Assembly (NCBI RefSeq): GCF_014133895.1
Contig: NC_050728.1
Location: 124,001 to 188,000 of the forward strand
Direction of reading: 5' to 3'
DNA from: Torulaspora globosa
Taxonomy: Eukaryota; Ascomycota; Saccharomycetes; Saccharomycetales; Saccharomycetaceae
DNA length: 64,000 nt
In this document: one piece after another, positions 1 through 64,000 of the stretch
Layout of the letters: the number at the start of each line of letters is the position of its first letter
Position numbering within the stretch: position 1 is the stretch's first letter
Notes under the pieces: model-generated
The model's input: only the letters and a program-made list of their open reading frames with translations
Database searches by the model: none
What the model was told of the DNA's origin: nothing
Translations under genes and position numbers: made by a program

Positions 1-1149
1 TCAAAGTCTCTGTCCCTGAGGTACACCAATTTCTGGTTTCGCTTCGTTTCACAAGAGCATCTGTTCAGGATCGATCTGAGTGTTTCATGATTTGTCCCAC
101 TATACAAGTGGAGAATCCATATATCACGCTCGTTTAATCCATTACGCTCATTAGACTTAGCGCCACGGAAATTGGTGGAGACAGTCAAACCAAGAGAACG
201 ACATGAAGTCTATACCGTCTCGCAATAGCCATCAGAATCTATTAAGCCTGCGAGAAAAGCTTCACGCACCACTATTTGCTCTGTTCGCATGAATAGAGGA
301 ACGCTCTTGGGCCATTTTTTTTTTCCATTTCCCAGGAATCTTAGTCCTTCGAGAAACTTAACTAGCGGGTTGTTTTTGTTCAAATTACGTACCGCGCCAT
401 TATAGGTGTGAAGGTATCCTGTTGCCTTAAAGCCCTCCCGAAGCTCGATTCTGAGACTCATACCCCAAACTTTTGCATTCTCCCGAAGTCTGGTGTTGAC
501 ATCGTCATCTTCAGAGTGCAAAGCGAAGGCTGCTCCTTTTCTGTAACCATCACCAATCCAGAACCTTAACAACCATGCCATGGCTTCAAGCTGCCCTGCA
601 GTAATTTTCCTTTCGAAACATTGTTCCAAGCATGGCCCAAGACAGGTATCTCTATCGATATAGGTTGCAAAATCATACTAGAAGTAGCCGGACAAGTCGT
701 CTGCCTCACATTGCCAATTAAAGCATCTTCCGTCGCTCCGCAGTACCATTGGCTACGGAATCGTCTCGATTTTTCCTTGATGATCTTGATAATTCGACCA
801 TCCGTTGTTTGATGATCAGCCAGCTGAGACACGGAAACCTCCACGCCCTTTCTTGGCTATCTGGATCCTCTGTTTCGTCCTCAAAGTCAGTTGTTGTCTC
901 TTGGAACATGTCATTTCGATTATGCCCCACCGAGGGATCTTGCAAGGGATCTTGCAAGTGTGCGTGGTTGGTCTTTTGTCGAATTGTGACCAAATCATGG
1001 TCACCTCTTAACACAGCCTCGACTTTTGCCGCACCTCCATGAGATGTCAGAACTTCATCGCCAACTTTGATGTTTCAATTGGCACAGCCAACCTTTGTAC
1101 CTGGTACCAAACCACCAATGAACGGTGGTTCACCGCTGATGCTCTGCAT
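1..1149 (-). pseudogene. HO: HO-family LAGLIDADG homing endonuclease, decayed and partial
   Basis: This is a relic of the HO / VMA1-intein (VDE) / WHO family of homing endonucleases, which cut DNA at a long target; HO starts mating-type switching. Reading leftwards from an ATG at 1149, a Hint-like start (PGTKV, then IKVGDEVL and IRQKTNH) is broken by a TGA. A shifted frame gives MTCSKRQQLTLRT, like the family's TCNATHELVVRT box but with His lost. Another frame gives TTDGRIIKIIKEK. A fourth gives ADDLSGYF, a TAG, then a long block (629-210) with AWLLRFWIGDG, LRENAKVWG, RNLNKNNP and VREAFLAGLIDSDGY. After a further TAG, CRSLGLTV and GTNHETLRSILNRC follow to the window edge. The motifs LRENAK and RNLxKNNP favour HO over VDE from remembered sequences. 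At least three frameshifts, several stops and missing residues make it non-functional. The C-terminal zinc-finger part would lie outside the window. Confidence 0.85.
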
Positions 1150-1660
1150 TGAGACGAAATCAGTCGCTCTTTTACACACCACAGGGATGGTGCAATGTAG
1201 TGGTACGTTGATTCAATTGGGGCTACGAAGACGGATGGTGCCAAAGAGACGAGTGATTGATGAAGAGGTTAGTTTATCGGTAAGATGAGAGGAAGGATGG
1301 GTGTAGCCAAGACACCCATAACTTTTACCCGAACATCCTCAAGCTTTGCACGTTTCAACCACTTATCGGGCCTCGCGCTGCCGACGACGTACTGAGGCAG
1401 CAGGTGCTGGCCGCCAGCTTCCGCCACAGTTCAGCGGCGTCGCCACAGTTGTGAAAAATTTGGTATACGATCGTAAAGCTGACTTCTCTGGCTAGTGGCA
1501 GCTGCAGCGCAAGCGGTGGTAAAAGAGCACATGGAACACAACCACGTTGGCCAATGCATCGGCCGCGAGAAGCAGTATATATAGCGAAGAGAACGCTAGT
1601 GTAGTGCGTGTGTAACGGCCAGATTAGAAGCAGCAGTGAACCAACTGAGCTACACAGGCA
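1150..1660 (+). promoter_or_regulatory. SAM promoter region with paired Met31/32-like sites and TATA box
   Basis: This 511-base gap holds no credible gene. GCCACAG occurs at 1423-1429 and 1442-1448, and both are followed by TT, so the other strand reads AACTGTGGC twice, 19 bases apart. That matches the AAACTGTGGC site known for Met31/Met32 in S. cerevisiae sulfur-metabolism genes. A TATATATA box lies at 1576-1583, about 78 bases before the SAM ATG. No CACGTG (Cbf1) site was seen. That these sites function is inferred from the known regulation of SAM genes. Confidence 0.55.
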
Positions 1661-2809
1661 ATGGCAGGCACTTTCCTTTTCACTTCAGAGTCCGTGGGTG
1701 AGGGCCACCCAGACAAGATCTGCGACCAGGTGTCGGATGCGATCCTGGACGCGTGTCTCGCGGAGGACCCGCTGTCCAAGGTTGCGTGCGAGACGGCAGC
1801 CAAGACCGGTATGATCATGGTGTTCGGCGAGATCACGACGCGCGCAAAGCTCGACTACCAGAAGATCGTCAGAGAGACGATCAAGAAGATCGGGTACGAC
1901 TCGTCGGACAAGGGGTTCGACTACAAGACGTGCAACGTGCTGGTGGCCGTGGAGCAGCAGTCGCCGGACATCGCGCAGGGCCTGCACTACGAAAAGGCGA
2001 TCGAGGAGCTCGGCGCCGGTGACCAGGGTATCATGTTCGGGTATGCGACCGACGAGACGCCGGAGCACCTGCCATTGACCATCCTGTTGGCACACAAGCT
2101 GAACATGGCGATGGCGGACGCGCGCAGAGACGGGTCGCTGCCATGGTTGAGACCGGACACAAAGACGCAGGTGACCGTGGAGTACGAGGATGACCACGGA
2201 AGGTGGATCCCGCGGAGAATCGACACGGTGGTTGTGTCCGCGCAACACGCGGAGGAGATCTCGACCGCGGACTTGAGACAGGCGATCAGGACCGAGATCA
2301 TCGAGAAGGTGATCCCCGCGGAGTTGCTCGACGAGAACACCAAGTACTACATCCAGCCTTCGGGCAGATTCGTGATCGGCGGTCCGCAGGGTGACGCCGG
2401 TCTGACCGGCAGGAAGATCATCGTCGACGCGTACGGCGGTGCGTCTGCTGTCGGCGGCGGTGCGTTCTCCGGTAAGGACTACTCCAAGGTGGACCGTTCC
2501 GCGGCTTACGCGGCCAGATGGGTCGCCAAGTCGCTGGTGGAGGCCGGGCTCGTCAAGAGGGTGCAGGTGCAGTTCTCGTACGCGATCGGTATCGCGGAGC
2601 CCTTGTCGCTCCATGTGGACACGTACGGTACCGCGACCAAGTCGGACGAGGAGATCATCGAGATCATCAAGAAGAACTTCGACTTGAGACCGGGTGTGCT
2701 GGTCAGGGAACTGGACTTGGCCAGACCTATCTACCTGCCAACCGCGTCGTACGGCCACTTCACCAACCAGGACTACCCATGGGAAAAGCCAAAGAAGTTG
2801 GTTCTATGA
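1661..2809 (+). CDS. SAM1: S-adenosylmethionine synthetase
   Basis: The protein makes S-adenosylmethionine from methionine and ATP in the cytosol, feeding methylation and sulfur metabolism. It is 382 residues long, the same as S. cerevisiae Sam1. Family signatures are plain: [16 protein letters not shown] near residue 14, [15 protein letters not shown] near 118, and the glycine-rich GGGAFSGKD loop near 265. Codon use is strongly biased, with C or G ending most codons, as expected for a highly expressed gene and unlike its neighbours. The gene lies next to VTA1 and SWI6, as SAM1 (YLR180W) does in S. cerevisiae, while LCD1 and RPL37 nearby echo the SAM2 locus. It is therefore best seen as the single unduplicated ancestor of SAM1 and SAM2; the symbol is nominal. 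Confidence 0.97.
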
Positions 2810-2995
2810 GGTCGCTTCGTTTCACCCGCCAACTGTGTTGATTTGCTCAACTCAAATCATGTACATTATGCTTTCAACGATGGTCTGTCGCGCTCCGCGG
2901 CGTCTGCAGACGATCTAGGTCATATTCTTCATTCCAGATAAGATTAATATACGCATATAGAATTTCGCAAGAAAACCTTCAACGGGCTCGCTGTA

Positions 2996-3976
2996 TTACT
3001 GCAAAGCGTTCAGTATTTCCAACGCGTTGAGTAGCTCGTCTCGAGCTGTAGGGATGTCGTCGTAGTTCAGGGCGCTGATCGCGTACTTGGCCATCTTTTG
3101 CGCCTTCTCTATTTGGGTGGACTTTTCCATCATGGACCGCAGCTGGTCCTGCGTGAACCTGCGATTCTCGCTGGCGGCTTCTTTGCGCTGCTTCTCGGGC
3201 ACTACATCCGGCACTTTTTCCTCTTCTGCTTCAGAATCGATAAACTTGGGCTCTTCACCAATTGCGGGCTCGTCGTTGCGATCGCCGCGACCAGGCCTCG
3301 TGCCCGGTGCTTCGGGCAGCGATATGTCTGCCGTAGACGTCCCTTCTCCGTTGTCTGACCCGTCCTTTTCTGCTGTTCTCAGCCTCCTGAGCATCGCACT
3401 GATCTCGTCGTCGGATGAACCGTCTTCGGGCTCCTGTACAGGTGAATCGGCCACTGGTGCAAGGCCGCCAGCTGGCGCGTCCTGGTTCGCGGTGTCTCCC
3501 ATCTCTCCCTTAGCCAGTTTCGTCAGATATACCTTGCAGTACTTTATCCGCCTCTGCAGCGAGCCATCCCCGTCCTCCCACAGGTTCAGGATGCACGAAA
3601 ACAAGTCGATACAGCACCACAGGCCCCGCTGCAGCGTGTAGTCCCACGGTCCACTCTGGATCTGCTTCAGCTTCCCGTTGTATAGCGACATGGCGAAGTT
3701 CAGGATGTATGTCTTAGCCTTTTCCTGGTCGCGTATCAAGGTGTAGACAGAGCTTTCAGCCTGCGATCCTTCAGCAGACTCGACCGAGCTCTTGTAATCC
3801 TCCACAGTCCTCATCAGCTCCGACAATTGGTCCATAAATTCCGCTGTGCTCACTTCATCGCCCAGGATCACCTTTATAGCGTACAGCCTCAAGTAGTACC
3901 CGATAATTTGCAGCCCGGTAAGATCGAAATCAGCAGACGTGGCAATCAGCCGGTTAATGGCGGCCTTGGACACCAT
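2996..3976 (-). CDS. VTA1: Vta1, activator of the Vps4 ATPase in multivesicular body sorting
   Basis: Vta1 binds the AAA ATPase Vps4 on endosomes and stimulates disassembly of ESCRT-III. The 326 residues match the usual yeast length (about 330). The N-terminal half (roughly 1-165) is the helical tandem-MIT-like domain, with the opening VSKAAINRLIATSADFD and the segment YYLRLYAIKVIL. A long acidic, Ser/Pro-rich linker follows (about 165-270). The last 50 residues, with KAQKMAKYAISALNYDD and ARDELLNALEIL, form the VSL domain that dimerises and binds Vps4. The start is the only ATG in good position. The gene is convergent with SAM and divergent from SWI6, as at YLR181C. Confidence 0.93.
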   Translation of the reverse strand: MVSKAAINRLIATSADFDLTGLQIIGYYLRLYAIKVILGDEVSTAEFMDQLSELMRTVEDYKSSVESAEGSQAESSVYTLIRDQEKAKTYILNFAMSLYNGKLKQIQSGPWDYTLQRGLWCCIDLFSCILNLWEDGDGSLQRRIKYCKVYLTKLAKGEMGDTANQDAPAGGLAPVADSPVQEPEDGSSDDEISAMLRRLRTAEKDGSDNGEGTSTADISLPEAPGTRPGRGDRNDEPAIGEEPKFIDSEAEEEKVPDVVPEKQRKEAASENRRFTQDQLRSMMEKSTQIEKAQKMAKYAISALNYDDIPTARDELLNALEILNALQ

Positions 3977-4154
3977 AGCAGCAGGCTATACCAGCTACTA
4001 GTGCTAGTGGTCCTTAATAGTAGTCGCCTCGGACGGTTCTATTGATCAATCGCGTATACACGACAACTTTTCACGTAGTTAACCAAGTGTACGCTATAAC
4101 CTGAGGTCTAAAGCAGGTCTTGAGCTACCGGTTGAATCGCTAAGGTGGTCGGCG

Positions 4155-6437
4155 ATGTCTGTCGTGGAAGCCACCAAGCTAATTGGTGAGAAAGCGAGTT
4201 TGACTCTGAAGAAGAGCACTGAAACGGGGTACTTTCTGTTGAGGCCGTTCCTGCCTCTGTTGCAGCATTGCAGCCAATTGAATGGAGATCTGCAGTTCGA
4301 TAATGTGGACTTGGGCGCAGACCAGTTAAGCATGGAGCAGGAGGATGCGCTTTTATCGCAATACGGGATTCTGGTAGACACAAACGATGCTGGCGAAAAA
4401 TGGATAACGGGTGACAAGGCACATGAGCTGTTAGAGATGCTGAACTTGGGACATCTGTTTCAGGACGCCTTTAGCCGCAATAAGAGCGTGGATGGAGTCG
4501 CTCACGCCGAGAATGCTGGCCTCGGAGATCAGGCGACAGACCCAGAGAGTCGCGAGGACCAGTCGAATGGCCAGGGCCCTGCAACAGAGTCACAGCAGTA
4601 TCGTGACACAGCAGGGAATAAGTCTATCAAGAGAGTGAGTAAGGATATAGAGCTTGCCGGAAACTCGCAGAAGGGGCTGGGCTCACCGCTTAAGAAACTA
4701 CGCCTTGATAGTGAAAAGAATGAGAACCTGGAAGAGAATCCGGACGAGAAAGCTTTGGCCACTAGGCCGATTTGCACCTTTCGTCACGACACAGACCATC
4801 TGTCTGAATCTCCGGTAATTCAGAGAGCCCAGGCGGCCGTGTTTGTCTCGGATAATAGCCAGAGAATAAAACTAGAAACGTTCTTACAGAGACTCCTCTT
4901 CCCTACGGCACAGGATATGGCGTCTCCGTCTTCATCAAACGCTTCCCATTCGGTGCCTTTTGAAGATTTACTGCACGAGGTCGATCTGGCACATTCGCAT
5001 GTACCGTTGAACCTTAATATTCCAGTGGATGAAAGAGGGAACACTCCACTTCATTGGCTGGCGTCAATTGCCAATCTGGAACTAGTCAAGAAACTAGTGG
5101 AACACGGATCTAACAGGCTGATCGGTGATAATATTGGTGAATCGGCGCTGGTGAAAGCAGTTAAATCGGTTAACAACTATGACTCAGGAACCTTTGAGGA
5201 ACTGTTAGATTATCTTTATCCATGTCTTATTCTGGAAGATTCCATGAATAGAACCATCCTCCATCACATTGTGATAACGTCCGGCATGGCAGGATGCTCT
5301 GCGGCGGCCAAATATTATTTGGACATTTTGATGGGGTGGATCGTGAAGAAACAATCGAGGCCTCTAACGGGCGCAGGAAGCGACAAGATTTTGGAAGCAT
5401 TGGATTTGAAGTGGGTGATTAATAATATGCTAAACGCTGTTGACTCTAACGGTGATACTTCTCTTAACATTGCTTCCCGGTTGGGAAACGTTGCCATAGT
5501 AGACGCTTTGCTAGACTATGGTGCAGATCCGTACGTGGCCAACAAGTCGGGCCTAAGACCGGTGGACTTCGGTGCGGGCACGACAAAATTGCATTACAAC
5601 GGAGCGTCAAACTTGAATCTGGAAAACCCTATAGCAGATTCCCTTTCACACGACCAGAATGGTACTAATCTGCCCGATACCATGTCTCTGATAAAGAGCA
5701 TGCAATCTTTATTGTCAACCGTCTCACAGGACTACAATGCAGAAGTCAAGGAGTATCAGGAAAAGCTAAATAAGCTGCATAAGGAATTGAATGCACAGCG
5801 TGAACTGCTGGCTGCCTCAAGAGATCGCCTTGCACATGCAAAACAACTAAAGGATGAGTATATTCTGTTGAGAGATCAACTTAACAACCTAAAGCAAGGT
5901 ATTATAGAGGAAGGTGAAAAGTTCCAAAAGGAATGCAAAAATCTCGGATTGAATTCGGAGGATGCTGCCGGCGCTGATTGGGATTCTAGCGAATTTGACG
6001 CTGATGAACCTTTTCGAGTTGATTTTATATATGAGATCCTCGAAAAGAAGCTTGCAGCTCAATACAACGGGGATATTGATAAACTTCTTACTGCCGAATC
6101 TACTGATAGTGTCTTAGAAGAAGTACGATCCCAGTACTCTGCACAACACGACAATGATAAATTAGACTCTTTACTACCGCCATCAGTCTTGCTTAAGGCA
6201 AGGATAAATGCATACAAAAGGAACGACAAACAGTTGGACAACGCAATTGCCGAGATTCAACAAAAACAACAGGATTTAGAGGGTAAATTTCGCAGGGTGC
6301 TATGTCTTTGCCTGAAAATTGATGAAGATAAGGTTGACGATATGCTCGACGGACTACTGCAGGCAATATCTTCTGAGGACCCACAGGATGTGGATACGGA
6401 TGAAATGCATGATTTTTTGAAGAAGCACAACGTTTGA
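4155..6437 (+). CDS. SWI6: Swi6, shared cofactor of the SBF and MBF G1/S transcription factors
   Basis: Swi6 pairs with Swi4 (SBF) or Mbp1 (MBF) to drive late-G1 genes. At 760 residues it is a little shorter than S. cerevisiae Swi6 (803). An N-terminal domain (about 1-110) resembles the Swi6 winged fold. SPLKKLR starting at Ser177 matches the known nuclear localisation signal with a CDK-type SP site. Ankyrin repeats run from about 290 (GNTPLHWLASIANLELV) to about 460 (NGDTSLNIASRLGN). A leucine- and glutamine-rich coiled coil follows (about 525-590), then the helical C-terminus that binds its partners in the family. The gene is divergent from VTA1 and convergent with TOS4, as at YLR182W. Confidence 0.95.
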   Translation: MSVVEATKLIGEKASLTLKKSTETGYFLLRPFLPLLQHCSQLNGDLQFDNVDLGADQLSMEQEDALLSQYGILVDTNDAGEKWITGDKAHELLEMLNLGHLFQDAFSRNKSVDGVAHAENAGLGDQATDPESREDQSNGQGPATESQQYRDTAGNKSIKRVSKDIELAGNSQKGLGSPLKKLRLDSEKNENLEENPDEKALATRPICTFRHDTDHLSESPVIQRAQAAVFVSDNSQRIKLETFLQRLLFPTAQDMASPSSSNASHSVPFEDLLHEVDLAHSHVPLNLNIPVDERGNTPLHWLASIANLELVKKLVEHGSNRLIGDNIGESALVKAVKSVNNYDSGTFEELLDYLYPCLILEDSMNRTILHHIVITSGMAGCSAAAKYYLDILMGWIVKKQSRPLTGAGSDKILEALDLKWVINNMLNAVDSNGDTSLNIASRLGNVAIVDALLDYGADPYVANKSGLRPVDFGAGTTKLHYNGASNLNLENPIADSLSHDQNGTNLPDTMSLIKSMQSLLSTVSQDYNAEVKEYQEKLNKLHKELNAQRELLAASRDRLAHAKQLKDEYILLRDQLNNLKQGIIEEGEKFQKECKNLGLNSEDAAGADWDSSEFDADEPFRVDFIYEILEKKLAAQYNGDIDKLLTAESTDSVLEEVRSQYSAQHDNDKLDSLLPPSVLLKARINAYKRNDKQLDNAIAEIQQKQQDLEGKFRRVLCLCLKIDEDKVDDMLDGLLQAISSEDPQDVDTDEMHDFLKKHNV

Positions 6438-6511
6438 AATCTGAAGCATTTCATGACTACATATATATGACGATTTTAGTTTATCGATTTTCTGAGTTTT
6501 CGAGACTGCTA

Positions 6512-7993
6512 TTATTTCGCAGGTTTTTTCCAAAAGTACTGTTTATGAGTTCTTCTGCAAGCTCTGAGACCAGACCTACCGCCTTTGAGCGCTGTAACCA
6601 AGTTCCTCCTTTCGGCGTCAGGATCATTCTCCAGGTCATAATAATATTCCTCATCTAAGGGTTTGCCAGCGGCATCTTTCCCTTCACGGTGGATGATGCC
6701 AATGCAACGCTCGTCCTTAAGAAGAGCACGCAGTTCACACCGCGACAAAACGCTGGTCTTTGAGTTTACCTGTTGCAACTGGCACAGCGGAGTCTGTTGG
6801 ACATTGGCGAATGCCAAATGATTAGCCAATACGTGTTGCAGCTCTTTGCATCGGATGCCGCGCTCTTCTAAAGAAAGTAAGATTTCTGCAACAGTCCTAT
6901 TACCATTACTGTTGGGCTTATGTTGCTTTCTCTTATGTTGTTCTTCGATTTTATCGAGTGCTGGCTGGCTGGCCAAGATGGGGATAGCATCACGTAAAAT
7001 TGGCAAAGGTGTGAGTTGTCGTTCTCGATCCTCGATTTTAACATCCTTCTTAGGCTTTTTTGGAGTTGAAGGAGTATTGGTGAGCAATGACGTGGACGGC
7101 GTAGTGTACGTCGTCGAGGCAGGTGGATATATTGGCTCATCTAATGGTTCCTGCTCGTGCAAGGCGGCCTTTGCCTGAACAGTGGGAGGTGATTGAGGTA
7201 CCTTGATAAATTTCCTTGGGGTTGTTGTAGTTGTTGTTTCACAGAGGTCGGCATCCTGGGGTAACAACATGAGTGCTTCATCCTCCGTTTCGGTACTGTT
7301 GATGTCAGTTTCATCGTATAGATTCATCAGCGTCAGATGTGCTTCAGCTTGTCTGAAATCAATTATAGTGCCATCGATGTACGGCATGAACACAGACTCG
7401 CCCTTCAACAGAACAAACGACGTGATGTCATTCAACTTCTCGATATCCTTGTCGCTAATCCAGTCTGGGGAATCGAATTGGTCGGTGAGTAGCTGATAAC
7501 TGTTTCCCGTATCTGCTTTTCTCAGACGACACTTCAATTGCTGGGGAACCACGACGACGATACCATTAACCCCGTTACATTCCAGCTTGACTTCATTCCG
7601 CTGGGGAATGTAAGTAATAAATGCATGTTGTCTGGAGATGTGCTTCTTGCTTGGCAACACGATGTCGCAAACCGATCTCTTACGTCCAATTGCCAGCCTA
7701 GTACATCCACGGGGGTCTAATTCGATTGGGAAACTTTTGTTTGAGGACCTTCTGCCACTTTTCGGCGCGACTTCCACGGTCCTGATGGGTGATGAAGACC
7801 TACCCGTGCTAGAGGAAGCTACCGGCGTAGGATAATGCTGATGTTCGTGATACAATTGATCAACACGTCTCTTTCCAGCTACTTGTTCGGCTTCAATGAG
7901 CTGAAAGTCGTCCGACGACGGTTGATAAAATGGATTGTCAGTTTGTGCTGCGGAGCCCAACACCGGGGATGATGGTGGGAAAGTATTGATCAT
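6512..7993 (-). CDS. TOS4: FHA-domain transcription regulator of the Tos4/Plm2 family
   Basis: Tos4 and Plm2 are G1/S-expressed chromatin-associated FHA proteins. This one has 493 residues, close to Tos4 (489). The FHA domain spans about 98-175: GRKRSVCDIVLP (Gly103, Arg104), then KHISRQHAFI with Ser120, Arg121 and His123 at the phosphopeptide-binding surface, then Asn140-Gly141. The rest is Ser/Thr/Pro-rich and probably disordered, except for a conserved C-terminal block with EEYYYDLENDPDAERRNLV. It is convergent with SWI6 and shares an upstream region with RPL37 that holds two ACGCGT sites, fitting its known status as an SBF/MBF target. It is the single counterpart of the TOS4/PLM2 pair. 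Confidence 0.9.
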   Translation of the reverse strand: MINTFPPSSPVLGSAAQTDNPFYQPSSDDFQLIEAEQVAGKRRVDQLYHEHQHYPTPVASSSTGRSSSPIRTVEVAPKSGRRSSNKSFPIELDPRGCTRLAIGRKRSVCDIVLPSKKHISRQHAFITYIPQRNEVKLECNGVNGIVVVVPQQLKCRLRKADTGNSYQLLTDQFDSPDWISDKDIEKLNDITSFVLLKGESVFMPYIDGTIIDFRQAEAHLTLMNLYDETDINSTETEDEALMLLPQDADLCETTTTTTPRKFIKVPQSPPTVQAKAALHEQEPLDEPIYPPASTTYTTPSTSLLTNTPSTPKKPKKDVKIEDRERQLTPLPILRDAIPILASQPALDKIEEQHKRKQHKPNSNGNRTVAEILLSLEERGIRCKELQHVLANHLAFANVQQTPLCQLQQVNSKTSVLSRCELRALLKDERCIGIIHREGKDAAGKPLDEEYYYDLENDPDAERRNLVTALKGGRSGLRACRRTHKQYFWKKPAK

Positions 7994-8476
7994 TGCGGTG
8001 CTCTGCTTAAACTAAAACTTGCCAATCTAGAGTGATGAATTGCGATAAAATATATCAATTCTAAACGTCACAATTTTTTAGTCTGCAACTTGGTTCTTCA
8101 TTATGGTTAATACTTCTAAGGTGACGCGTAAACGATGTGACGCCAAAGTTCCCGCTCCCAGAAATGTAAACTTTCGTCTTACACGATTAATATGCTGACG
8201 CGTTTTCCTGGGACTGTTTTGAAAGACCCAAACATCCAGATTTCGGACATCAAAATCCGAACACCCACTGTTTCGAGAAAAAAAGTTGCGTGGCTTTCAG
8301 ATTTCGCCGACGGTGACGAAAAAACTAGACGCGGCGCGGTGAGCAGCGCTGGATGATGATACCGAACTTACAGTAGGGAATCGTCAACGGTCATACTGCC
8401 AAATATGAGTGAATGAATTCGTAAATCTTCGATTTGTAGTGCTGAAGGAAGCTAAGAAAGTAGCATATCAGCAAAG
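7994..8476. other. Divergent intergenic region between TOS4 and RPL37
   Basis: This stretch of 483 bases has no credible gene. Besides the two MCB sites it contains ACATCCAGA near 8232 and ACACCCACTG near 8261. These are weak matches to the Rap1 consensus ACACCCAnACAT and sit 215-245 bases before the RPL37 start, where ribosomal protein genes usually carry Rap1 sites. A and T runs follow near 8280 and 8320. The Rap1 reading is tentative. Confidence 0.35.
8124..8203. promoter_or_regulatory. Two MCB (ACGCGT) elements upstream of TOS4
   Basis: ACGCGT stands at 8124-8129 and 8198-8203, each preceded by TG. They lie about 130 and 205 bases upstream of the TOS4 ATG and about 275-350 bases upstream of RPL37. 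ACGCGT is the established binding core of MBF (Mbp1-Swi6). Position and the known regulation of TOS4 suggest they serve that gene; this is inference. Confidence 0.6.
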
Positions 8477-8980
8477 ATGGGTAGTATGTAACTGAGATAT
8501 GCCGAAACCTGGGATTAGATGGATGATGAGGAAACTGCAGAGGCATAAAATGGATATCGATTCCTGTGACTGAAATTTCAAACCAAAGTAATGGCGAAGC
8601 ATTGTTGCTTACTGGCAGCCAACAGCTGATGGAAATGCCAATTCCATGACCTAGCAGAAAATCATCCGGATTGACTTTAAAATATATCTCATACTAACGA
8701 AGTTTTTCAATGTTGATCAGAGGGTACTCCTTCATTCGGTAAACGTCACAACAAGTCCCACACTTTGTGTAACAGATGTGGTCGTCGTTCCTTCCATGTT
8801 CAAAAGAAGACCTGTGCTTCTTGCGGTTACCCAGCTGCCAAGACCAGATCTTACAACTGGGGTGCTAAGGCTAAGAGAAGAAAGACCACTGGTACTGGTA
8901 GAATGAGATACCTAAAGACCGTTTCTAGAAAGTTCAAGAACGGTTTCCAGACTGGTGTCCCAAAGTCTGAATCTGCTTAA
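8477..8980 (+). CDS. RPL37A: Ribosomal protein L37 (eL37), with one intron
   Basis: This is a zinc-binding protein of the large ribosomal subunit. The gene is split. Exon 1 is only 7 bases (8477-8483, ATGGGTA). The intron is 8484-8720, and exon 2 is 8721-8980. Joined, they encode 88 residues starting [14 protein letters not shown], the exact length of S. cerevisiae Rpl37. The Lys3 codon is split by the intron. The zinc-finger cysteines are in CNRCG and CASCG. The protein is highly basic, and its codons favour highly expressed forms. It lies between TOS4 and LCD1, matching RPL37A (YLR185W) beside TOS4 and RPL37B (YDR500C) beside LCD1, so it is the unduplicated ancestor of both. It is convergent with LCD1, 56 bases away. 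Confidence 0.97.
8484..8720 (+). other. Spliceosomal intron of RPL37
   Basis: The 237-base intron begins GTATGT directly after the 7-base first exon, has a perfect TACTAAC branch site at 8692-8698, and ends in CAG at 8718-8720. Splicing restores the reading frame and the conserved N-terminus MGKGTPSFG. Intron placement after codon position 1 of the third codon matches S. cerevisiae RPL37A/B as remembered. Confidence 0.95.
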
Positions 8981-9036
8981 GTGCACGTTCCGGTAGGTAC
9001 TTTTTTGTATGCAATCTAAATCATAATCTTTAAGGT

Positions 9037-11211
9037 TCATTTGCCCATAGCTACATATAGACTATCCATTCCTTCGATTGAGATAATGCTATCCAACTTG
9101 GTTTCAAGTATGGTTTGTGCCATTTGGCGACATACCTGGTCGTATTTCACTTGCATGATCTTTGAAGTTTGGTCGTTCATTTCATTACGAATGTCTTCTT
9201 CGACATATTCTGGTGCGTTTTCAAGCGCATCGTCGTAGTATTTGCTTCGGTTTTCTAGTGTCAGAGTCCCAAACTCGTCTATGAGCTCTTGATTCTCCAG
9301 TGCATCCCGCGAGTCTGAATTGCTGTCGCTTGCCGCCAAAAATCTCCAGAGCGAAGTCACCAGTTCACTCTCGACTTCCTTGACATGCTGTGAGGTTATT
9401 TGTCGCGGATGATCCATCCACAAACGGTATATGAGAGCCATTGCATATTCTATCAGCTGACAACGTATAAGCAAGTTTGGTGACGACTGTCCAAGCAGAC
9501 GATGCAACATAAGTTCTTGTTGCGTCGACATGAATCGTGTCAATTGAATCAGCATCTCGCCATTGGCCACCGCTGTCTCTTGCGGGTAGAAATTGATGAT
9601 GTTCTCCAGAATATTCAATATATTAGTCTTCAGCAGTAAGAACCATCTCTCCATGTTTACTGCCACGTCGTGGTTATCGAGAAAGGTAGTGCTATCTTCT
9701 ATATCGTCTTTCAGGATTACCCTCGGTAGATCCTGTAACTTATCCTCATATATCAACCTTGATATTAGGCTTCCAATGGAGTTGGAGCCGATATTTCTGA
9801 CCATTCCGTAAACGTCGTGAAACCTTGAGAAGCAAAAATTACCTGGGCTTTCCTCGTTAAAAGGATCGGACGTATCAATGCTCTTTCCAAGCATGTGGTA
9901 AAGTCTTGTTATACAATCCTTCCACCATTGCGGATCTGTCTGAATTGGTTTTGCGCTGGACGAATCTACCATTCCTGCTAACATGTTGATGATCTCCACC
10001 GTATTAAAAACAACGCTCATTATTGGCTTGTAAGATATAGGCAGTGCAAGTTTGTAAACGAATCCGATTGAATTTAGCAATGGCACGGTTAATACCTCAC
10101 CGTGCACTGAGCTGGGATTTGATTGAAGCACACCTATGGAAGCCTCCAAAATATCATACGAATAGACAGTCACTAAGAGCTCTATCATCTCGTACTGAAA
10201 AATTTGCGGTTCCACATCATTAGTAGTGTTGCTTTCATGCAGGGGTCGCTTTAAAGACTTCTGGAATGCTTTTATGAGCTCACAAATAAAGTTAAGAATA
10301 TGTTTCAAAACTGCCAATCTGATTGCACTTGGCCTAAAGATAATGATTTGGTATACCATGACCAGCAGAAAGGGAATTGCTAAGTTAGAACCATCGGAGA
10401 CCATAATCTCCTGAATAAGCGCAGATAGCACGCGAATCAAATTTTCTATGAAAGTATCCAATGTCATCGCTTTCTTACATTGTAACAAATATTGTGTCAG
10501 CTGCTCTCCAATCGATTCTCCTTGACTAATTTCGAGCCCGTCTAAGCTAAATCTTTTAGTGGAGACCAACCTCAGACAGTTCAAGATCTGGATAGTCCGC
10601 AGTTTCACACCGCATATTCTATGCAGCATTAAAATGTCAAACAGCTCGCCCGAGTCGTCGTTGAATGGCCTATTGATGGCCTTAACCTGCTTCTTATCAT
10701 CAGCCACCTCCACGATCTTACGTCTCTTACTTGAATGATCCGCACTGTCTTTGTTGCTTACTTGGATGTTCTCTGTAGCCGTTGTGTCGTCAGTCAGGGA
10801 TGAAAGACCTGCAGAAGGCGATTGGCCCGCTGTCTTGGGCTTATAGGACGCAGAAGTTTTCCGTACTTCCATAACCAAGAATTTCTTGGCATCTTCAAGA
10901 TTCTGCAGTTCGACCTTCAAACGGGCAAGCTCCTCACGATGTGAAGCCTTGAGCTTCTCTTCTTCCCTGAGCTGCCGCTCTTTGTCTCGTTTCCTTTCTT
11001 CCTCCAGCAAGCGGAGCTTATCTCGAAGTATGCTAACTTCACCTTGAGCCCTGGCTACGTCGTTACTGATATTACCACTTGTCTGGTAACTCTCTTTGTT
11101 CGGCACCTGTGTCGCCAATTGGTTTTGGGTTAGCTTAGGCGGACGTGTACTTAGCTCCAACAGCATATCGTCGTCATCATCGCTGAGAATCCCATTGTCA
11201 TCGTACGACAT
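9037..11211 (-). CDS. LCD1: Lcd1/Ddc2, ATRIP-type partner of the Mec1 checkpoint kinase
   Basis: Lcd1 recruits Mec1 to RPA-coated single-stranded DNA in the DNA-damage checkpoint. The 724 residues compare with 747 in S. cerevisiae. The N-terminus carries an acidic patch (SDDDDDMLLEL) of the RPA-binding kind. A charged coiled coil follows (about 55-115, with LRLLEEERKRDKE and EELARLKVELQNLEDA), then a basic, Ser-rich stretch with the possible nuclear signal SSKRRK. The remainder is a long helical region without simple motifs, as in ATRIP. It is convergent with RPL37 and shares a 699-base upstream gap with EMG1, matching YDR499W beside RPL37B and PLM2. Identification rests on overall composition, length and synteny. 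Confidence 0.88.
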   Translation of the reverse strand: MSYDDNGILSDDDDDMLLELSTRPPKLTQNQLATQVPNKESYQTSGNISNDVARAQGEVSILRDKLRLLEEERKRDKERQLREEEKLKASHREELARLKVELQNLEDAKKFLVMEVRKTSASYKPKTAGQSPSAGLSSLTDDTTATENIQVSNKDSADHSSKRRKIVEVADDKKQVKAINRPFNDDSGELFDILMLHRICGVKLRTIQILNCLRLVSTKRFSLDGLEISQGESIGEQLTQYLLQCKKAMTLDTFIENLIRVLSALIQEIMVSDGSNLAIPFLLVMVYQIIIFRPSAIRLAVLKHILNFICELIKAFQKSLKRPLHESNTTNDVEPQIFQYEMIELLVTVYSYDILEASIGVLQSNPSSVHGEVLTVPLLNSIGFVYKLALPISYKPIMSVVFNTVEIINMLAGMVDSSSAKPIQTDPQWWKDCITRLYHMLGKSIDTSDPFNEESPGNFCFSRFHDVYGMVRNIGSNSIGSLISRLIYEDKLQDLPRVILKDDIEDSTTFLDNHDVAVNMERWFLLLKTNILNILENIINFYPQETAVANGEMLIQLTRFMSTQQELMLHRLLGQSSPNLLIRCQLIEYAMALIYRLWMDHPRQITSQHVKEVESELVTSLWRFLAASDSNSDSRDALENQELIDEFGTLTLENRSKYYDDALENAPEYVEEDIRNEMNDQTSKIMQVKYDQVCRQMAQTILETKLDSIISIEGMDSLYVAMGK

Positions 11212-11910
11212 CGGGAGACTTCGAGAGTCCCAGTACGTGAAAGTTCCCGATACGCGCTTGAAACTCTATCAGTGAGAGATGTGTTTAAGCTAAGTTATAG
11301 GTGTGTCTTCTAGACGATGAGGCGCAAAATACTGAGACAAAGTAAAAAGCAGGATAGCAGCCTGCAGGTTCACTCAACTAGAACCAGATGACGTCTCAAT
11401 TGAAGTCCAGCTTGCTTTCAGGTTGAGCGAGCGATAATATGCGTTGCCCTGTGCTTCAGACAGTAATTTTTACGTTTAGTAGATTTTGCACAACTTTCTC
11501 GGCAGAACAAAAAGTTTAAAGTTCACACTCAAACGTTTCAGCAGAAGCTTTGCACAATGCCCCAGAAAAGATGAGGCTCTATGCGAGGGAATAAGATCTT
11601 GAATCCGGATTTGCCTGATACGGCAGAAGGGTGAAATTAATTGAGCTTCCGACAACAACCATCCCAGCCTATAACGGATAAAAAAATGGCACTCTGTTCA
11701 TGACTCAATGTCCTCGCAATCGCGAGAGCTAAATCTCTCCTATTTAACCTGAAGGTGTCAGTATTTACTGTCATTTCATTCTAGCCCAGATCGTATAACG
11801 GCACTTCGGGCCGAATAGACATGTAGAAAACTTTTCAATGAATCAGCCATCGAAATGGTATGCGATGAGCTCCGGAGCCATTATTTAGAGCCATTGAGAC
11901 TAAAATAGGC
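11212..11910. promoter_or_regulatory. Divergent LCD1/EMG1 intergenic region with PAC and RRPE-like elements
   Basis: This 699-base gap shows no credible gene. GCGATGAG at 11862-11869 is a perfect PAC core, and AAAACTTTTCA at 11827-11837 resembles RRPE; the two are 25 bases apart and precede the EMG1 ATG closely. A second CGATGAG lies at 11315-11321. These elements mark ribosome-biogenesis genes in yeasts, which fits EMG1. CTCGC-AATC-GCGAG at 11713-11726 is a short inverted repeat of unknown role. Confidence 0.5.
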
Positions 11911-12669
11911 ATGGTTGAGGATTCCAGAGTGAGAGATGCCAACAAGGCAGGCGACCAGAAGGCGCTCCCTGCGTCTTTGGTTCCCGAAGCGCCACCTGTG
12001 CTAACTTCTAAGGACAAAACGACTCAGCGACTAATCGTCGTGCTATCAATGGCTTCTTTAGAGACACATAAAATTTCATCTTCGGGCCCTGGGGGTGATA
12101 AATATGCATTACTGAATTGTGACGACCACCAAGGTCTGTTGAAGAAAATGGGCAGGGACATCAGCGAGGCAAGACCCGACATCACACACCAGTGTCTCTT
12201 GACTCTTTTGGACTCACCCATAAATAAAGCTGGTAAATTGCAGGTGTACATTCAGACGAGTCGGGGAGTTCTTATCGAAGTAAATCCTACAGTGCGTATA
12301 CCAAGAACTTTCAAGAGATTTTCAGGTTTGATGGTTCAGCTTCTGCATAAATTGTCTATCAGATCTGTCAACTCAGAAGAGAAATTGCTCAAAGTGATCA
12401 AGAACCCTATCACGGACCATTTGCCCACCAAATGCCGTAAAATAACGTTGTCGTTTGACGCACCCGTGATCAGAGTACAGGACTACGTTGAGAAATTAGA
12501 CAAGGACGAGAGCGTATGTGTGTTTGTTGGCGCCATGGCTAGGGGGAAGGATAATTTTGCCGATGAATACGTTGACGAGAAAGTGGGTTTGTCAAACTAT
12601 CCACTATCTGCGTCGGTGGCGTGTTCAAAATTCTGCCACGGTGCTGAAGACGCCTGGGGTATCCTATAG
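11911..12669 (+). CDS. EMG1: Emg1/Nep1, SPOUT-class 18S rRNA pseudouridine N1-methyltransferase
   Basis: Nep1 methylates the pseudouridine that becomes the hypermodified base of 18S rRNA and is needed for small-subunit assembly in the nucleolus. At 252 residues it equals the S. cerevisiae length. Recognisable blocks are [52 protein letters not shown] and, near the C-terminus, [16 protein letters not shown] with the glycine-containing cofactor loop, then [16 protein letters not shown]. It lies between LCD1 and PRM1, corresponding to YLR186W. The ATG at 11911 matches the expected length. Confidence 0.96.
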
Positions 12670-12735
12670 ATTGGGACTGTAAATATGGCTCATTCAGGCA
12701 GTGCCCGACCGGTGGTCTCTTTGTTGACACCACTC

Positions 12736-12784
12736 TGAAACTACTTACGCCTTGATACAGAAACACCCATTCACAACGGTTTCA
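12736..12784. promoter_or_regulatory. Two TGAAAC cores upstream of PRM1 (possible pheromone response elements)
   Basis: TGAAAC occurs at 12736-12741 on the plus strand and at 12779-12784 on the minus strand, about 175-220 bases before the PRM1 ATG. Ste12 binds TGAAACA in S. cerevisiae; here the seventh base differs at both sites. Arrangement and neighbouring gene make a role plausible, not shown. Confidence 0.4.
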
Positions 12785-12957
12785 GTCCAGTTTGACCGTA
12801 GTGTTATAATCGATCCAAGAGAGAATATCACAGGAGGAACTGGATCCTGCCGAGATAGATATGGTATTTAATCAGGTCTCACAGCAAGAAATTAAGTAGC
12901 ACCGCCAGCCTGTAATGCTTGTCCTTTTTTTTTGTTCGATGGAGTTGGCATAGACTA

Positions 12958-14904
12958 ATGTTGAAAAGTTACCTGAGTTTGCGCGACCGATTATCGCAAG
13001 CGTGGCTGAATGCTTACACATTGGCACTTCTGCTAGCCGTTTTTAAACTAGTTTTCTTCTCATCTTCGCTCAGAAATGCTATTAACCAGTCCGAGACTTA
13101 TATAGTCTCACGTTGTGAGTCGATTGACGCAATATACAACAATGGGTTGAAGAACACGCCTCATTATCTGGGACTTTTCGGAAACTACTTGGTGAAGGAG
13201 GCCCTAGAACAATCAGTGAAGGCAACTTTAAAAACTCTATCCTTTTTAGTGCATGCAAGTGAGGTGTTGCTTACATTCTCCGTCGATCTTTACCTAGGCA
13301 CATATGCATGTCTTATCGTAAGCGCGATCGATGGCTCCGTGGATGTAGCTACTAATGCTACCGAGAAAATCATTGATTTGGTTAATTCTACTGTTTCTAC
13401 TTTTGCGAACGAGCTCGACGATGGGCTGGACAGTGTGTCGAATGTCATTGACAAGATTATATCTGCTGCCTCCAAAGTGGAAAGTTTATTCAAGGGAGGT
13501 AATGCTGATACCGTCTCTCAAAATTTGGCCAAGGTAAATTTAACGATCTCTTCCCTGCGAGACTTCCATATACCCTCCTCGATTGACGACAAGCTACAGC
13601 AGCTCTCAGATAAGACCCCAGATTTTGCTACGGTGAAGAATATGACCAAAAACTTAATTTCCAAACCATTTGAGGAAGTTAGAAGCGACATAGATGCCTT
13701 AAATACCAGTGCCATCGTGCAAAACCCACAAATGCTTTACGTCCCACCCTTGAATGACGTTAACGGAACTGCTGGAATCTGCAGCAAGAATATCCCCTCA
13801 ATTGAGAAACTATACGGTTCCCTGGATCACGCGCTGATGGTGACAACAATTGTTTGCATCGTTCTACTCACTCTCGGAGCAGTCCTGATGTTGCTTCCTG
13901 CTGCGTGGAGCGAGATCAGGTATTGGAACCGCCTGAAATACATGGAGGATCAGTTTGAACTGATAGCTGTGCAGGAAAAAGACCATCCGCCCGACCCCTT
14001 TCGAAACACGGAAGAAAACCCGTCCTGGGATCTAATTGCGGCTGTTAATGCCTGCCTGCAATACTGGAGCTTCAGAATAAGCAGGTGGATCATCAGTGCC
14101 TGCGGTGCGATCCGCAGCAAAGGTGAAATGACAAATCTACAGAAAGTTAGAATCCACTGGGTGGTTTCATATGTCACGTCGTCAAGGGCCCTTTGTGTTC
14201 TCTGCGTAGGTGCAATTGGCTTGCTCGTTTGCGTGTTGCAGCTGGTAACAATAGCGGTGCTCAGGAGAACCCTCCAGCATGAGGGAGGCAGCTCAATGGA
14301 ACAAATGCTGAACAGTACAGCATTGAGCTTTGAAAGCGACATCAACACCTGGTGTGAAGAGACTAATGCATACATTAACTCGACAGAGGGCAACATGAAC
14401 GATCAGCTCTTCGGATGGCTACAGAAAACCACCGTTTCAGTGAACGACACAGTGACAAAGATGATGTCAGGAATAGACGGCACTCTCGCAGACGTTTTCA
14501 ACGGCACAATACTGTATTCTCCGATGAACACCGTAGTGGACTGTGTCATTGGCAACAAACTTACAGCGGTGGAGCAAGCCATGACATGGATCCACGATAA
14601 CGTCCAATTCAAGCTTCCAAGGCTCAACGGTTCTGACATCACCACTGTTTTCCAGCAACAGCAGAAAAACAGCGCAAATTCCACAACTTCTCCCACGCCA
14701 TTCTCAGCAGAAGACATCGTCAGCGAGTTGCGTTCAGCATTAATCAAGATTCTCGACAGCTTCTACAATACTGCAATATGGGAACTCACCGTAGCACTCG
14801 TCATTCTAGGCATATGGCTAAGCCAAATACCCATAGCCATCGCCATCGTATTATACCGGTCTCGCCGCCTGCCGACCAACGAGGAGCAAACAAAGCCTAA
14901 ATAA
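12958..14904 (+). CDS. PRM1: Prm1, pheromone-regulated membrane protein for mating-cell fusion
   Basis: Prm1 acts at the plasma membrane during fusion of mating cells. The longest frame begins at a TTG at 12919, but the first ATG is at 12958, giving 648 residues (S. cerevisiae 661). Membrane segments appear near 19-37, 105-125, 291-312, 407-434 and 604-631. Between them are two large loops rich in N-glycosylation sequons (NSTV, NATEK, NDTV, NGSD) and in amphipathic helices, as known for the family. The sequence SSSLRNAINQSETYIVSRC near residue 40 is typical. The gene lies between EMG1 and CAF120/SKG3, fitting PRM1 (YNL279W) beside CAF120 (YNL278W). Confidence 0.93.
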   Translation: MLKSYLSLRDRLSQAWLNAYTLALLLAVFKLVFFSSSLRNAINQSETYIVSRCESIDAIYNNGLKNTPHYLGLFGNYLVKEALEQSVKATLKTLSFLVHASEVLLTFSVDLYLGTYACLIVSAIDGSVDVATNATEKIIDLVNSTVSTFANELDDGLDSVSNVIDKIISAASKVESLFKGGNADTVSQNLAKVNLTISSLRDFHIPSSIDDKLQQLSDKTPDFATVKNMTKNLISKPFEEVRSDIDALNTSAIVQNPQMLYVPPLNDVNGTAGICSKNIPSIEKLYGSLDHALMVTTIVCIVLLTLGAVLMLLPAAWSEIRYWNRLKYMEDQFELIAVQEKDHPPDPFRNTEENPSWDLIAAVNACLQYWSFRISRWIISACGAIRSKGEMTNLQKVRIHWVVSYVTSSRALCVLCVGAIGLLVCVLQLVTIAVLRRTLQHEGGSSMEQMLNSTALSFESDINTWCEETNAYINSTEGNMNDQLFGWLQKTTVSVNDTVTKMMSGIDGTLADVFNGTILYSPMNTVVDCVIGNKLTAVEQAMTWIHDNVQFKLPRLNGSDITTVFQQQQKNSANSTTSPTPFSAEDIVSELRSALIKILDSFYNTAIWELTVALVILGIWLSQIPIAIAIVLYRSRRLPTNEEQTKPK

Positions 14905-15210
14905 TGGTATAATATCATCTCTTTTTACTAATATTTACTGGCGCGACGCCATTCTCACCCGGCTTCTCTAAGATGCCGCTCCGTTTGTACAAAGCTAGAC
15001 CAAAATGGTAGAAACCTCGACGGCGAAGCGTCAGCGCAGGAAGGATAGGCAATAAAACGGAGTTTGCAGGTGTGTTTTGGGCGTTTGTAAAGTTTTGTCC
15101 AGGATTTAAATTGGTTAAGAAAGTTTCAACGGAAAGTTGCATGTCTAACTGAGTCTTTTGGCGGAAATACTAGAAGCAGAATCCGAGGGACTGATTGTGT
15201 CAGCACGAAA
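14905..15210. other. Intergenic region between PRM1 and CAF120/SKG3
   Basis: These 306 bases hold the end of PRM1 transcription and the promoter of the next gene. I see no supported gene, RNA or strong motif in it. Confidence 0.5.
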
Positions 15211-18144
15211 ATGAAAAGAATATTCTCGGGGGCCATGTCGCCAGATTTCCCGGCTCCTCCAAAGTTCTTCCAACGGGATGCTTCCGCGTCGGATCCTACT
15301 AGTCCCAAGAGTCTTCGGTCGAGGTCGTCTTCGATCTCGAAAATCCTTGGTGGAGACAGCTCGCCCAAGGTACCTCCGGTATTACCTCAGGAGATGTCTG
15401 TTACGGGCAGCGTTTCGCCAGAACTAATCCCGATAGTGACTCTGCTGTCTGCTCACGCGCACCGGAGATATCACGAGGGAGTGTTCTTGATCTTGCAAGA
15501 TCTAAAGGGTGACGGGACAGCTGCAGCCAGGAAATGGCAGGAAGTCTACGGGGTGCTGATTGGCACGCAATTGGCGTTGTGGGATGCGAAGGAGTTGGCA
15601 GAATGCGAGTCTGGTAATAACAATCCGCGGTTAAAGGATGTGGCTAGGAAGCCGCAGTACATTAACTTCACAGATGCAACCCTGAGACCGCTAGATGGAT
15701 CTGATGTCATTGTCACAGAGAGTAAAAAAAGCCTACAGAACGCTCTGGTGGTCTCGACCACCTTGAAGAACAGATACTTTCTTCAATTCAGCGACAAAGA
15801 ATCATTCAATCGCTGGCATGCAGCTATCAGGCTGAGTCTGTTCGAGGAAACAGCCCTACAGGAAGCGTACACGGGGGCTTTTCTTTCGAGCCGAGGTGCA
15901 AAACTGGGCGACATAAAGATAATTCTCAGTGACTCAAAATTCGATTATGAAGATTGGGTTAGTGTCAGATTCGGAGCTGGCATGCCGTGGAAACGTTGTT
16001 TTGCTGTGATATCGCAGAGTACAAGCAAGAAGCATCCTTTTGGAAAGATCAGTTTTTATGAGAGCGACAAAAAGACGAAGAAAACGAACGTAATGGCCAC
16101 TGTGACATCATCTGTGGCACTGTATGCCGTTTATCCTTCTTCACCACTGTTGATAGATACTTCAACCATCATCAAACTAGAAGGTAGCATAGTTTTCAAC
16201 AAAAAAGAGGAGCCTCAAGATTCAAGCATATTCATAATGCCAGAAAAACATCATGCCGTTCCCGGTTACGACACAATTATTAGATTTCTGGTTCCTGCTA
16301 TGAACGCTTTTAAACTTTATGGAAGACCTAAAAAGCTGATTGCAAATAAGGATGATCAAAACTCGTTACTATTTGCCCTGCCCACGCTACCACACGTTCA
16401 CTATTTGAAAGCTGATGAGCTGTTACCCTTGACTAACTCAGTTTCGAGTTTGCAATGGACCGCACATGAATGGAGGGATCATATCAGGGATATCTTACAG
16501 AAGAAGTTATCGCATGGTTATACTGGCTGTGGATCAAGCTCAGGATTAACTGGTGCATTAGCATCTCCCGTAATAGCTTCAGCTGAACTGTTTGACGGCA
16601 CAGGAGGCGCTGCATCTTCATCATTTTTATCTCTTCAAAAGCCTTTGCAGGGGAGTAGCATATCCTCGAGGAGTGAGAGCGTATCGACATTCACGTCCAA
16701 GTCTGCGTCACCCAGAAAATCAAAACATCTCCCTACGCCTTCAAATCTAAATAAGGGATCAAGCGACTCTGTATCTGCTACTAGCAGTTCTAGTGTAAAG
16801 GCAACTGACAAGTCTCTGACATCGCAAAGTTCCGAATTAAACATAAGCCAAGACAATAATGTGATCCCACAGCTGAAGGTTGATATCCCTGATTCTAATT
16901 TCAGCCGATTGGGAGGCGACCACGCCATGAAAAACAGGACGAATCCAGTCGAAAAGTTTTCGCATGCTTCCGATCTATCAGCCATTTATGATAAATATTC
17001 CGTTTCACCATTTGGGGAGAGTTTGACTGAAAGCCCAGTTGCGCAAACAATAAACATCGAGGACCGCAGTCCTTATGAGCAATATGTCGGCTCAACCGGA
17101 GGTAGAACGCTCGAAATATCTAACATAAGGGACTCGAATAGTACTGCTGGTACAGATGCTCGTAACTCAAGTGGAAACTACCATCTTGGGAAAAGAGAAG
17201 GCCTCGAAGAAACAAAAGACTCTGAAGAGTTATCCAATTTCGCTCGAAGGGTAAGTGAGATGAAAATTGAGAATGACATGCCATTGCGGAAGCCTGCTGC
17301 CGAAGCGACCATATCACCAATCGACATTGATCTTAATTTCAATGTCCCACATCACCACAGCCCTGGGAACGAGGGATCAGAGGATGACAACGTGTTTGAT
17401 CCAGATTTTATGGAGCAAAATCAGATGTTAGAGAGCGAGAGCATATACACGTCGGCTGATGGTAAGGCCGGCGAGTTTGAAGCTTATCGGAACGATCGTA
17501 ACGAGCCATATGAACCGAAACCGAACCAGGCCGCACAGCCAACTCAGGCACCAGCAATCGACCTACAGCAGACTGATCACCGTCTCCCTCATTCTGGTCC
17601 AGTAAGAAATTTTCAGCAGTATAGAGGACCGTCTGCTAGTCCAGATCCTTCAAATGGCTATAAAAACAACCATAGACAAGCGCCTCCACAGCAGACTGAC
17701 ATAAACAGGCAAAATCTATATCAAAGGCAGGCGTATCCCGACTCTCCCCACAGGGCGCTTGTTCAAAGAGGCAACTCTCCACAGTATAGTAACTTCCCCA
17801 ACCCGGGTTTGAAGAACAGTTCATCGCGTCCGCTACCGCCCCAAATCTCCAACAAGGCTTCACCGCAGATGCAGTCACACCCGCGCCCATATGTCCCAAT
17901 GCACCCTCAAAGCTCACAACAGTATCCAACCCATGGCGGACAATACAGCAAGTCCCAAAATGGTCCTCCACCTCAAAATATGAATAGAATGGGTGCTTCG
18001 GCGCCCATGAATCCCAATGGCGGCAGAGTGGGTCCCTATCTTCAACAAGCGGGGCCGGTATCTCACCACAAGCCTCGTCCAGCACCCAATGGTGGATTTT
18101 CCCAGTTCATGCCCAGCACAAGCACCAACCCGTATGCGCGGTAG
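15211..18144 (+). CDS. CAF120: PH-domain protein of the Caf120/Skg3 family
   Basis: Caf120 is associated with the CCR4-NOT complex, and Skg3 is its paralogue linked to cell-wall and polarity functions in S. cerevisiae; both are poorly understood. This 977-residue protein is the single counterpart (family members about 1030-1060). A pleckstrin-homology domain runs from about 80 to 210, with GVFLILQDLKGDG, KWQEVYGVLIGTQLALWDAKE and RYFLQFSDKESFNRWHAAI. A second conserved region of the family continues to about 430. The C-terminal half is low in complexity, Ser-rich and then Pro/Gln/Asn-rich. It lies between PRM1 and MDL1, matching both YNL278W and YLR187W. The symbol is nominal. Confidence 0.9.
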   Translation: MKRIFSGAMSPDFPAPPKFFQRDASASDPTSPKSLRSRSSSISKILGGDSSPKVPPVLPQEMSVTGSVSPELIPIVTLLSAHAHRRYHEGVFLILQDLKGDGTAAARKWQEVYGVLIGTQLALWDAKELAECESGNNNPRLKDVARKPQYINFTDATLRPLDGSDVIVTESKKSLQNALVVSTTLKNRYFLQFSDKESFNRWHAAIRLSLFEETALQEAYTGAFLSSRGAKLGDIKIILSDSKFDYEDWVSVRFGAGMPWKRCFAVISQSTSKKHPFGKISFYESDKKTKKTNVMATVTSSVALYAVYPSSPLLIDTSTIIKLEGSIVFNKKEEPQDSSIFIMPEKHHAVPGYDTIIRFLVPAMNAFKLYGRPKKLIANKDDQNSLLFALPTLPHVHYLKADELLPLTNSVSSLQWTAHEWRDHIRDILQKKLSHGYTGCGSSSGLTGALASPVIASAELFDGTGGAASSSFLSLQKPLQGSSISSRSESVSTFTSKSASPRKSKHLPTPSNLNKGSSDSVSATSSSSVKATDKSLTSQSSELNISQDNNVIPQLKVDIPDSNFSRLGGDHAMKNRTNPVEKFSHASDLSAIYDKYSVSPFGESLTESPVAQTINIEDRSPYEQYVGSTGGRTLEISNIRDSNSTAGTDARNSSGNYHLGKREGLEETKDSEELSNFARRVSEMKIENDMPLRKPAAEATISPIDIDLNFNVPHHHSPGNEGSEDDNVFDPDFMEQNQMLESESIYTSADGKAGEFEAYRNDRNEPYEPKPNQAAQPTQAPAIDLQQTDHRLPHSGPVRNFQQYRGPSASPDPSNGYKNNHRQAPPQQTDINRQNLYQRQAYPDSPHRALVQRGNSPQYSNFPNPGLKNSSSRPLPPQISNKASPQMQSHPRPYVPMHPQSSQQYPTHGGQYSKSQNGPPPQNMNRMGASAPMNPNGGRVGPYLQQAGPVSHHKPRPAPNGGFSQFMPSTSTNPYAR

Positions 18145-18399
18145 AAATCGACTGAAAAGGAAATGGTGCTAGAAATTGCAAGCTCACATCCATCGCCGAA
18201 ATCGCCCCAGCACAGCTTGAAGTATTTTTGTAGTATTATTCGTGTATTTTAGCAGTTCAATAGCGGTATAGCTTTATTCAAGTCATATCACCTGACAATC
18301 ATCGAGCATATAAAGGCCTACAGAAGCATAGCTTACAGAGGACTGGACTTCGAGAGCTCAATTAAACCAGAAATCGTTCGTTCTGTGAGTTCAAGTGTT

Positions 18400-20472
18400 A
18401 TGTGGCGAAGATCGCTGGTGTTGCGGTCCCAATTGAGCTTTGGTTTGCGTCGCAACAACAATATATGTGCCGGTAATCTTATTCTAAAGAGACAATGGAT
18501 TCGACCAACGCCGCTTGATTCGTCGCTAGGAGCTGGACATCAGATTAGAGTCCAGTCAACGAAGAGCAATGCAATTGAGATTCCTTCTGTCAAGAATGTC
18601 CAAAAAGCGAGGCTCTCCGCCAGCGAGGCCAATGGATCAGGCTTCCGGGATGTCAAACGCCTTTTCCGCCTAGCTAAACCAGAGACGTTGCAGATCATTT
18701 TGGCACTCGTTCTAATCCTAATATCGAGCTCCGTTAGCATGACAATCCCGACTATAGTGGGCAAACTTTTAGATATCGCAAAAGACAAGCATGATGAAGA
18801 CGGAACGGATGAAGAAAAAGAGAGTCCTAAGATCTTTGGGATGAGCACGAAGCAGTTTTGCATAGCTACCATGGGGATCTTTGTAGTCGGAGCGGCTGCC
18901 AATGCAGGCCGAGTCGTGATATTGAAAATAACCGGTGAGAGGCTTGTGGCGAGGCTGAGGACACGAACCATGAAGGCGGCCTTAGATCAAGATGCGACAT
19001 TCTTGGACGCCAATCGAGTCGGAGACCTGATCTCGAGGCTATCGGCAGATGCCTCTATAGTAGCGAAGTCCGTCACACAAAACGTGTCAGACGGCACCAG
19101 GGCAATAATCCAGGGCTTCGTTGGGTTTGGAATGATGGGTTACATTTCTTGGCAGCTGACGAGCGTGATGGTGTTGATGATTCCGCCATTGGGCATAATG
19201 GCAGTGATTTACGGTAAGAAAATAAGAAACCTGTCGAGGCAACTACAAACCGCGGTGGGCGGTCTCACTAAGGTGGCAGAAGAACAGCTTGGCGCAACGA
19301 AGACTATACAGTCATATGTTGGTGAAAAAAATGAAATCCATCGCTATGCATCCGAGGTGAGAAATGTGTTCAATATTGGACTCAAAGAGGCGCTCACCTC
19401 GGGGGCTTTCTTTGGGTCCACGGGCCTAGTTGGCAATACGGCGTTGTTGGCGTTGCTCATGGTCGGATCGAACATGATACAGAGCGGCTCGATGACCGTC
19501 GGTGATCTTTCGAGTTTCATGATGTATGCGGTTTACACGGGATCTTCGATGTTCGGTCTATCTAGTTTCTACTCAGAGTTGATGAAAGGTGCCGGAGCCG
19601 CAGCCAGAGTTTTCGAGCTAAAAGACCGCAGGCCTCTCATTCCCCCAACAATAGGCGTTGATCCCGTAACCCTGAGAAACAAACCAATAACCTTCGATCA
19701 TGTTTCATTCACCTACCCCACCAGGCAGAACCATACGATCTTCGACGGCCTGAACCTCACGATCCAGCCCGGCGAGCACGTCTGCTTCGTCGGCCCCTCC
19801 GGCAGCGGCAAGTCCACCGTGGCGTCGCTGCTACTGCGTTACTACGACCCGGACCGCGGCGCGGTCCTGATTGGCGACCAGAACATCCAGAGCTTTAATC
19901 TGCGCAAGTACCGTCGTCTCCTGGGAGTCGTGCAGCAGGAACCGGTCCTGTTCAACGGCACTATCCTCGACAACATCCTATACTCCGTGCCGCCTGAACG
20001 AGCACACAACCAAGATCTCGTGTCCCACGCCATAGGACAGGCAAACTGCACCAAGTTCCTCGCCAACTTCCCGGACGGCCTGCAGACGCTCGTCGGACCG
20101 CGCGGCGCCCAACTGTCTGGAGGCCAGAAGCAAAGAATAGCGCTTGCCAGGGCGTTCCTCCTGGACCCTTCGCTGCTGATCCTCGACGAAGCCACCAGCG
20201 CGCTCGATTCCCAGAGCGAAGAAGTCGTCGCCCGCGCCTTGCACGCCAGAGTACAGAGAGGGCAAACGACAATATCGATCGCACACAGACTCTCCACCAT
20301 CAAGCATTGCACAAGAGTCGTAGTTCTGGGAAGACACGGTTCCGTGGTCGAGTCGGGATCGTTCCAAGAATTGGCAAGAAACCCGCAGAGCGAGCTCAAC
20401 ATTCTACTATCGCAGCAGCACGAACACTCTCACGGTCCCGCGCCACTTCAAGAGCCTCCAGCCAACAACTGA
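18400..20472 (+). CDS. MDL1: Mdl1-type mitochondrial inner-membrane ABC half-transporter
   Basis: Mdl1 exports peptides produced by the m-AAA protease from the mitochondrial matrix. The longest frame starts at a GTG at 18385; the first ATG at 18400 gives 690 residues (S. cerevisiae 695). The first residues (MWRRSLVLRSQLSFGLRR) are Arg-rich and lack acids, as a mitochondrial presequence should. A six-helix membrane domain covers about 95-410. The nucleotide-binding domain carries Walker A GPSGSGKST at 465-473, signature LSGGQKQR from 572, Walker B LLILDEAT from 592 with Asp596 and Glu597, and the switch His in SIAHRLST. The codons of the ATPase domain are notably C-rich in the third position. 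It sits between CAF120/SKG3 and MET2, as expected for YLR188W. Confidence 0.95.
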   Translation: MWRRSLVLRSQLSFGLRRNNNICAGNLILKRQWIRPTPLDSSLGAGHQIRVQSTKSNAIEIPSVKNVQKARLSASEANGSGFRDVKRLFRLAKPETLQIILALVLILISSSVSMTIPTIVGKLLDIAKDKHDEDGTDEEKESPKIFGMSTKQFCIATMGIFVVGAAANAGRVVILKITGERLVARLRTRTMKAALDQDATFLDANRVGDLISRLSADASIVAKSVTQNVSDGTRAIIQGFVGFGMMGYISWQLTSVMVLMIPPLGIMAVIYGKKIRNLSRQLQTAVGGLTKVAEEQLGATKTIQSYVGEKNEIHRYASEVRNVFNIGLKEALTSGAFFGSTGLVGNTALLALLMVGSNMIQSGSMTVGDLSSFMMYAVYTGSSMFGLSSFYSELMKGAGAAARVFELKDRRPLIPPTIGVDPVTLRNKPITFDHVSFTYPTRQNHTIFDGLNLTIQPGEHVCFVGPSGSGKSTVASLLLRYYDPDRGAVLIGDQNIQSFNLRKYRRLLGVVQQEPVLFNGTILDNILYSVPPERAHNQDLVSHAIGQANCTKFLANFPDGLQTLVGPRGAQLSGGQKQRIALARAFLLDPSLLILDEATSALDSQSEEVVARALHARVQRGQTTISIAHRLSTIKHCTRVVVLGRHGSVVESGSFQELARNPQSELNILLSQQHEHSHGPAPLQEPPANN

Positions 20473-20593
20473 CGCCGCTTCTCGAATAGAGGCTGATAGA
20501 CATCTCATCAACTGATCACCATATGATTTTGCAGCTTGAATGTGGCTTCTGTTCGGACTTCTTAATAAGCGAGAAAAAGTTAAGATTTGAGAA

Positions 20594-20671
20594 GCCACAG
20601 TGGTTGAAGGCCCAATACGACCAGCAATATCGACATCGCAAGGCTCCTAGGCGTGCTGATATGGTATATAA
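20594..20671 (+). promoter_or_regulatory. MET2 promoter: Met31/32-like core and TATA box
   Basis: GCCACAG at 20594-20600 is followed by TGG, so the minus strand reads CCACTGTGGC, containing the CTGTGGC core used by Met31/Met32. It lies about 150 bases before the MET2 ATG. TATATAA at 20665-20671 follows, about 80 bases before the ATG. The SAM gene in this window carries the related AACTGTGGC twice. Confidence 0.45.
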
Positions 20672-20750
20672 GATGCAGGGATCGCAGGGCAGGGATGAAT
20701 GGATGAGATCTGGAGAGCTCCAGCATTGACAAGTCGGCAGGACAGGAATA

Positions 20751-22196
20751 ATGTCCGGTACATTGCAGTCGAGAAGGTTGAAAGAGATTGATGTGGGGGA
20801 GATTGCTGAAATAAACCCGTTCGTTAAGCTGGTGAATGACCAGAGAATTGTGGAAATACCAGAAATGGTGCTGGAGTCCGAGATAAGGATAACGAATTTT
20901 CCTATCGCGTATAAATCGTGGGGTAGCCTCAACGAGAAGGCAGACAATTGTCTGGTGGTGTGCCATGCGCTCACGGGGTCTGCGGACGTGGCAGACTGGT
21001 GGGGGCCTCTTCTGGGAGATGGTCTGGCGTTCGATCCGTCGAGGTTCTTTGTGATATGTCTGAACTCGATGGGCTCGCCGTACGGGTCGTTCTCACCGCT
21101 TTGTCAAAACGAGGAGACTGGAAGAGCGTACGGGCCGGAGTTCCCGCTCTGCACGGTGCGAGACGACGTGCGGGCCCACAAGATGGTGCTGGACTCCTTG
21201 GGAGTGACGTCAATAGCGTGCGTTGTGGGTGGATCTATGGGTGGCATGCTGGCGCTCGAATGGGCGACCATGTACGGCAAGGATTATGTCAGGAACATGG
21301 TTGCATTGGCTACTTCAGCTAGGCACTCGGCTTGGTGCATTTCGTGGTCGGAAGCGCAGAGACAATCGATTTACTCCGACCCGAAGTATCAAGATGGCTA
21401 CTACTCTTTACAGGATCCTCCTACGGCTGGTCTGTCGGCCGCCCGTATGTCGGCGCTGCTGACCTACCGCTCGAGGAACAGCTTTGAAACGAAATTTGCT
21501 CGAAGAACTCCTTCAGCTGAGCAGGAGAATAAGGCAGGGAAACAGAGCCTGCCACCGCCATCTACTGTGAGCGAACATTCTATGCAGATTCATAACGATG
21601 GAAACAGAAGCCGTTACGAACCTACCCGCATGAGCGTCTCGTCATCCACGTCGTCATCATGTTCATTCCACTCAGCATCTTCAATAACCTCTAACTGTTC
21701 CGCTGTAGGCGAAGTCAAAGAAGTTAAACCCGCACAAACATACTTCTCCGCTCAAAGCTATCTGCGATACCAGGGAAGTAAGTTTGTGAACAGATTCGAT
21801 TCTAACTGCTACATCTCGATAACACGCAAGCTAGACACCCATGACCTGGCTCGTGACAGGCCGGAATATAACGAGGACCTGACGCAGGTTCTGCATTCAA
21901 TAATGCAGCCTTCGCTAATAATAGGGATAAAATCAGATGGACTATTCACCTACTCAGAACAGGAGTTCCTAGCGGAAAATATACCGAACTCCACCTTGGA
22001 GAAGATTGAGTCCCCAGAAGGTCACGATGCTTTTCTCCTACAATTCAAATTGATTAACAGCCTGATTGTCAATTTCCTACGTAAAAATGCCGAGGAGATC
22101 ATGAATTCTCCTCCTCGTCTTTGGAAAGAACAAAATCAGCTGCAAACTGTGAACGAATCTCTGTTCGGAGAGGCGGAAGAAGTTACCAACTGGTAA
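20751..22196 (+). CDS. MET2: Homoserine O-acetyltransferase
   Basis: Met2 transfers acetyl from acetyl-CoA to homoserine, making O-acetylhomoserine for methionine synthesis. It has 481 residues (S. cerevisiae 486) and the alpha/beta-hydrolase fold. The nucleophile is Ser162 in GGSMGGM. Asp396 (IGIKSDGLF) and His425 (PEGHDAF) complete the triad. Other family blocks are VCHALTGSADVADWWG, SMGSPYGSFSP and ATSARHSAWCISWSEAQR. A Ser-rich insertion (about 275-330, with SSSTSSSCSF) is typical of yeast Met2. It is convergent with ATG26 and follows MDL1, interleaving the YNL277W and YLR188-189 tracks. Confidence 0.97.
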   Translation: MSGTLQSRRLKEIDVGEIAEINPFVKLVNDQRIVEIPEMVLESEIRITNFPIAYKSWGSLNEKADNCLVVCHALTGSADVADWWGPLLGDGLAFDPSRFFVICLNSMGSPYGSFSPLCQNEETGRAYGPEFPLCTVRDDVRAHKMVLDSLGVTSIACVVGGSMGGMLALEWATMYGKDYVRNMVALATSARHSAWCISWSEAQRQSIYSDPKYQDGYYSLQDPPTAGLSAARMSALLTYRSRNSFETKFARRTPSAEQENKAGKQSLPPPSTVSEHSMQIHNDGNRSRYEPTRMSVSSSTSSSCSFHSASSITSNCSAVGEVKEVKPAQTYFSAQSYLRYQGSKFVNRFDSNCYISITRKLDTHDLARDRPEYNEDLTQVLHSIMQPSLIIGIKSDGLFTYSEQEFLAENIPNSTLEKIESPEGHDAFLLQFKLINSLIVNFLRKNAEEIMNSPPRLWKEQNQLQTVNESLFGEAEEVTNW

Positions 22197-22366
22197 AAGT
22201 ACCGCTGGGGCATGGCGCCTGGTCAACTAAAATGTCCATATCATGTCGATAGAGTACTCAATACGTATGTATAGACCAAAATGAACAGGTATATACCTTT
22301 GTATCTCTTATAAACGCAATGACTACAGTAAGGCGTAAAGTGAAGGCGAATAGCTGCGGGGATGGC

Positions 22367-25300
22367 TTACACTAAAGTCCATCCTTCTCGCCCTTTCTCA
22401 ACATCTGCTTTGGATTGCGCCTTTCCCATGTTTGTCGTTTCGACCTTTGATCTTCTTCTTTTTGAAACAACTAGGCTTCTTGCATACTCCAGTTCACCGT
22501 AAAGACAATTGATTGCCGTCTGAACCCCATCTTCAACGGCTATTTGCCTTTTTATTAGTTGAGCCTTGTCTAGCATCCTTTTATTCGTCGTAACTTCCTT
22601 CAAGGCATGAGCTAAGGAGGAGCTGTTAAGCTTCTTCAAGGCGACGCCTGCGCCAATATCCTCGACTCGTAGAGCATAGAAAAATTGGTCTCCAAAAAAA
22701 GGCTTTACAACAGTAGGGAGGCCCGCTCTCAGAGTAGCACCAGTAGTGCCAGAGCCTCCATGGTGAACTGCTGCGTCCATTTGGGGGAACAACCAATCAT
22801 GAGGCACATTACCAGCATTAAAGACGCATTCCGGAAGTGGTACTTCGACCTGCGTGCAGGTTTTATCATTCAATCTCTCAGACCAGCCCTTGTTTAAAAT
22901 GCAATAGACATCAGCATCTGTTACAGCCTTACAGATAGCTTTGGTCATTTCCTTAGCATTTGAAACTACTATTGAACCGAAACCGATATAGACCAACTTT
23001 TTGTTCAGCTTCTTGGCTTTATTAATGAAATCGGCCAATTCTTGAGGGGGTTCGTAGGTATGCTTTTCATCTAAAAACCAGTAACCGGTTACTTTGATCC
23101 ATTCACTGAAATCGACAGACGGTGAGAAGACGGTTGGTGAGACGTTATAAAAAAACGGGACCTTACCTTGTTGTAACATATCCAGATTTGTCCTATTGAG
23201 ACCCAGAGACTCAAGTCTCCATTTGTTAACTTGTCCACTTATGCCTTTCCAAAACAGATTCTCGAAAAGCACATGAGTGAGATAATTATAGTTACCTCCA
23301 CGCTTCTGATCTGGAACTATGAAAGCATGGGGATAAGCCCTTGTTCTGGTCCAAGGCATAGTAAATGCTCTGAAGTAAGGAATTTCAAGTGCTTCTGCGA
23401 TGTGAATACCCGCCATAGCCGATGGAGATTCTATAAGGATATCAAGTTGAAGGCTCTTACAGGCCACCCAGGAAGTATCAAGCAAAGATGTTATCCATCC
23501 TCTAAATCGCGAAGAGGCGTCTCTCAGAAGACTAACGTTCATGGACTCATGCTCAACCATTAGAGCCATAAGTTCAGCTGGGTCGCCAGCAATCTCCTCA
23601 AAATTGATTCCATGGCTCGTGACAAAAGAGTGAAATTCACCGTGCGTTATAATTGTAACTTGATGACCTTCCTTTATTAGCCCTTTTCCCAGTGCAATGT
23701 AAGGCTGAACATCACCACGAGATCCTATGGTAAGTATACCAATCTTATAGCTTCGTGTGGGCTTTATCTTTGTCTTGAAGAAGGGGCTCTCATCAAAAAG
23801 CAAGGGTACTTCGAATCCTTCGGCATTAATCTTGTCCTCGAAGAATTTCAACTTAGCATTATCAATGTCAGTCTCTAAAATATTTGTTGTAGCCACCAAC
23901 GGTAGTTTTGATTTTGGTTTGAATTCGTCTAATTGCTTCAAAAGAATATATTCAGCGTCATCCCTGGCGAGCGCAGTACTGAACTCGAAAAAGAGCTCTT
24001 CATGTCCCCTGATGACTACTACGAGCCCCAAATATCCGAACCTGAATCCTTTCTCCTTATAGCAGGTCTCAATGTCGCTCAATGGAAGAATCATTTTAGT
24101 ATTAACCGTTGGGAGTAATGTCCGAAAACACATTACACTATTTGCAATGTAAAGTTTCCCATAAAGCGGAATGTTCCTGGTTAAATATGTAAACGAGGAG
24201 CTTATGAGACATTCATCATTTGTCAGCTTGAAGTGCCTTTGGAAACGATGAATAGCTGCCAACTTATGCTTATCCTTTACTAGGTATGGATCATCCTCGC
24301 TAAATGGTATAAAATCGTTGGCGTAATGCATCGGGTGGCCACTCCACATCTCTGCGACATTTTTGAATGGCTTGGTCGTCCAGCCTGCCAGTTTAGCTCT
24401 TCTCGACTCACGGCTTGTTTCTTCTGATATGTCATCGTCTGATATTTGGTCACCTAAGTTGGCCTGCGGCGATCCATTAGCACCTAGCGAAGAAGATTTG
24501 GAATAGTATTCCACGACGGTATCTTCGGCACTATCGATTGCAGGAGGCTTTGCCAACAACCAGTTGCCACTTATTTCTCTGATTCTTCTTCTCCACGATA
24601 TTTCACCAGTATCTTTAGCATCCGAGCCAGCTGGTCGTTGTAACGCTCTGTCAATAAATAATTCATGCGATGAGAATCTTTCCCCTTTAGTGACAGGAGA
24701 AGCACCCCGAGCGCCGTTATCAGCATCAGATCCATCTGCAGACTTGACAGTAGGCGATCGGCTCCGCTGATCGTCAATTACCACATTATCGAAAAGGATG
24801 CGCATACCTGCGTCGCTAAGAGCAGAGATTTGGTCTTTTACCACTTTCATAAGAGTGAAACCCGTTCCGTCTAGAAACACGAAATGAAAATCATCAATAG
24901 CATATGAAGAAGTGCTCTCTAATGCGCGTATTCGAACAGTCAAGGCTTGTTTCACTATCGTTTGGTCATCAATGTCAATAACATTCGCTAAAGGTATTTT
25001 GAGACTAACAGAATCATTGTCTGAATTTTGCTCAGCAAATTGCTGTTTCTTCAGCGCATTACACCAGGTTCTTGCGGAATAATCTGTATCAGCAGTAAAG
25101 ACATAAGTTCTTTCATTACTGCTGACTTTGAAAGTCTTTTGAGAGCCGTCAGTCGATGATAGTTTATCGATTCTTACACTAGTAACACTTCTCAAATCGA
25201 TAGTTAGCACCGGAAAGTAAACTTCGGTAGGTGAGGTATAAAGCGTGAGAGTGTGATCTTTTAAAACACACCAGTATCGCGACGAAGCCCTGAGCGTCGA

Positions 25301-26071
25301 TCGTATGTTTAAATTGCCGCTGAGTTTCACTGTTCCAGGACTTTTAGGCAAATAGGCAAAAAAAAGGATATGTTTGCTGGTGATTAGTAGCTTACCTTGA
25401 ACAAGAACATCTTTCAGCAACCAAGCAAAGTACTCCTTCAACAAAGTTTCGCTTGGGTCCAATTTGAAATGGCTTAAAAGCTGTGTTATTATCTTCCGCC
25501 TTCCAGTTAGTTTTGATGAATCGGCAGTTGAATCAGAATCCAAGTCATCTGTAGGCACTACTGAGAAGGAAAACAATGTAGGTTTTCTCACCGCTGGGCT
25601 CAACGGCAAGGGCACCTTTTCAGGTTTAGTTTTCTGATCTTTCCCTGGTTCTTTGTATACTGCAACTTCATCGCTCTGACCACCAGAGCCCTTTGGTTTG
25701 TTTTTTCCTATCTCTTCTTCTTCCTCATCATCAGGTACAATGTGCTGGGCTAGTTCATCGGCCTCCTGAGCGTCATCCATACCGGCATACATACTAGCCG
25801 TGGTTAAAAGTCCAACAATGCTTTTCATCATATATTTCGATTTGGCAAGATCATCATCTTCAATATCTTGGATCTTCTTGACGCTTGTTTCGTTTGTAGG
25901 AGAGCTAATCGAATTTGCTCTACTCTTCGCATATCTGCCCAGCTTAGAGATCGGATTCGGTAGATGTCTTGAAGGCGAAAGAGCTGAGCGTAGCTTACCG
26001 GGATTCCCAATAGGAGAGAGTGATCGCGAGCTGGAGTCTGATGGCCCTCTTCCTCTTGTGGTGGGAGCCAT
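22367..26071 (-). CDS. ATG26: Atg26/Ugt51, UDP-glucose:sterol glucosyltransferase
   Basis: The enzyme adds glucose from UDP-glucose to ergosterol at membranes; in some yeasts it is needed for pexophagy. The 1234 residues match the family (1198 in S. cerevisiae). In order: a disordered N-terminus, a first GRAM region (about 195-240), a PH domain (about 245-350, NIRSTLRASSRYWCVLKD), a second GRAM region (about 600-700, KLTNDECLISSSFTYLTRN), then the glycosyltransferase domain from about 775 (IGILTIGSRGDVQPYIALG) to 1190. The UDP-sugar-binding signature HHGGSGTTGATLRAGLPTV is near 1102. It is convergent with MET2, as expected for YLR189C in an unduplicated order. Confidence 0.97.
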   Translation of the reverse strand: MAPTTRGRGPSDSSSRSLSPIGNPGKLRSALSPSRHLPNPISKLGRYAKSRANSISSPTNETSVKKIQDIEDDDLAKSKYMMKSIVGLLTTASMYAGMDDAQEADELAQHIVPDDEEEEEIGKNKPKGSGGQSDEVAVYKEPGKDQKTKPEKVPLPLSPAVRKPTLFSFSVVPTDDLDSDSTADSSKLTGRRKIITQLLSHFKLDPSETLLKEYFAWLLKDVLVQGKLLITSKHILFFAYLPKSPGTVKLSGNLNIRSTLRASSRYWCVLKDHTLTLYTSPTEVYFPVLTIDLRSVTSVRIDKLSSTDGSQKTFKVSSNERTYVFTADTDYSARTWCNALKKQQFAEQNSDNDSVSLKIPLANVIDIDDQTIVKQALTVRIRALESTSSYAIDDFHFVFLDGTGFTLMKVVKDQISALSDAGMRILFDNVVIDDQRSRSPTVKSADGSDADNGARGASPVTKGERFSSHELFIDRALQRPAGSDAKDTGEISWRRRIREISGNWLLAKPPAIDSAEDTVVEYYSKSSSLGANGSPQANLGDQISDDDISEETSRESRRAKLAGWTTKPFKNVAEMWSGHPMHYANDFIPFSEDDPYLVKDKHKLAAIHRFQRHFKLTNDECLISSSFTYLTRNIPLYGKLYIANSVMCFRTLLPTVNTKMILPLSDIETCYKEKGFRFGYLGLVVVIRGHEELFFEFSTALARDDAEYILLKQLDEFKPKSKLPLVATTNILETDIDNAKLKFFEDKINAEGFEVPLLFDESPFFKTKIKPTRSYKIGILTIGSRGDVQPYIALGKGLIKEGHQVTIITHGEFHSFVTSHGINFEEIAGDPAELMALMVEHESMNVSLLRDASSRFRGWITSLLDTSWVACKSLQLDILIESPSAMAGIHIAEALEIPYFRAFTMPWTRTRAYPHAFIVPDQKRGGNYNYLTHVLFENLFWKGISGQVNKWRLESLGLNRTNLDMLQQGKVPFFYNVSPTVFSPSVDFSEWIKVTGYWFLDEKHTYEPPQELADFINKAKKLNKKLVYIGFGSIVVSNAKEMTKAICKAVTDADVYCILNKGWSERLNDKTCTQVEVPLPECVFNAGNVPHDWLFPQMDAAVHHGGSGTTGATLRAGLPTVVKPFFGDQFFYALRVEDIGAGVALKKLNSSSLAHALKEVTTNKRMLDKAQLIKRQIAVEDGVQTAINCLYGELEYARSLVVSKRRRSKVETTNMGKAQSKADVEKGREGWTLV

Positions 26072-26397
26072 TTTGCATCCCTGTCTTCCAGCAAACAGAT
26101 AAGTCTTTTCGCAAGAGTTTTATCACAGATATCAACGTAGTGATTGCCATAAAATAACCATTTAAACCTGCTTCATTTCGATTGTGGTCTGTCGTCGAGG
26201 TTCTGCAAAGGACCCCTTCACTATGGAAAGGATGGCTTAGGGGACGGGCAAAAATCTAGCGCGCCGCGACAGTAAATACCGAAATGACAGTAATTATTGG
26301 CCATTGCAAGAAAATATAACGAGCATCAAAGCATTTTATTCATCTATAAGAAGCTGATCTATCCTGAATCTATAAAATGGACATCCAAAAGCCGGAG
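26072..26397. other. Intergenic region between ATG26 and ISC1
   Basis: These 326 bases contain the ATG26 promoter and the ISC1 transcript end. A short G/C-rich patch lies near 26258-26270. No gene or convincing regulatory motif was recognised. Confidence 0.5.
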
Positions 26398-27786
26398 TCA
26401 CTTTGTTTTTTCTTTAAGAAGAGCTTTCAGATATCTTTGGGCACATAACACTTCCTCCTCGACCTCTTTGAGGGCTCGCAACTCTTTCCTGCCAAATAGA
26501 AAGGAAATAAAGCCGTCAATTGTTCCTGTCACTGAAACCACGATTGCAAACAGGACCCAGAAAATCGAGGACCAACCGGCCTTGTTTGCCGTAAAAGTTG
26601 TCACAACTAGGGCACCGATAAGCAGCAGGATCGAAAAGTAAAAATGCAAACACCTGAAAAGCTTCTGTCTCATTGCCACGACTCTATAGCTTGCGATGCA
26701 CTGTATCATTTCTTCGTAATTCGCGAATTTACGAAATAACAGCTCTCTGGATCCACGACCATCACTCATCGAATCGACGGTCACAGGGTCCCGTTTGGGC
26801 AGCAGTTTCAAGGTACAAGTATAGGCAAAATGGTCTGAGAAGCTCCCGATGTTGGGAATTCTCCCAGTGAATCTGACACCGGCGTCAAGGGTCTGCAGCC
26901 GTTCGGGATCTATCAATGCGTAGTCAAGTCTGCAGGCTTCGTCAGGCTTGCGCGAGGCCCTCCAAGTGTTGAGTAGAGAGTCACAGGTCGTGCAGCCATA
27001 TTTCAGCTGCTCCAAAGGTCTTTGTCTGGCAATTAGTTGCAGATCTTGCTTCCCGTTCAGCTGCTCCCACGAATCGACCAAACCAGTCTCCATTGTTAGG
27101 AATTTGTGAGGAAGTGAGCCTGGTCTCGAGTTAAGGTCTCCTGAAATAATAACAGCATATCCGGCCTTCTTGTAGAGGTTCGCCAATTTGCTAAAATCCC
27201 ATGCCTGACAAGACCTGTGACAAGCATACGCGGCATCGCCGGTTAGGGCGTAAGGCGCATGCATGTGGCTATTCAAAATGGCCACTGGGTGAGTTTTGTG
27301 ATCCACTGGTTGTAGCAGTGTGATAGCCACTGATTTGCCTACATACCAATCGCCACGATGCACAGCGCTGGGTCTACCGTTAATAGGGAAGCGATACAGA
27401 AAAGTCGATTGAATCGGAATCTTCGAAAGGATGGCAAGACCAGGACCAGCTATAATCCCCGAGTAAAAAATCCTCTGGTAGGGGAACGCCTCGGAACATT
27501 TTGCGGCTATATAATCCCAGTCTTCCTTACACCAGATCTCTTGCAAAGCTACAACATCGTAATCATTGGCTCGTTCCTCACCGCTCGAACTGCCATAAAG
27601 GAAATCGCTACCCGTTAATGGCACGGAACATGATATGCCAGCCAACTCATCTGCAATGGCTCTCAATCTTTGCTTTCTATGTTTTGAAGCCCATTTGAGT
27701 CCCCAAGTATTGAAAGTCAAAAACCTTATGCTTGCCTCTGGCTTTTTCAACTCATTTCTACCGCTACTGGTGGAATCCTGAGTCAT
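26398..27786 (-). CDS. ISC1: Isc1, inositol phosphosphingolipid phospholipase C
   Basis: Isc1 releases ceramide from inositol phosphosphingolipids in the ER and mitochondria and belongs to the neutral sphingomyelinase family. At 462 residues it is near the S. cerevisiae length (477). Catalytic blocks of the exonuclease/endonuclease/phosphatase fold are FNTWGLKW (about 25), the metal-binding Glu in VALQEIWCKEDWD (about 83), LNSHMHAPY, ISGDLNSRPG and SFSDHFAYT. The family's P-loop-like RGDWYVGKS is present. Two C-terminal membrane helices lie between about 375 and 432. It is divergent from SPC25, as YER019W and YER018C are neighbours in S. cerevisiae. Confidence 0.95.
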   Translation of the reverse strand: MTQDSTSSGRNELKKPEASIRFLTFNTWGLKWASKHRKQRLRAIADELAGISCSVPLTGSDFLYGSSSGEERANDYDVVALQEIWCKEDWDYIAAKCSEAFPYQRIFYSGIIAGPGLAILSKIPIQSTFLYRFPINGRPSAVHRGDWYVGKSVAITLLQPVDHKTHPVAILNSHMHAPYALTGDAAYACHRSCQAWDFSKLANLYKKAGYAVIISGDLNSRPGSLPHKFLTMETGLVDSWEQLNGKQDLQLIARQRPLEQLKYGCTTCDSLLNTWRASRKPDEACRLDYALIDPERLQTLDAGVRFTGRIPNIGSFSDHFAYTCTLKLLPKRDPVTVDSMSDGRGSRELLFRKFANYEEMIQCIASYRVVAMRQKLFRCLHFYFSILLLIGALVVTTFTANKAGWSSIFWVLFAIVVSVTGTIDGFISFLFGRKELRALKEVEEEVLCAQRYLKALLKEKTK

Positions 27787-27966
27787 CTATTAGCGACTCT
27801 AATGGCTCGATTTCGAGATTGTGTTGATCTACCTACCTTGTTATGTTTCTCGTATTAATACTTGGGCATCGCGTTTCACTAACAAAGGCGCCACCACTTT
27901 AAGCAACATACACAAGGTCAGAAGGTCCTTCCAGGTTTCTAGAGTACTTTACTCAGAGTCTGGGAA

Positions 27967-28665
27967 ATGCAAGGGAAGATAGCCCAGTTTGCTGAATTAC
28001 GAACGCGGCTTGATGACTTCGAGAAGAGAATAAACGATGCGCTGACCCAACGTATAAGCTCCGTCCTCGAATATGTACAAAAGTATCGGGACGAAGTGAG
28101 CGAGCTGCAGATCAAGCATCATGCTATCTCGGAGAGATTTACCAAATTACAGAACGAGGAGGAGTCACTTGAGATCGAAAGGTACACTTTCAGGAAGGAT
28201 GCGGAAGACACAAGAAACAAACTAGAGACATACCATATAAGAAAGCGCCAACTGGAGTCTCAGCGGGCGGAGTTACTGCAAGAATCAAGTGAGCTAGATG
28301 CTATGCTGGAGCATAAAGAGCAGGAGATTAGAGAACAGAAGGAGAAGATGATCAAACAACGACAGCGCGACAACCCGGAGCTGCAACTTTATGAGAGGTT
28401 GCTAGGAATGCACATCGACGCTTCGCAGCCTGGCACACTACATTTCAGATTCCAGCAGTTTGACGATAAAGACGTAGCTCGCTCGTGCGATCTAACTTTG
28501 GACGTCTCGAGTGAAGATTTTACAATACTCAGATCAAATCCAGAGCTTGACGATGATGATGCAAAGAAAAAGCTCTTGGAATCACTGAATAAACACGGCG
28601 ATATAGCCACTTTTCTGGTGAACTCCCGGCATCTCTTGATTTCTCGTGCGTTACGTCAACAATGA
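27967..28665 (+). CDS. SPC25: Spc25, kinetochore Ndc80-complex subunit
   Basis: Spc25 pairs with Spc24 to anchor the Ndc80 complex at the inner kinetochore. The 232 residues compare with 221 in S. cerevisiae. The first 130 residues are a continuous charged coiled coil (ERYTFRKDAEDTRNKLETYH, ELDAMLEHKEQEIREQ). A globular C-terminal domain begins with PELQLYERLLGMHID and contains LHFRFQQFDDKDVARSCD and FLVNSRHLLISRAL. It shares a 180-base divergent promoter with ISC1 and runs in the same direction as PER1, whose ATG follows 87 bases later. Confidence 0.93.
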   Translation: MQGKIAQFAELRTRLDDFEKRINDALTQRISSVLEYVQKYRDEVSELQIKHHAISERFTKLQNEEESLEIERYTFRKDAEDTRNKLETYHIRKRQLESQRAELLQESSELDAMLEHKEQEIREQKEKMIKQRQRDNPELQLYERLLGMHIDASQPGTLHFRFQQFDDKDVARSCDLTLDVSSEDFTILRSNPELDDDDAKKKLLESLNKHGDIATFLVNSRHLLISRALRQQ

Positions 28666-28751
28666 TTGTCAACTGCTGTTAATTGTTGAGATCTTAAGCT
28701 AAGTGAGAGGCTCTCAGGTAGCATGGCATCGGATAGATCGGTGACTTTGAA

Positions 28752-29813
28752 ATGCGTTTCAGTGTGACTCTGTTGGCCTTACTGGCAACTGTCGGATCTG
28801 CATCACCTGGCGACAACTTACCTGAGTTTGGCGACTGCAAATATGCCTGCGAGTATCAAAAATCGTGTCCCGGATCGCAGATCAATTACATAGATGCATC
28901 CACTAATGAGTTCAGTGATTGGCGGTTTGATCAATGTCCATTGGCGCTATCTACTTTCCTATTTTGGGATTGCATCTCAGATTGTGATTATCAATGTCAA
29001 CAAATAATAACCAAATCTAGAATTCAAGACGGCGAGGAGATTCTACAGTTCCACGGTAAATGGCCATTCCTCAGACTTTTCGGTACTCAAGAACTATTCT
29101 CCACCCTATTTAGTATAGGAAACTTTGTTCCTCATTACTATGGTTTCCAAAAACTGAGTGACAAGATCCGGAGGCTGGAAAATAGAGGTGACACTAGGAG
29201 GTTGACTCTTTTGCAAAATTACACCTATGTGGCCATCGCTGGTATGCTGGCGTGGTCCGCGAGCACCATATTTCACTTGAGGGATTTGCTGATCACTGAG
29301 AAACTGGACTACTTTTTCGCTGGTGGTACTGTCCTTACTGGATTTCACGCCATATTCGCTAGAATGACGCGCCTTGATCAACATCCCAAGGTTGCCAGAT
29401 TGTTTTCGTTGTCGGTGGCCTTCATCTTTGCTCTCCATCTGCTCCGGCTATACGTTGACTGGTCATACACCTACAACATGAGGTTTAACGTTTTCTTCGG
29501 ATTGCTGCAATACCTGCTACTGTTGCTTCTGGCGTACCAAAACTACTCGTCCCTCAAAGCTCAAACATATGGTACTCAAAGACGTGCCTACGATAGACGT
29601 GCATCTAACATGTTCAACCTGTGTGTCGTTCCGGTACTACTCGTGGGATCGACCGCTATGGCTATGTCATTGGAGCTTTTTGATTTCTTTGTTTACAGTT
29701 GGCAAATTGACGCACACGCCCTGTGGCATATGTGCACGATCTGGCCATCCTGGGTCCTATACAGCTTTTTTCTTCACGATTTTGATTTCGCGGCCAAGGC
29801 CAACATCCACTAG
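28752..29813 (+). CDS. PER1: Per1, GPI-anchor lipid remodelling protein of the ER
   Basis: Per1 removes an acyl chain from GPI anchors (GPI-phospholipase A2 activity) in the ER and belongs to the CREST superfamily. At 353 residues it matches S. cerevisiae Per1 (357). A signal peptide (about 1-18) precedes a Cys-rich luminal segment (GDCKYACEYQKSC, DCDYQCQQ). Family markers include FHGKWPFLRLFGTQELFST, WSASTIFHLRDL, LDYFFAGGTVLTGFHAIF and, near the end, QIDAHALWHMCTIWPS. About seven membrane helices follow the luminal part. The C-terminal KANIH lacks a strict KKxx signal. Neighbours TAF2 and the small membrane protein also match the chromosome III block around YCR044C. Confidence 0.96.
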   Translation: MRFSVTLLALLATVGSASPGDNLPEFGDCKYACEYQKSCPGSQINYIDASTNEFSDWRFDQCPLALSTFLFWDCISDCDYQCQQIITKSRIQDGEEILQFHGKWPFLRLFGTQELFSTLFSIGNFVPHYYGFQKLSDKIRRLENRGDTRRLTLLQNYTYVAIAGMLAWSASTIFHLRDLLITEKLDYFFAGGTVLTGFHAIFARMTRLDQHPKVARLFSLSVAFIFALHLLRLYVDWSYTYNMRFNVFFGLLQYLLLLLLAYQNYSSLKAQTYGTQRRAYDRRASNMFNLCVVPVLLVGSTAMAMSLELFDFFVYSWQIDAHALWHMCTIWPSWVLYSFFLHDFDFAAKANIH

Positions 29814-30325
29814 TTAATACGAATGCTCCTCCTATCTATTAGAAAGCTCATTTGGGAAAACGAATCATCATTTGACCCACATATCTACCCGGATTACTGA
29901 CCACAGCAGTGGTCTGCCATAAGCCGAATTCGATTTTGAGTTGTAGACGGAGGACAAGGTTCGAAGTAGATCGCCCTCCATAAGAGAGTATTCCAGGAGC
30001 AAATATGTCGAATTCTCGGGAATAATTACTGCAAAATAGAGAGTCAGGAGCCCTATGTCGGTTTTCAATGGCTGAAAATCGTCTATTGTCTACTTCATAG
30101 CAAATGGCTCTAATTTTTTTTTCTTCGATGCTTCGTGGGGGTTAATTATCGTATACGCAGGGCAAAAAGCAAGCAACGGCACATCAAAGCCTAGCTGAGA
30201 AATCGTGAAGCGATTGAAGGGGTTCCACCTGCGAGCCAGAATCATACAAAAGCCTGATCAGATCTCAGAGGGCTACTCAGAGAACTATATTTTGAGATTG
30301 ACGGCTTGGTGGCATAGGAACCGAT
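29814..30325. other. Intergenic region between PER1 and BOR1
   Basis: This 512-base gap holds no supported gene. A minus-strand frame of 66 codons (29868-30068) starts only at TTG and resembles nothing I know. A run of nine T bases spans 30114-30122. No clear regulatory motif was seen. Confidence 0.5.
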
Positions 30326-32011
30326 ATGGCGCTTGAAAGTTTGGATCATGACAAAAGCAGTGACGAGAGCTTGCAAGACCTGGGAAAGACTGATATATCA
30401 CCAACTCCATTGGGGATAGATCCCGGCGGAAGCCATCAAGATGCAAGGAAACGGCGACGAATTCCGATACCAGGTGCTGGAATATGGCTGGATCTACAGG
30501 ACAAGCTACCTGTTTATTGGCAGGACTGGAAGGATTCGTGGGATTATCGGGTTATTCCGTCTGTTCTGAATACATACTTCAGCAATCTTTTGCCAGCTTT
30601 GGCATTTGCACAGGATATGTTCGATAGAACAAACCGCTCCTACGGGGTCAACGAAGTATTATTGTCCTCAGGCATGGCCGGTCTAGTATTTGGTATCCTA
30701 GGCGGACAGCCTTTGTGCATAGTGGGGGTTACGGGCCCTATTTCTATATTCAATTATACCGTTTATGAGATCATCAAGCCCCTGAACACGAACTACTTTG
30801 GATTTATGTTTTGGATTTACATATGGGCAATGATCTTTCACCTCATTATGGCGTTCAGCAATTCGGTGGCTCTTCTGCAGTACGTGACGGCTTTTCCCTG
30901 CGATATATTTGGGCTTTTCATCAACGTTGTCTATATCCAGAAAGGCATTCAAATTTTATCCAGACAGTTTAACAGTGAGGAAGGCGGCGAGGACATACCT
31001 GCGGGTTTTGCCAATATTGTGGTAAGTTTATGCATGGTTATTTTTGGACTTACTTTCAAAAACATAAGGCGAACGCCACTGCTCAACCATACATTGCGTA
31101 CTTTCATCTCTGATTATTCTATGCCGTTGTCAGTTCTTTTCTGGTCAGCGTTTACCCATTTCGGCGGATATTTGAACGATATACACTTCCAGAAACTGCC
31201 TGTGACCAAATCGTTTCGACCCACAGATAAGACACAGCGAGATGCTTCTACATGGTTGGCCTATGAGCCGATTCCTGTTAAAGATGTCTTTATCGCATTG
31301 CCTTTTGGAATTATTGTAACCATTCTGTTTTATTTCGATCACAACGTGTCATCCTTAATGGCCCAGAGGACTTTTTATAAACTGAAGAAGACCGCTTCAT
31401 TCCATTTTGACTTTGCCCTTCTGGGCCTCACCACAGGGGCAAGTGGTGTTTTGGGAATTCCCGCTCCCAACGGACTTATTCCACAAGCACCATTGCATAC
31501 TGAATCGCTGCTGGTTTACGACGAAGAGGGCAATGTTGTCAGGTGTGTCGAGCAAAGATTTACCAATACCGTGCAAGGTTTGATGGCCATTGGTACAATG
31601 ACGCGGCCGCTTCTAGTCTGTCTGGGCGAAATTCCTCAGGCGGTCCTATCAGGCTTGTTCTTTATGATGGGTATTGACGGATTGATGAACAATGTGATTG
31701 TAGCCAGGGTTTTGTGGCTCTTCACTGAGAACAAGAGGAAAGATCCTGACCCACTTGGCAGAGTCCCGCTGAAGAAGCTACTGATTTTCTTGGCCTTCAG
31801 CCTAGCCGGCTTTGTTGGTGAATTTTCAATAACCAATACTGTAGCGGCTATTGGATTCCCGCTCATTCTACTCCTAACAGTTGCGGTAAGATTTGCATTC
31901 TTCAAAATCTTCACGAAAGAAGAGCTTGCAAATCTGGATCATGAAGCTGCAGAGGAGTTCACCATGAAGAACCTGCTACTGGAGAATCTTCGACTGGTGG
32001 GCAGCAACTGA
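30326..32011 (+). CDS. BOR1: Bor1, boron (borate) exporter of the SLC4 anion exchanger family
   Basis: Bor1 exports borate at the plasma membrane and also has vacuolar protein-sorting roles in S. cerevisiae. It has 561 residues (S. cerevisiae 576). Signatures are FFSNLLPALAFAQD-like NTYFSNLLPALAFAQDMFD, GQPLCIVGVTGPISIFN, FIALPFGIIVTILFYFDHN, GLTTGASGVLGIPAPNGLIP and GLFFMMGIDGLMNN. Around twelve membrane helices are visible between about 85 and 540, with short cytosolic ends. It lies between PER1 and the small membrane protein, interleaving the YNL275W and YCR043-044C tracks. Confidence 0.96.
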   Translation: MALESLDHDKSSDESLQDLGKTDISPTPLGIDPGGSHQDARKRRRIPIPGAGIWLDLQDKLPVYWQDWKDSWDYRVIPSVLNTYFSNLLPALAFAQDMFDRTNRSYGVNEVLLSSGMAGLVFGILGGQPLCIVGVTGPISIFNYTVYEIIKPLNTNYFGFMFWIYIWAMIFHLIMAFSNSVALLQYVTAFPCDIFGLFINVVYIQKGIQILSRQFNSEEGGEDIPAGFANIVVSLCMVIFGLTFKNIRRTPLLNHTLRTFISDYSMPLSVLFWSAFTHFGGYLNDIHFQKLPVTKSFRPTDKTQRDASTWLAYEPIPVKDVFIALPFGIIVTILFYFDHNVSSLMAQRTFYKLKKTASFHFDFALLGLTTGASGVLGIPAPNGLIPQAPLHTESLLVYDEEGNVVRCVEQRFTNTVQGLMAIGTMTRPLLVCLGEIPQAVLSGLFFMMGIDGLMNNVIVARVLWLFTENKRKDPDPLGRVPLKKLLIFLAFSLAGFVGEFSITNTVAAIGFPLILLLTVAVRFAFFKIFTKEELANLDHEAAEEFTMKNLLLENLRLVGSN

Positions 32012-32725
32012 AATTCCGATTGATCAAGAGAGATGTTATGAGGCGTAAAATAGTTAGAATATGCATATAATATACAAATCAACTGATGTTCCTAGAAGTT
32101 TCAAAGATCAACTTGAACAAGCTTATCGGCCTCAAACCTCTTTGGCCTCCATCCATACAACCTGCCTGCACTAAGCGCCGACCTAGGTAAGTGCGGGTAA
32201 CAGGCATGCATTGGCGGCTAATTTCAATTTCTCTTGAAGAGTTACGGCAGTACATCACCTCTATTTAACAGGAAGATGTACACTCTCCATACACTACCAT
32301 TTGGCCAGTATTTTGAACTAGTCGGGCAACAGAGAATTTCGACGTAAAAATGAACTTTGGCGGAAGAAAGCTCATTAAACCCTTCTGCTGACAACGACTG
32401 AGATCAAGCTGCTGAACGCAGATTTGGACGAGCACGCTACAGCACAGTCTCCTGGTTGGACAGGCAACTGATGACAAATATAAAACTGCTATAACTTTAC
32501 TGCACGGCAATTGTCAGGGATGCCAATGATTGCTTGAAAATGGAGGAACAGTATAGCATTAAAAGCTTCAATCCAATCTGACGGTTCAAACAATGTCTAT
32601 TTGACTTATCCTCAAGATTTCTCAGGGTCTGATAATGACAAACAATCGTATCACGGCACCAGGAGTATACGCATCGCGGTTTCCGAGAAGCACCATAGCG
32701 AAAAACACTCAGCAAGTGATCACCA
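32012..32725. other. Long intergenic region after BOR1
   Basis: At 714 bases this is one of the larger gaps. Two minus-strand frames of 72-81 codons in it (32265-32715) show no recognisable protein and overlap each other, so I do not call them. No tRNA-like, intron or transposon signal was recognised. Confidence 0.45.
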
Positions 32726-33160
32726 ATGCTATCATACGCTGCCCAGAACCCAGGAAATCGCCAGGCTAGTTCGATGATCCCACCACCAGTTGATGCGGTG
32801 CTATTGCATGAGCATGCATATCAAGATACTGGAGATCTGAGCTATGTGCTTAGCTTAGATACTTTTACTGACGATGGTGGGTACAAACCGATCCTGAAAT
32901 ACGGACTTGGTTTCTTCAACTACGACCTTGCGCTGAAAAATGAAATATACGATAGATCGTGGACTGAGATGCTCAGATTTCACATTTACGAACACTTTGT
33001 TCCTTACCTCATTATCTTCCTGTTCCTCTTTCTGGTATGGTCCTTTGTCGTGATTGTTCAATTGAATTATGCGGGTCATCTAATGTTTAGTGAAGACAAA
33101 AAGCTGTACAAGAAGTTTGAGAAAGACAATGAGCTGGAATACCGCCACATTCAAGTGTAA
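32726..33160 (+). CDS. Small single-pass membrane protein, likely counterpart of YCR043C
   Basis: The 144-residue protein has one strong membrane helix near 90-112 (LIIFLFLFLVWSFVVIVQ) with an acidic, aromatic N-terminal part (DTFTDDGGYKPILKYGLGFF) and a charged tail. I propose it as the counterpart of S. cerevisiae YCR043C, a 127-residue Golgi-located protein of unknown function, because its neighbours PER1 and TAF2 flank YCR043C there. I cannot verify sequence identity. The ATG at 32726 is the first in the frame; a second at 32773 would drop 16 residues. It is convergent with GOR1. Confidence 0.75.
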   Translation: MLSYAAQNPGNRQASSMIPPPVDAVLLHEHAYQDTGDLSYVLSLDTFTDDGGYKPILKYGLGFFNYDLALKNEIYDRSWTEMLRFHIYEHFVPYLIIFLFLFLVWSFVVIVQLNYAGHLMFSEDKKLYKKFEKDNELEYRHIQV

Positions 33161-33282
33161 CATTATTTTACCAAACGGATTACCACCGTAAGAGAGGAAG
33201 GAACAGAACAGGCCAAGTGACGCTTCCTTTCCAATTTGTATCTATATGCATATAATAACTACATGTAAAAGAAACCGCTCAA

Positions 33283-34335
33283 TTAAACCAGAGGCTTGGC
33301 TTGCTCGATCCAGGGCTCACCTTGCAACTCTGGGACAATAGTCAACCCTTTGCCGGATTTGATTAATGCCTCAACGTTTTCAACAATAAACTCCTCCATG
33401 TGCTTAATGGTTTCGAACGTGTTTGTTCCCATATGTGGGAGTCCGAGGACTTGTGGCATGTCCAGCAGTTCCTGTGGAACATGTGGTTCGTCTTCGAACA
33501 CATCCAGACCTGCAGATCTGACTTTACCAGATTTCAAAGCTTCGATTAGCGCCGACTCATCGATGACAGCACCACGAGCTGTATTCACGATAACGACGCC
33601 ATCTTTCATTTTCTCGAACGCAGTACGGTTCAAAATGTGTCTAGTGTTACCATTTAATGGAATATTGACAGATATGATATCAGACTGCGCTAGTAACTCA
33701 TCAAATGAAACGTACTCACAACCATTCTCGAGCTCTGGAGACAGTCTTCTCCTATTGTGGTAGATGAATTTCGCGAATCCAAATGGTTTTAGTCTCTCTA
33801 CAACCGTACGGCCAATGCCGCCCAAGCCCAAGACACCGACAACTTTACCTTCAGGATCATTTCCAACAGGAGCACCGCCTGCAGCGCCGGCTGATGGCCA
33901 TTTCCCTGCCAGCAACGTGCGGTTCCCGTACTCAAAGTTCCTGAGCGCACCCAACAGAAGGTAAACGTGGGTGTCAGCAGTGGCGTTGTTGACGAGTTCC
34001 GGAACATTGGTCACTTGGATCTTTCTCTCACTAAAGAATTTGGTATCGATTTGATCATAACCGGCGCCCAGATGGCAAACCGCGACCACAGAGCTGGGCA
34101 AACTCTTGGCGATCTCTTCGTCGAACCTGCCAGTCTGCTTGACACTGGCAAAAGTCCTAGTGATGATTTGTGTCTTGGAGACCTCATTTTGAGGGTCTTT
34201 CAACGCCTCCAAGAATTGTTCACGAGTCGTACTCTCTGGAATGGTGACCACATTAGCAATCTTGGCCAGATTCTTCCAAGCTTCGTTGGCATATGCCACT
34301 TTACCCAATCTCAACACAACTGGTTTCACACTCAT
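33283..34335 (-). CDS. GOR1: Gor1, glyoxylate/hydroxypyruvate reductase
   Basis: Gor1 reduces glyoxylate to glycolate with NAD(P)H. The longest frame starts at a TTG; the ATG at 34335 gives 350 residues, exactly the S. cerevisiae length. It is a D-2-hydroxyacid dehydrogenase: substrate-side VCHLGAGYDQID, the Rossmann fingerprint VGVLGLGGIGRTV, NIPLNGNTRHILN, the catalytic-Arg block VIVNTARGAVIDE, then AGLDVFEDEPHVPQEL with Glu, and LGLPHMGTNTFE carrying the His. Its upstream gap, shared with TAF2, contains an inverted GATAAG pair. It corresponds to YNL274C. Confidence 0.96.
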   Translation of the reverse strand: MSVKPVVLRLGKVAYANEAWKNLAKIANVVTIPESTTREQFLEALKDPQNEVSKTQIITRTFASVKQTGRFDEEIAKSLPSSVVAVCHLGAGYDQIDTKFFSERKIQVTNVPELVNNATADTHVYLLLGALRNFEYGNRTLLAGKWPSAGAAGGAPVGNDPEGKVVGVLGLGGIGRTVVERLKPFGFAKFIYHNRRRLSPELENGCEYVSFDELLAQSDIISVNIPLNGNTRHILNRTAFEKMKDGVVIVNTARGAVIDESALIEALKSGKVRSAGLDVFEDEPHVPQELLDMPQVLGLPHMGTNTFETIKHMEEFIVENVEALIKSGKGLTIVPELQGEPWIEQAKPLV

Positions 34336-34922
34336 TGTTTCTTCAGAGCTCTCAAATTCTACCGTCAACCGATTTCCACGATTGACTGTGATGAACTACA
34401 ATCATGAACCCTTCGTGAGTTTCTGTATATATACACATTACGAATGCTATTCGAGGCAACCAACCCCGTCGTTTGCTCGGGATTTAGGAAGCGGCTTGAG
34501 CTGCAGAGCTTATCTCCTGTCATAATCTGCGACCAAGAACTCTGCTGGTCGGTAATCCCCGGCCAGCGGCGGGTGTGAAGCAGACAGACTGCCTAAGAAG
34601 CGACATACACAAACAAGATTCTACAGTCCAACAGGAGATGCTATTGGCATCGCTCATCCTCTGAGAGATATCCATTTGGTCTGAACATTTGCCATAAATT
34701 CCGTGAAAAGCTTAAACTGTATTTGAAGAGCTTTGAAAAAGGCGGGGAGATAAGAATGAAAAATTCCTTATCTCCGCTCTAGGACGGGTAACTGTTCTTA
34801 TGTTACCCTTCCTTGAAAATGGTGCCTGACTGATGAAATAACTTGACTAACTGTATCGATGAAGGTTTAAGAAGATGGAATTATTGCTGTAAGAGGTTCG
34901 AGAGTCCGTTAGCGCCACTACC
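34336..34922. promoter_or_regulatory. Divergent GOR1/TAF2 region with inverted GATAAG pair
   Basis: This 587-base gap has no supported gene. GGAGATAAG at 34746-34754 and CTTATCTCC at 34767-34775 form a perfect 9-base inverted repeat with a 12-base spacer. Each arm contains GATAAG, the site of yeast GATA factors (Gln3, Gat1). It lies about 150 bases before TAF2 and 410 before GOR1. It could bind a GATA factor or fold as a hairpin; neither is shown. Confidence 0.45.
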
Positions 34923-37900
34923 ATGTCTTACTCGAGGGGTAACACCCCACGGGCGACCCAGAGTTTGTCCAGTCATGCGGATTTGGGTGTAGGGCTACGT
35001 ACTTTCAAAGTTGCCCATCAGCGCATCTCGCTGGACGTAGATCTCTCCAAGCACAGCATAAAGGGCATTGCTGATATTATTTTGATACCACTGGTGCAGA
35101 ATTTAAGCTACGTTACACTGGATTGCAAGGAGATGAAAATCAAGAACGTTTGGGTGGAAAACAGGAGATGTGACAATTATATCCATGACGATCCGCTATC
35201 AGACTTCAGGAGAAGCAGTCGAAGCGATAGCGACACGCTGTACAAATTTAATGGAGTGGAACAGTCGCACTTTCTGCGAGAGAAATTCGCGGATTTAAAT
35301 GAGTTTCCGGAGGAGAGGACGCGGTCGCAACTTATCGTGAAGATTCCTTCTTCGATTAAGATCACCTTGCAGGATGCCAACTCGTTGACGAATTACACAC
35401 CAATCACGCCTACTGTTCGAGGAACACCGGGGTCTCAGGAAGCTGTATTTACTCCGATCAGCATCAGAATAGAGTACGAGCTGAGTGAGCCGACTACAGG
35501 AGTGCGATTCGACACAGCGTTGGAGTCGCAGCCGCATCTATGGAATGCATTCACTACGAACTCAGAGATCTGTTGCACTGCATCTTACTGGATGCCCTGT
35601 GTAAACACTTTAGATGAGAAATGCACTTGGGAGGTCGAGATTAGCGTTCCTAGAAGGGTTAAAGACATCGATGGCTCTAAAGTTGTGGGCAACCAATTTC
35701 AAGACTCCCGAGCATTGCGTTCCAGAGGATCACCAATCACTGGGGGCGATCTTAACAAGGAAAGATTAAACGTGAGCTCTGAAGAATACAACGCTGCAAA
35801 ACGCGAAACGGAGCTGAACGGAAAGAAGAAGAACCAAAGTAAAGACGATGAAGAAGAAGAGGAAGGTTATGACATATTAGAAGACGAAGAGCCAGAAGAA
35901 GATGACACACTGAATAAAGAAATTTTCGTATGCTGTTCAGAGTACGCGACTGCTAAAGAAACTGAGCATGCGACATCTACATCAAAGAGAACATTTGCAT
36001 TTCAAATATTCAATCCCGTCGCTCCTCACCATGTTGGGTGGGCAGTCGGTGCCTTTGATATCTGGACCTTGCCGTCAATCAAAAGTCAGGATGATATTTT
36101 CGAGGATGAACGCGATGAGTCAGAAGAGAACAAAAATCCAAATCAGAAAGACACCAGTGCCGGGATAGATGATATTGAAAACAATGACGTCATTCCGATT
36201 CAGGTATACACCTTACCACAAGGTGATATAGACGAAAAGACAGTGCTGAATTCTACTATCATTTGCCAAAAAATTATGGACTTTTACGCCAAAGAATTCG
36301 GCTCCTATCCATTCACATCATATTCTCTAGTTTTTTTACCGACGCTGGTTACATCTACAATGGATTTTGCAAGTATGACTTTATGCAATACAAGGCTCCT
36401 CTACCCCCCAGAAATGATCGATACCATGTTGTCAACTACCAATGAGTTGGCGTGGTCTCTCGCAGCTCAATGGTCAGGGGTCAATATAACGCCATTAGAA
36501 ATAAACCATATATGGTGCTGCATAGGGATGGCCGGCTACATGGTTTTCCAACTAATGAGGAAACTCCTGGGTAATAATGAATTCAAATTTCGACTTAAAA
36601 TGAACTGCGAGGCTATCGTGGATCAGGACTGGGAAAAGCCACCTATTGGAAATACTTTTACTAATGCTTCAAGACCCATCTCTTGGACGAGCAATGATTT
36701 GAGTTTCATTAAACTGAAAGCTCCGATGGTCCTATACATACTGGACCGGAGAATGGTAAAGACAGAAAGATCATTTGGGATGTCTCGTGTGCTGCCTAAA
36801 ATATTTTTACAGGCCATGTCTGGCGACCTACCGAATAATTCTCTTTCTTCAGCACATTTCCAATACGTTTGTGAGCGTGTCAACAGGAGCAAACTTGAGT
36901 CCTTTTTCCAGCAATGGATTTATGGGTCAGGTGTACCAATATTTCGGGTCACTCAAAGGTTCAATAAAAAAAGAATGATGGTTGAAATGGGTATCAGACA
37001 GTGTCAGGATCAAGAACTGGCCCAGGAAAAGGTTGTAGGCAAAGATGGCTTTTGCTCTAGCTCTCTAGATTACATTCAGCACCCAAACAAAAGCATGACG
37101 ACTTGTTTCACGGGATCAATGACAATTAAAATACATGAATCCGATGGAACACCGTATGAGCATATCGTGGAAGTTAAAGATGTGTTCACCAAGATAGATA
37201 TCCAATACAACACGAAGTATAGGAAGATAAGGAATAAGAGACTTCAAGCAAACAAAAGCACAAACAAGACAATGACCCCAGATTCAATAGAAGAATCCCT
37301 TGAAGAAAGGCCTGACAGCGGTTCCGTGCAGAAGCTCGGTACAGTATTAAGTAGTACCGAAGATTGTCTTGAATGGAACCTAACTGGACTTTCCACAAAA
37401 TCAGACGGAAATGAAGCCCAAATACAGAATGAAGTTTTTGAATGGATAAGGATCGATTCGGATTTTGAGTGGATTTGTAAACTGTACGTGAATCAACCTG
37501 ATTATATGTTCGCATCCCAGTTACAGCAAGATAGTGATGTTGAGGCACAGTTTGAAAGTGTCAGGTACTTTGAAGATACAATCATACATTCTCCCGTGAG
37601 CTCACAGGTTTACTCGTCAATTTTGGTAAGAACGGCAATGGATAAGCGATACTTCTATGGTATCAGAGCCGAGGCTTGCAAAGCGTTAGCGAGATATGTT
37701 GTTCGAGATTCTGAGCCAAACAATTTTACCGGCGGAGCAAGGCATCTTATCAGAATCTTCAGGGAGCTTTTTTGCTATGAAAACTCCAGCATTCCGCTCA
37801 ACAATGATTTCAGTAACTTTCAAGAGTATTTCCTACAGAAACAGATCCCCCAGAATCTAACACTGGTGAAAAACGAAAGGAATGAAACACCTTATTTTGT

Positions 37901-39176
37901 TAAGCAGTTTCTATTAGACCTGCTTACGTACAATGAAAATTCAGAGAATTTATACGATGATAGCCATTATCGCTGCATGCTAATCCAATCTGTTGTAGAC
38001 TGTGTGCTGTCTAACCGTAATGATAACGAGTACCTGAATAAAGTCCTGGAGCAACTGCGCAGATATCAAAATCTCGAAGAGTGGATGCCAACCTATCAGC
38101 TACTGGTCAAGAATACGATTCTATCGGCTAAACTTCGTCTGGGAGTCGCTGGCCTTTATCGAATGGAAGATCTCAACGAAATCTTATTAAACCCATTTGA
38201 GGATGAATCGAAGACTCCACATGTCAACGTGGCTCGGTTAAGGGAAGGTTCTCAAGATTTGACTCTAACTACGTTCAAAACGTTATTAGTTGAGGGTGGA
38301 TTAAAAAATAAGGAGGCGCTGAAGTACCTCTTTGAAGCCCTCTGCTTCTCAACTGACGTTTATATAAAAGAAAAATTAGTGGATGTCTTCGTCAGTGCCA
38401 TCGATTTCGTTGCCGTGAATAAGCTGCAGGATCTGCTAGACGATGACATCGATTATATGGTCGAGCAAATCAATTCAGAATCACTAGCACTGGAAGACGG
38501 GAGAAGAGAGTCGGGAGGTATCATTGAAGAGGACTACATGCACGAGCTAAGAGAGCGTAGGGAGCAGAAAATGAGGTCCACAGTCAGAGGTCTGGTGCAT
38601 CTTCTGAGGAGGCAGTTTAGAACCTATGAGCCGCTGAAAAAGATCCTCTGGGAAGCACTGCACACTTCTACTCTTTCTCTCTATCAGAGAAAGCGTCTTT
38701 TCGATACATCAAGAATCTTATACTGTCTGCTCGATAGTTTTGATGTTGTTCTAACCATGCCCAGGGATAAAAAGTTAGTGGCGAAATATATGGGTATGAA
38801 CAAGGTTGTTATCAAGAGAGAAGGTCTGCTGAAGGTTCATCTACCGACGAAGCTAAGCACGAAGCTCAAATCATCATCGAATGAGAGGGATTCAGATCAG
38901 CCTTCATCGCGGACTAATAAAGTCAAGATAAGTCTGGGCAGACAACCAGTCAAGCAAAAAAAATCTGGTTCTGGGACTGCTAAGGGTAAGCAAGCCAAAG
39001 GAATAGTCAACAGAGTGGGCATTCTTCCGCTGCGATTCATCAAGATCACCACTTCGGACGAGAAGAGGGTCGATATCTCGTCAGTTCCCTTCAGCGAGAA
39101 TGTCCACATCATCAAGGCAAACAGCAGATCGTTCACCGTGAAGATAATGGTACCGAAGAAGGAGCCAGAAGCCTGA
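34923..39176 (+). CDS. TAF2: Taf2, TFIID subunit
   Basis: Taf2 is the TFIID subunit that contacts the initiator region. It has 1417 residues (S. cerevisiae 1407). The N-terminal part (VAHQRISLDVDLSKHSIKG, then LWNAFTTNSEICCTASYWMPC) and the middle (FASMTLCNTRLLYPPEM; HIWCCIGMAGYMVFQLMRKLLG) follow the M1 aminopeptidase fold. It lacks the HExxH zinc motif, as is normal for Taf2. An acidic insert lies near 300-330 (KDDEEEEEGYDILEDEE). Helical repeats follow to about 1290, then a basic disordered tail with NKVKISLGRQPVKQ. It corresponds to YCR042C, beside PER1 and YCR043C-like genes in this region. Confidence 0.95.
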   Translation: MSYSRGNTPRATQSLSSHADLGVGLRTFKVAHQRISLDVDLSKHSIKGIADIILIPLVQNLSYVTLDCKEMKIKNVWVENRRCDNYIHDDPLSDFRRSSRSDSDTLYKFNGVEQSHFLREKFADLNEFPEERTRSQLIVKIPSSIKITLQDANSLTNYTPITPTVRGTPGSQEAVFTPISIRIEYELSEPTTGVRFDTALESQPHLWNAFTTNSEICCTASYWMPCVNTLDEKCTWEVEISVPRRVKDIDGSKVVGNQFQDSRALRSRGSPITGGDLNKERLNVSSEEYNAAKRETELNGKKKNQSKDDEEEEEGYDILEDEEPEEDDTLNKEIFVCCSEYATAKETEHATSTSKRTFAFQIFNPVAPHHVGWAVGAFDIWTLPSIKSQDDIFEDERDESEENKNPNQKDTSAGIDDIENNDVIPIQVYTLPQGDIDEKTVLNSTIICQKIMDFYAKEFGSYPFTSYSLVFLPTLVTSTMDFASMTLCNTRLLYPPEMIDTMLSTTNELAWSLAAQWSGVNITPLEINHIWCCIGMAGYMVFQLMRKLLGNNEFKFRLKMNCEAIVDQDWEKPPIGNTFTNASRPISWTSNDLSFIKLKAPMVLYILDRRMVKTERSFGMSRVLPKIFLQAMSGDLPNNSLSSAHFQYVCERVNRSKLESFFQQWIYGSGVPIFRVTQRFNKKRMMVEMGIRQCQDQELAQEKVVGKDGFCSSSLDYIQHPNKSMTTCFTGSMTIKIHESDGTPYEHIVEVKDVFTKIDIQYNTKYRKIRNKRLQANKSTNKTMTPDSIEESLEERPDSGSVQKLGTVLSSTEDCLEWNLTGLSTKSDGNEAQIQNEVFEWIRIDSDFEWICKLYVNQPDYMFASQLQQDSDVEAQFESVRYFEDTIIHSPVSSQVYSSILVRTAMDKRYFYGIRAEACKALARYVVRDSEPNNFTGGARHLIRIFRELFCYENSSIPLNNDFSNFQEYFLQKQIPQNLTLVKNERNETPYFVKQFLLDLLTYNENSENLYDDSHYRCMLIQSVVDCVLSNRNDNEYLNKVLEQLRRYQNLEEWMPTYQLLVKNTILSAKLRLGVAGLYRMEDLNEILLNPFEDESKTPHVNVARLREGSQDLTLTTFKTLLVEGGLKNKEALKYLFEALCFSTDVYIKEKLVDVFVSAIDFVAVNKLQDLLDDDIDYMVEQINSESLALEDGRRESGGIIEEDYMHELRERREQKMRSTVRGLVHLLRRQFRTYEPLKKILWEALHTSTLSLYQRKRLFDTSRILYCLLDSFDVVLTMPRDKKLVAKYMGMNKVVIKREGLLKVHLPTKLSTKLKSSSNERDSDQPSSRTNKVKISLGRQPVKQKKSGSGTAKGKQAKGIVNRVGILPLRFIKITTSDEKRVDISSVPFSENVHIIKANSRSFTVKIMVPKKEPEA

Positions 39177-39342
39177 TATGTGGCCTAATATTCATCAATC
39201 ATTTAATGTGTAATACTATTAGCATAATTAACGACAATTTCTAGGTCAGCCTGCTTGAAGCGGCTCGATAGGACCTTGAGATGATTAGATTGAAGCTTTC
39301 ACTTGAGCCTAATGAGAGGATTAATAGCCTTTGAGACTGTCA

Positions 39343-41139
39343 ATGGTATGGGGATGGCTGCTATTGCCGCTGTTGTTCAATTTTATTGGGAAGGCTAGTG
39401 CTGCTGGTCAGCGTGTATGCCCTGTGCCGGATGAAAGAGCGTGCTTCACCGATGAGCTCACGCCGTTCCTACAAGACGATATGTTCTCTACGGAAATGCT
39501 TCTCCCGAGGACCGAGTCAACTGAATTTATTGAACTATCTTCTTCAATACCGACGCCTATTAAGCTCAATCTACCGACTACGATACATAGCGTAGCGGTT
39601 CGGATGAAGAATTCATCTCGTCCGGCTGCAATTGACACGAATGATAGAAATGAGACCAACGGAACATTCATATCTTTCGATCAATGGAGGGAAGCAAAGC
39701 TGAAGGAGGAAAATATCGAAGTTCGGGCTTCTAGCTCGTGGGAGGCTGCTGAGGGCGATGCAATCGGGGATGGAATGGAAGTCGAATTGGGATTTCTGTC
39801 GAGCGCGGAAGATAACGACTCGGCCCAGATAGGAACACAAGCTGGGAAGCACAGATTCAACTTCGCATCTCTAGATTGTGCTGCGACGATTGTCAAAACG
39901 AATATTGAAGCATCCGGTGCCTCGTCAATTTTGATTGATAACAAGGACAAGTATCTGCTCAATCCCTGCTTTGTTCCCAATAAATTTGTCGTGATTGAGT
40001 TATGCCAAGATATACTGGTTGAAGAGGTTGCTATCGCTAATTTTGAGTTTTTCTCTTCCACCTTCAAGAGAGTAAGATTCTCTGTTTCTGACAGGTTCCC
40101 AGTTGCTAAAAATGGTTGGATAGTCTTGAGCGAGGTTGAGGCAGAGAACACGCGGAACTTGCAAACGTTTCCAATCCCTAACCCTCAAATATGGGCCAGA
40201 TTCCTACTGATTGAGATTTTGTCTCATCACGATAATGAATACTACTGCCCGATTTCACTTGTGCAAGTTCATGGGAAAACAATGATGGATGAATTCAAGA
40301 TGGATAATTCTAGACCATCAGGACAAAAACCGATTAAGGAAGAAGCAATTCAGATACAAGGTAATCCAGAGTCCGAAGCTGCAGAGGAATGCAGCCTCTG
40401 GCCCTCAATCGATTTCGACCATATAATGGTTCCATCGAAATCGAGTGACGCTCTTAAGAACTGCACATGCAGACTAGCGCCTCTCAAATTCGAAGAGTTT
40501 CTGCGAGATCTGAATGACACGTATTGTCCAGCACCTATCAAGGATGCAATCCACGCACCTGCGTCATCCACTCCGTCTGCTACCACCGAAGAGTCCATTT
40601 TCAAGAACATTGTGAAACGATTGACTTCGCTGGAGTCTAATGCCACCCTCTCGATCCTTTACATGGAGGAGCAAGGTAAATTACTTTCGAGTTCTTTCAA
40701 TAATTTGGAGAAGGCCCAAATTGCCAAGTTCGATGGTCTTGTATCCATGTTTAACGATACGATGATGGACAATTTGAGAGCCTTGCGGAATTTCGCAAAC
40801 CAGTTGAAGGACCAATCGATCAAGATTCTCGAGGAACAAAAATTGAACAATGATGAGTTCACGACACACACTTCGCAGAGACTTGAAGTTTTGGAGCAAA
40901 AATTGAAAGGTCAAAGAAATCTGGCGTATGCTGCAAACTGCGCGGTTGTGTTCGCCCTATTTTATCTTTTCCTGAGTCGCGAGTTCAAATATGACACCAA
41001 GTTTGATAATGCTGTTGAGAGGCAAATATCAGAGAGTTTTGAGAGACCATTGCCAAACGAAACTCCCAATCTAGAAAGCGCTTCAAGCCTGCCGGTTTCA
41101 CCGGTGTCATTATCGGGATCTTCGATAACATCTAAATGA
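39343..41139 (+). CDS. SLP1: Slp1, SUN-like ER membrane protein
   Basis: Slp1 forms an ER complex with Emp65 that protects folding soluble proteins from degradation. The longest frame begins at TTG; the ATG at 39343 gives 598 residues (S. cerevisiae 587) and exposes a clean signal peptide (about 1-22, ending in ASAAG). The SUN-like domain runs about 170-310: FNFASLDCAATIVKTN, FVVIELCQDILVEEVAIANFE, FKRVRFSVSDRFP and YCPISLVQVHGKT. A predicted coiled coil precedes a membrane helix near 525-544, and the tail is Ser/Pro-rich. It is convergent with the cyclin, 47 bases away. It corresponds to YOR154W. Confidence 0.93.
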   Translation: MVWGWLLLPLLFNFIGKASAAGQRVCPVPDERACFTDELTPFLQDDMFSTEMLLPRTESTEFIELSSSIPTPIKLNLPTTIHSVAVRMKNSSRPAAIDTNDRNETNGTFISFDQWREAKLKEENIEVRASSSWEAAEGDAIGDGMEVELGFLSSAEDNDSAQIGTQAGKHRFNFASLDCAATIVKTNIEASGASSILIDNKDKYLLNPCFVPNKFVVIELCQDILVEEVAIANFEFFSSTFKRVRFSVSDRFPVAKNGWIVLSEVEAENTRNLQTFPIPNPQIWARFLLIEILSHHDNEYYCPISLVQVHGKTMMDEFKMDNSRPSGQKPIKEEAIQIQGNPESEAAEECSLWPSIDFDHIMVPSKSSDALKNCTCRLAPLKFEEFLRDLNDTYCPAPIKDAIHAPASSTPSATTEESIFKNIVKRLTSLESNATLSILYMEEQGKLLSSSFNNLEKAQIAKFDGLVSMFNDTMMDNLRALRNFANQLKDQSIKILEEQKLNNDEFTTHTSQRLEVLEQKLKGQRNLAYAANCAVVFALFYLFLSREFKYDTKFDNAVERQISESFERPLPNETPNLESASSLPVSPVSLSGSSITSK

Positions 41140-41186
41140 CCGCGATCATCATTCGAATTATGCATCATCAATCGTTGATAGAAAAT

Positions 41187-42716
41187 CTATGTAATTGTAA
41201 ATTCATAAATGCTTGGCACAGCATCCTGTGTGGACACGGATCTTTTGAAGTTCACTGGCGGGCCCTTAGGGCATGAATCCTTTGGAATATTGTGGCTTGA
41301 TGTTGCTACACCAGGAAGGGAGCTGAAACTACTTGACCTGCTCGTGATGCTCAGTCTTGGAGCGGTACTGAAGAGCGAGCTTGCGGATGCTGGAGTTATT
41401 GGACACACGGTGCAAGGTTTTACATGACCGGGTGTAAAGCTCATGTTGGGAATATGCTCGCTGAACTGCGTAAAAGAAGACCTTGATGATGTTGGAGTTG
41501 GAAGACCCCAGCGAGTTGACATACTGAGATCAATCGAAGAAAAAGAAGACGATGGAGTAGCCGGAGAGACATTCACTTGGCTCTCAGAGGGCGGCGAGTC
41601 GTGCTGATCAGAATCAGTCTTGGAAATGTTCTTGAAACCAGCAATCTCATCTAGACATGAACGCACATACTCTTTTAGAAGTGAGCTTCCGGAAGCTGTG
41701 TAGGGAATCAAGTTTGTGAATTTAAGAGAGCCAGTAAAGGATGATATTTGAGTGTAGAGCTGCAGAGTTTTCGATCTGTAATCGCTCAACCAATTTTGAA
41801 TTGGCAAATGTTTGTACTTCCTCAACAATGTGTTTGATATGGATTCCTTAGCATTCAACATCTTATAGCCAAAAATATCATTGAGATATAGTTGAAGACA
41901 AGCCCTAATATCATCGATAGATTGTTTGCTTGGAGACAAAGAGATATCATTAGCGGTAGGATCAGTCATAATGTGAAAACAGCCATCGTTGTCATGCGAC
42001 GAGTTGATCATCAGTTGCCCCAAGATTTCCGGAAATCTGCCCACGTTCAAAATCCGTGAAGCCAGCAGAATCGCAGTTATTGCTTTCGTTGAAGAAGAAT
42101 ACAACATGAAGTCCCGCTGATACAGGGTCAAATCAGCCAGAAAGTAGCTCAGGCCGGTGAAATTTGAGTCCTCGGGGATGGTACGGTCCGATGAACTTGA
42201 CATGAGGCATTGGACCATATCGAATGTCGACACCGAGCTTCCCACTGACCATTCCAAAGTTATAAGTATATGTCTCTGCATTTGCAGAATCATCGCAGGA
42301 TCATAACTTTGATTGCACAGATGACATAATTCCTTCAATGTTGGCACTCTCGTCTTCTTTTCATGGTATTTAGCAGCGATCCAAAGCGATGCTGTGACTA
42401 ACAGCTGATAATGTCTCTTGTAAACGATCTTCCTGCTGCAATATTTATCCGCGATAAAACACGCCAGAAACAACGTCTCTTGCGAAAGCCTGAAGATAAG
42501 ATGCAATTCAATCAGGAAGTCGATCAAATACGGTCTCATTTCCCACCGAATCTCCGGCTGGTTGTCAATCATCACGGGATTCAACAGCGACGTCGGGGTC
42601 TGTTCCAGATCCTGCAGGTACTGCAAGATCTCATTCTTGAACGGCTCAATGGCTATGTTGCACGCAATTCTCTCAGATTCTATCAGTTTAGGATCCAATG
42701 CCACACGTCTTTTCAT
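41187..42716 (-). CDS. G1-type cyclin (Cln family, Ccn1/Hgc1-like)
   Basis: The 509-residue protein has an N-terminal cyclin box at about 50-165: MIDNQPEIRWEMRPYLIDF, LACFIADKYCSRKIVYKRHY, LLVTASLWIAAKYHEKKTR and ILQMQRHILITLEWSVG. A Ser/Thr/Pro-rich C-terminus follows, with PEST-like character (PTSSRSSFTQF). It is clearly a CDK-binding G1 cyclin. The MIDxQPExxWxMRPYLxDFLIE block resembles Candida Ccn1/Hgc1 and filamentous-fungal Puc1-type cyclins more than S. cerevisiae Cln1, Cln2 or Cln3 as I remember them. No S. cerevisiae Cln gene sits beside SLP1, TAF2 or TOF1, so I give no symbol. The 883-base upstream gap contains an ACGCGT site. Confidence 0.88.
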   Translation of the reverse strand: MKRRVALDPKLIESERIACNIAIEPFKNEILQYLQDLEQTPTSLLNPVMIDNQPEIRWEMRPYLIDFLIELHLIFRLSQETLFLACFIADKYCSRKIVYKRHYQLLVTASLWIAAKYHEKKTRVPTLKELCHLCNQSYDPAMILQMQRHILITLEWSVGSSVSTFDMVQCLMSSSSDRTIPEDSNFTGLSYFLADLTLYQRDFMLYSSSTKAITAILLASRILNVGRFPEILGQLMINSSHDNDGCFHIMTDPTANDISLSPSKQSIDDIRACLQLYLNDIFGYKMLNAKESISNTLLRKYKHLPIQNWLSDYRSKTLQLYTQISSFTGSLKFTNLIPYTASGSSLLKEYVRSCLDEIAGFKNISKTDSDQHDSPPSESQVNVSPATPSSSFSSIDLSMSTRWGLPTPTSSRSSFTQFSEHIPNMSFTPGHVKPCTVCPITPASASSLFSTAPRLSITSRSSSFSSLPGVATSSHNIPKDSCPKGPPVNFKRSVSTQDAVPSIYEFTIT

Positions 42717-43599
42717 CTTCTTTTCTAAACCAGCTTGTCGACAAAAATCGAAAGACTCTTGCTCGAAACTCTTATTTCATAGATACTACTGCAGCCGGGA
42801 ATCGAATTTTATCAACACAATCCAGTTGTGCTCGATTCAACTCAATCTCACTGTATTTCTTCAAAACCAATCGACTGAAAAATTCAGTAACTTGAAGCCC
42901 TATCCGTATCTATAATTATATATAATTATCCACATAAATCGAGCATGCTTTGCAGGTGACATAATGTCCATCGTAGTGCTCATTCGGGCAGCAGCCATAA
43001 CGAAACGCTCGCAAGAAAGGCAAAAAGTAAAGGCCTTCGAGATACATCGATAAAAGTCATGGGAACAACACGTCAACGCCAAGACAGAAAATTACCAGAT
43101 ACAGATCTTCTACCGGTTAACGTAAACATCTAACGTGTAATTTTTCCCTGAATCTGTAATTTATATATTAGGCGGGGTTAATTATAACCCCATTGGGGAA
43201 AAACAATCTCGGAGGAATTACATCCGTTCCTACTAAAAGAGATCTCTCAGTGCTCGACGCACGGCAACCGATGCCCTAATCGGGCAACGGCGCGTGAACG
43301 CAGACGACGCGTCAGGGGCGCCTGAACTTCCATTGAGCCAGAGGGTTCCCACTCAAGATGCATCGCTGTAGCTCAAATCGCATTCAGAGCTTTGCGATAT
43401 CGGGTTAGAGAAGTTGGAGAGATGCGAAGTTGTCAGCGTCGAATGGATGGTGTGGTGTCTGGGTGGTAATTAGAGCCTTCAATTGGAAAGGTTTTACGTG
43501 GATAGTGATCGTGGCCTTTGAAAGTGACACAAAATGTAGTGTCAGCGTTGCGGACGCTGACGCCGATGGGTATAAGGAAGAGAATGGCCACACGGATAT
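42717..43599. promoter_or_regulatory. Long divergent promoter of the cyclin and the subtilisin-like gene
   Basis: This 883-base gap is the longest in the window. ACGCGT lies at 43307-43312 inside GACGCGTC, with GGCGCGT 17 bases earlier. GGGGTTA-ATTA-TAACCCC at 43174-43191 is a perfect 7-base inverted repeat, and its right arm overlaps CCCC-ATT-GGGG (43188-43198). The MCB site fits G1-regulated expression of the cyclin; the inverted repeats are unassigned. Two small frames near 42562-42915 and 42900-43082 resemble nothing and are not called. Confidence 0.5.
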
Positions 43600-44763
43600 A
43601 TGTTGAGACGGTATTTGGAGTTGGATTCGATAACTGTGATGCTTTACGTTGGTTTGGGATTATTTGTGCAGCTTTCTGCTGTCATGGCGCATAGCTTTAT
43701 TGTGCAGCTTGCCGGTAATACCTCAATGTCGACAGTTATAAGCGATTACTCGTTGCAAGTGAAGTCAGGGGACGTTGAGGCCATTGCGCTCGGTGGTAGG
43801 TTTCGGGCTTTGATGGGAGAATTTTCTGCCGATGTGCTGCGTAAGTTGCACCGGGACCCACGAGTAGCGGCGATCTCGATCGACCGTTGGTTGGAGCTTC
43901 AAGAATATGTGATACAGGGCCAGTCTCCCATGCACCTGTGTCGACTGGCGTCTAGCTCTACGAGCGTCCACCGGCCGTTCATGTTTGACTCGCATTCAGG
44001 AGGCGGTGTCGATATGTACCTTTTTGACACAGGGATCGATTTCAAGCATCCGGGTCTGAGCAACGTCGACGTGCGGCGGTTGGACGACTTTAGCGACTCA
44101 TCCGTTCCGGAGGGCTGCGATCCGCACGGTCACGGAACTGCGCTAGCGGGTCTTATAGCGTCTGAAACCTTCGGTGTTTTGAAAAGATGCGATCTGCTGG
44201 ACGTCAGGGTCGCCGACGAGCAGGGCAGAGTGAAGATCTCGAATCTTCTTCGAGGTTTGGGCCTGGCGACGGCACATGCTTCGAAATCAATGAAACCATC
44301 GGTATTTGTTATACCAATGGTTGCTGGGGTGAAAAACTACGTGCTCAGAACTGCTCTCGAAGCCATCCCCAGCGACATTGCAGTTGTTTTGCCGGCGGGA
44401 AACCAACAATCGGAAGCCTGCGACTTCTGTTTACTGGATAAAAGGAAAGTCGCGAACGTGCTTGTGGTAGGGTCCGCCGACGATAAGAATCGTATCGCAT
44501 CCTTTTCTAACTATGGAGACTGCGTGGATGTTTATACCTCAGGTGTCGGTGTAAGAACGTTGCAATCCACCGACTTGAATCCTAGAAGCCTCCTTACCTC
44601 AATCAACGGAACCTCAGCTAGCTGTGCCATTGGTGCTGGGGTCGTTGGTTACTACATGTCGATGGGATTGAGAAGCAACGAGGCCGTCGAGAAAATTCAT
44701 CAAGTGTCAGAGGAGGTTTCCAAGTACCCACACTACTGCAAACTTCTTCAACTAAAGCCCTGA
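43600..44763 (+). CDS. Short subtilisin-like serine protease, possibly Rrt12-like
   Basis: This 387-residue protein belongs to the S8 subtilisin family. A hydrophobic N-terminus (about 10-28) can act as a signal or anchor. An I9-like propeptide follows (HSFIVQLAGNTSMS; DPRVAAISIDR). The catalytic set is complete: Asp143 (LFDTGID), His178 (HGHGTALAG), the oxyanion Asn268 (PAGNQ) and Ser339 (NGTSASC). It is shorter than yeast Prb1 (635), Ysp3 (478) or Rrt12 (491). The counterpart of RRT12 (YCR045C) is likely because PER1 and TAF2 nearby come from the same S. cerevisiae block. PRB1 is also possible, as it lies near CAN1 in S. cerevisiae. Rrt12 acts in dityrosine spore-wall formation. Confidence 0.85.
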   Translation: MLRRYLELDSITVMLYVGLGLFVQLSAVMAHSFIVQLAGNTSMSTVISDYSLQVKSGDVEAIALGGRFRALMGEFSADVLRKLHRDPRVAAISIDRWLELQEYVIQGQSPMHLCRLASSSTSVHRPFMFDSHSGGGVDMYLFDTGIDFKHPGLSNVDVRRLDDFSDSSVPEGCDPHGHGTALAGLIASETFGVLKRCDLLDVRVADEQGRVKISNLLRGLGLATAHASKSMKPSVFVIPMVAGVKNYVLRTALEAIPSDIAVVLPAGNQQSEACDFCLLDKRKVANVLVVGSADDKNRIASFSNYGDCVDVYTSGVGVRTLQSTDLNPRSLLTSINGTSASCAIGAGVVGYYMSMGLRSNEAVEKIHQVSEEVSKYPHYCKLLQLKP

Positions 44764-44883
44764 TACATGCTAGTGGGCTTGCATGAGCCTCCCAAATCTC
44801 CTTGAGCCCTCTTATAGCTACATAATTTCAGGTTTATATACTTTCAAGTCATCAAGGCTTGCATTTACTGTCATTAATTGTTA

Positions 44884-44908
44884 ACGCGTCCTCCAGCGCC
44901 TGACGCGT
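44884..44908. promoter_or_regulatory. Two MCB (ACGCGT) elements upstream of TOF1
   Basis: ACGCGT occurs at 44884-44889 and 44903-44908, 19 bases apart. The second is inside the 10-base perfect palindrome TGACGCGTCA. They lie 93-117 bases before the TOF1 ATG. Tight pairing and the S-phase function of Tof1 fit control by MBF; this is inferred. Confidence 0.65.
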
Positions 44909-45000
44909 CAGTGCAGATCATAGAAAACCACATAGTTAGCTGGCTCAAACATCTTAACGAGTGATAGACTCATAAGAAGCACTCTGTATCGGGTGGGACA

Positions 45001-48000
45001 ATGAGTGAATCAGAGGCTCCACATGCAACTAATGAAGATTCGTCTTTGACAGTTCTTAAGGCAAGGATCGCATTACTAGCGACAGCGATTGGTGGTCCTG
45101 ACTATACTTCGAAATTGGATCCTCCGCCTTATAAGCTGGGAGATGACTGTTTGGCGTGTCTCAGAGATCTAAAAAGATGGTTTAAACTGGTTGATGACCA
45201 GCAGAATAGGTGGGACGTTGCGATGGCTTGTGCGAATTATCGCATTTTGATAGACGATTTACTGCCAATTCTGATAGACTGGGAAAACAAATGCTATCTA
45301 GCAGCTAAGCTCTCCAAGGAGGACAACTCGAATGCTACCTCAGTGTTCAGAAACAAAGAATACCATGACAGCATTGCACTAAACTGCCTACAGCTAATGG
45401 TTTTGATGACCTGGCCTTTAATTCTAACAGAACAGTCTCCATCGCATCAGGTGGCACTTTATACCGATCTCAAGAAGCACCAATTGAGCTACAAGAAGCA
45501 AATTTTATTAGCTGACGATGGGAAAGTGCTCAAGGCGGCAAATAGGCTGGCCGTGAATGTGCTTAAAATCAACAAAGTGGACAGGACGCCGAGGGAAAAC
45601 ATGGTACTTCGATTAGTGCTTCATTTCTTTAGAAATATTTTGGCAATAGAGCCTGGTGAGCTGAGCATATGTGCAAAGCAAAAATCCTCCTCTCGTGGCA
45701 TTAGCTCCGCGGATATGCTGCCGCCAGATGTTTCGATGGATGATATAAGCTTGAATGCCGTTATCTCAGCGTTTCACCGCAATAAGGTGTTCGGATTACT
45801 GCTGACCTTATCAAGCTCCCCCGCCGGTGAGTTTGATCAAGAGTTCATAAACCTCCCTGTTATGGAAGTTCTTTTCTTCTTGATTAAAGACCTCGACCAC
45901 AGGGTTTTGATTACAGCAAGGAAATGCAAGCTTCAAGGCTCCGCAGAGGATGAATACTCTACCGCTGGATTACAACTGACGCAACTGTTAGAAAAAGAGC
46001 GTAGGCTTAAAAAAATAGTTGTACAGAACACATCCAGTAGACACTCGAGGTTCGGTGCCCTGCTATCTATTCAAACGCATGACAATGTACGTTTAACGGT
46101 ATCAGGCGGCCAAAATCTGCTGGATGATGGTTCTGCACTTAAGAAACTAGATAACAGGAAGAAGTGGAAGAAGAGAGTAAGCACAAGACAGGATGATGTA
46201 GTAGACAAAGGACTACCCAACAGCTTACTGAACTCACAATTAAAATCTGTTCATCTGCATAGCACTACCTTGAAGGGCTTTATAACTTTCCTCGAGAATT
46301 TCATCGCATCAGCATTTAACAATGTACTGCATCGGATAACAAATCACTTCACAACAGAATTAGACCAGATGACGATTCTTCAGCAGGTCCAATATCTTCT
46401 ATACTATTCGTGGTTTTTGGGTTATAACAGAGAGCAGCGCAAACTGGATGGTTCAGTTGATGCAACATCTGTATCTGGGGCAGTGGCAGAGACAACTTTT
46501 ATTCTAGTTAGCTCATTACTGAGGAAGGGCTACGACGAAAAGAATTGGATTGTCACCCACGCAGCAATGATTGCATTCAATGAATTATTGCTGCTGATAG
46601 GCGATGAGTCTTTCAAACTTTCAGATGATGCTGATTTTATTCTTCCAAGACTGTTCAATAGCGAGAGAATCCAGCTTCTGGCAAGCTTGCCAAAGAGTTC
46701 CCTCCGATACTCCTTACAATATATGAAAAGCTGCGTCCAACTTACCCATACAGCTCTCAGAACATTTGAAGCGTACGACAATGACTCAAAGCTCACCATT
46801 TCAGGAAATGGTAAGCATGAACGCAAAGCTAGCTTTTCAGAATCCGATATAGCTAGTTTGATGCAATCTGAAAATTTGGATAGAGACGAGGCCTTGGAGC
46901 TTTTGAGTTCCTCCCCCAAAAAATACACAATTAACTTTGAGAAAGTGCAAAGATGCTACATGAATGAACCTACTATTGACTCCTACATCAGCTTTTTGCA
47001 AAGATTTAAGGAATTGGATGAGGAAGATCTTAAAAGAGGTTTATCTTTCCTTCACAGAGTACTCACCCAGAGTACTGAAGAATCATTATTATTTCGAATT
47101 GATCTAATAGTGCTGCTGAGAGATATACTCTCTCCTCAAGGGATTTCGAATGCCTCGCGACTCAGAAAGCATTTCGAAGATCTCTCAAACTATTTCCTAC
47201 ACAGTTTAAAGAAAAAGCTCAAAAAATCACCAGCATGGTTCACCGGTCTGCTTTTCCCTCTCTTGCATGATAGTGAGGTCGGATTCTATCAGAAATATTG
47301 TGAGACGAAGGTGATAAAAAAGAGTGCATTTTACGCAGTGCTACCCAGTAGATTTAAACCGATTGAATCGGAAGAAGAGCTTCCGAGCTCGCATTTACTG
47401 GATATGCATTTTGGTATTCTCGTTTCATCACTTATAGATGATGGCAAACAGGAATTGGTGGATGGCGTAATAAAACACTTGTCAACAATCATAAGCGATG
47501 CATCAATAAACCTGAATCAAAATATTTCTAATAATACTAAATCCGTCAAGGAGTTGGTATTAGATCCAGACACTAATCATGATTCCTTGTATTTCGATAA
47601 AGATTTTAGAGCTCTACTCGCCAGAGCAGGCTACTGTCTACCATCGACTATAAAGGAAAGATGTTACATCTCCGATGGTATGGAAATTGCAGAATTAGAT
47701 CGAAATCTCCAAATAATAACAAAGTACATGACTACTCCATTTGAAACACCCAACGGTTTGCCCTCATCATCATATTTGATAAGGCCTAAAGTCAATAGAG
47801 ATACTGGCCTCGAGGAGCAGAAGGAAGGGGATGGCGACGAGCCATATGACTATACTAATCCTATGATAGTTTCCGATAGTGAAGCAAACATGGTGGACGA
47901 TAACGGTTACTTTAATGACTTGCAAGGAAGCATGATGGCCGAGTTTGATGGTAGAGAGATCAGTAAGGGATTGGCGAAAACGAAGAAATCGAAGAACAAG

Positions 48001-48615
48001 AGAAGGACAGCCCGCTCGAAGAAGACTTCGGACGCAGATAATAATAAGCATATCCGAAGAGAGAAGGTTTTACTGTCTAGTAAAGAATTCATCAATGATT
48101 CCGACGATGAAGATTTTGTAAACCCTGTATTCTTCGAGAATGAAATGTACATGAGATTCTTGATTGACAAGCATGGGGGACAATTGCCGGATACAAAGTA
48201 CACAGAATTTGGCAAATTTGCAGCTGAAAGAATGGCAAATAACGGCAGAACAAAGAACGATTTCCGCAATCTCTTTGATGGTGCTATTCCCCAGATTTCT
48301 GATCTTCGTAATGGTGACTTCGCTAGCACTGGACCGGATAAGACGCTTTTTAGTCTATCAGGTCTCGTTTCAGCACAAATCGAAGCAAACACAACCAACG
48401 ATGGCCAAATAGTGTCCGTCGAATCTTCCAATACAAAAATCAACGAGAATCCCGAAAAACCTAACTCTCAGGTATCAACAGAAACTAGGTTTGCCAATGA
48501 CGACGGCTCTGTATCAGAAACCCCAATGACACCGACAGAACAAGAGGATGAACATGAAATGGGCCATCTGGCTAGAAAAAGGAGAAGAATATTTGTAGAG
48601 GATGATGAGGATTAA
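45001..48615 (+). CDS. TOF1: Tof1, replication fork protection protein (Timeless family)
   Basis: Tof1 with Csm3 stabilises stalled forks and mediates checkpoint signalling through Mrc1. The 1204 residues compare with 1238 in S. cerevisiae. The N-terminal Timeless domain is plain: LKARIALLATAIGGPDYT, LGDDCLACLRDLKRW, MVLRLVLHFFRNILAIEPGE, and LLSIQTHDNVRLTVSGG. LQYLLYYSWFLGYNREQRKL marks the second helical region. Acidic and basic C-terminal tracts follow (KTKKSKNKRRTARSKK, a likely nuclear signal; DDEDFVNPVFFENEMYMRF). The stop lies 42 bases from the convergent AVT2 stop. It corresponds to YNL273W. Confidence 0.96.
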   Translation: MSESEAPHATNEDSSLTVLKARIALLATAIGGPDYTSKLDPPPYKLGDDCLACLRDLKRWFKLVDDQQNRWDVAMACANYRILIDDLLPILIDWENKCYLAAKLSKEDNSNATSVFRNKEYHDSIALNCLQLMVLMTWPLILTEQSPSHQVALYTDLKKHQLSYKKQILLADDGKVLKAANRLAVNVLKINKVDRTPRENMVLRLVLHFFRNILAIEPGELSICAKQKSSSRGISSADMLPPDVSMDDISLNAVISAFHRNKVFGLLLTLSSSPAGEFDQEFINLPVMEVLFFLIKDLDHRVLITARKCKLQGSAEDEYSTAGLQLTQLLEKERRLKKIVVQNTSSRHSRFGALLSIQTHDNVRLTVSGGQNLLDDGSALKKLDNRKKWKKRVSTRQDDVVDKGLPNSLLNSQLKSVHLHSTTLKGFITFLENFIASAFNNVLHRITNHFTTELDQMTILQQVQYLLYYSWFLGYNREQRKLDGSVDATSVSGAVAETTFILVSSLLRKGYDEKNWIVTHAAMIAFNELLLLIGDESFKLSDDADFILPRLFNSERIQLLASLPKSSLRYSLQYMKSCVQLTHTALRTFEAYDNDSKLTISGNGKHERKASFSESDIASLMQSENLDRDEALELLSSSPKKYTINFEKVQRCYMNEPTIDSYISFLQRFKELDEEDLKRGLSFLHRVLTQSTEESLLFRIDLIVLLRDILSPQGISNASRLRKHFEDLSNYFLHSLKKKLKKSPAWFTGLLFPLLHDSEVGFYQKYCETKVIKKSAFYAVLPSRFKPIESEEELPSSHLLDMHFGILVSSLIDDGKQELVDGVIKHLSTIISDASINLNQNISNNTKSVKELVLDPDTNHDSLYFDKDFRALLARAGYCLPSTIKERCYISDGMEIAELDRNLQIITKYMTTPFETPNGLPSSSYLIRPKVNRDTGLEEQKEGDGDEPYDYTNPMIVSDSEANMVDDNGYFNDLQGSMMAEFDGREISKGLAKTKKSKNKRRTARSKKTSDADNNKHIRREKVLLSSKEFINDSDDEDFVNPVFFENEMYMRFLIDKHGGQLPDTKYTEFGKFAAERMANNGRTKNDFRNLFDGAIPQISDLRNGDFASTGPDKTLFSLSGLVSAQIEANTTNDGQIVSVESSNTKINENPEKPNSQVSTETRFANDDGSVSETPMTPTEQEDEHEMGHLARKRRRIFVEDDED

Positions 48616-48657
48616 ACGTCAAATAGCATTAATAGTACATATCGAGCATTATAGATG

Positions 48658-50100
48658 TTAAAAGTTGCAATGCTTTTGCTCTCCATCTCTGAGAGACTCG
48701 GTTATCGTTTGAGTGCTACTAACAATCATGATAAGGAATCCAAAAGCGATTGACATATAATGAGGAGTTTTCTGTCGCATAGTCTTGGCTTCTTTTGTCA
48801 AGATTAGATTTGTGTAAGGCGGCAAAATATACGCCATTGTCGAAGCCGTCGTAGCGCCAATCAATTCGAACAATGCGCCCAAATTGCAGGTGGTCAAAGC
48901 TATTGACATCGTTGAGAAGACGCACGTCGTTGTTATAACAAAATGCCTTACCGCTGACATGCTGTCAGACTCAACATTATCCGTAGAGTTTTGCGATATA
49001 AAAAGAGCCCCTATCACGTCTCTCAAAACAAAGATCTCTAATGGGAATGTTGTGAGCATGTTAAATCCGAAGCACAATCGAGCAATGTTGATCATTATAT
49101 CGTTTTCAGGAAAATTGTTGAGGATATTGCCTTTTGTTGCGTCTCTGAACACAGAGTAACCAGAGTAACCTAAAACCATGCAGAAAATCATTGAAACGCA
49201 AACACTTATATGTGTCAATCTGGAAAATTTTTGTAGACTTCTGTTTTTCATTGAGAAGAAGATGAAACTGGTATTATGGTGGCACACCAATGCAAAAGAT
49301 ATCACCGAAATACCACGAAAAATTCTAGGCGTAAAGAAAATATTTTCGAGAGTCAGTTTGGAGCCCTTTAAGGTTCTTTCCACCATTGGCCCTCGGATGA
49401 TGACGCTGAAGACAATCATAGCCATGCTTAGGAGCGCTAAGAACGATGCCCTGGAGAGCGCCTCGATGTTCTTCTGCAAAGAAAGCGGGTACGAAATAAA
49501 CAGCGTAACAAGTGTTATGATGACATTCCTTCTCAGAAGAAAGTGAGAAGAACCGAGGAAAGCTCTAAGAACCTGTGGAATAGTATCTCCAATAATAATG
49601 CAAAACCCGACACAACCACCAAAAGCAAAGAGTCCGTTCGAAAAAAGCACCAAATATCTGCCTTTCCGTCCCATAACATGCTCGACAGTGTCTTGATATG
49701 TTTTCTTACTGGCTACCGTTAGATTAATAACGATGAGTCTCAAAGTCCAGTCTACAAGGAAAGATAGGGCGATGAAAGCCATTAATCCGCCAATAATACC
49801 ACAGTTCCTGATTGCAAATGGTTGTCCAATCACTCCTGCCCCTAGAATGCTATTTGCCATATTCATAAATGCCCAGCGCATTGTGGACTTCTTTTCATTT
49901 TCTCGTATCAGCTTTGTCACTATGCTGTGTTCATTCGAATTTGCTTCAACTTCATTGTATCTTGGTTCGACAGTGTTCTCTTTCCTCATTGGTTCAACAT
50001 CAAAATCTGTCAATTCAAATTCCAATTCGGTAGGCAGACTTCCCTCATTATCATTCAGTTTAGAATAACCCTTTACACTAGGCATTTCACTCGTAACCAT
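48658..50100 (-). CDS. AVT2: Avt2, amino-acid transporter of the AVT (SLC38/AAAP) family
   Basis: AVT proteins are mostly vacuolar amino-acid transporters; Avt2 has no settled substrate. The longest frame begins at TTG; the ATG at 50100 gives 480 residues, the S. cerevisiae Avt2 length. A roughly 80-residue acidic cytosolic N-terminus precedes about eleven membrane helices. The first contains the family motif NMANSILGAGVIGQPFAIRN. Later blocks include GVSVISFA-like GISVISFALVCHHNTSFIF and the C-terminal TASTMAYILPPYTNLIL. It lies near the CAN1/ALP1-type gene, as AVT2 (YEL064C) is beside CAN1 (YEL063C). It is convergent with TOF1 and downstream of SEC2. Confidence 0.9.
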   Translation of the reverse strand: MVTSEMPSVKGYSKLNDNEGSLPTELEFELTDFDVEPMRKENTVEPRYNEVEANSNEHSIVTKLIRENEKKSTMRWAFMNMANSILGAGVIGQPFAIRNCGIIGGLMAFIALSFLVDWTLRLIVINLTVASKKTYQDTVEHVMGRKGRYLVLFSNGLFAFGGCVGFCIIIGDTIPQVLRAFLGSSHFLLRRNVIITLVTLFISYPLSLQKNIEALSRASFLALLSMAMIVFSVIIRGPMVERTLKGSKLTLENIFFTPRIFRGISVISFALVCHHNTSFIFFSMKNRSLQKFSRLTHISVCVSMIFCMVLGYSGYSVFRDATKGNILNNFPENDIMINIARLCFGFNMLTTFPLEIFVLRDVIGALFISQNSTDNVESDSMSAVRHFVITTTCVFSTMSIALTTCNLGALFELIGATTASTMAYILPPYTNLILTKEAKTMRQKTPHYMSIAFGFLIMIVSSTQTITESLRDGEQKHCNF

Positions 50101-50170
50101 AGTGAATAGCAACCTTCATGTTGCTCCTCTTCGATCCATCGATTGACATGGATCTTCCTATGCATCGAAT

Positions 50171-52297
50171 CTAAGATAAAGCCTGCCCTTGAGCTGAGGT
50201 CACGTGCTTTACCTCATCTAAACCGTGGTTATCAAGAGCATCTCCATACGCCTCTTCATCGTTAGATATCTCGTCATTTGTTTCAGGTTGGCCATTGCAA
50301 TCATTTGGGGGCTCCTTGTGCCCAGTCTCTTGAGGGCCAAATGATGAGAAGTTGTTCTGTTGTAGTCCAATCTCATCGCCAGAAGAAGTATTTGACCGGT
50401 CGTTTTCTGCATCAGTTGACTCAATTAACTTTGATGTTGATGGCGATCTTTCTATGTTTGAGTCTCTGACGTTTAGTCCTTGAGAAGATTCTTTGTCGTT
50501 TACTCGTCTGACAGTAGTGTCACGCTCCTCTGATGCGTTCGTACTCGCTGGTCTGCAAATGTCTGCTTCGCCTTTATTTATCGATAATTCCACATCATGG
50601 ACGCTTGTCGCTGGGGATGCATTCTTGCCTTCGAAGTCAAAAGTTTCACTCTCCGTGGGCTCTCCATCGTCGCCCTTCTTTATTGTGAAATCCTCCGAGT
50701 CTGCTTTTCCAAGTGAAAAGTTACTGCCACCAACTACAATCGGCGAGATATCACCTGCATCACCCTCTTCGTTAATGGGAGTCACCAGTGGACCTATCTT
50801 CTGGCCTATGGAGTCATCAATAGACCAGATTCCAATGTGGGTCCAATGCAAAGCGGAGCGCAGTTTACACAGCTGCAACCATGCTCTCTGGATGTTGCTC
50901 GTGGGAGACCCTGCCAGTTCGACCTTCGTATCCACTTGCGGTTCCGTTTTAGTTGTACCTCCTATAACGCTCAATCTATGCGACGACTTTCCTTCTTTTC
51001 TCGGGCTTCCCTCGTCTCTCGAGCCACCATTAGTTGCACGTCCTTCATCTTTCGCCACACTGGTCAAAGTCACTTTCTCAAGGTTCCAAGTGCCAAGCTT
51101 CAAGGACCTTAAAAATGCGAAGATCTCGCAGGTTTGTCTCACTTTCAGTAAACAATACCGACAAAGTGGAAAGCTATTGGTAATAACGAGCGAACCATCC
51201 TCTAACTTATTCTGAGTTTTAAGAACGTACATCCTGGCATGTTCTAGAACGTCATCTCGGGCTTCAGAACAAAATGAGCACTTGTCATGAACGGCGATTG
51301 GTGGCGAGTCCAAGGGAAAATTGAACAGATGGTTATCCTTTGTATTGCTTAAGTTAGCGTGCCTGAACTCTGAGCTTTTCAAAGTTGGCGAGCCGTACTG
51401 GAAATTTTCATTGATTCCACTCAGAGGCTCTACAACAACTAATCCCTCCATCATTAATGACATTAAAGTCCTTCTAACAATCCACCCCAGCCCGCTGGCG
51501 TTGTCTAGCCTCAAGATTGGTTGTATTTCATCGTTTATCAACCTCCTCAGTAACTTCGAGCTAGACGACGCTTCCTTCAGTGTCTCACAGCGAGGCAAAA
51601 CAGCAATGAATTTCATAAATTCTTTGTACAAGTCGAGATCATAACGAATAGATCTTATATTTGGCGAGTAAATTGGTCCCGAGAGTTGTTCATGTAATTT
51701 GCTTGAGCTTGAAGTGGAAGCCCTGTTTAGCAGTAAGGTCGATCCAGATTTGTCGTTATCTGTCGTCGAAGGTTTCACATGGGGCGCTGTCTTTGCCATA
51801 CTTTCCTCTTCTACATTTTGCAATATCTTCTTGAGATTCTTCACCTGAAGGTTCAAAATCTCGAGTATCGAGTCTTTTTCTCGTAGCTGTTCCGTTAACT
51901 TGGTGTTCTCCACTTCAAGCGCATGCCCTTCTTTGCGAGCAGTTGCCACCATCTTATTTGCTTCATTAAATAGCGATGCTGTTAAATCTTCAATCTCCGT
52001 GTTCAATTCCTCCACTGTCTTTTGAGCGGCAGATCGAAGCTCTTTCTCTGCGGCTAATTCTTCTTTCAGCTTTTCTATTTCTTCGGTTTGGCCATTATAT
52101 TTCCTCTCTAATCCATCAAACACCAGCTTAAATTCCTCATACTGATCAACAATGCTCTTCTGAATTTGGATCGTTCTGTTAGCTTTATTTAGTCTTTCTT
52201 CTAGCTGGGATTGTTTTTCGATGCTCTCGATGAGTTGAGTTGACAAGGAGGAGATCTGAACGGAAACCCTTTCAGACTCTTCAGATAGACCCTCCAT
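50171..52297 (-). CDS. SEC2: Sec2, guanine-nucleotide exchange factor for Sec4
   Basis: Sec2 activates the Rab GTPase Sec4 on secretory vesicles. The longest frame starts at a TTG at 52345; the first ATG, 52297, gives 708 residues (S. cerevisiae 759). The N-terminal coiled coil that forms the exchange domain spans about 5-155 and contains EDLTASLFNEANKMVATARKE-type sequence, the most conserved Sec2 segment. A middle domain (about 225-420) has Cys pairs (CSFCSEARDDV; FPLCRYCLLK). The C-terminal third is acidic and Ser-rich. It is in tandem with BNI1 upstream and AVT2 downstream, corresponding to YNL272C. Confidence 0.94.
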   Translation of the reverse strand: MEGLSEESERVSVQISSLSTQLIESIEKQSQLEERLNKANRTIQIQKSIVDQYEEFKLVFDGLERKYNGQTEEIEKLKEELAAEKELRSAAQKTVEELNTEIEDLTASLFNEANKMVATARKEGHALEVENTKLTEQLREKDSILEILNLQVKNLKKILQNVEEESMAKTAPHVKPSTTDNDKSGSTLLLNRASTSSSSKLHEQLSGPIYSPNIRSIRYDLDLYKEFMKFIAVLPRCETLKEASSSSKLLRRLINDEIQPILRLDNASGLGWIVRRTLMSLMMEGLVVVEPLSGINENFQYGSPTLKSSEFRHANLSNTKDNHLFNFPLDSPPIAVHDKCSFCSEARDDVLEHARMYVLKTQNKLEDGSLVITNSFPLCRYCLLKVRQTCEIFAFLRSLKLGTWNLEKVTLTSVAKDEGRATNGGSRDEGSPRKEGKSSHRLSVIGGTTKTEPQVDTKVELAGSPTSNIQRAWLQLCKLRSALHWTHIGIWSIDDSIGQKIGPLVTPINEEGDAGDISPIVVGGSNFSLGKADSEDFTIKKGDDGEPTESETFDFEGKNASPATSVHDVELSINKGEADICRPASTNASEERDTTVRRVNDKESSQGLNVRDSNIERSPSTSKLIESTDAENDRSNTSSGDEIGLQQNNFSSFGPQETGHKEPPNDCNGQPETNDEISNDEEAYGDALDNHGLDEVKHVTSAQGQALS

Positions 52298-52560
52298 TAG
52301 CAGTGATAGGACGCAGCAAAAGTGATCTCTGAGTGACAAGATCAAGCCAATCGCTCGATTGATCTCGTAAAAGCTCTTCTTGACTATGTCTAATGATCTG
52401 CGAAACTTAAAGCATCTTGGCCGGGTAAGGCACTTAGATGTGACAGTAAATAAACTAATTACATGAAGATGAATTGAACTACCTACTACCCAGGCGGCGT
52501 TGGCTTTAGGAGTTGGCTTGATTTCTTTGAAATAATCGCTTAAGACTATTTAATAGACGT

Positions 52561-55500
52561 TTATAATAATGTCTCGCTGGTGGCAGTATCTCTGTCTTTT
52601 TCAGGATGGTTAGGTTCCTTTAAAGGCGTCAGGTTGAGATTGTTAGTATCATTTGAGTAGTCAGTGTCAGCGGAGCTTACCGTTTCTCTTATCCCTTCAC
52701 TGAAGGAAAATGACTCATTGGGAGATATCTCTGTGTTTGTTTTCCTTCGACGTGCACGTAGTTTCTCCTTGTGACCGCTTAGTGTAGTGTTCCGCTTGCT
52801 TGGGGACTCATCACCTCTCAAACCAAGTAGAAGTGCCTTCGCTCGGTCTACAATAGGCTCATCGCCTTGAGATTCGTCGGCTTCCTTCGCTAAAGGCGAG
52901 CCTGTCAGAGTTGGTCTATCCTCCTCTGGTCTTCGGTCCTTGCCGTCATTCTTCTCGGGAGTATATATGATGCTGTCTTCTTCGTTGTCAATAAACTGTA
53001 ACGCATTGGACGTGGCGTCCTTGTCGGAAAGTAGCTTTTTCCTTATCATTGCCCTTTTTCTCGCCGAGGAAGGATCCGTTTTGGCTGGAGCGGCATTTTT
53101 CAGTTGTTCAAGCAATTTATCCATTATTTCACGCCTGTCTTCCGCTTCGGCATTGTTAGAAGTGTGCTCTCCGGCGTCATTATTTGACTTATCCTTTGCT
53201 TCTGCCTTTCTTTGCTGTTCCTCTACCATTTTCTTATGTTTTTGATATAATCTCTCTTCTTCTTCAGCCTTGAGGTTCTGGGCTTGCGCTTTCTTGTATT
53301 CATTGATGAAGTCCGCAAACTTCTTGAAAAACGAATTTTTGGCAAATTTATCAGCGGAATCTTCACCATATCGCTGCATCAAACTTTCGAACTCCATGAG
53401 GGAAAGTTTTACCTCCTCATCCAGAAGCTCAACCTTCTTGCTCGCCTCCGACAAAACGGGCAATACTTTCGCTAGAACCTTGTCGAGGGGGTGGAATTTG
53501 GACGAATCGCTCAGATTACCAATCTCGACGGATCTCTGGACGTTTATGACGGATTGGCTGAAGCTGTCACAATCATGTACCAACTGCTCGATGGATATTT
53601 TGACGACATCCAATACTGGCTGGAGATCGAGCAAAAAATCATTAAAGGACGGATAGTTATCTCGAACAATCTTCTCGACATAGTTCAAAAACGTCATGTT
53701 ATTATCGGAGTCCTTGATGAAAGTCAGTCGCTGCAGGGTGGAGAGTTTGAACCCATGGGCTTGCTTAGATGCATCATTCATATAGTTTCCAACTGCCAAG
53801 ATTACGTTGAATACATTGCTCAGATTAGCTGATTGTTGGATAGCGGCAACGGCTTTATCGACTTTTCGTAGTTTGGACATAAGCTCTGAATACTCGCGCT
53901 CATAAGAAGTGACCACTTTAAGCGCTCTCATACGCGAACCCCAGTATGTCTGCAAATTGTATATCAGTTGCAAATAAATTTGATCCGCTCTTTGTAGCTC
54001 GGCCGGATCTTTTTCTGGAGGCTTGGCGTCTTCTAATGAGGTAACTCCATCCCAATCGGTAGAGTATGGTGCGAAATTCCTTGCCTGGTTATTTGTCACT
54101 TCAATAATTTCAGGTTTCGACAAAAATTCAATTACACTTGGCGTTCCTAAAAAGTCTTTGTCACATTTGAGAATTCTTCTTACCACTTCGTCAACAGGTA
54201 ACTGGGAGTACATATGAAGATTAATTCCGAACTGTTGGGAGATGTCTCGTGATAAGAATGTAATCTTATCCAGGTCGTCTGTCTTTTTAGCGCGCAAAGA
54301 TTTGATTTCCCGAGCTGCGAAGGCCTTCTCTAAGTCTGCAAGAACACCTTTCTCGTATAAATCACCAGCAAACTTTTCTGCTTTGCCAGATGACCAGATT
54401 GAATCATCGGTTGAGTCCAGTTTTTCCCAGTGAAGCTGCTTCAGCTTCTTTCGAGCACGCGGGTAGCTGTTAAAGGGAGAAGGCGACTCCGGAACTAGGG
54501 GTGATGACGATGTACTTCGGTCAATCTTTGCCGCACGTCCTATTGGGGGAGGAGGTGGCGGTGGAGGGGGGGTGCTAGACTTTGAGCTTCCGGGTGTGAA
54601 AGATGATGGAAGAGGAGGTGGTGGTGGAACTTGAATTTCACTCTTGAATATAAAATTAGGAGGCGGAGGAGGTGGTGGAGGCGGTGGAGGTGATAGTATA
54701 TGGCTAATTTTGTTCGCTGAGTTAAAGAAAGCTGGTGGAGGTGGGGGCGCAGGAGGAGAATTCGACAATTCAGATTCTTTAGATTTGCTCATCATTTCCG
54801 GTAATGGTGGTGCAACAGGTGGCAAAATGGCAGGCATTTCTTCCTCTGAAGTAGTTTCCTTAACTGCGCCGACCAAATTTGAATCATTCTCACGCTCAGG
54901 ACACTCTAATACTTTTTCTTCTTTCATCAAACTTTCCGGGGCAGAATCAGTCTCCAGTTCACTTTGTTTTTCCAATCCACCGGAAAGCTGGGCGATTGAC
55001 GGATTGATTTTATTCTGCCTCTTCATTCGCTCTACAAACGATCTCCTTTGATTGTTCTTCTTCTTATCAATATCAATCTCATGATGACTCTGAAGTGAAG
55101 AATCTCTTCGATCAGCTCCTGTTGCGTATTTCTGTGAAAGAGCTTCAAGGAAAGAACCGCCCTCGAAAGTTAGCGATTTCTCGCTAGGAACCTCGGATGC
55201 CACATTGCTTATACTTTGCAGCTTCTCGAGAGAGCGCGCGAGCTTTGCCTTTGCTTGAAGATCGGTAGTTTGCAGCTCAGTTTTGAGTGCTGTCAATTCT
55301 GAAGTTACTCGATCAATTTCTGCAAGCTTTGCTTCTACCGCTTTCGGATCCAATGTTGAGAGTCCAAGATTTTCGACGGGATCTAAGCTGTTAGCTTCCA
55401 ACGGATCGCTAAAGAGCATTTCCGAATTACTATCAGCTCTGTAATCACCATACATAGCTTCGAGGTCTCTAAGCCTCTGTAACGCGACAAGCCTTTTATT

Positions 55501-58275
55501 ATTGAAAAGTTCCTTAACTCTTTCGTCGACATTGAATTTTGAGATACTATTGGATTCATTTTGAATTTCTGCGAGCGCTTTTCTCAATTGACTTAATTTG
55601 TTAGCCGTAATATTTTCTTCAATTTTGGGATCTCCCTTCTTAATCATTTGAACAGGCGCTTGCAGGATCTTCTTTTCATGATCAGCAAAATTTGTCATCT
55701 CAAGTTGCCGGGCCTCTTGTTCTATATCCTCCATTCTAAGACGTAACATTTTAAGTCTCTTGTTGGGTTGCACTGTTATGCCAAACCTTTTTGAGTCGAT
55801 GCTAAAGTCCTTTTCCGTCTTTCGCAAACCGTCTTGTAGAGCTTTTTGTATGCTATTTTTCTTATCGGGATCCAAGGTCCCTGGAGACATGCGAGTACCT
55901 AAAGCGCCAGAGAGATTGATTTCTTCATTTGGCCGTGAATTGAGTATAGTCAACATCTTGCGCAGCTCTACTTCATGTTCATGTTTCTCTAATAGATGCT
56001 TTTTCTTCAACTCTTCTAACTCGCTTTGAAGTTGTAGCGTAACCCTTTGATTTTTATCCAGGATTCTATCTCTTTGCTTCAACTCCTCCTCCAGCTGTCC
56101 TATCAAACCGTTTCCAGCTTTACTTAGCTTTTCGTTCAGATAGTCCCTTTCAGCTTCAATCTCCTCGAGCCTCTTTGTCAAAGTTCTACTCTCCAAAATT
56201 GCACGACGAGCAACTTCGTCGGTTTGCATTGAATCATATAGCCTTTGAATGGCCATGTTCATACTTGATGACTCGTCAACTGCAGATACGGAAACATTCG
56301 TCATCAAGGAATCCATCAATTTCAACTGCTTAGAAAGTTTGGTAGGATCTTCTTTTTCCTCTAGCAATCTTTTGCTAGAAAGAAACAGATGTTTGATTAG
56401 TGAATTGAGCAATTTTTCGTTTTCAGTACCCTTGCAATGATCTGTTAGTTGCCTTAGTAACGCTACGGAATCTTCCATATTAATATTCGAATCCTGTGCA
56501 TTTGTTTCGAGTATTGAATTGAGGTCATCAAGTTTACGATTTTCATAATCTTCAATTTGTTCTGTAAGCTTGTCGTAATCCAGAAGCCTGAATTTGTTCA
56601 TAATTCTTAATCCGCCGGCATTCTCAAGTCTAGACCTGAGCAAAATCCTTTGGTTTACCACATCAGTTCCATTACAAAAATGGTTCATGAATACCATTAT
56701 CCACTGGGAGTACTCTAAAATGGCGTTCTCGCCACCAGAAGCCTTATAATCTTCGGATGCTCCGACAAGCGACCCCATCTTGCCTCTGCCCTCTAAAGTG
56801 TGTTCCACGGCGAATAACCATGACTGTATAACCTTAAAGTGGCTATCGGGAGTAAAGTGGATAAAGTGCTGAGGCAGGCTTTTTATGTAATGTACCATAT
56901 GCAAATTTTCGCCAATCTTAAATTTCTTGTCTAGAGCATTGAGAACCGCTTCAAACCTAGCCTTATCTCTCCTCTCCAGCATACAGACCATAATTTCGGT
57001 AGCCATCTTTCTAGTCGCAAGTCTCACCGAAAATAGACCATTCGCTATCGTATCGGTCATGATACTGTGCCTTGAAAGCTCGTAAAGACCTTGGGACAGA
57101 ACAGATAGCACCCTGAAGCATTTGAAAAAAGAGTTCTCTTTCTCCAGTATTTCAGCAGTTAGTGGTTGATTCGGATCTGTCTTATAGATGGATGTAATGA
57201 GTACGTTGGCCATCGCTATGTGGCCTTGGTGCTCTAGAAAGGCATCTACCCAATCTAGTTGCTCTGTGCGTAAAGTGACCCATAAATCATTCATGTCATC
57301 GTTGGTAAGTTTATCAGCAATTATCTTTTTGACATAGTGTATAGGTGGTAAGTTGAGCTTCGCTGTTGTTGAACCGGAACCGTTCGATGCCTTTTCAGAC
57401 AGTTGATTCAATTTGCTCTTACTACCGGGTTTAGATCCATGGGATGAAGTACTATTCTTCTTGGAGGGTTTCGACGCATGTAGCGAGGAATCGTAAGTCA
57501 CAGAAGATCGCGGAGACGTGTGGTTCATGGATTGAGAGTGGGTAGTGCTGTTTGCTGCTATTGACCCGAAAGCCAATGAAGCATGCGTGGCCCCACCTGC
57601 GTTATTATGAACCTTTTTCAACTCATTTTGTAGATCTTGCTTCACAATCAACCATTTCTTCTCAACGTCATAATCCATAAGATCTTGCTGTTTCTCTGGC
57701 GATAGATTTTGGAGAATGTTCCGCTTATACATCATGTCTTCGAATAGAGTCTCAATTTCGCGGTGGTCTTTCGGCATATCCAACTTGATCTTGCCATCCG
57801 ATGTCATAAACTTCGCCAAATTGGATTGAGAGCCCTGCGAATGCAGGCTAGAAGAGGTAAAGCTCTGATTGGTTGGTTCTCTGGTTAACACAGAACCACC
57901 TGCCAGTGTGGAAAGCTGTGCCGAAGACCTCCTCGAGTAGGTGTATTTTGTGCCAGAATGAATAGAAGGCGCCCTGGAATGGCCTGACACTATCGACTCA
58001 CCAGAGGACTTTCCATTGACGTATTGTGATAAGTTCTGCATATTCAAGGTCGATTTCTTGTTCAAAGGTCGCAGGTCGGTCGCATTCGAAACCCTGCTCG
58101 GTACGCTAACTTTCTTGGGCGATGTGATATCTGAGGTTTCTATTCGGTGCTGCGATCCATTATGACCACCGGAGGAGTTGGTGAGGCGCTTTAAGTTGTT
58201 TAGAAGCCCAGAACTGGACGTGCTATTTGCCGAACCTCCGCCGCCACCATTTTTTGACTGAGAGTTTCTAGGCAT
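52561..58275 (-). CDS. BNI1: Bni1, formin that nucleates linear actin cables
   Basis: Bni1 assembles actin cables at the bud and mating tip under Rho GTPase control. The 1904 residues compare with 1953 in S. cerevisiae. In order: a Ser-rich N-terminus; the GTPase-binding and FH3 region (about 160-560, DHREIETLFEDMMYKRNI); coiled coils (about 690-800 and 1000-1060); the FH1 domain (about 1135-1250) with several runs of five to eleven prolines; the FH2 domain (about 1265-1675, KLKQLHWEKLDSTDDSIWSS, LAVGNYMNDASKQAHGFKLS); and the autoinhibitory DAD with MDKLLEQLKNAAP near 1713. It corresponds to YNL271C, between SEC2 and the permease pair. Confidence 0.97.
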   Translation of the reverse strand: MPRNSQSKNGGGGGSANSTSSSGLLNNLKRLTNSSGGHNGSQHRIETSDITSPKKVSVPSRVSNATDLRPLNKKSTLNMQNLSQYVNGKSSGESIVSGHSRAPSIHSGTKYTYSRRSSAQLSTLAGGSVLTREPTNQSFTSSSLHSQGSQSNLAKFMTSDGKIKLDMPKDHREIETLFEDMMYKRNILQNLSPEKQQDLMDYDVEKKWLIVKQDLQNELKKVHNNAGGATHASLAFGSIAANSTTHSQSMNHTSPRSSVTYDSSLHASKPSKKNSTSSHGSKPGSKSKLNQLSEKASNGSGSTTAKLNLPPIHYVKKIIADKLTNDDMNDLWVTLRTEQLDWVDAFLEHQGHIAMANVLITSIYKTDPNQPLTAEILEKENSFFKCFRVLSVLSQGLYELSRHSIMTDTIANGLFSVRLATRKMATEIMVCMLERRDKARFEAVLNALDKKFKIGENLHMVHYIKSLPQHFIHFTPDSHFKVIQSWLFAVEHTLEGRGKMGSLVGASEDYKASGGENAILEYSQWIMVFMNHFCNGTDVVNQRILLRSRLENAGGLRIMNKFRLLDYDKLTEQIEDYENRKLDDLNSILETNAQDSNINMEDSVALLRQLTDHCKGTENEKLLNSLIKHLFLSSKRLLEEKEDPTKLSKQLKLMDSLMTNVSVSAVDESSSMNMAIQRLYDSMQTDEVARRAILESRTLTKRLEEIEAERDYLNEKLSKAGNGLIGQLEEELKQRDRILDKNQRVTLQLQSELEELKKKHLLEKHEHEVELRKMLTILNSRPNEEINLSGALGTRMSPGTLDPDKKNSIQKALQDGLRKTEKDFSIDSKRFGITVQPNKRLKMLRLRMEDIEQEARQLEMTNFADHEKKILQAPVQMIKKGDPKIEENITANKLSQLRKALAEIQNESNSISKFNVDERVKELFNNKRLVALQRLRDLEAMYGDYRADSNSEMLFSDPLEANSLDPVENLGLSTLDPKAVEAKLAEIDRVTSELTALKTELQTTDLQAKAKLARSLEKLQSISNVASEVPSEKSLTFEGGSFLEALSQKYATGADRRDSSLQSHHEIDIDKKKNNQRRSFVERMKRQNKINPSIAQLSGGLEKQSELETDSAPESLMKEEKVLECPERENDSNLVGAVKETTSEEEMPAILPPVAPPLPEMMSKSKESELSNSPPAPPPPPAFFNSANKISHILSPPPPPPPPPPPNFIFKSEIQVPPPPPLPSSFTPGSSKSSTPPPPPPPPPIGRAAKIDRSTSSSPLVPESPSPFNSYPRARKKLKQLHWEKLDSTDDSIWSSGKAEKFAGDLYEKGVLADLEKAFAAREIKSLRAKKTDDLDKITFLSRDISQQFGINLHMYSQLPVDEVVRRILKCDKDFLGTPSVIEFLSKPEIIEVTNNQARNFAPYSTDWDGVTSLEDAKPPEKDPAELQRADQIYLQLIYNLQTYWGSRMRALKVVTSYEREYSELMSKLRKVDKAVAAIQQSANLSNVFNVILAVGNYMNDASKQAHGFKLSTLQRLTFIKDSDNNMTFLNYVEKIVRDNYPSFNDFLLDLQPVLDVVKISIEQLVHDCDSFSQSVINVQRSVEIGNLSDSSKFHPLDKVLAKVLPVLSEASKKVELLDEEVKLSLMEFESLMQRYGEDSADKFAKNSFFKKFADFINEYKKAQAQNLKAEEEERLYQKHKKMVEEQQRKAEAKDKSNNDAGEHTSNNAEAEDRREIMDKLLEQLKNAAPAKTDPSSARKRAMIRKKLLSDKDATSNALQFIDNEEDSIIYTPEKNDGKDRRPEEDRPTLTGSPLAKEADESQGDEPIVDRAKALLLGLRGDESPSKRNTTLSGHKEKLRARRRKTNTEISPNESFSFSEGIRETVSSADTDYSNDTNNLNLTPLKEPNHPEKDRDTATSETLL

Positions 58276-58613
58276 GGTTTAATGCCTCCTCAAAGCAGCT
58301 TACGAGCAATATACTTTAAGTAATAGGCTTCACACTATGCTTAGCGAATGTCACACTGCTGTCGACCCTTTTCTTTCTAGTCTTTTTTGTGGATTGATCC
58401 TTGTTGATGGTGCTTTCTTCGAGTTCGAAACTAATTAAGACCCGAACCCTCCAATTAATAGGCTGAAAGCCAACGACAGAAAACAAAAATAAGCAGCAAC
58501 TGATTGCTCTTCGCTGAATTCAATGTGGCTTGGAGTCCATGATTGAATTACTTCGATTAATTTAAATACTCATATAATACACCTTATAATGCGGAATAAG
58601 GGACGCTACAGAA
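58276..58613. other. Intergenic region between BNI1 and the permease
   Basis: These 338 bases hold the BNI1 promoter and the 3' end of the ALP1/CAN1-type gene. I see no gene or strong motif. Confidence 0.5.
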
Positions 58614-60410
58614 TCATGCGACAATGTCCCAAAATTTATCCCAGTAGGTCTTTGGTCCTTCATCTTCCCAAACAACAGCCTCGATGCCTCTCCTATCAGT
58701 GTCGATATCAATGTCGTCGAGTTTTCTGATTATCCTGCATCTAAACCACAGTTGATAAACGAACCAAATTCCAACGAATAAGAACACTGAGATGTAGGCA
58801 GCAACAAAGTCTACCCCATTAAAGGTAGGCGCAAAAGCCGTAAAGCCTTGGACCAAGATGATGAGGACCATGAAGAAAAGCGCGTAGTAGGCCAAGTAGG
58901 GCATGAATTTTGCCTTGTATGGAAGGTCATCACGGGAAATACCACGGTGCTTCAACACTTGCATGAACCGTATGTGGCAGGCTGAGATCAACACCCAAGC
59001 GAAAAAGCCCGCGACACCTGTGATATTTAACAACCAGTTGAAGGCGGAAGCGCCGCCTGTCGAAAGCTCCATGTATCCTAATGCGCCCATGGCTGCGGTG
59101 AAGAGAACAGCCATGTAAGGAACACCGTGCCTTGTGGTGCGCGACAAGAAACCGGGGGCCAGCTTGTTCTTTGACAGTCCGAATAAAACACGAGAGCCAA
59201 CATAGACGTCCGAGTTACCTGCAGATATGATGGTGGAAAGCACCACGGCATTGAATATATCAGGGAGTACCTTGGTTCCGGAGTTCTGAATCGCTATAAT
59301 GAAAGGCGAAGAAGCAACATAGGACTCTTGGCTTGATAGCTTGGGATCGTTGTATGGAACCAATAGCCCGATGAAGAAAAGAGACAGGATGTAGAAGAAT
59401 AAGATACGGTATATGACCTTCTTGATAGCCCTTGGGACCGATTTTCTAGGGTTGGCAGCCTCGCCCGCAGTGATACCAACCAATTCGGTTCCCTGATACG
59501 TGAATGCGGCATTGATCAAAGAAGAGACCCAGCCCAAAAACCGTCCTTCATTTTTGTTCTCAGAGATGATACCGGGGCCCCATGGCCCTGGATTCCGCCA
59601 ATAACGGAAACCTACCGGTCCCGTTATTCCCGCACCACATACCATGCAGAGACAGTAAATGATGAATCCAACTATCGCGAGCACTTTCATAAACGCGATC
59701 CAGAACTCGAACTCGCCATAGTATTTGACGGGGAAGAGGTTCATTACCGTGAGCAAGACCCAAAATATACTAATCCAAGCGGCCATAGGCACGGCAAACG
59801 TCCAAAACTCGATTATCTGGCCTACTACGGATAGCTCCAGAGCAAACGTCACCGACCAGGAAAACCAGTACATGTAGCCGTTCGCCGCCCCAAACGCTGG
59901 TGATAAAAACCGGTCTGAGAAGACAGTGAACGACGACGTTACTGGGATAAAAGTCGCCATTTCACCCAGCGACTGTACCACGGCGTAAGCAAGCGAACCC
60001 ATGAACAGATAAGCGATCAGGGCGCCGACAGGCCCCGCGTTCGCCAACGGCGTCGCGATACCGATAAACAAACCTGTACCGATCGTCCCGCCGAGCGCAA
60101 TCATCCCAATATGTCTCGGTTTCAACGCCCTTTTCACCTCCGCCTCATGGACCTGTCCCTCGTGGATATAATCGTCGTCGAAACCCGCGCTCCCGTTAGT
60201 CTCCTCTCCGATAAATTGCCCTTCTTCATCTCCCTGGTCAATGACCTCCGTCTTGACGCTGCTCTTTCGATTCAGCTCATATTTCTTAGACCCCGAAGAA
60301 TTCTTTAAACGCGTAGCAGAGCTCACAGATGTGGAATACTCATCTTTTGAACCGGCAAGATCCTCCAACTCGTATTCCCCCATGTGAAAGTTTCTCTTCA
60401 CCTTCCACAT
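58614..60410 (-). CDS. ALP1: Basic amino-acid permease of the Alp1/Can1 type
   Basis: This plasma-membrane permease of the yeast amino-acid transporter family is likely to import arginine and other basic amino acids by proton symport. The longest frame starts at GTG; the ATG at 60410 gives 598 residues, and a second ATG at 60383 is possible. Twelve membrane helices span about 110-560. The family block [19 protein letters not shown] opens the first, and [19 protein letters not shown] is in the middle. The C-terminus ends near [10 protein letters not shown]. It is the single counterpart of ALP1 (YNL270C) and CAN1 (YEL063C); the symbol is nominal. It is divergent from LYP1 and shares near-identical DNA blocks with it. 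Confidence 0.93.
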
Positions 60411-61015
60411 TAGTGCCCTCGGCAGCACCAACACAGATTCACTACAATTTAAGCTATATATGAATAATAAACTAGTCTAACCTCGCCGCAAGATTGAGCG
60501 GTCGTTATCTTTTTTTTTTTTTTACATTTTTTCACTCCCACCAACTAAAGCTATCAGTTTCCAATGCCTTATCATCTAATATCGCAGCAGACTCCCGTTA
60601 CGTCTATCTGGTGGGAAAAACGCAAACTTGCCAATGGGAGGAACCAAGCGGAATAGCGGGGCGCTGCACGCTGCCAGATTTTGCCGTGCGAGCGGAAAAT
60701 TACGTCTTGGCAAGGCAAAAAGTTCAGCGAGGGGCATTCCTCGCAGCAGAAAACGCCGTTGAAAAAGTTTCCCCGGGGACTTCTGAGATGCCCGGTACGA
60801 AAAGGGTAAAAAGTGGGGGTTTCTCGAATGTCGATCATCAAATTTCTTTTCCGAGGAAAATTTTGACAGTTCTCGAGGCGTTTCTTTTGGGAGACCGAAA
60901 GTATTGTCGAGTCATCGGTCAACCGATGGTACTACTAATAGTGAAGTACTCGCTGAAGCAGCCGGTGTGGCATTGAGGTTGGTCAGTTGGTCGGGAAGGT
61001 GATTGGGATTACAGC
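60411..61015. promoter_or_regulatory. Divergent promoter of the two basic amino-acid permeases
   Basis: This 605-base gap contains a run of 14 T bases (60510-60523), which would disfavour nucleosomes. TTATC, the complement of GATAA, lies at 60505-60509 and 60569-60573 and could bind nitrogen-regulated GATA factors; such short sites are common by chance. An open frame of 160 codons spans 60494-60976 but begins in the T run, has no conserved features and is not called. Confidence 0.4.
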
Positions 61016-62740
61016 ATGTCAAAGCTTAGACACCTTTTATCGTCGAGGAATTGGTCGAAGGACGATGTGAGTTCAGTCGTTGCGGTTGAGAAGAGTAAAA
61101 CAAAGGATCTGGGCAGCCTCGACCCGGTGACCAATGCTGCTACGCTGTCGCTGCTCAACACAGAGGAGGGCGATAACGCTGACGATGCCGAGGAGGCACA
61201 TTACCACGATACACAGGTGAAGAGAGCGTTGAAGCAGAGACACATTGGGATGATTGCGCTGGGTGGGACGATCGGTACGGGTCTGTTCGTCGGTATCGCG
61301 ACGCCGCTGACGAACGCGGGGCCTGTCGGCGCCCTGATCGCTTATCTGTTCATGGGGTCCATCATCTACTTCGTGACGCAGTCGCTGGGTGAGATGGCCA
61401 CATTCATTCCCGTGACGTCGTCGATCACAGTGTTCTCGAAGAGGTTCTTGTCGCCGGCGTTCGGCGTGGCCAACGGGTACATGTATTGGTTCAACTGGGC
61501 GATCACGTATGCGGTTGAGATCTCTGTGGTGGGCCAGGTGATCCAGTTCTGGACTACGGCGGTGCCGTTGGCGGCCTGGATTTCGATTTTCTGGGTGCTG
61601 GTCTCGCTGATGAACTTTTTCCCGGTGCGGTTCTATGGTGAGGTGGAGTTTTGGGTCGCATCCGTCAAAGTTATCGCGATAGTCGGTTACCTGATTTACG
61701 CATTGGTTATTGTCTGTGGTGGTTCTTCTCAGGGGCCTATAGGCTTCCGCTACTGGAGACATCCGGGGCCTTGGGGTGCAGGTATCATCGCAAAGAGCAA
61801 GAGCGAGGCTAGGTTTTTGGGCTGGGTCTCGTCTTTGATCAATGCCGCATTCACGTATCAGGGAACCGAATTGGTCGGTATCACTGCGGGCGAGGCCGCC
61901 AACCCTAGAAAATCGGTCCCAAGGGCCATCAACAAGGTGGTGTTCAGAATCGCGATGTTCTACATCATGTCGCTATTTTTCGTTGGATTGCTGGTCCCAT
62001 ATAACGATCCTCGTTTGGCTAGCACCAGCGCTGTTATAGCGTCTTCGCCCTTCGTCATCTCTATCGAAAACGCGGGCACAAAAGTTCTACCGCATATCTT
62101 TAATGCAGTCGTCATGATCACTATCCTTTCTGCCGCCAACTCGAACGTTTACGTCGGGTCCCGTGTACTGTATGCGTTGGCTCTAAGCGGGAACGCTCCC
62201 AAACAGTTCGGATACGTGACCAAGCATGGGGTTCCGTACCTTGGTGTCATCGCCACGTCGTTGCTTGGTTTGCTTGCATTTTTGGTGGTCAACAATAACG
62301 CCAACGTCGCTTTCAACTGGTTAATTAACATCTCAACGCTTGCTGGGTTGTGTGCTTGGTTGTTCATCTCCCTGTCGCACATCAGATTCATGCAAGCACT
62401 GAAATTCCGGGGAATCTCAAGAAACGATTTACCATTCAAGGCGAAGCTAATGCCCTGGGGCGCTTATTACGCTGCATTCTTTGTCACAATTATTATCTTC
62501 ATCCAAGGTTTCCAATCATTCGCTCCGAAATTTAATGTATCGGGCTTTTTTACTGCTTACATTTCACTCATTGTGCTCGCAGTCATATTTGTGGGATGCC
62601 AGTTGTACTACAGGTGTCGATTCCTAACCAAGATAGAGGAAGTGGACATCGACTCCGACAGGCGGGAAATTGAGTGCATCATTTGGGAAGAAGAGGAACC
62701 AAAAACCTGGTGGGATAAGTTTTGGGCTGCCGTGGCATAG
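61016..62740 (+). CDS. LYP1: Basic amino-acid permease of the Lyp1 type
   Basis: Lyp1 imports lysine at the plasma membrane. This 574-residue member (S. cerevisiae 611) has about twelve membrane helices from roughly 75 to 530. [19 protein letters not shown] starts the first; [19 protein letters not shown] and [12 protein letters not shown] follow in the middle. The tail [16 protein letters not shown] is like that of its divergent neighbour. Assignment to LYP1 rather than ALP1/CAN1 rests on position: divergent from ALP1 and followed by PIK1, as at YNL268W. Substrate specificity cannot be read from the sequence with confidence. Confidence 0.92.
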
Positions 62741-63026
62741 AAGTCCGGTCAGAATACTTTCTGTATAATGGTTTAATGTCATAAATATGCTAATTCTTGA
62801 TAGATTCGTATACTTGTCATTCCGAACGAGCAAGTTTTTCAAGTGACAGATATACCAGGAATAAAGGCGTTTCGTGGTCTATAATAACATACATAGAGGG
62901 ATGAGTTTTGAAGACCAGCACGTATTTAACGGTTAAAACAATCGTTCAAAGGATTTTGTGGTGCTATTGCATCTCCTTCGCGTTGGCAGCGATTCTGCTA
63001 CATTCTTACAATAAACTCGGGACGCT

Positions 63027-64000
63027 ATGAGCAAAGAAACGTCACCAAAAGGTAACGATCTAAAGGATTCGATAACGAATGGCAAAAATGAAGTTCTCCT
63101 GAAATACATCAATTCATCACATCTCTCCGTTTACAATTGCATCGAGCTATTGTGCAAGCATGCTGACAATATCGGAATTCATTACTATTTATGTCAGAAG
63201 CTACTGACATTCCCTCACGCTGAGCTACAATTCTACATTCCTCAATTAGTTCAAGTGCTATTGACTGTGGAGACGGAGTCAATGGCTTTGGAAGAACTGA
63301 TATTGGAGCTGAAGAATGAGAATCCACATTTTGCACTTTTAACATTTTGGCAATTGCAGGCTTTACTAGTAGATCTATCTACGGACCCGGAATCTTACGG
63401 TTTCCAGGTCGCTAGAAGGGTACTGAATAATCTTCAGTCAACTCTGTTTAACACTGGAAAACCCAGTGACGAAATGAAGGATGTTAAAATGCATGAAAAC
63501 GTAGCACCTGGGCTGGTCCTGTGCTCGATGGTGATATCTTCAATTGGGCTGCCACAACTTGGCCAAATGGCAAAGCCGCTCGTACAGTCCCAGGGTCGTC
63601 GACAGAAGGCTTTTGTTTTCAAGTTGGCCAAAAATGCGATAAGGGACTTGAGGAAAAACATCACATTGAAGAACACTCTTTTAAATACACGGAGAATGTC
63701 AAAGAATTCGAAAAATAGTGATGCGCCTGTATCTCCGGTCGATATCGTGGATCCAGTGAAAACGAAGGAAGATGCGTTGTTCCGAAAACCAAGGAAAGCA
63801 GAAACCAATCTGGACTTCGACATTGTCGATGATGTAGGTGAACAGTTGTTCCAAGATAGAATATCAAATTCTATTAAGATGCCAAAAAGGCGTACTAAGT
63901 TTCTGGATGACTCTTACGTGCACAGAACTTATGATGCAAATTCGCTGTCTTCCTCTCCCACAAAAAGTATGAACTCGATGGGTTTAGGGCCTTCAATCTC
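63027..64000 (+). CDS. PIK1: Pik1, phosphatidylinositol 4-kinase, N-terminal part
   Basis: Pik1 makes phosphatidylinositol 4-phosphate at the Golgi and in the nucleus. The frame opens with an ATG at 63027 and stays open to the window edge, giving 324 residues of an expected protein of about 1066. Conserved N-terminal blocks are VYNCIELLCKHADNIGIHYY, AELQFYIPQLVQVLLTVE, HFALLTFWQLQALLVDLST and SQGRRQKAFVFKLAKNAIR, which belong to the lipid-kinase-unique helical region. A polar, Ser-rich linker begins near residue 225. The kinase domain lies outside. It follows LYP1, matching YNL267W after YNL268W. Confidence 0.95.
   Translation, partial: MSKETSPKGNDLKDSITNGKNEVLLKYINSSHLSVYNCIELLCKHADNIGIHYYLCQKLLTFPHAELQFYIPQLVQVLLTVETESMALEELILELKNENPHFALLTFWQLQALLVDLSTDPESYGFQVARRVLNNLQSTLFNTGKPSDEMKDVKMHENVAPGLVLCSMVISSIGLPQLGQMAKPLVQSQGRRQKAFVFKLAKNAIRDLRKNITLKNTLLNTRRMSKNSKNSDAPVSPVDIVDPVKTKEDALFRKPRKAETNLDFDIVDDVGEQLFQDRISNSIKMPKRRTKFLDDSYVHRTYDANSLSSSPTKSMNSMGLGPSI

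What the first reader, a model, noticed from the sequence alone, without database searches (positions are those of the whole stretch)
1..1149. HO-family endonuclease relic beside SAM
HO normally lies elsewhere in yeasts, and its WHO relatives are known at FBA1. A dead family member upstream of a SAM gene may be a decayed HO, or the relic of a homing element that used a different site. The first LAGLIDADG motif reads FWIGDG, with its Asp like VDE (HO has WLGDS as remembered), while LRENAK and RNLxKNNP are HO-like, so it may sit near the base of HO.
Basis: partly seen in the sequence, partly recalled or inferred. Interest (0 to 1): 0.75.

Follow-up and report, generated by a model that had tools for sequence, protein, structure and literature searches.

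The report
Dead WHO10 homing element beside SAM
This is the decayed remains of a yeast selfish DNA-cutting element (a cousin of the mating-type switching enzyme HO) that appears to have landed in and destroyed a lipid phosphatase gene next to the SAM gene in Torulaspora globosa.

Summary
The relic is real and far above chance. It is not a decayed HO. A 50-row protein tree places its one open block inside the WHO10 clade of Torulaspora globosa, beside two other WHO relics of the same genome; HO and VDE form separate clades and have intact genes elsewhere here. Just left of the window the relic abuts a 144-bp 3' end of FBA1, the cargo of published WHO10 insertions. Beyond that lies a short coding piece matching the start of LPP1, the gene expected between PSP1 and SAM by yeast gene order (recalled). 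No LPP1 was found elsewhere in the genome, so the element probably destroyed it. The same LPP1-FBA1 junction recurs 163 kb away, and the intact element on contig 3 carries the TFS1 3' end from this locus. Several deletions in the relic are shared, in combinations that fit no single tree, with relics at other loci, so pieces of dead copies moved or were converted between sites. The element kind is published (Coughlan 2020); this site is not in that paper's main text. New member of a known kind, of moderate interest.

The parts
1..1216 (-). WHO10-type endonuclease relic (Hint + LAGLIDADG; C-terminal zinc-finger part deleted); continues to C2:123995, 6 bases left of the window, then joins a 144-bp FBA1 3'-end fragment at C2:123851-123994 (outside the window)
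210..677 (-). longest open block of the relic, 155 codons, used in the tree
546..563 (-). first LAGLIDADG motif, FWIGDG
   Evidence: the intact relative's motif is aligned to PI-SceI
225..254 (-). second LAGLIDADG motif, LAGLIDSDGY
1033..1125 (-). start of the Hint domain (PFIGGLVPGTKV ... NIKVGDEVLTSHGG)
   Evidence: DNA aligned with the intact copy L014
1222..1306 (.). piece of subtelomeric repeat inside the element's upstream region; all 13 other listed matches lie within 5 kb of contig ends
1310..1342 (-). remnant of the WHO10 upstream region; a further 22 bp (1346-1367, 91%, E 0.085) may also belong to it
   Evidence: 94% to L010 over 33 bp; for 1346-1367
1661..2809 (+). intact S-adenosylmethionine synthetase gene, the right-hand neighbour; its DNA matched only itself in the genome

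Best explanation
The relic is a dead copy of the WHO10 mobile element of Torulaspora globosa. Its ancestor was a Hint-LAGLIDADG-zinc-finger endonuclease gene travelling with a 3' end of FBA1. It entered the interval between TFS1 and SAM and destroyed the LPP1 gene there, leaving about the first 30 LPP1 codons (supported by a short sequence match and by place; that the element caused the loss is inferred). I think integration was repair of a chromosome break by joining of non-homologous ends, which would also explain the captured scraps of other DNA (inferred, not shown). Later the copy lost its zinc-finger part, came to hold a subtelomeric scrap and many indels, and exchanged patches with other WHO10 copies (patches shown, mechanism inferred). 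A derivative carrying the LPP1-FBA1 junction reached C2:287k (shared junction shown, direction inferred).
For: Tree of 50 rows: relic with relic L016 (99/90), then relic L010 (99/99), inside the T. globosa WHO10 clade (8 rows 97/81; 10 rows 100/100); WHO, HO and VDE each form one clade. The genome is T. globosa HG536 by the contig lengths of its three intact WHO proteins. A 144-bp FBA1 3' end abuts the relic and recurs at 8 other non-FBA1 loci. The LPP1 piece (C2:123717-123806) scores 50 against LPP1-type proteins; 0 of 300 shuffles and 0 of 2263 control ATG-peptides reach that. The only match of an LPP1 protein listed in the genome at E <= 1 is a paralogue on C5. PSP1, TFS1 and SAM flank the place. 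L009 and L024 share the LPP1-FBA1 junction. Shared indels.
Against: The LPP1 match is short (30 aa): plain tblastn gave it E 0.055, no better than noise in the same 9 kb; the profile search gave E 1.8, though first in its list; and the genome search with an LPP1 protein did not list it. No 3' remnant of LPP1 was found. Yeast gene order at this locus is recalled, not tested. No second Torulaspora genome could be read, so an empty or intact allele was not seen. Three of the 11 WHO loci away from FBA1 (C2:80k, C2:1264k, C6:248k) gave no FBA1 fragment. Integration by end-joining is not shown.
Confidence: 0.82

Rival explanations
1. It is a decayed HO gene, either a duplicate or a former HO locus, or a lineage branching at the base of HO.
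For: Shares Hint and LAGLIDADG domains with HO; both lie in the same superfamily.
Against: The 14 HO rows form one clade (100/100) apart from WHO plus the relic. The relic carries an FBA1 3' end. An intact HO gene exists at C4:102k, next to an ORF that I read by eye as HSP70.
Confidence: 0.02
2. It is a stray copy of the VMA1 intein (VDE).
For: VDE and WHO share the fold; PI-SceI heads the solved-structure list for an intact relative.
Against: The 5 VDE rows form their own clade (98/93) apart from the relic; this genome's VMA1 holds an open VDE.
Confidence: 0.01
3. It is a WHO10 relic, but the element simply fell into the TFS1-SAM intergenic space; the 'LPP1' piece is a captured scrap or a chance match, and LPP1 was lost independently.
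For: WHO10 insertions carry scraps of other genes (PMC7282813). The match is only 30 aa and weak by tblastn.
Against: The piece is on the strand and in the place where LPP1 is expected (order recalled) and begins with a start codon; no LPP1 was found elsewhere.
Confidence: 0.15
4. SAM is the homing target, as FBA1 is for other WHO genes.
For: The relic's homology ends about 445 bp upstream of the SAM start codon.
Against: SAM DNA matches only itself in the genome, and among the loci compared no match to the SAM stretch was better than E 0.085. At FBA1, WHO genes lie downstream of the host gene (PMC7282813), whereas this one is upstream of SAM.
Confidence: 0.02

Closest known systems
WHO10 family of Torulaspora globosa (Coughlan et al. 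2020, PMC7282813; read: the sections on WHO phylogeny, WHO10 transposition, Discussion, and isolates; elsewhere abstract and passages only)
   Same: Same clade in the tree, unlinked to FBA1, FBA1 3' end next to the gene, scraps of other DNA, host gene apparently destroyed without duplication as reported at CMC4, RKM5 and MIN6
   Different: Dead and truncated; LPP1, TFS1, SAM1 and SAM2 are not named in the paper's main text; subtelomeric scrap; lesions shared with relics at other loci
WHO families at FBA1
   Same: Intein-like Hint plus LAGLIDADG endonuclease, no exteins
   Different: Not beside FBA1; zinc-finger part lost
HO endonuclease
   Same: Superfamily and domain order
   Different: Separate clade; not mobile (known); intact copy present elsewhere in this genome
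VDE / PI-SceI intein of VMA1
   Same: Hint and LAGLIDADG domains
   Different: The relic is not inside a host reading frame; separate clade; open copy in VMA1 of this genome

Membership tests
WHO (WHO10) | Sequence groups with WHO10 proteins rather than HO or VDE | tested here: met
   the 10-row clade (100/100) with the five intact T. globosa WHO proteins holds the relic; that this clade is the published WHO10 is inferred from species, strain counts and FBA1 cargo
WHO (WHO10) | Hint plus LAGLIDADG endonuclease domains | tested here: met
   Hom_end over cut-off at the relic; Hint start and both LAGLIDADG motifs readable
WHO (WHO10) | C-terminal CxxC zinc finger | tested here: inconclusive
   That part is deleted in the relic; CxxC motifs are visible in the intact relative P0001
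WHO (WHO10) | FBA1 3' fragment immediately downstream of the gene | tested here: met
   144-bp fragment at C2:123851-123994, directly next to the truncated gene
WHO (WHO10) | Located away from FBA1 | tested here: met
   FBA1 is on C7; the relic is on C2
WHO (WHO10) | Endonuclease activity and mobility | not testable with these tools
   The copy is dead; mobility is inferred from a shared junction and dispersed copies
HO | Groups with HO proteins | tested here: not met
HO | HO locus position | tested here: not met
   HO is at C4:102k, beside an ORF read by eye as HSP70 (HO-SSB1 adjacency in S. cerevisiae is recalled)
VDE intein | Embedded in VMA1 between exteins | tested here: not met
   VDE is in VMA1 at C3:1.00 Mb; the relic lies between TFS1 and SAM

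The most novel reading that the evidence does not exclude
WHO10 in T. globosa behaves as a two-tier mobile family: intact endonucleases move, or drive conversion of, already dead and deleted copies together with captured ends of host genes, mainly within one chromosome, so that damaged patches spread between loci. The SAM/LPP1 site was a way-station whose gene ends can be traced in two other insertions (LPP1 start at C2:287k, TFS1 end in the intact contig-3 element).
Probability: 0.35. Interest if true: 0.6.

Novelty: new member of a known kind. Interest (0 to 1): 0.4.

Why it matters
The 2020 paper says it is not clear how WHO10 elements enter sites without homology. A set of old insertions with traceable gene-end scraps, shared dead patches and a probable loss of a conserved gene gives a fossil record against which integration models can be tested, and suggests a homing-endonuclease family as a cause of gene loss in yeast. 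It also removes one candidate for an early HO.

Tried and rejected
Decayed HO and stray VDE: rejected by the tree and by open copies of both elsewhere. SAM as homing target: rejected, no second SAM match in the genome and no SAM match better than E 0.085 in the loci compared. Fixed element ends: the alignments against L009 stop at the same bases, which first looked like fixed termini, but all-against-all comparison shows ends that differ between elements; the shared stop is where L009's own flank begins. LPP1 by plain tblastn: not significant; support comes from shuffles, control peptides and place. A 3' remnant of LPP1 between the element and SAM: none found. A donor gene for the LPP1-like piece elsewhere in the genome: the only other place found was C2:287k. 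The lack of T. globosa names among the LPP1 database hits was not used as evidence, because clustering at 90% can hide names. Mosaic tests are mixed (p uncorrected): of 9 triplets with L009 as child, 6 gave p < 0.05 in both directions, 2 in one direction only (L016/L017 0.067 and 0.031; L022/L010 0.066 and 0.048) and 1 in neither (L016/L014 0.39 and 0.38); of 8 triplets with other children, 3 gave p < 0.05 in both directions, 3 in one, 2 in neither.

Full report
What was checked. The window lies at C2:124001-188000 of a 9.28-Mb, 8-contig genome. Three intact proteins of the family found below are listed as Torulaspora globosa HG536, on contigs whose lengths equal C1, C2 and C3, so the genome is that assembly. 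HG536 being strain CBS764 is inferred from the 3 + 2 split of intact WHO proteins between HG536 and HG537, the same split that the paper gives for WHO10 in CBS764 and CBS2947.

The relic. On the minus strand, window 1-1149 reads as a Hint-LAGLIDADG endonuclease over three frames with stops in each. DNA homology to other copies runs from C2:123995 to C2:125216. Against the intact copy L014, 1065 of 1221 aligned bases agree, with 11 deletions, 1 insertion and loss of the last 559 bp, which carry the zinc-finger part. Both LAGLIDADG motifs are still readable.

Which family. The tree has 50 rows: 26 proteins that I labelled WHO, 14 HO, 5 VDE (labels given beforehand from hit lists and names; a chosen part of the 36 hits listed and the 120 listed, plus this genome's own HO and VDE) and 5 blocks of own relics. 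The three groups each form one clade (WHO 100/99, HO 100/100, VDE 98/93). The relic's block groups with relic L016 (99/90), then relic L010 (99/99), inside an 8-row clade with the five intact T. globosa WHO proteins (97/81) and a 10-row clade (100/100). Only 42% of the kept columns are filled for the relic. This yeast also has an open HO at C4:102k and an open VDE in VMA1 at C3:1.00 Mb. That the clade is the published WHO10 is inferred from species, strain counts, location away from FBA1 and the FBA1 cargo (PMC7282813).

The element around it. Left of the window, the truncated gene abuts a 144-bp FBA1 3' end (C2:123851-123994), 88% identical to the 3' end of FBA1 itself on C7 and 88-94% to fragments at 8 other non-FBA1 loci. 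Three of the 11 WHO loci away from FBA1 (C2:80k, C2:1264k, C6:248k) gave no FBA1 match in that call. Right of the gene lies a piece of subtelomeric repeat at window 1222-1306; all 13 other listed matches are within 5 kb of contig ends. Then come 33 bp of the WHO upstream region, window 1310-1342, perhaps continuing to 1367 (E 0.085), then the SAM promoter.

The host gene. The order at the locus is multicopper oxidase, PSP1, TFS1 (minus strand), relic, SAM, then VTA1-like and SWI6-like genes. In S. cerevisiae LPP1 lies between PSP1 and SAM2 (recalled). Between TFS1 and the FBA1 fragment, C2:123717-123806 on the plus strand encodes a 30-residue peptide from a start codon. Its best alignment to 40 LPP1-type proteins scores 50, against 31.9 +- 3.9 for shuffles (0 of 300 as high). 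Against N-terminal parts of 38 of these 40, 0 of 2263 control ATG-peptides from the window and 14 other loci score as high (highest 47). Against this: tblastn gave E 0.055, within noise, the profile search gave E 1.8, first in its list, and the genome search with an LPP1 protein did not list the piece. A related copy of the piece at C2:287k (L024) extends into a stretch that also resembles LPP1 (5 of 300 shuffles as high). No LPP1 gene was found elsewhere: a PAP2-family search gave 7 places (5 over the cut-off), of which I looked at 6 and none read as LPP1, by eye (L035 was not looked at), and an LPP1 protein found only a paralogue on C5 at 41% over its core. I conclude that LPP1 stood here and was destroyed, probably by this insertion.

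Traces of movement. L009 (this locus) and L024 share the junction between the LPP1 piece and the FBA1 3' end, and substitutions in the FBA1 part not seen in the other 8 sequences aligned. Because LPP1's expected home is here, the composite most simply moved from here to C2:287k. Separately, the intact element on C3 (L015) carries 87 bp, 97% identical, of the TFS1 3' end from this locus, next to 83 bp, 95% identical, of window 44894-44976. Its geometry does not fit a simple carry-over from the relic's position, so it may be an independent capture.

Shared lesions. Among 12 aligned copies, several deletions recur with identical breakpoints at different loci: 27 bp in L009, L021, L022; 37 bp in L009, L010; 23 bp in L009, L010, L017; 1 bp in L009, L010, L016; 791 bp in L020, L021. 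The sets do not fit one tree: for the 27-bp and 23-bp deletions, and for the 23-bp and 1-bp deletions, all four combinations occur (L009, L021, L010, L014; L009, L017, L016, L014). A 1-bp loss in a G run could recur by chance; the larger ones, with linked substitutions, hardly. By 75-bp blocks the relic is among the closest to L021 and L022 at its start, to L010 in the middle (up to 100%) and to L016 in several later blocks. Of 9 permutation triplets with L009 as child, 6 gave p < 0.05 in both directions, 2 in one and 1 in neither; of 8 with other children, 3, 3 and 2. These p values are uncorrected. So patches of dead copies passed between loci, by conversion or by movement of dead copies; I cannot tell which.

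Distribution. WHO coding DNA lies at 11 places away from FBA1, HO and VMA1, and an FBA1 fragment with WHO scraps at a twelfth. Eight of 12 are on C2, 14% of the genome; binomial p 4.7e-5 if sites were independent, which shared ancestry makes too strong.

What is known. WHO elements, WHO10's spread in T. globosa, its FBA1 cargo and disruption of host genes are published (PMC7282813; four sections read in full, passages elsewhere). That paper's main text has no LPP1, SAM1, SAM2 or TFS1 and left 'badly degraded pseudogenes (relics)' out of its tree; its supplements could not be read here. Searches for WHO10 with Torulaspora, and for T. globosa with homing endonuclease, listed that paper and one on the PRP8 intein, seen only as a listing.

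Verdict. A new, dead member of a known mobile family at a site not named in that paper's main text, with a probable gene loss and an unusual record of shared damage.

Noticed in passing
window 44894-44976: An 83-bp stretch just upstream of a Timeless-family gene and downstream of a subtilase gene recurs at 95% identity in the intact WHO10 element on C3; no WHO match near it was listed.
   Followed up: partly
L020 and L021 (C1:941k and C2:650k): Two WHO10 copies on different contigs share the same 791-bp internal deletion and several 1-bp deletions; one half of L020 is 96-98% identical to the intact C3 element.
   Followed up: partly
L010, L013, L014, L015, L017, L020: Between the WHO gene and the FBA1 fragment these elements hold a short inverted duplicate of the WHO gene's own interior.
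   Followed up: no
L018 (C7:156-165k): Besides a WHO10 relic, the FBA1 locus holds a relic of another WHO lineage, grouping with P0016 of T. globosa HG537 (100/98).
   Followed up: partly
L015 5500-6120 and L024 5522-6514: Coding remnants that look like a Ty3-type retrotransposon lie next to two of the WHO10 insertions (judged by eye from translations).
   Followed up: no
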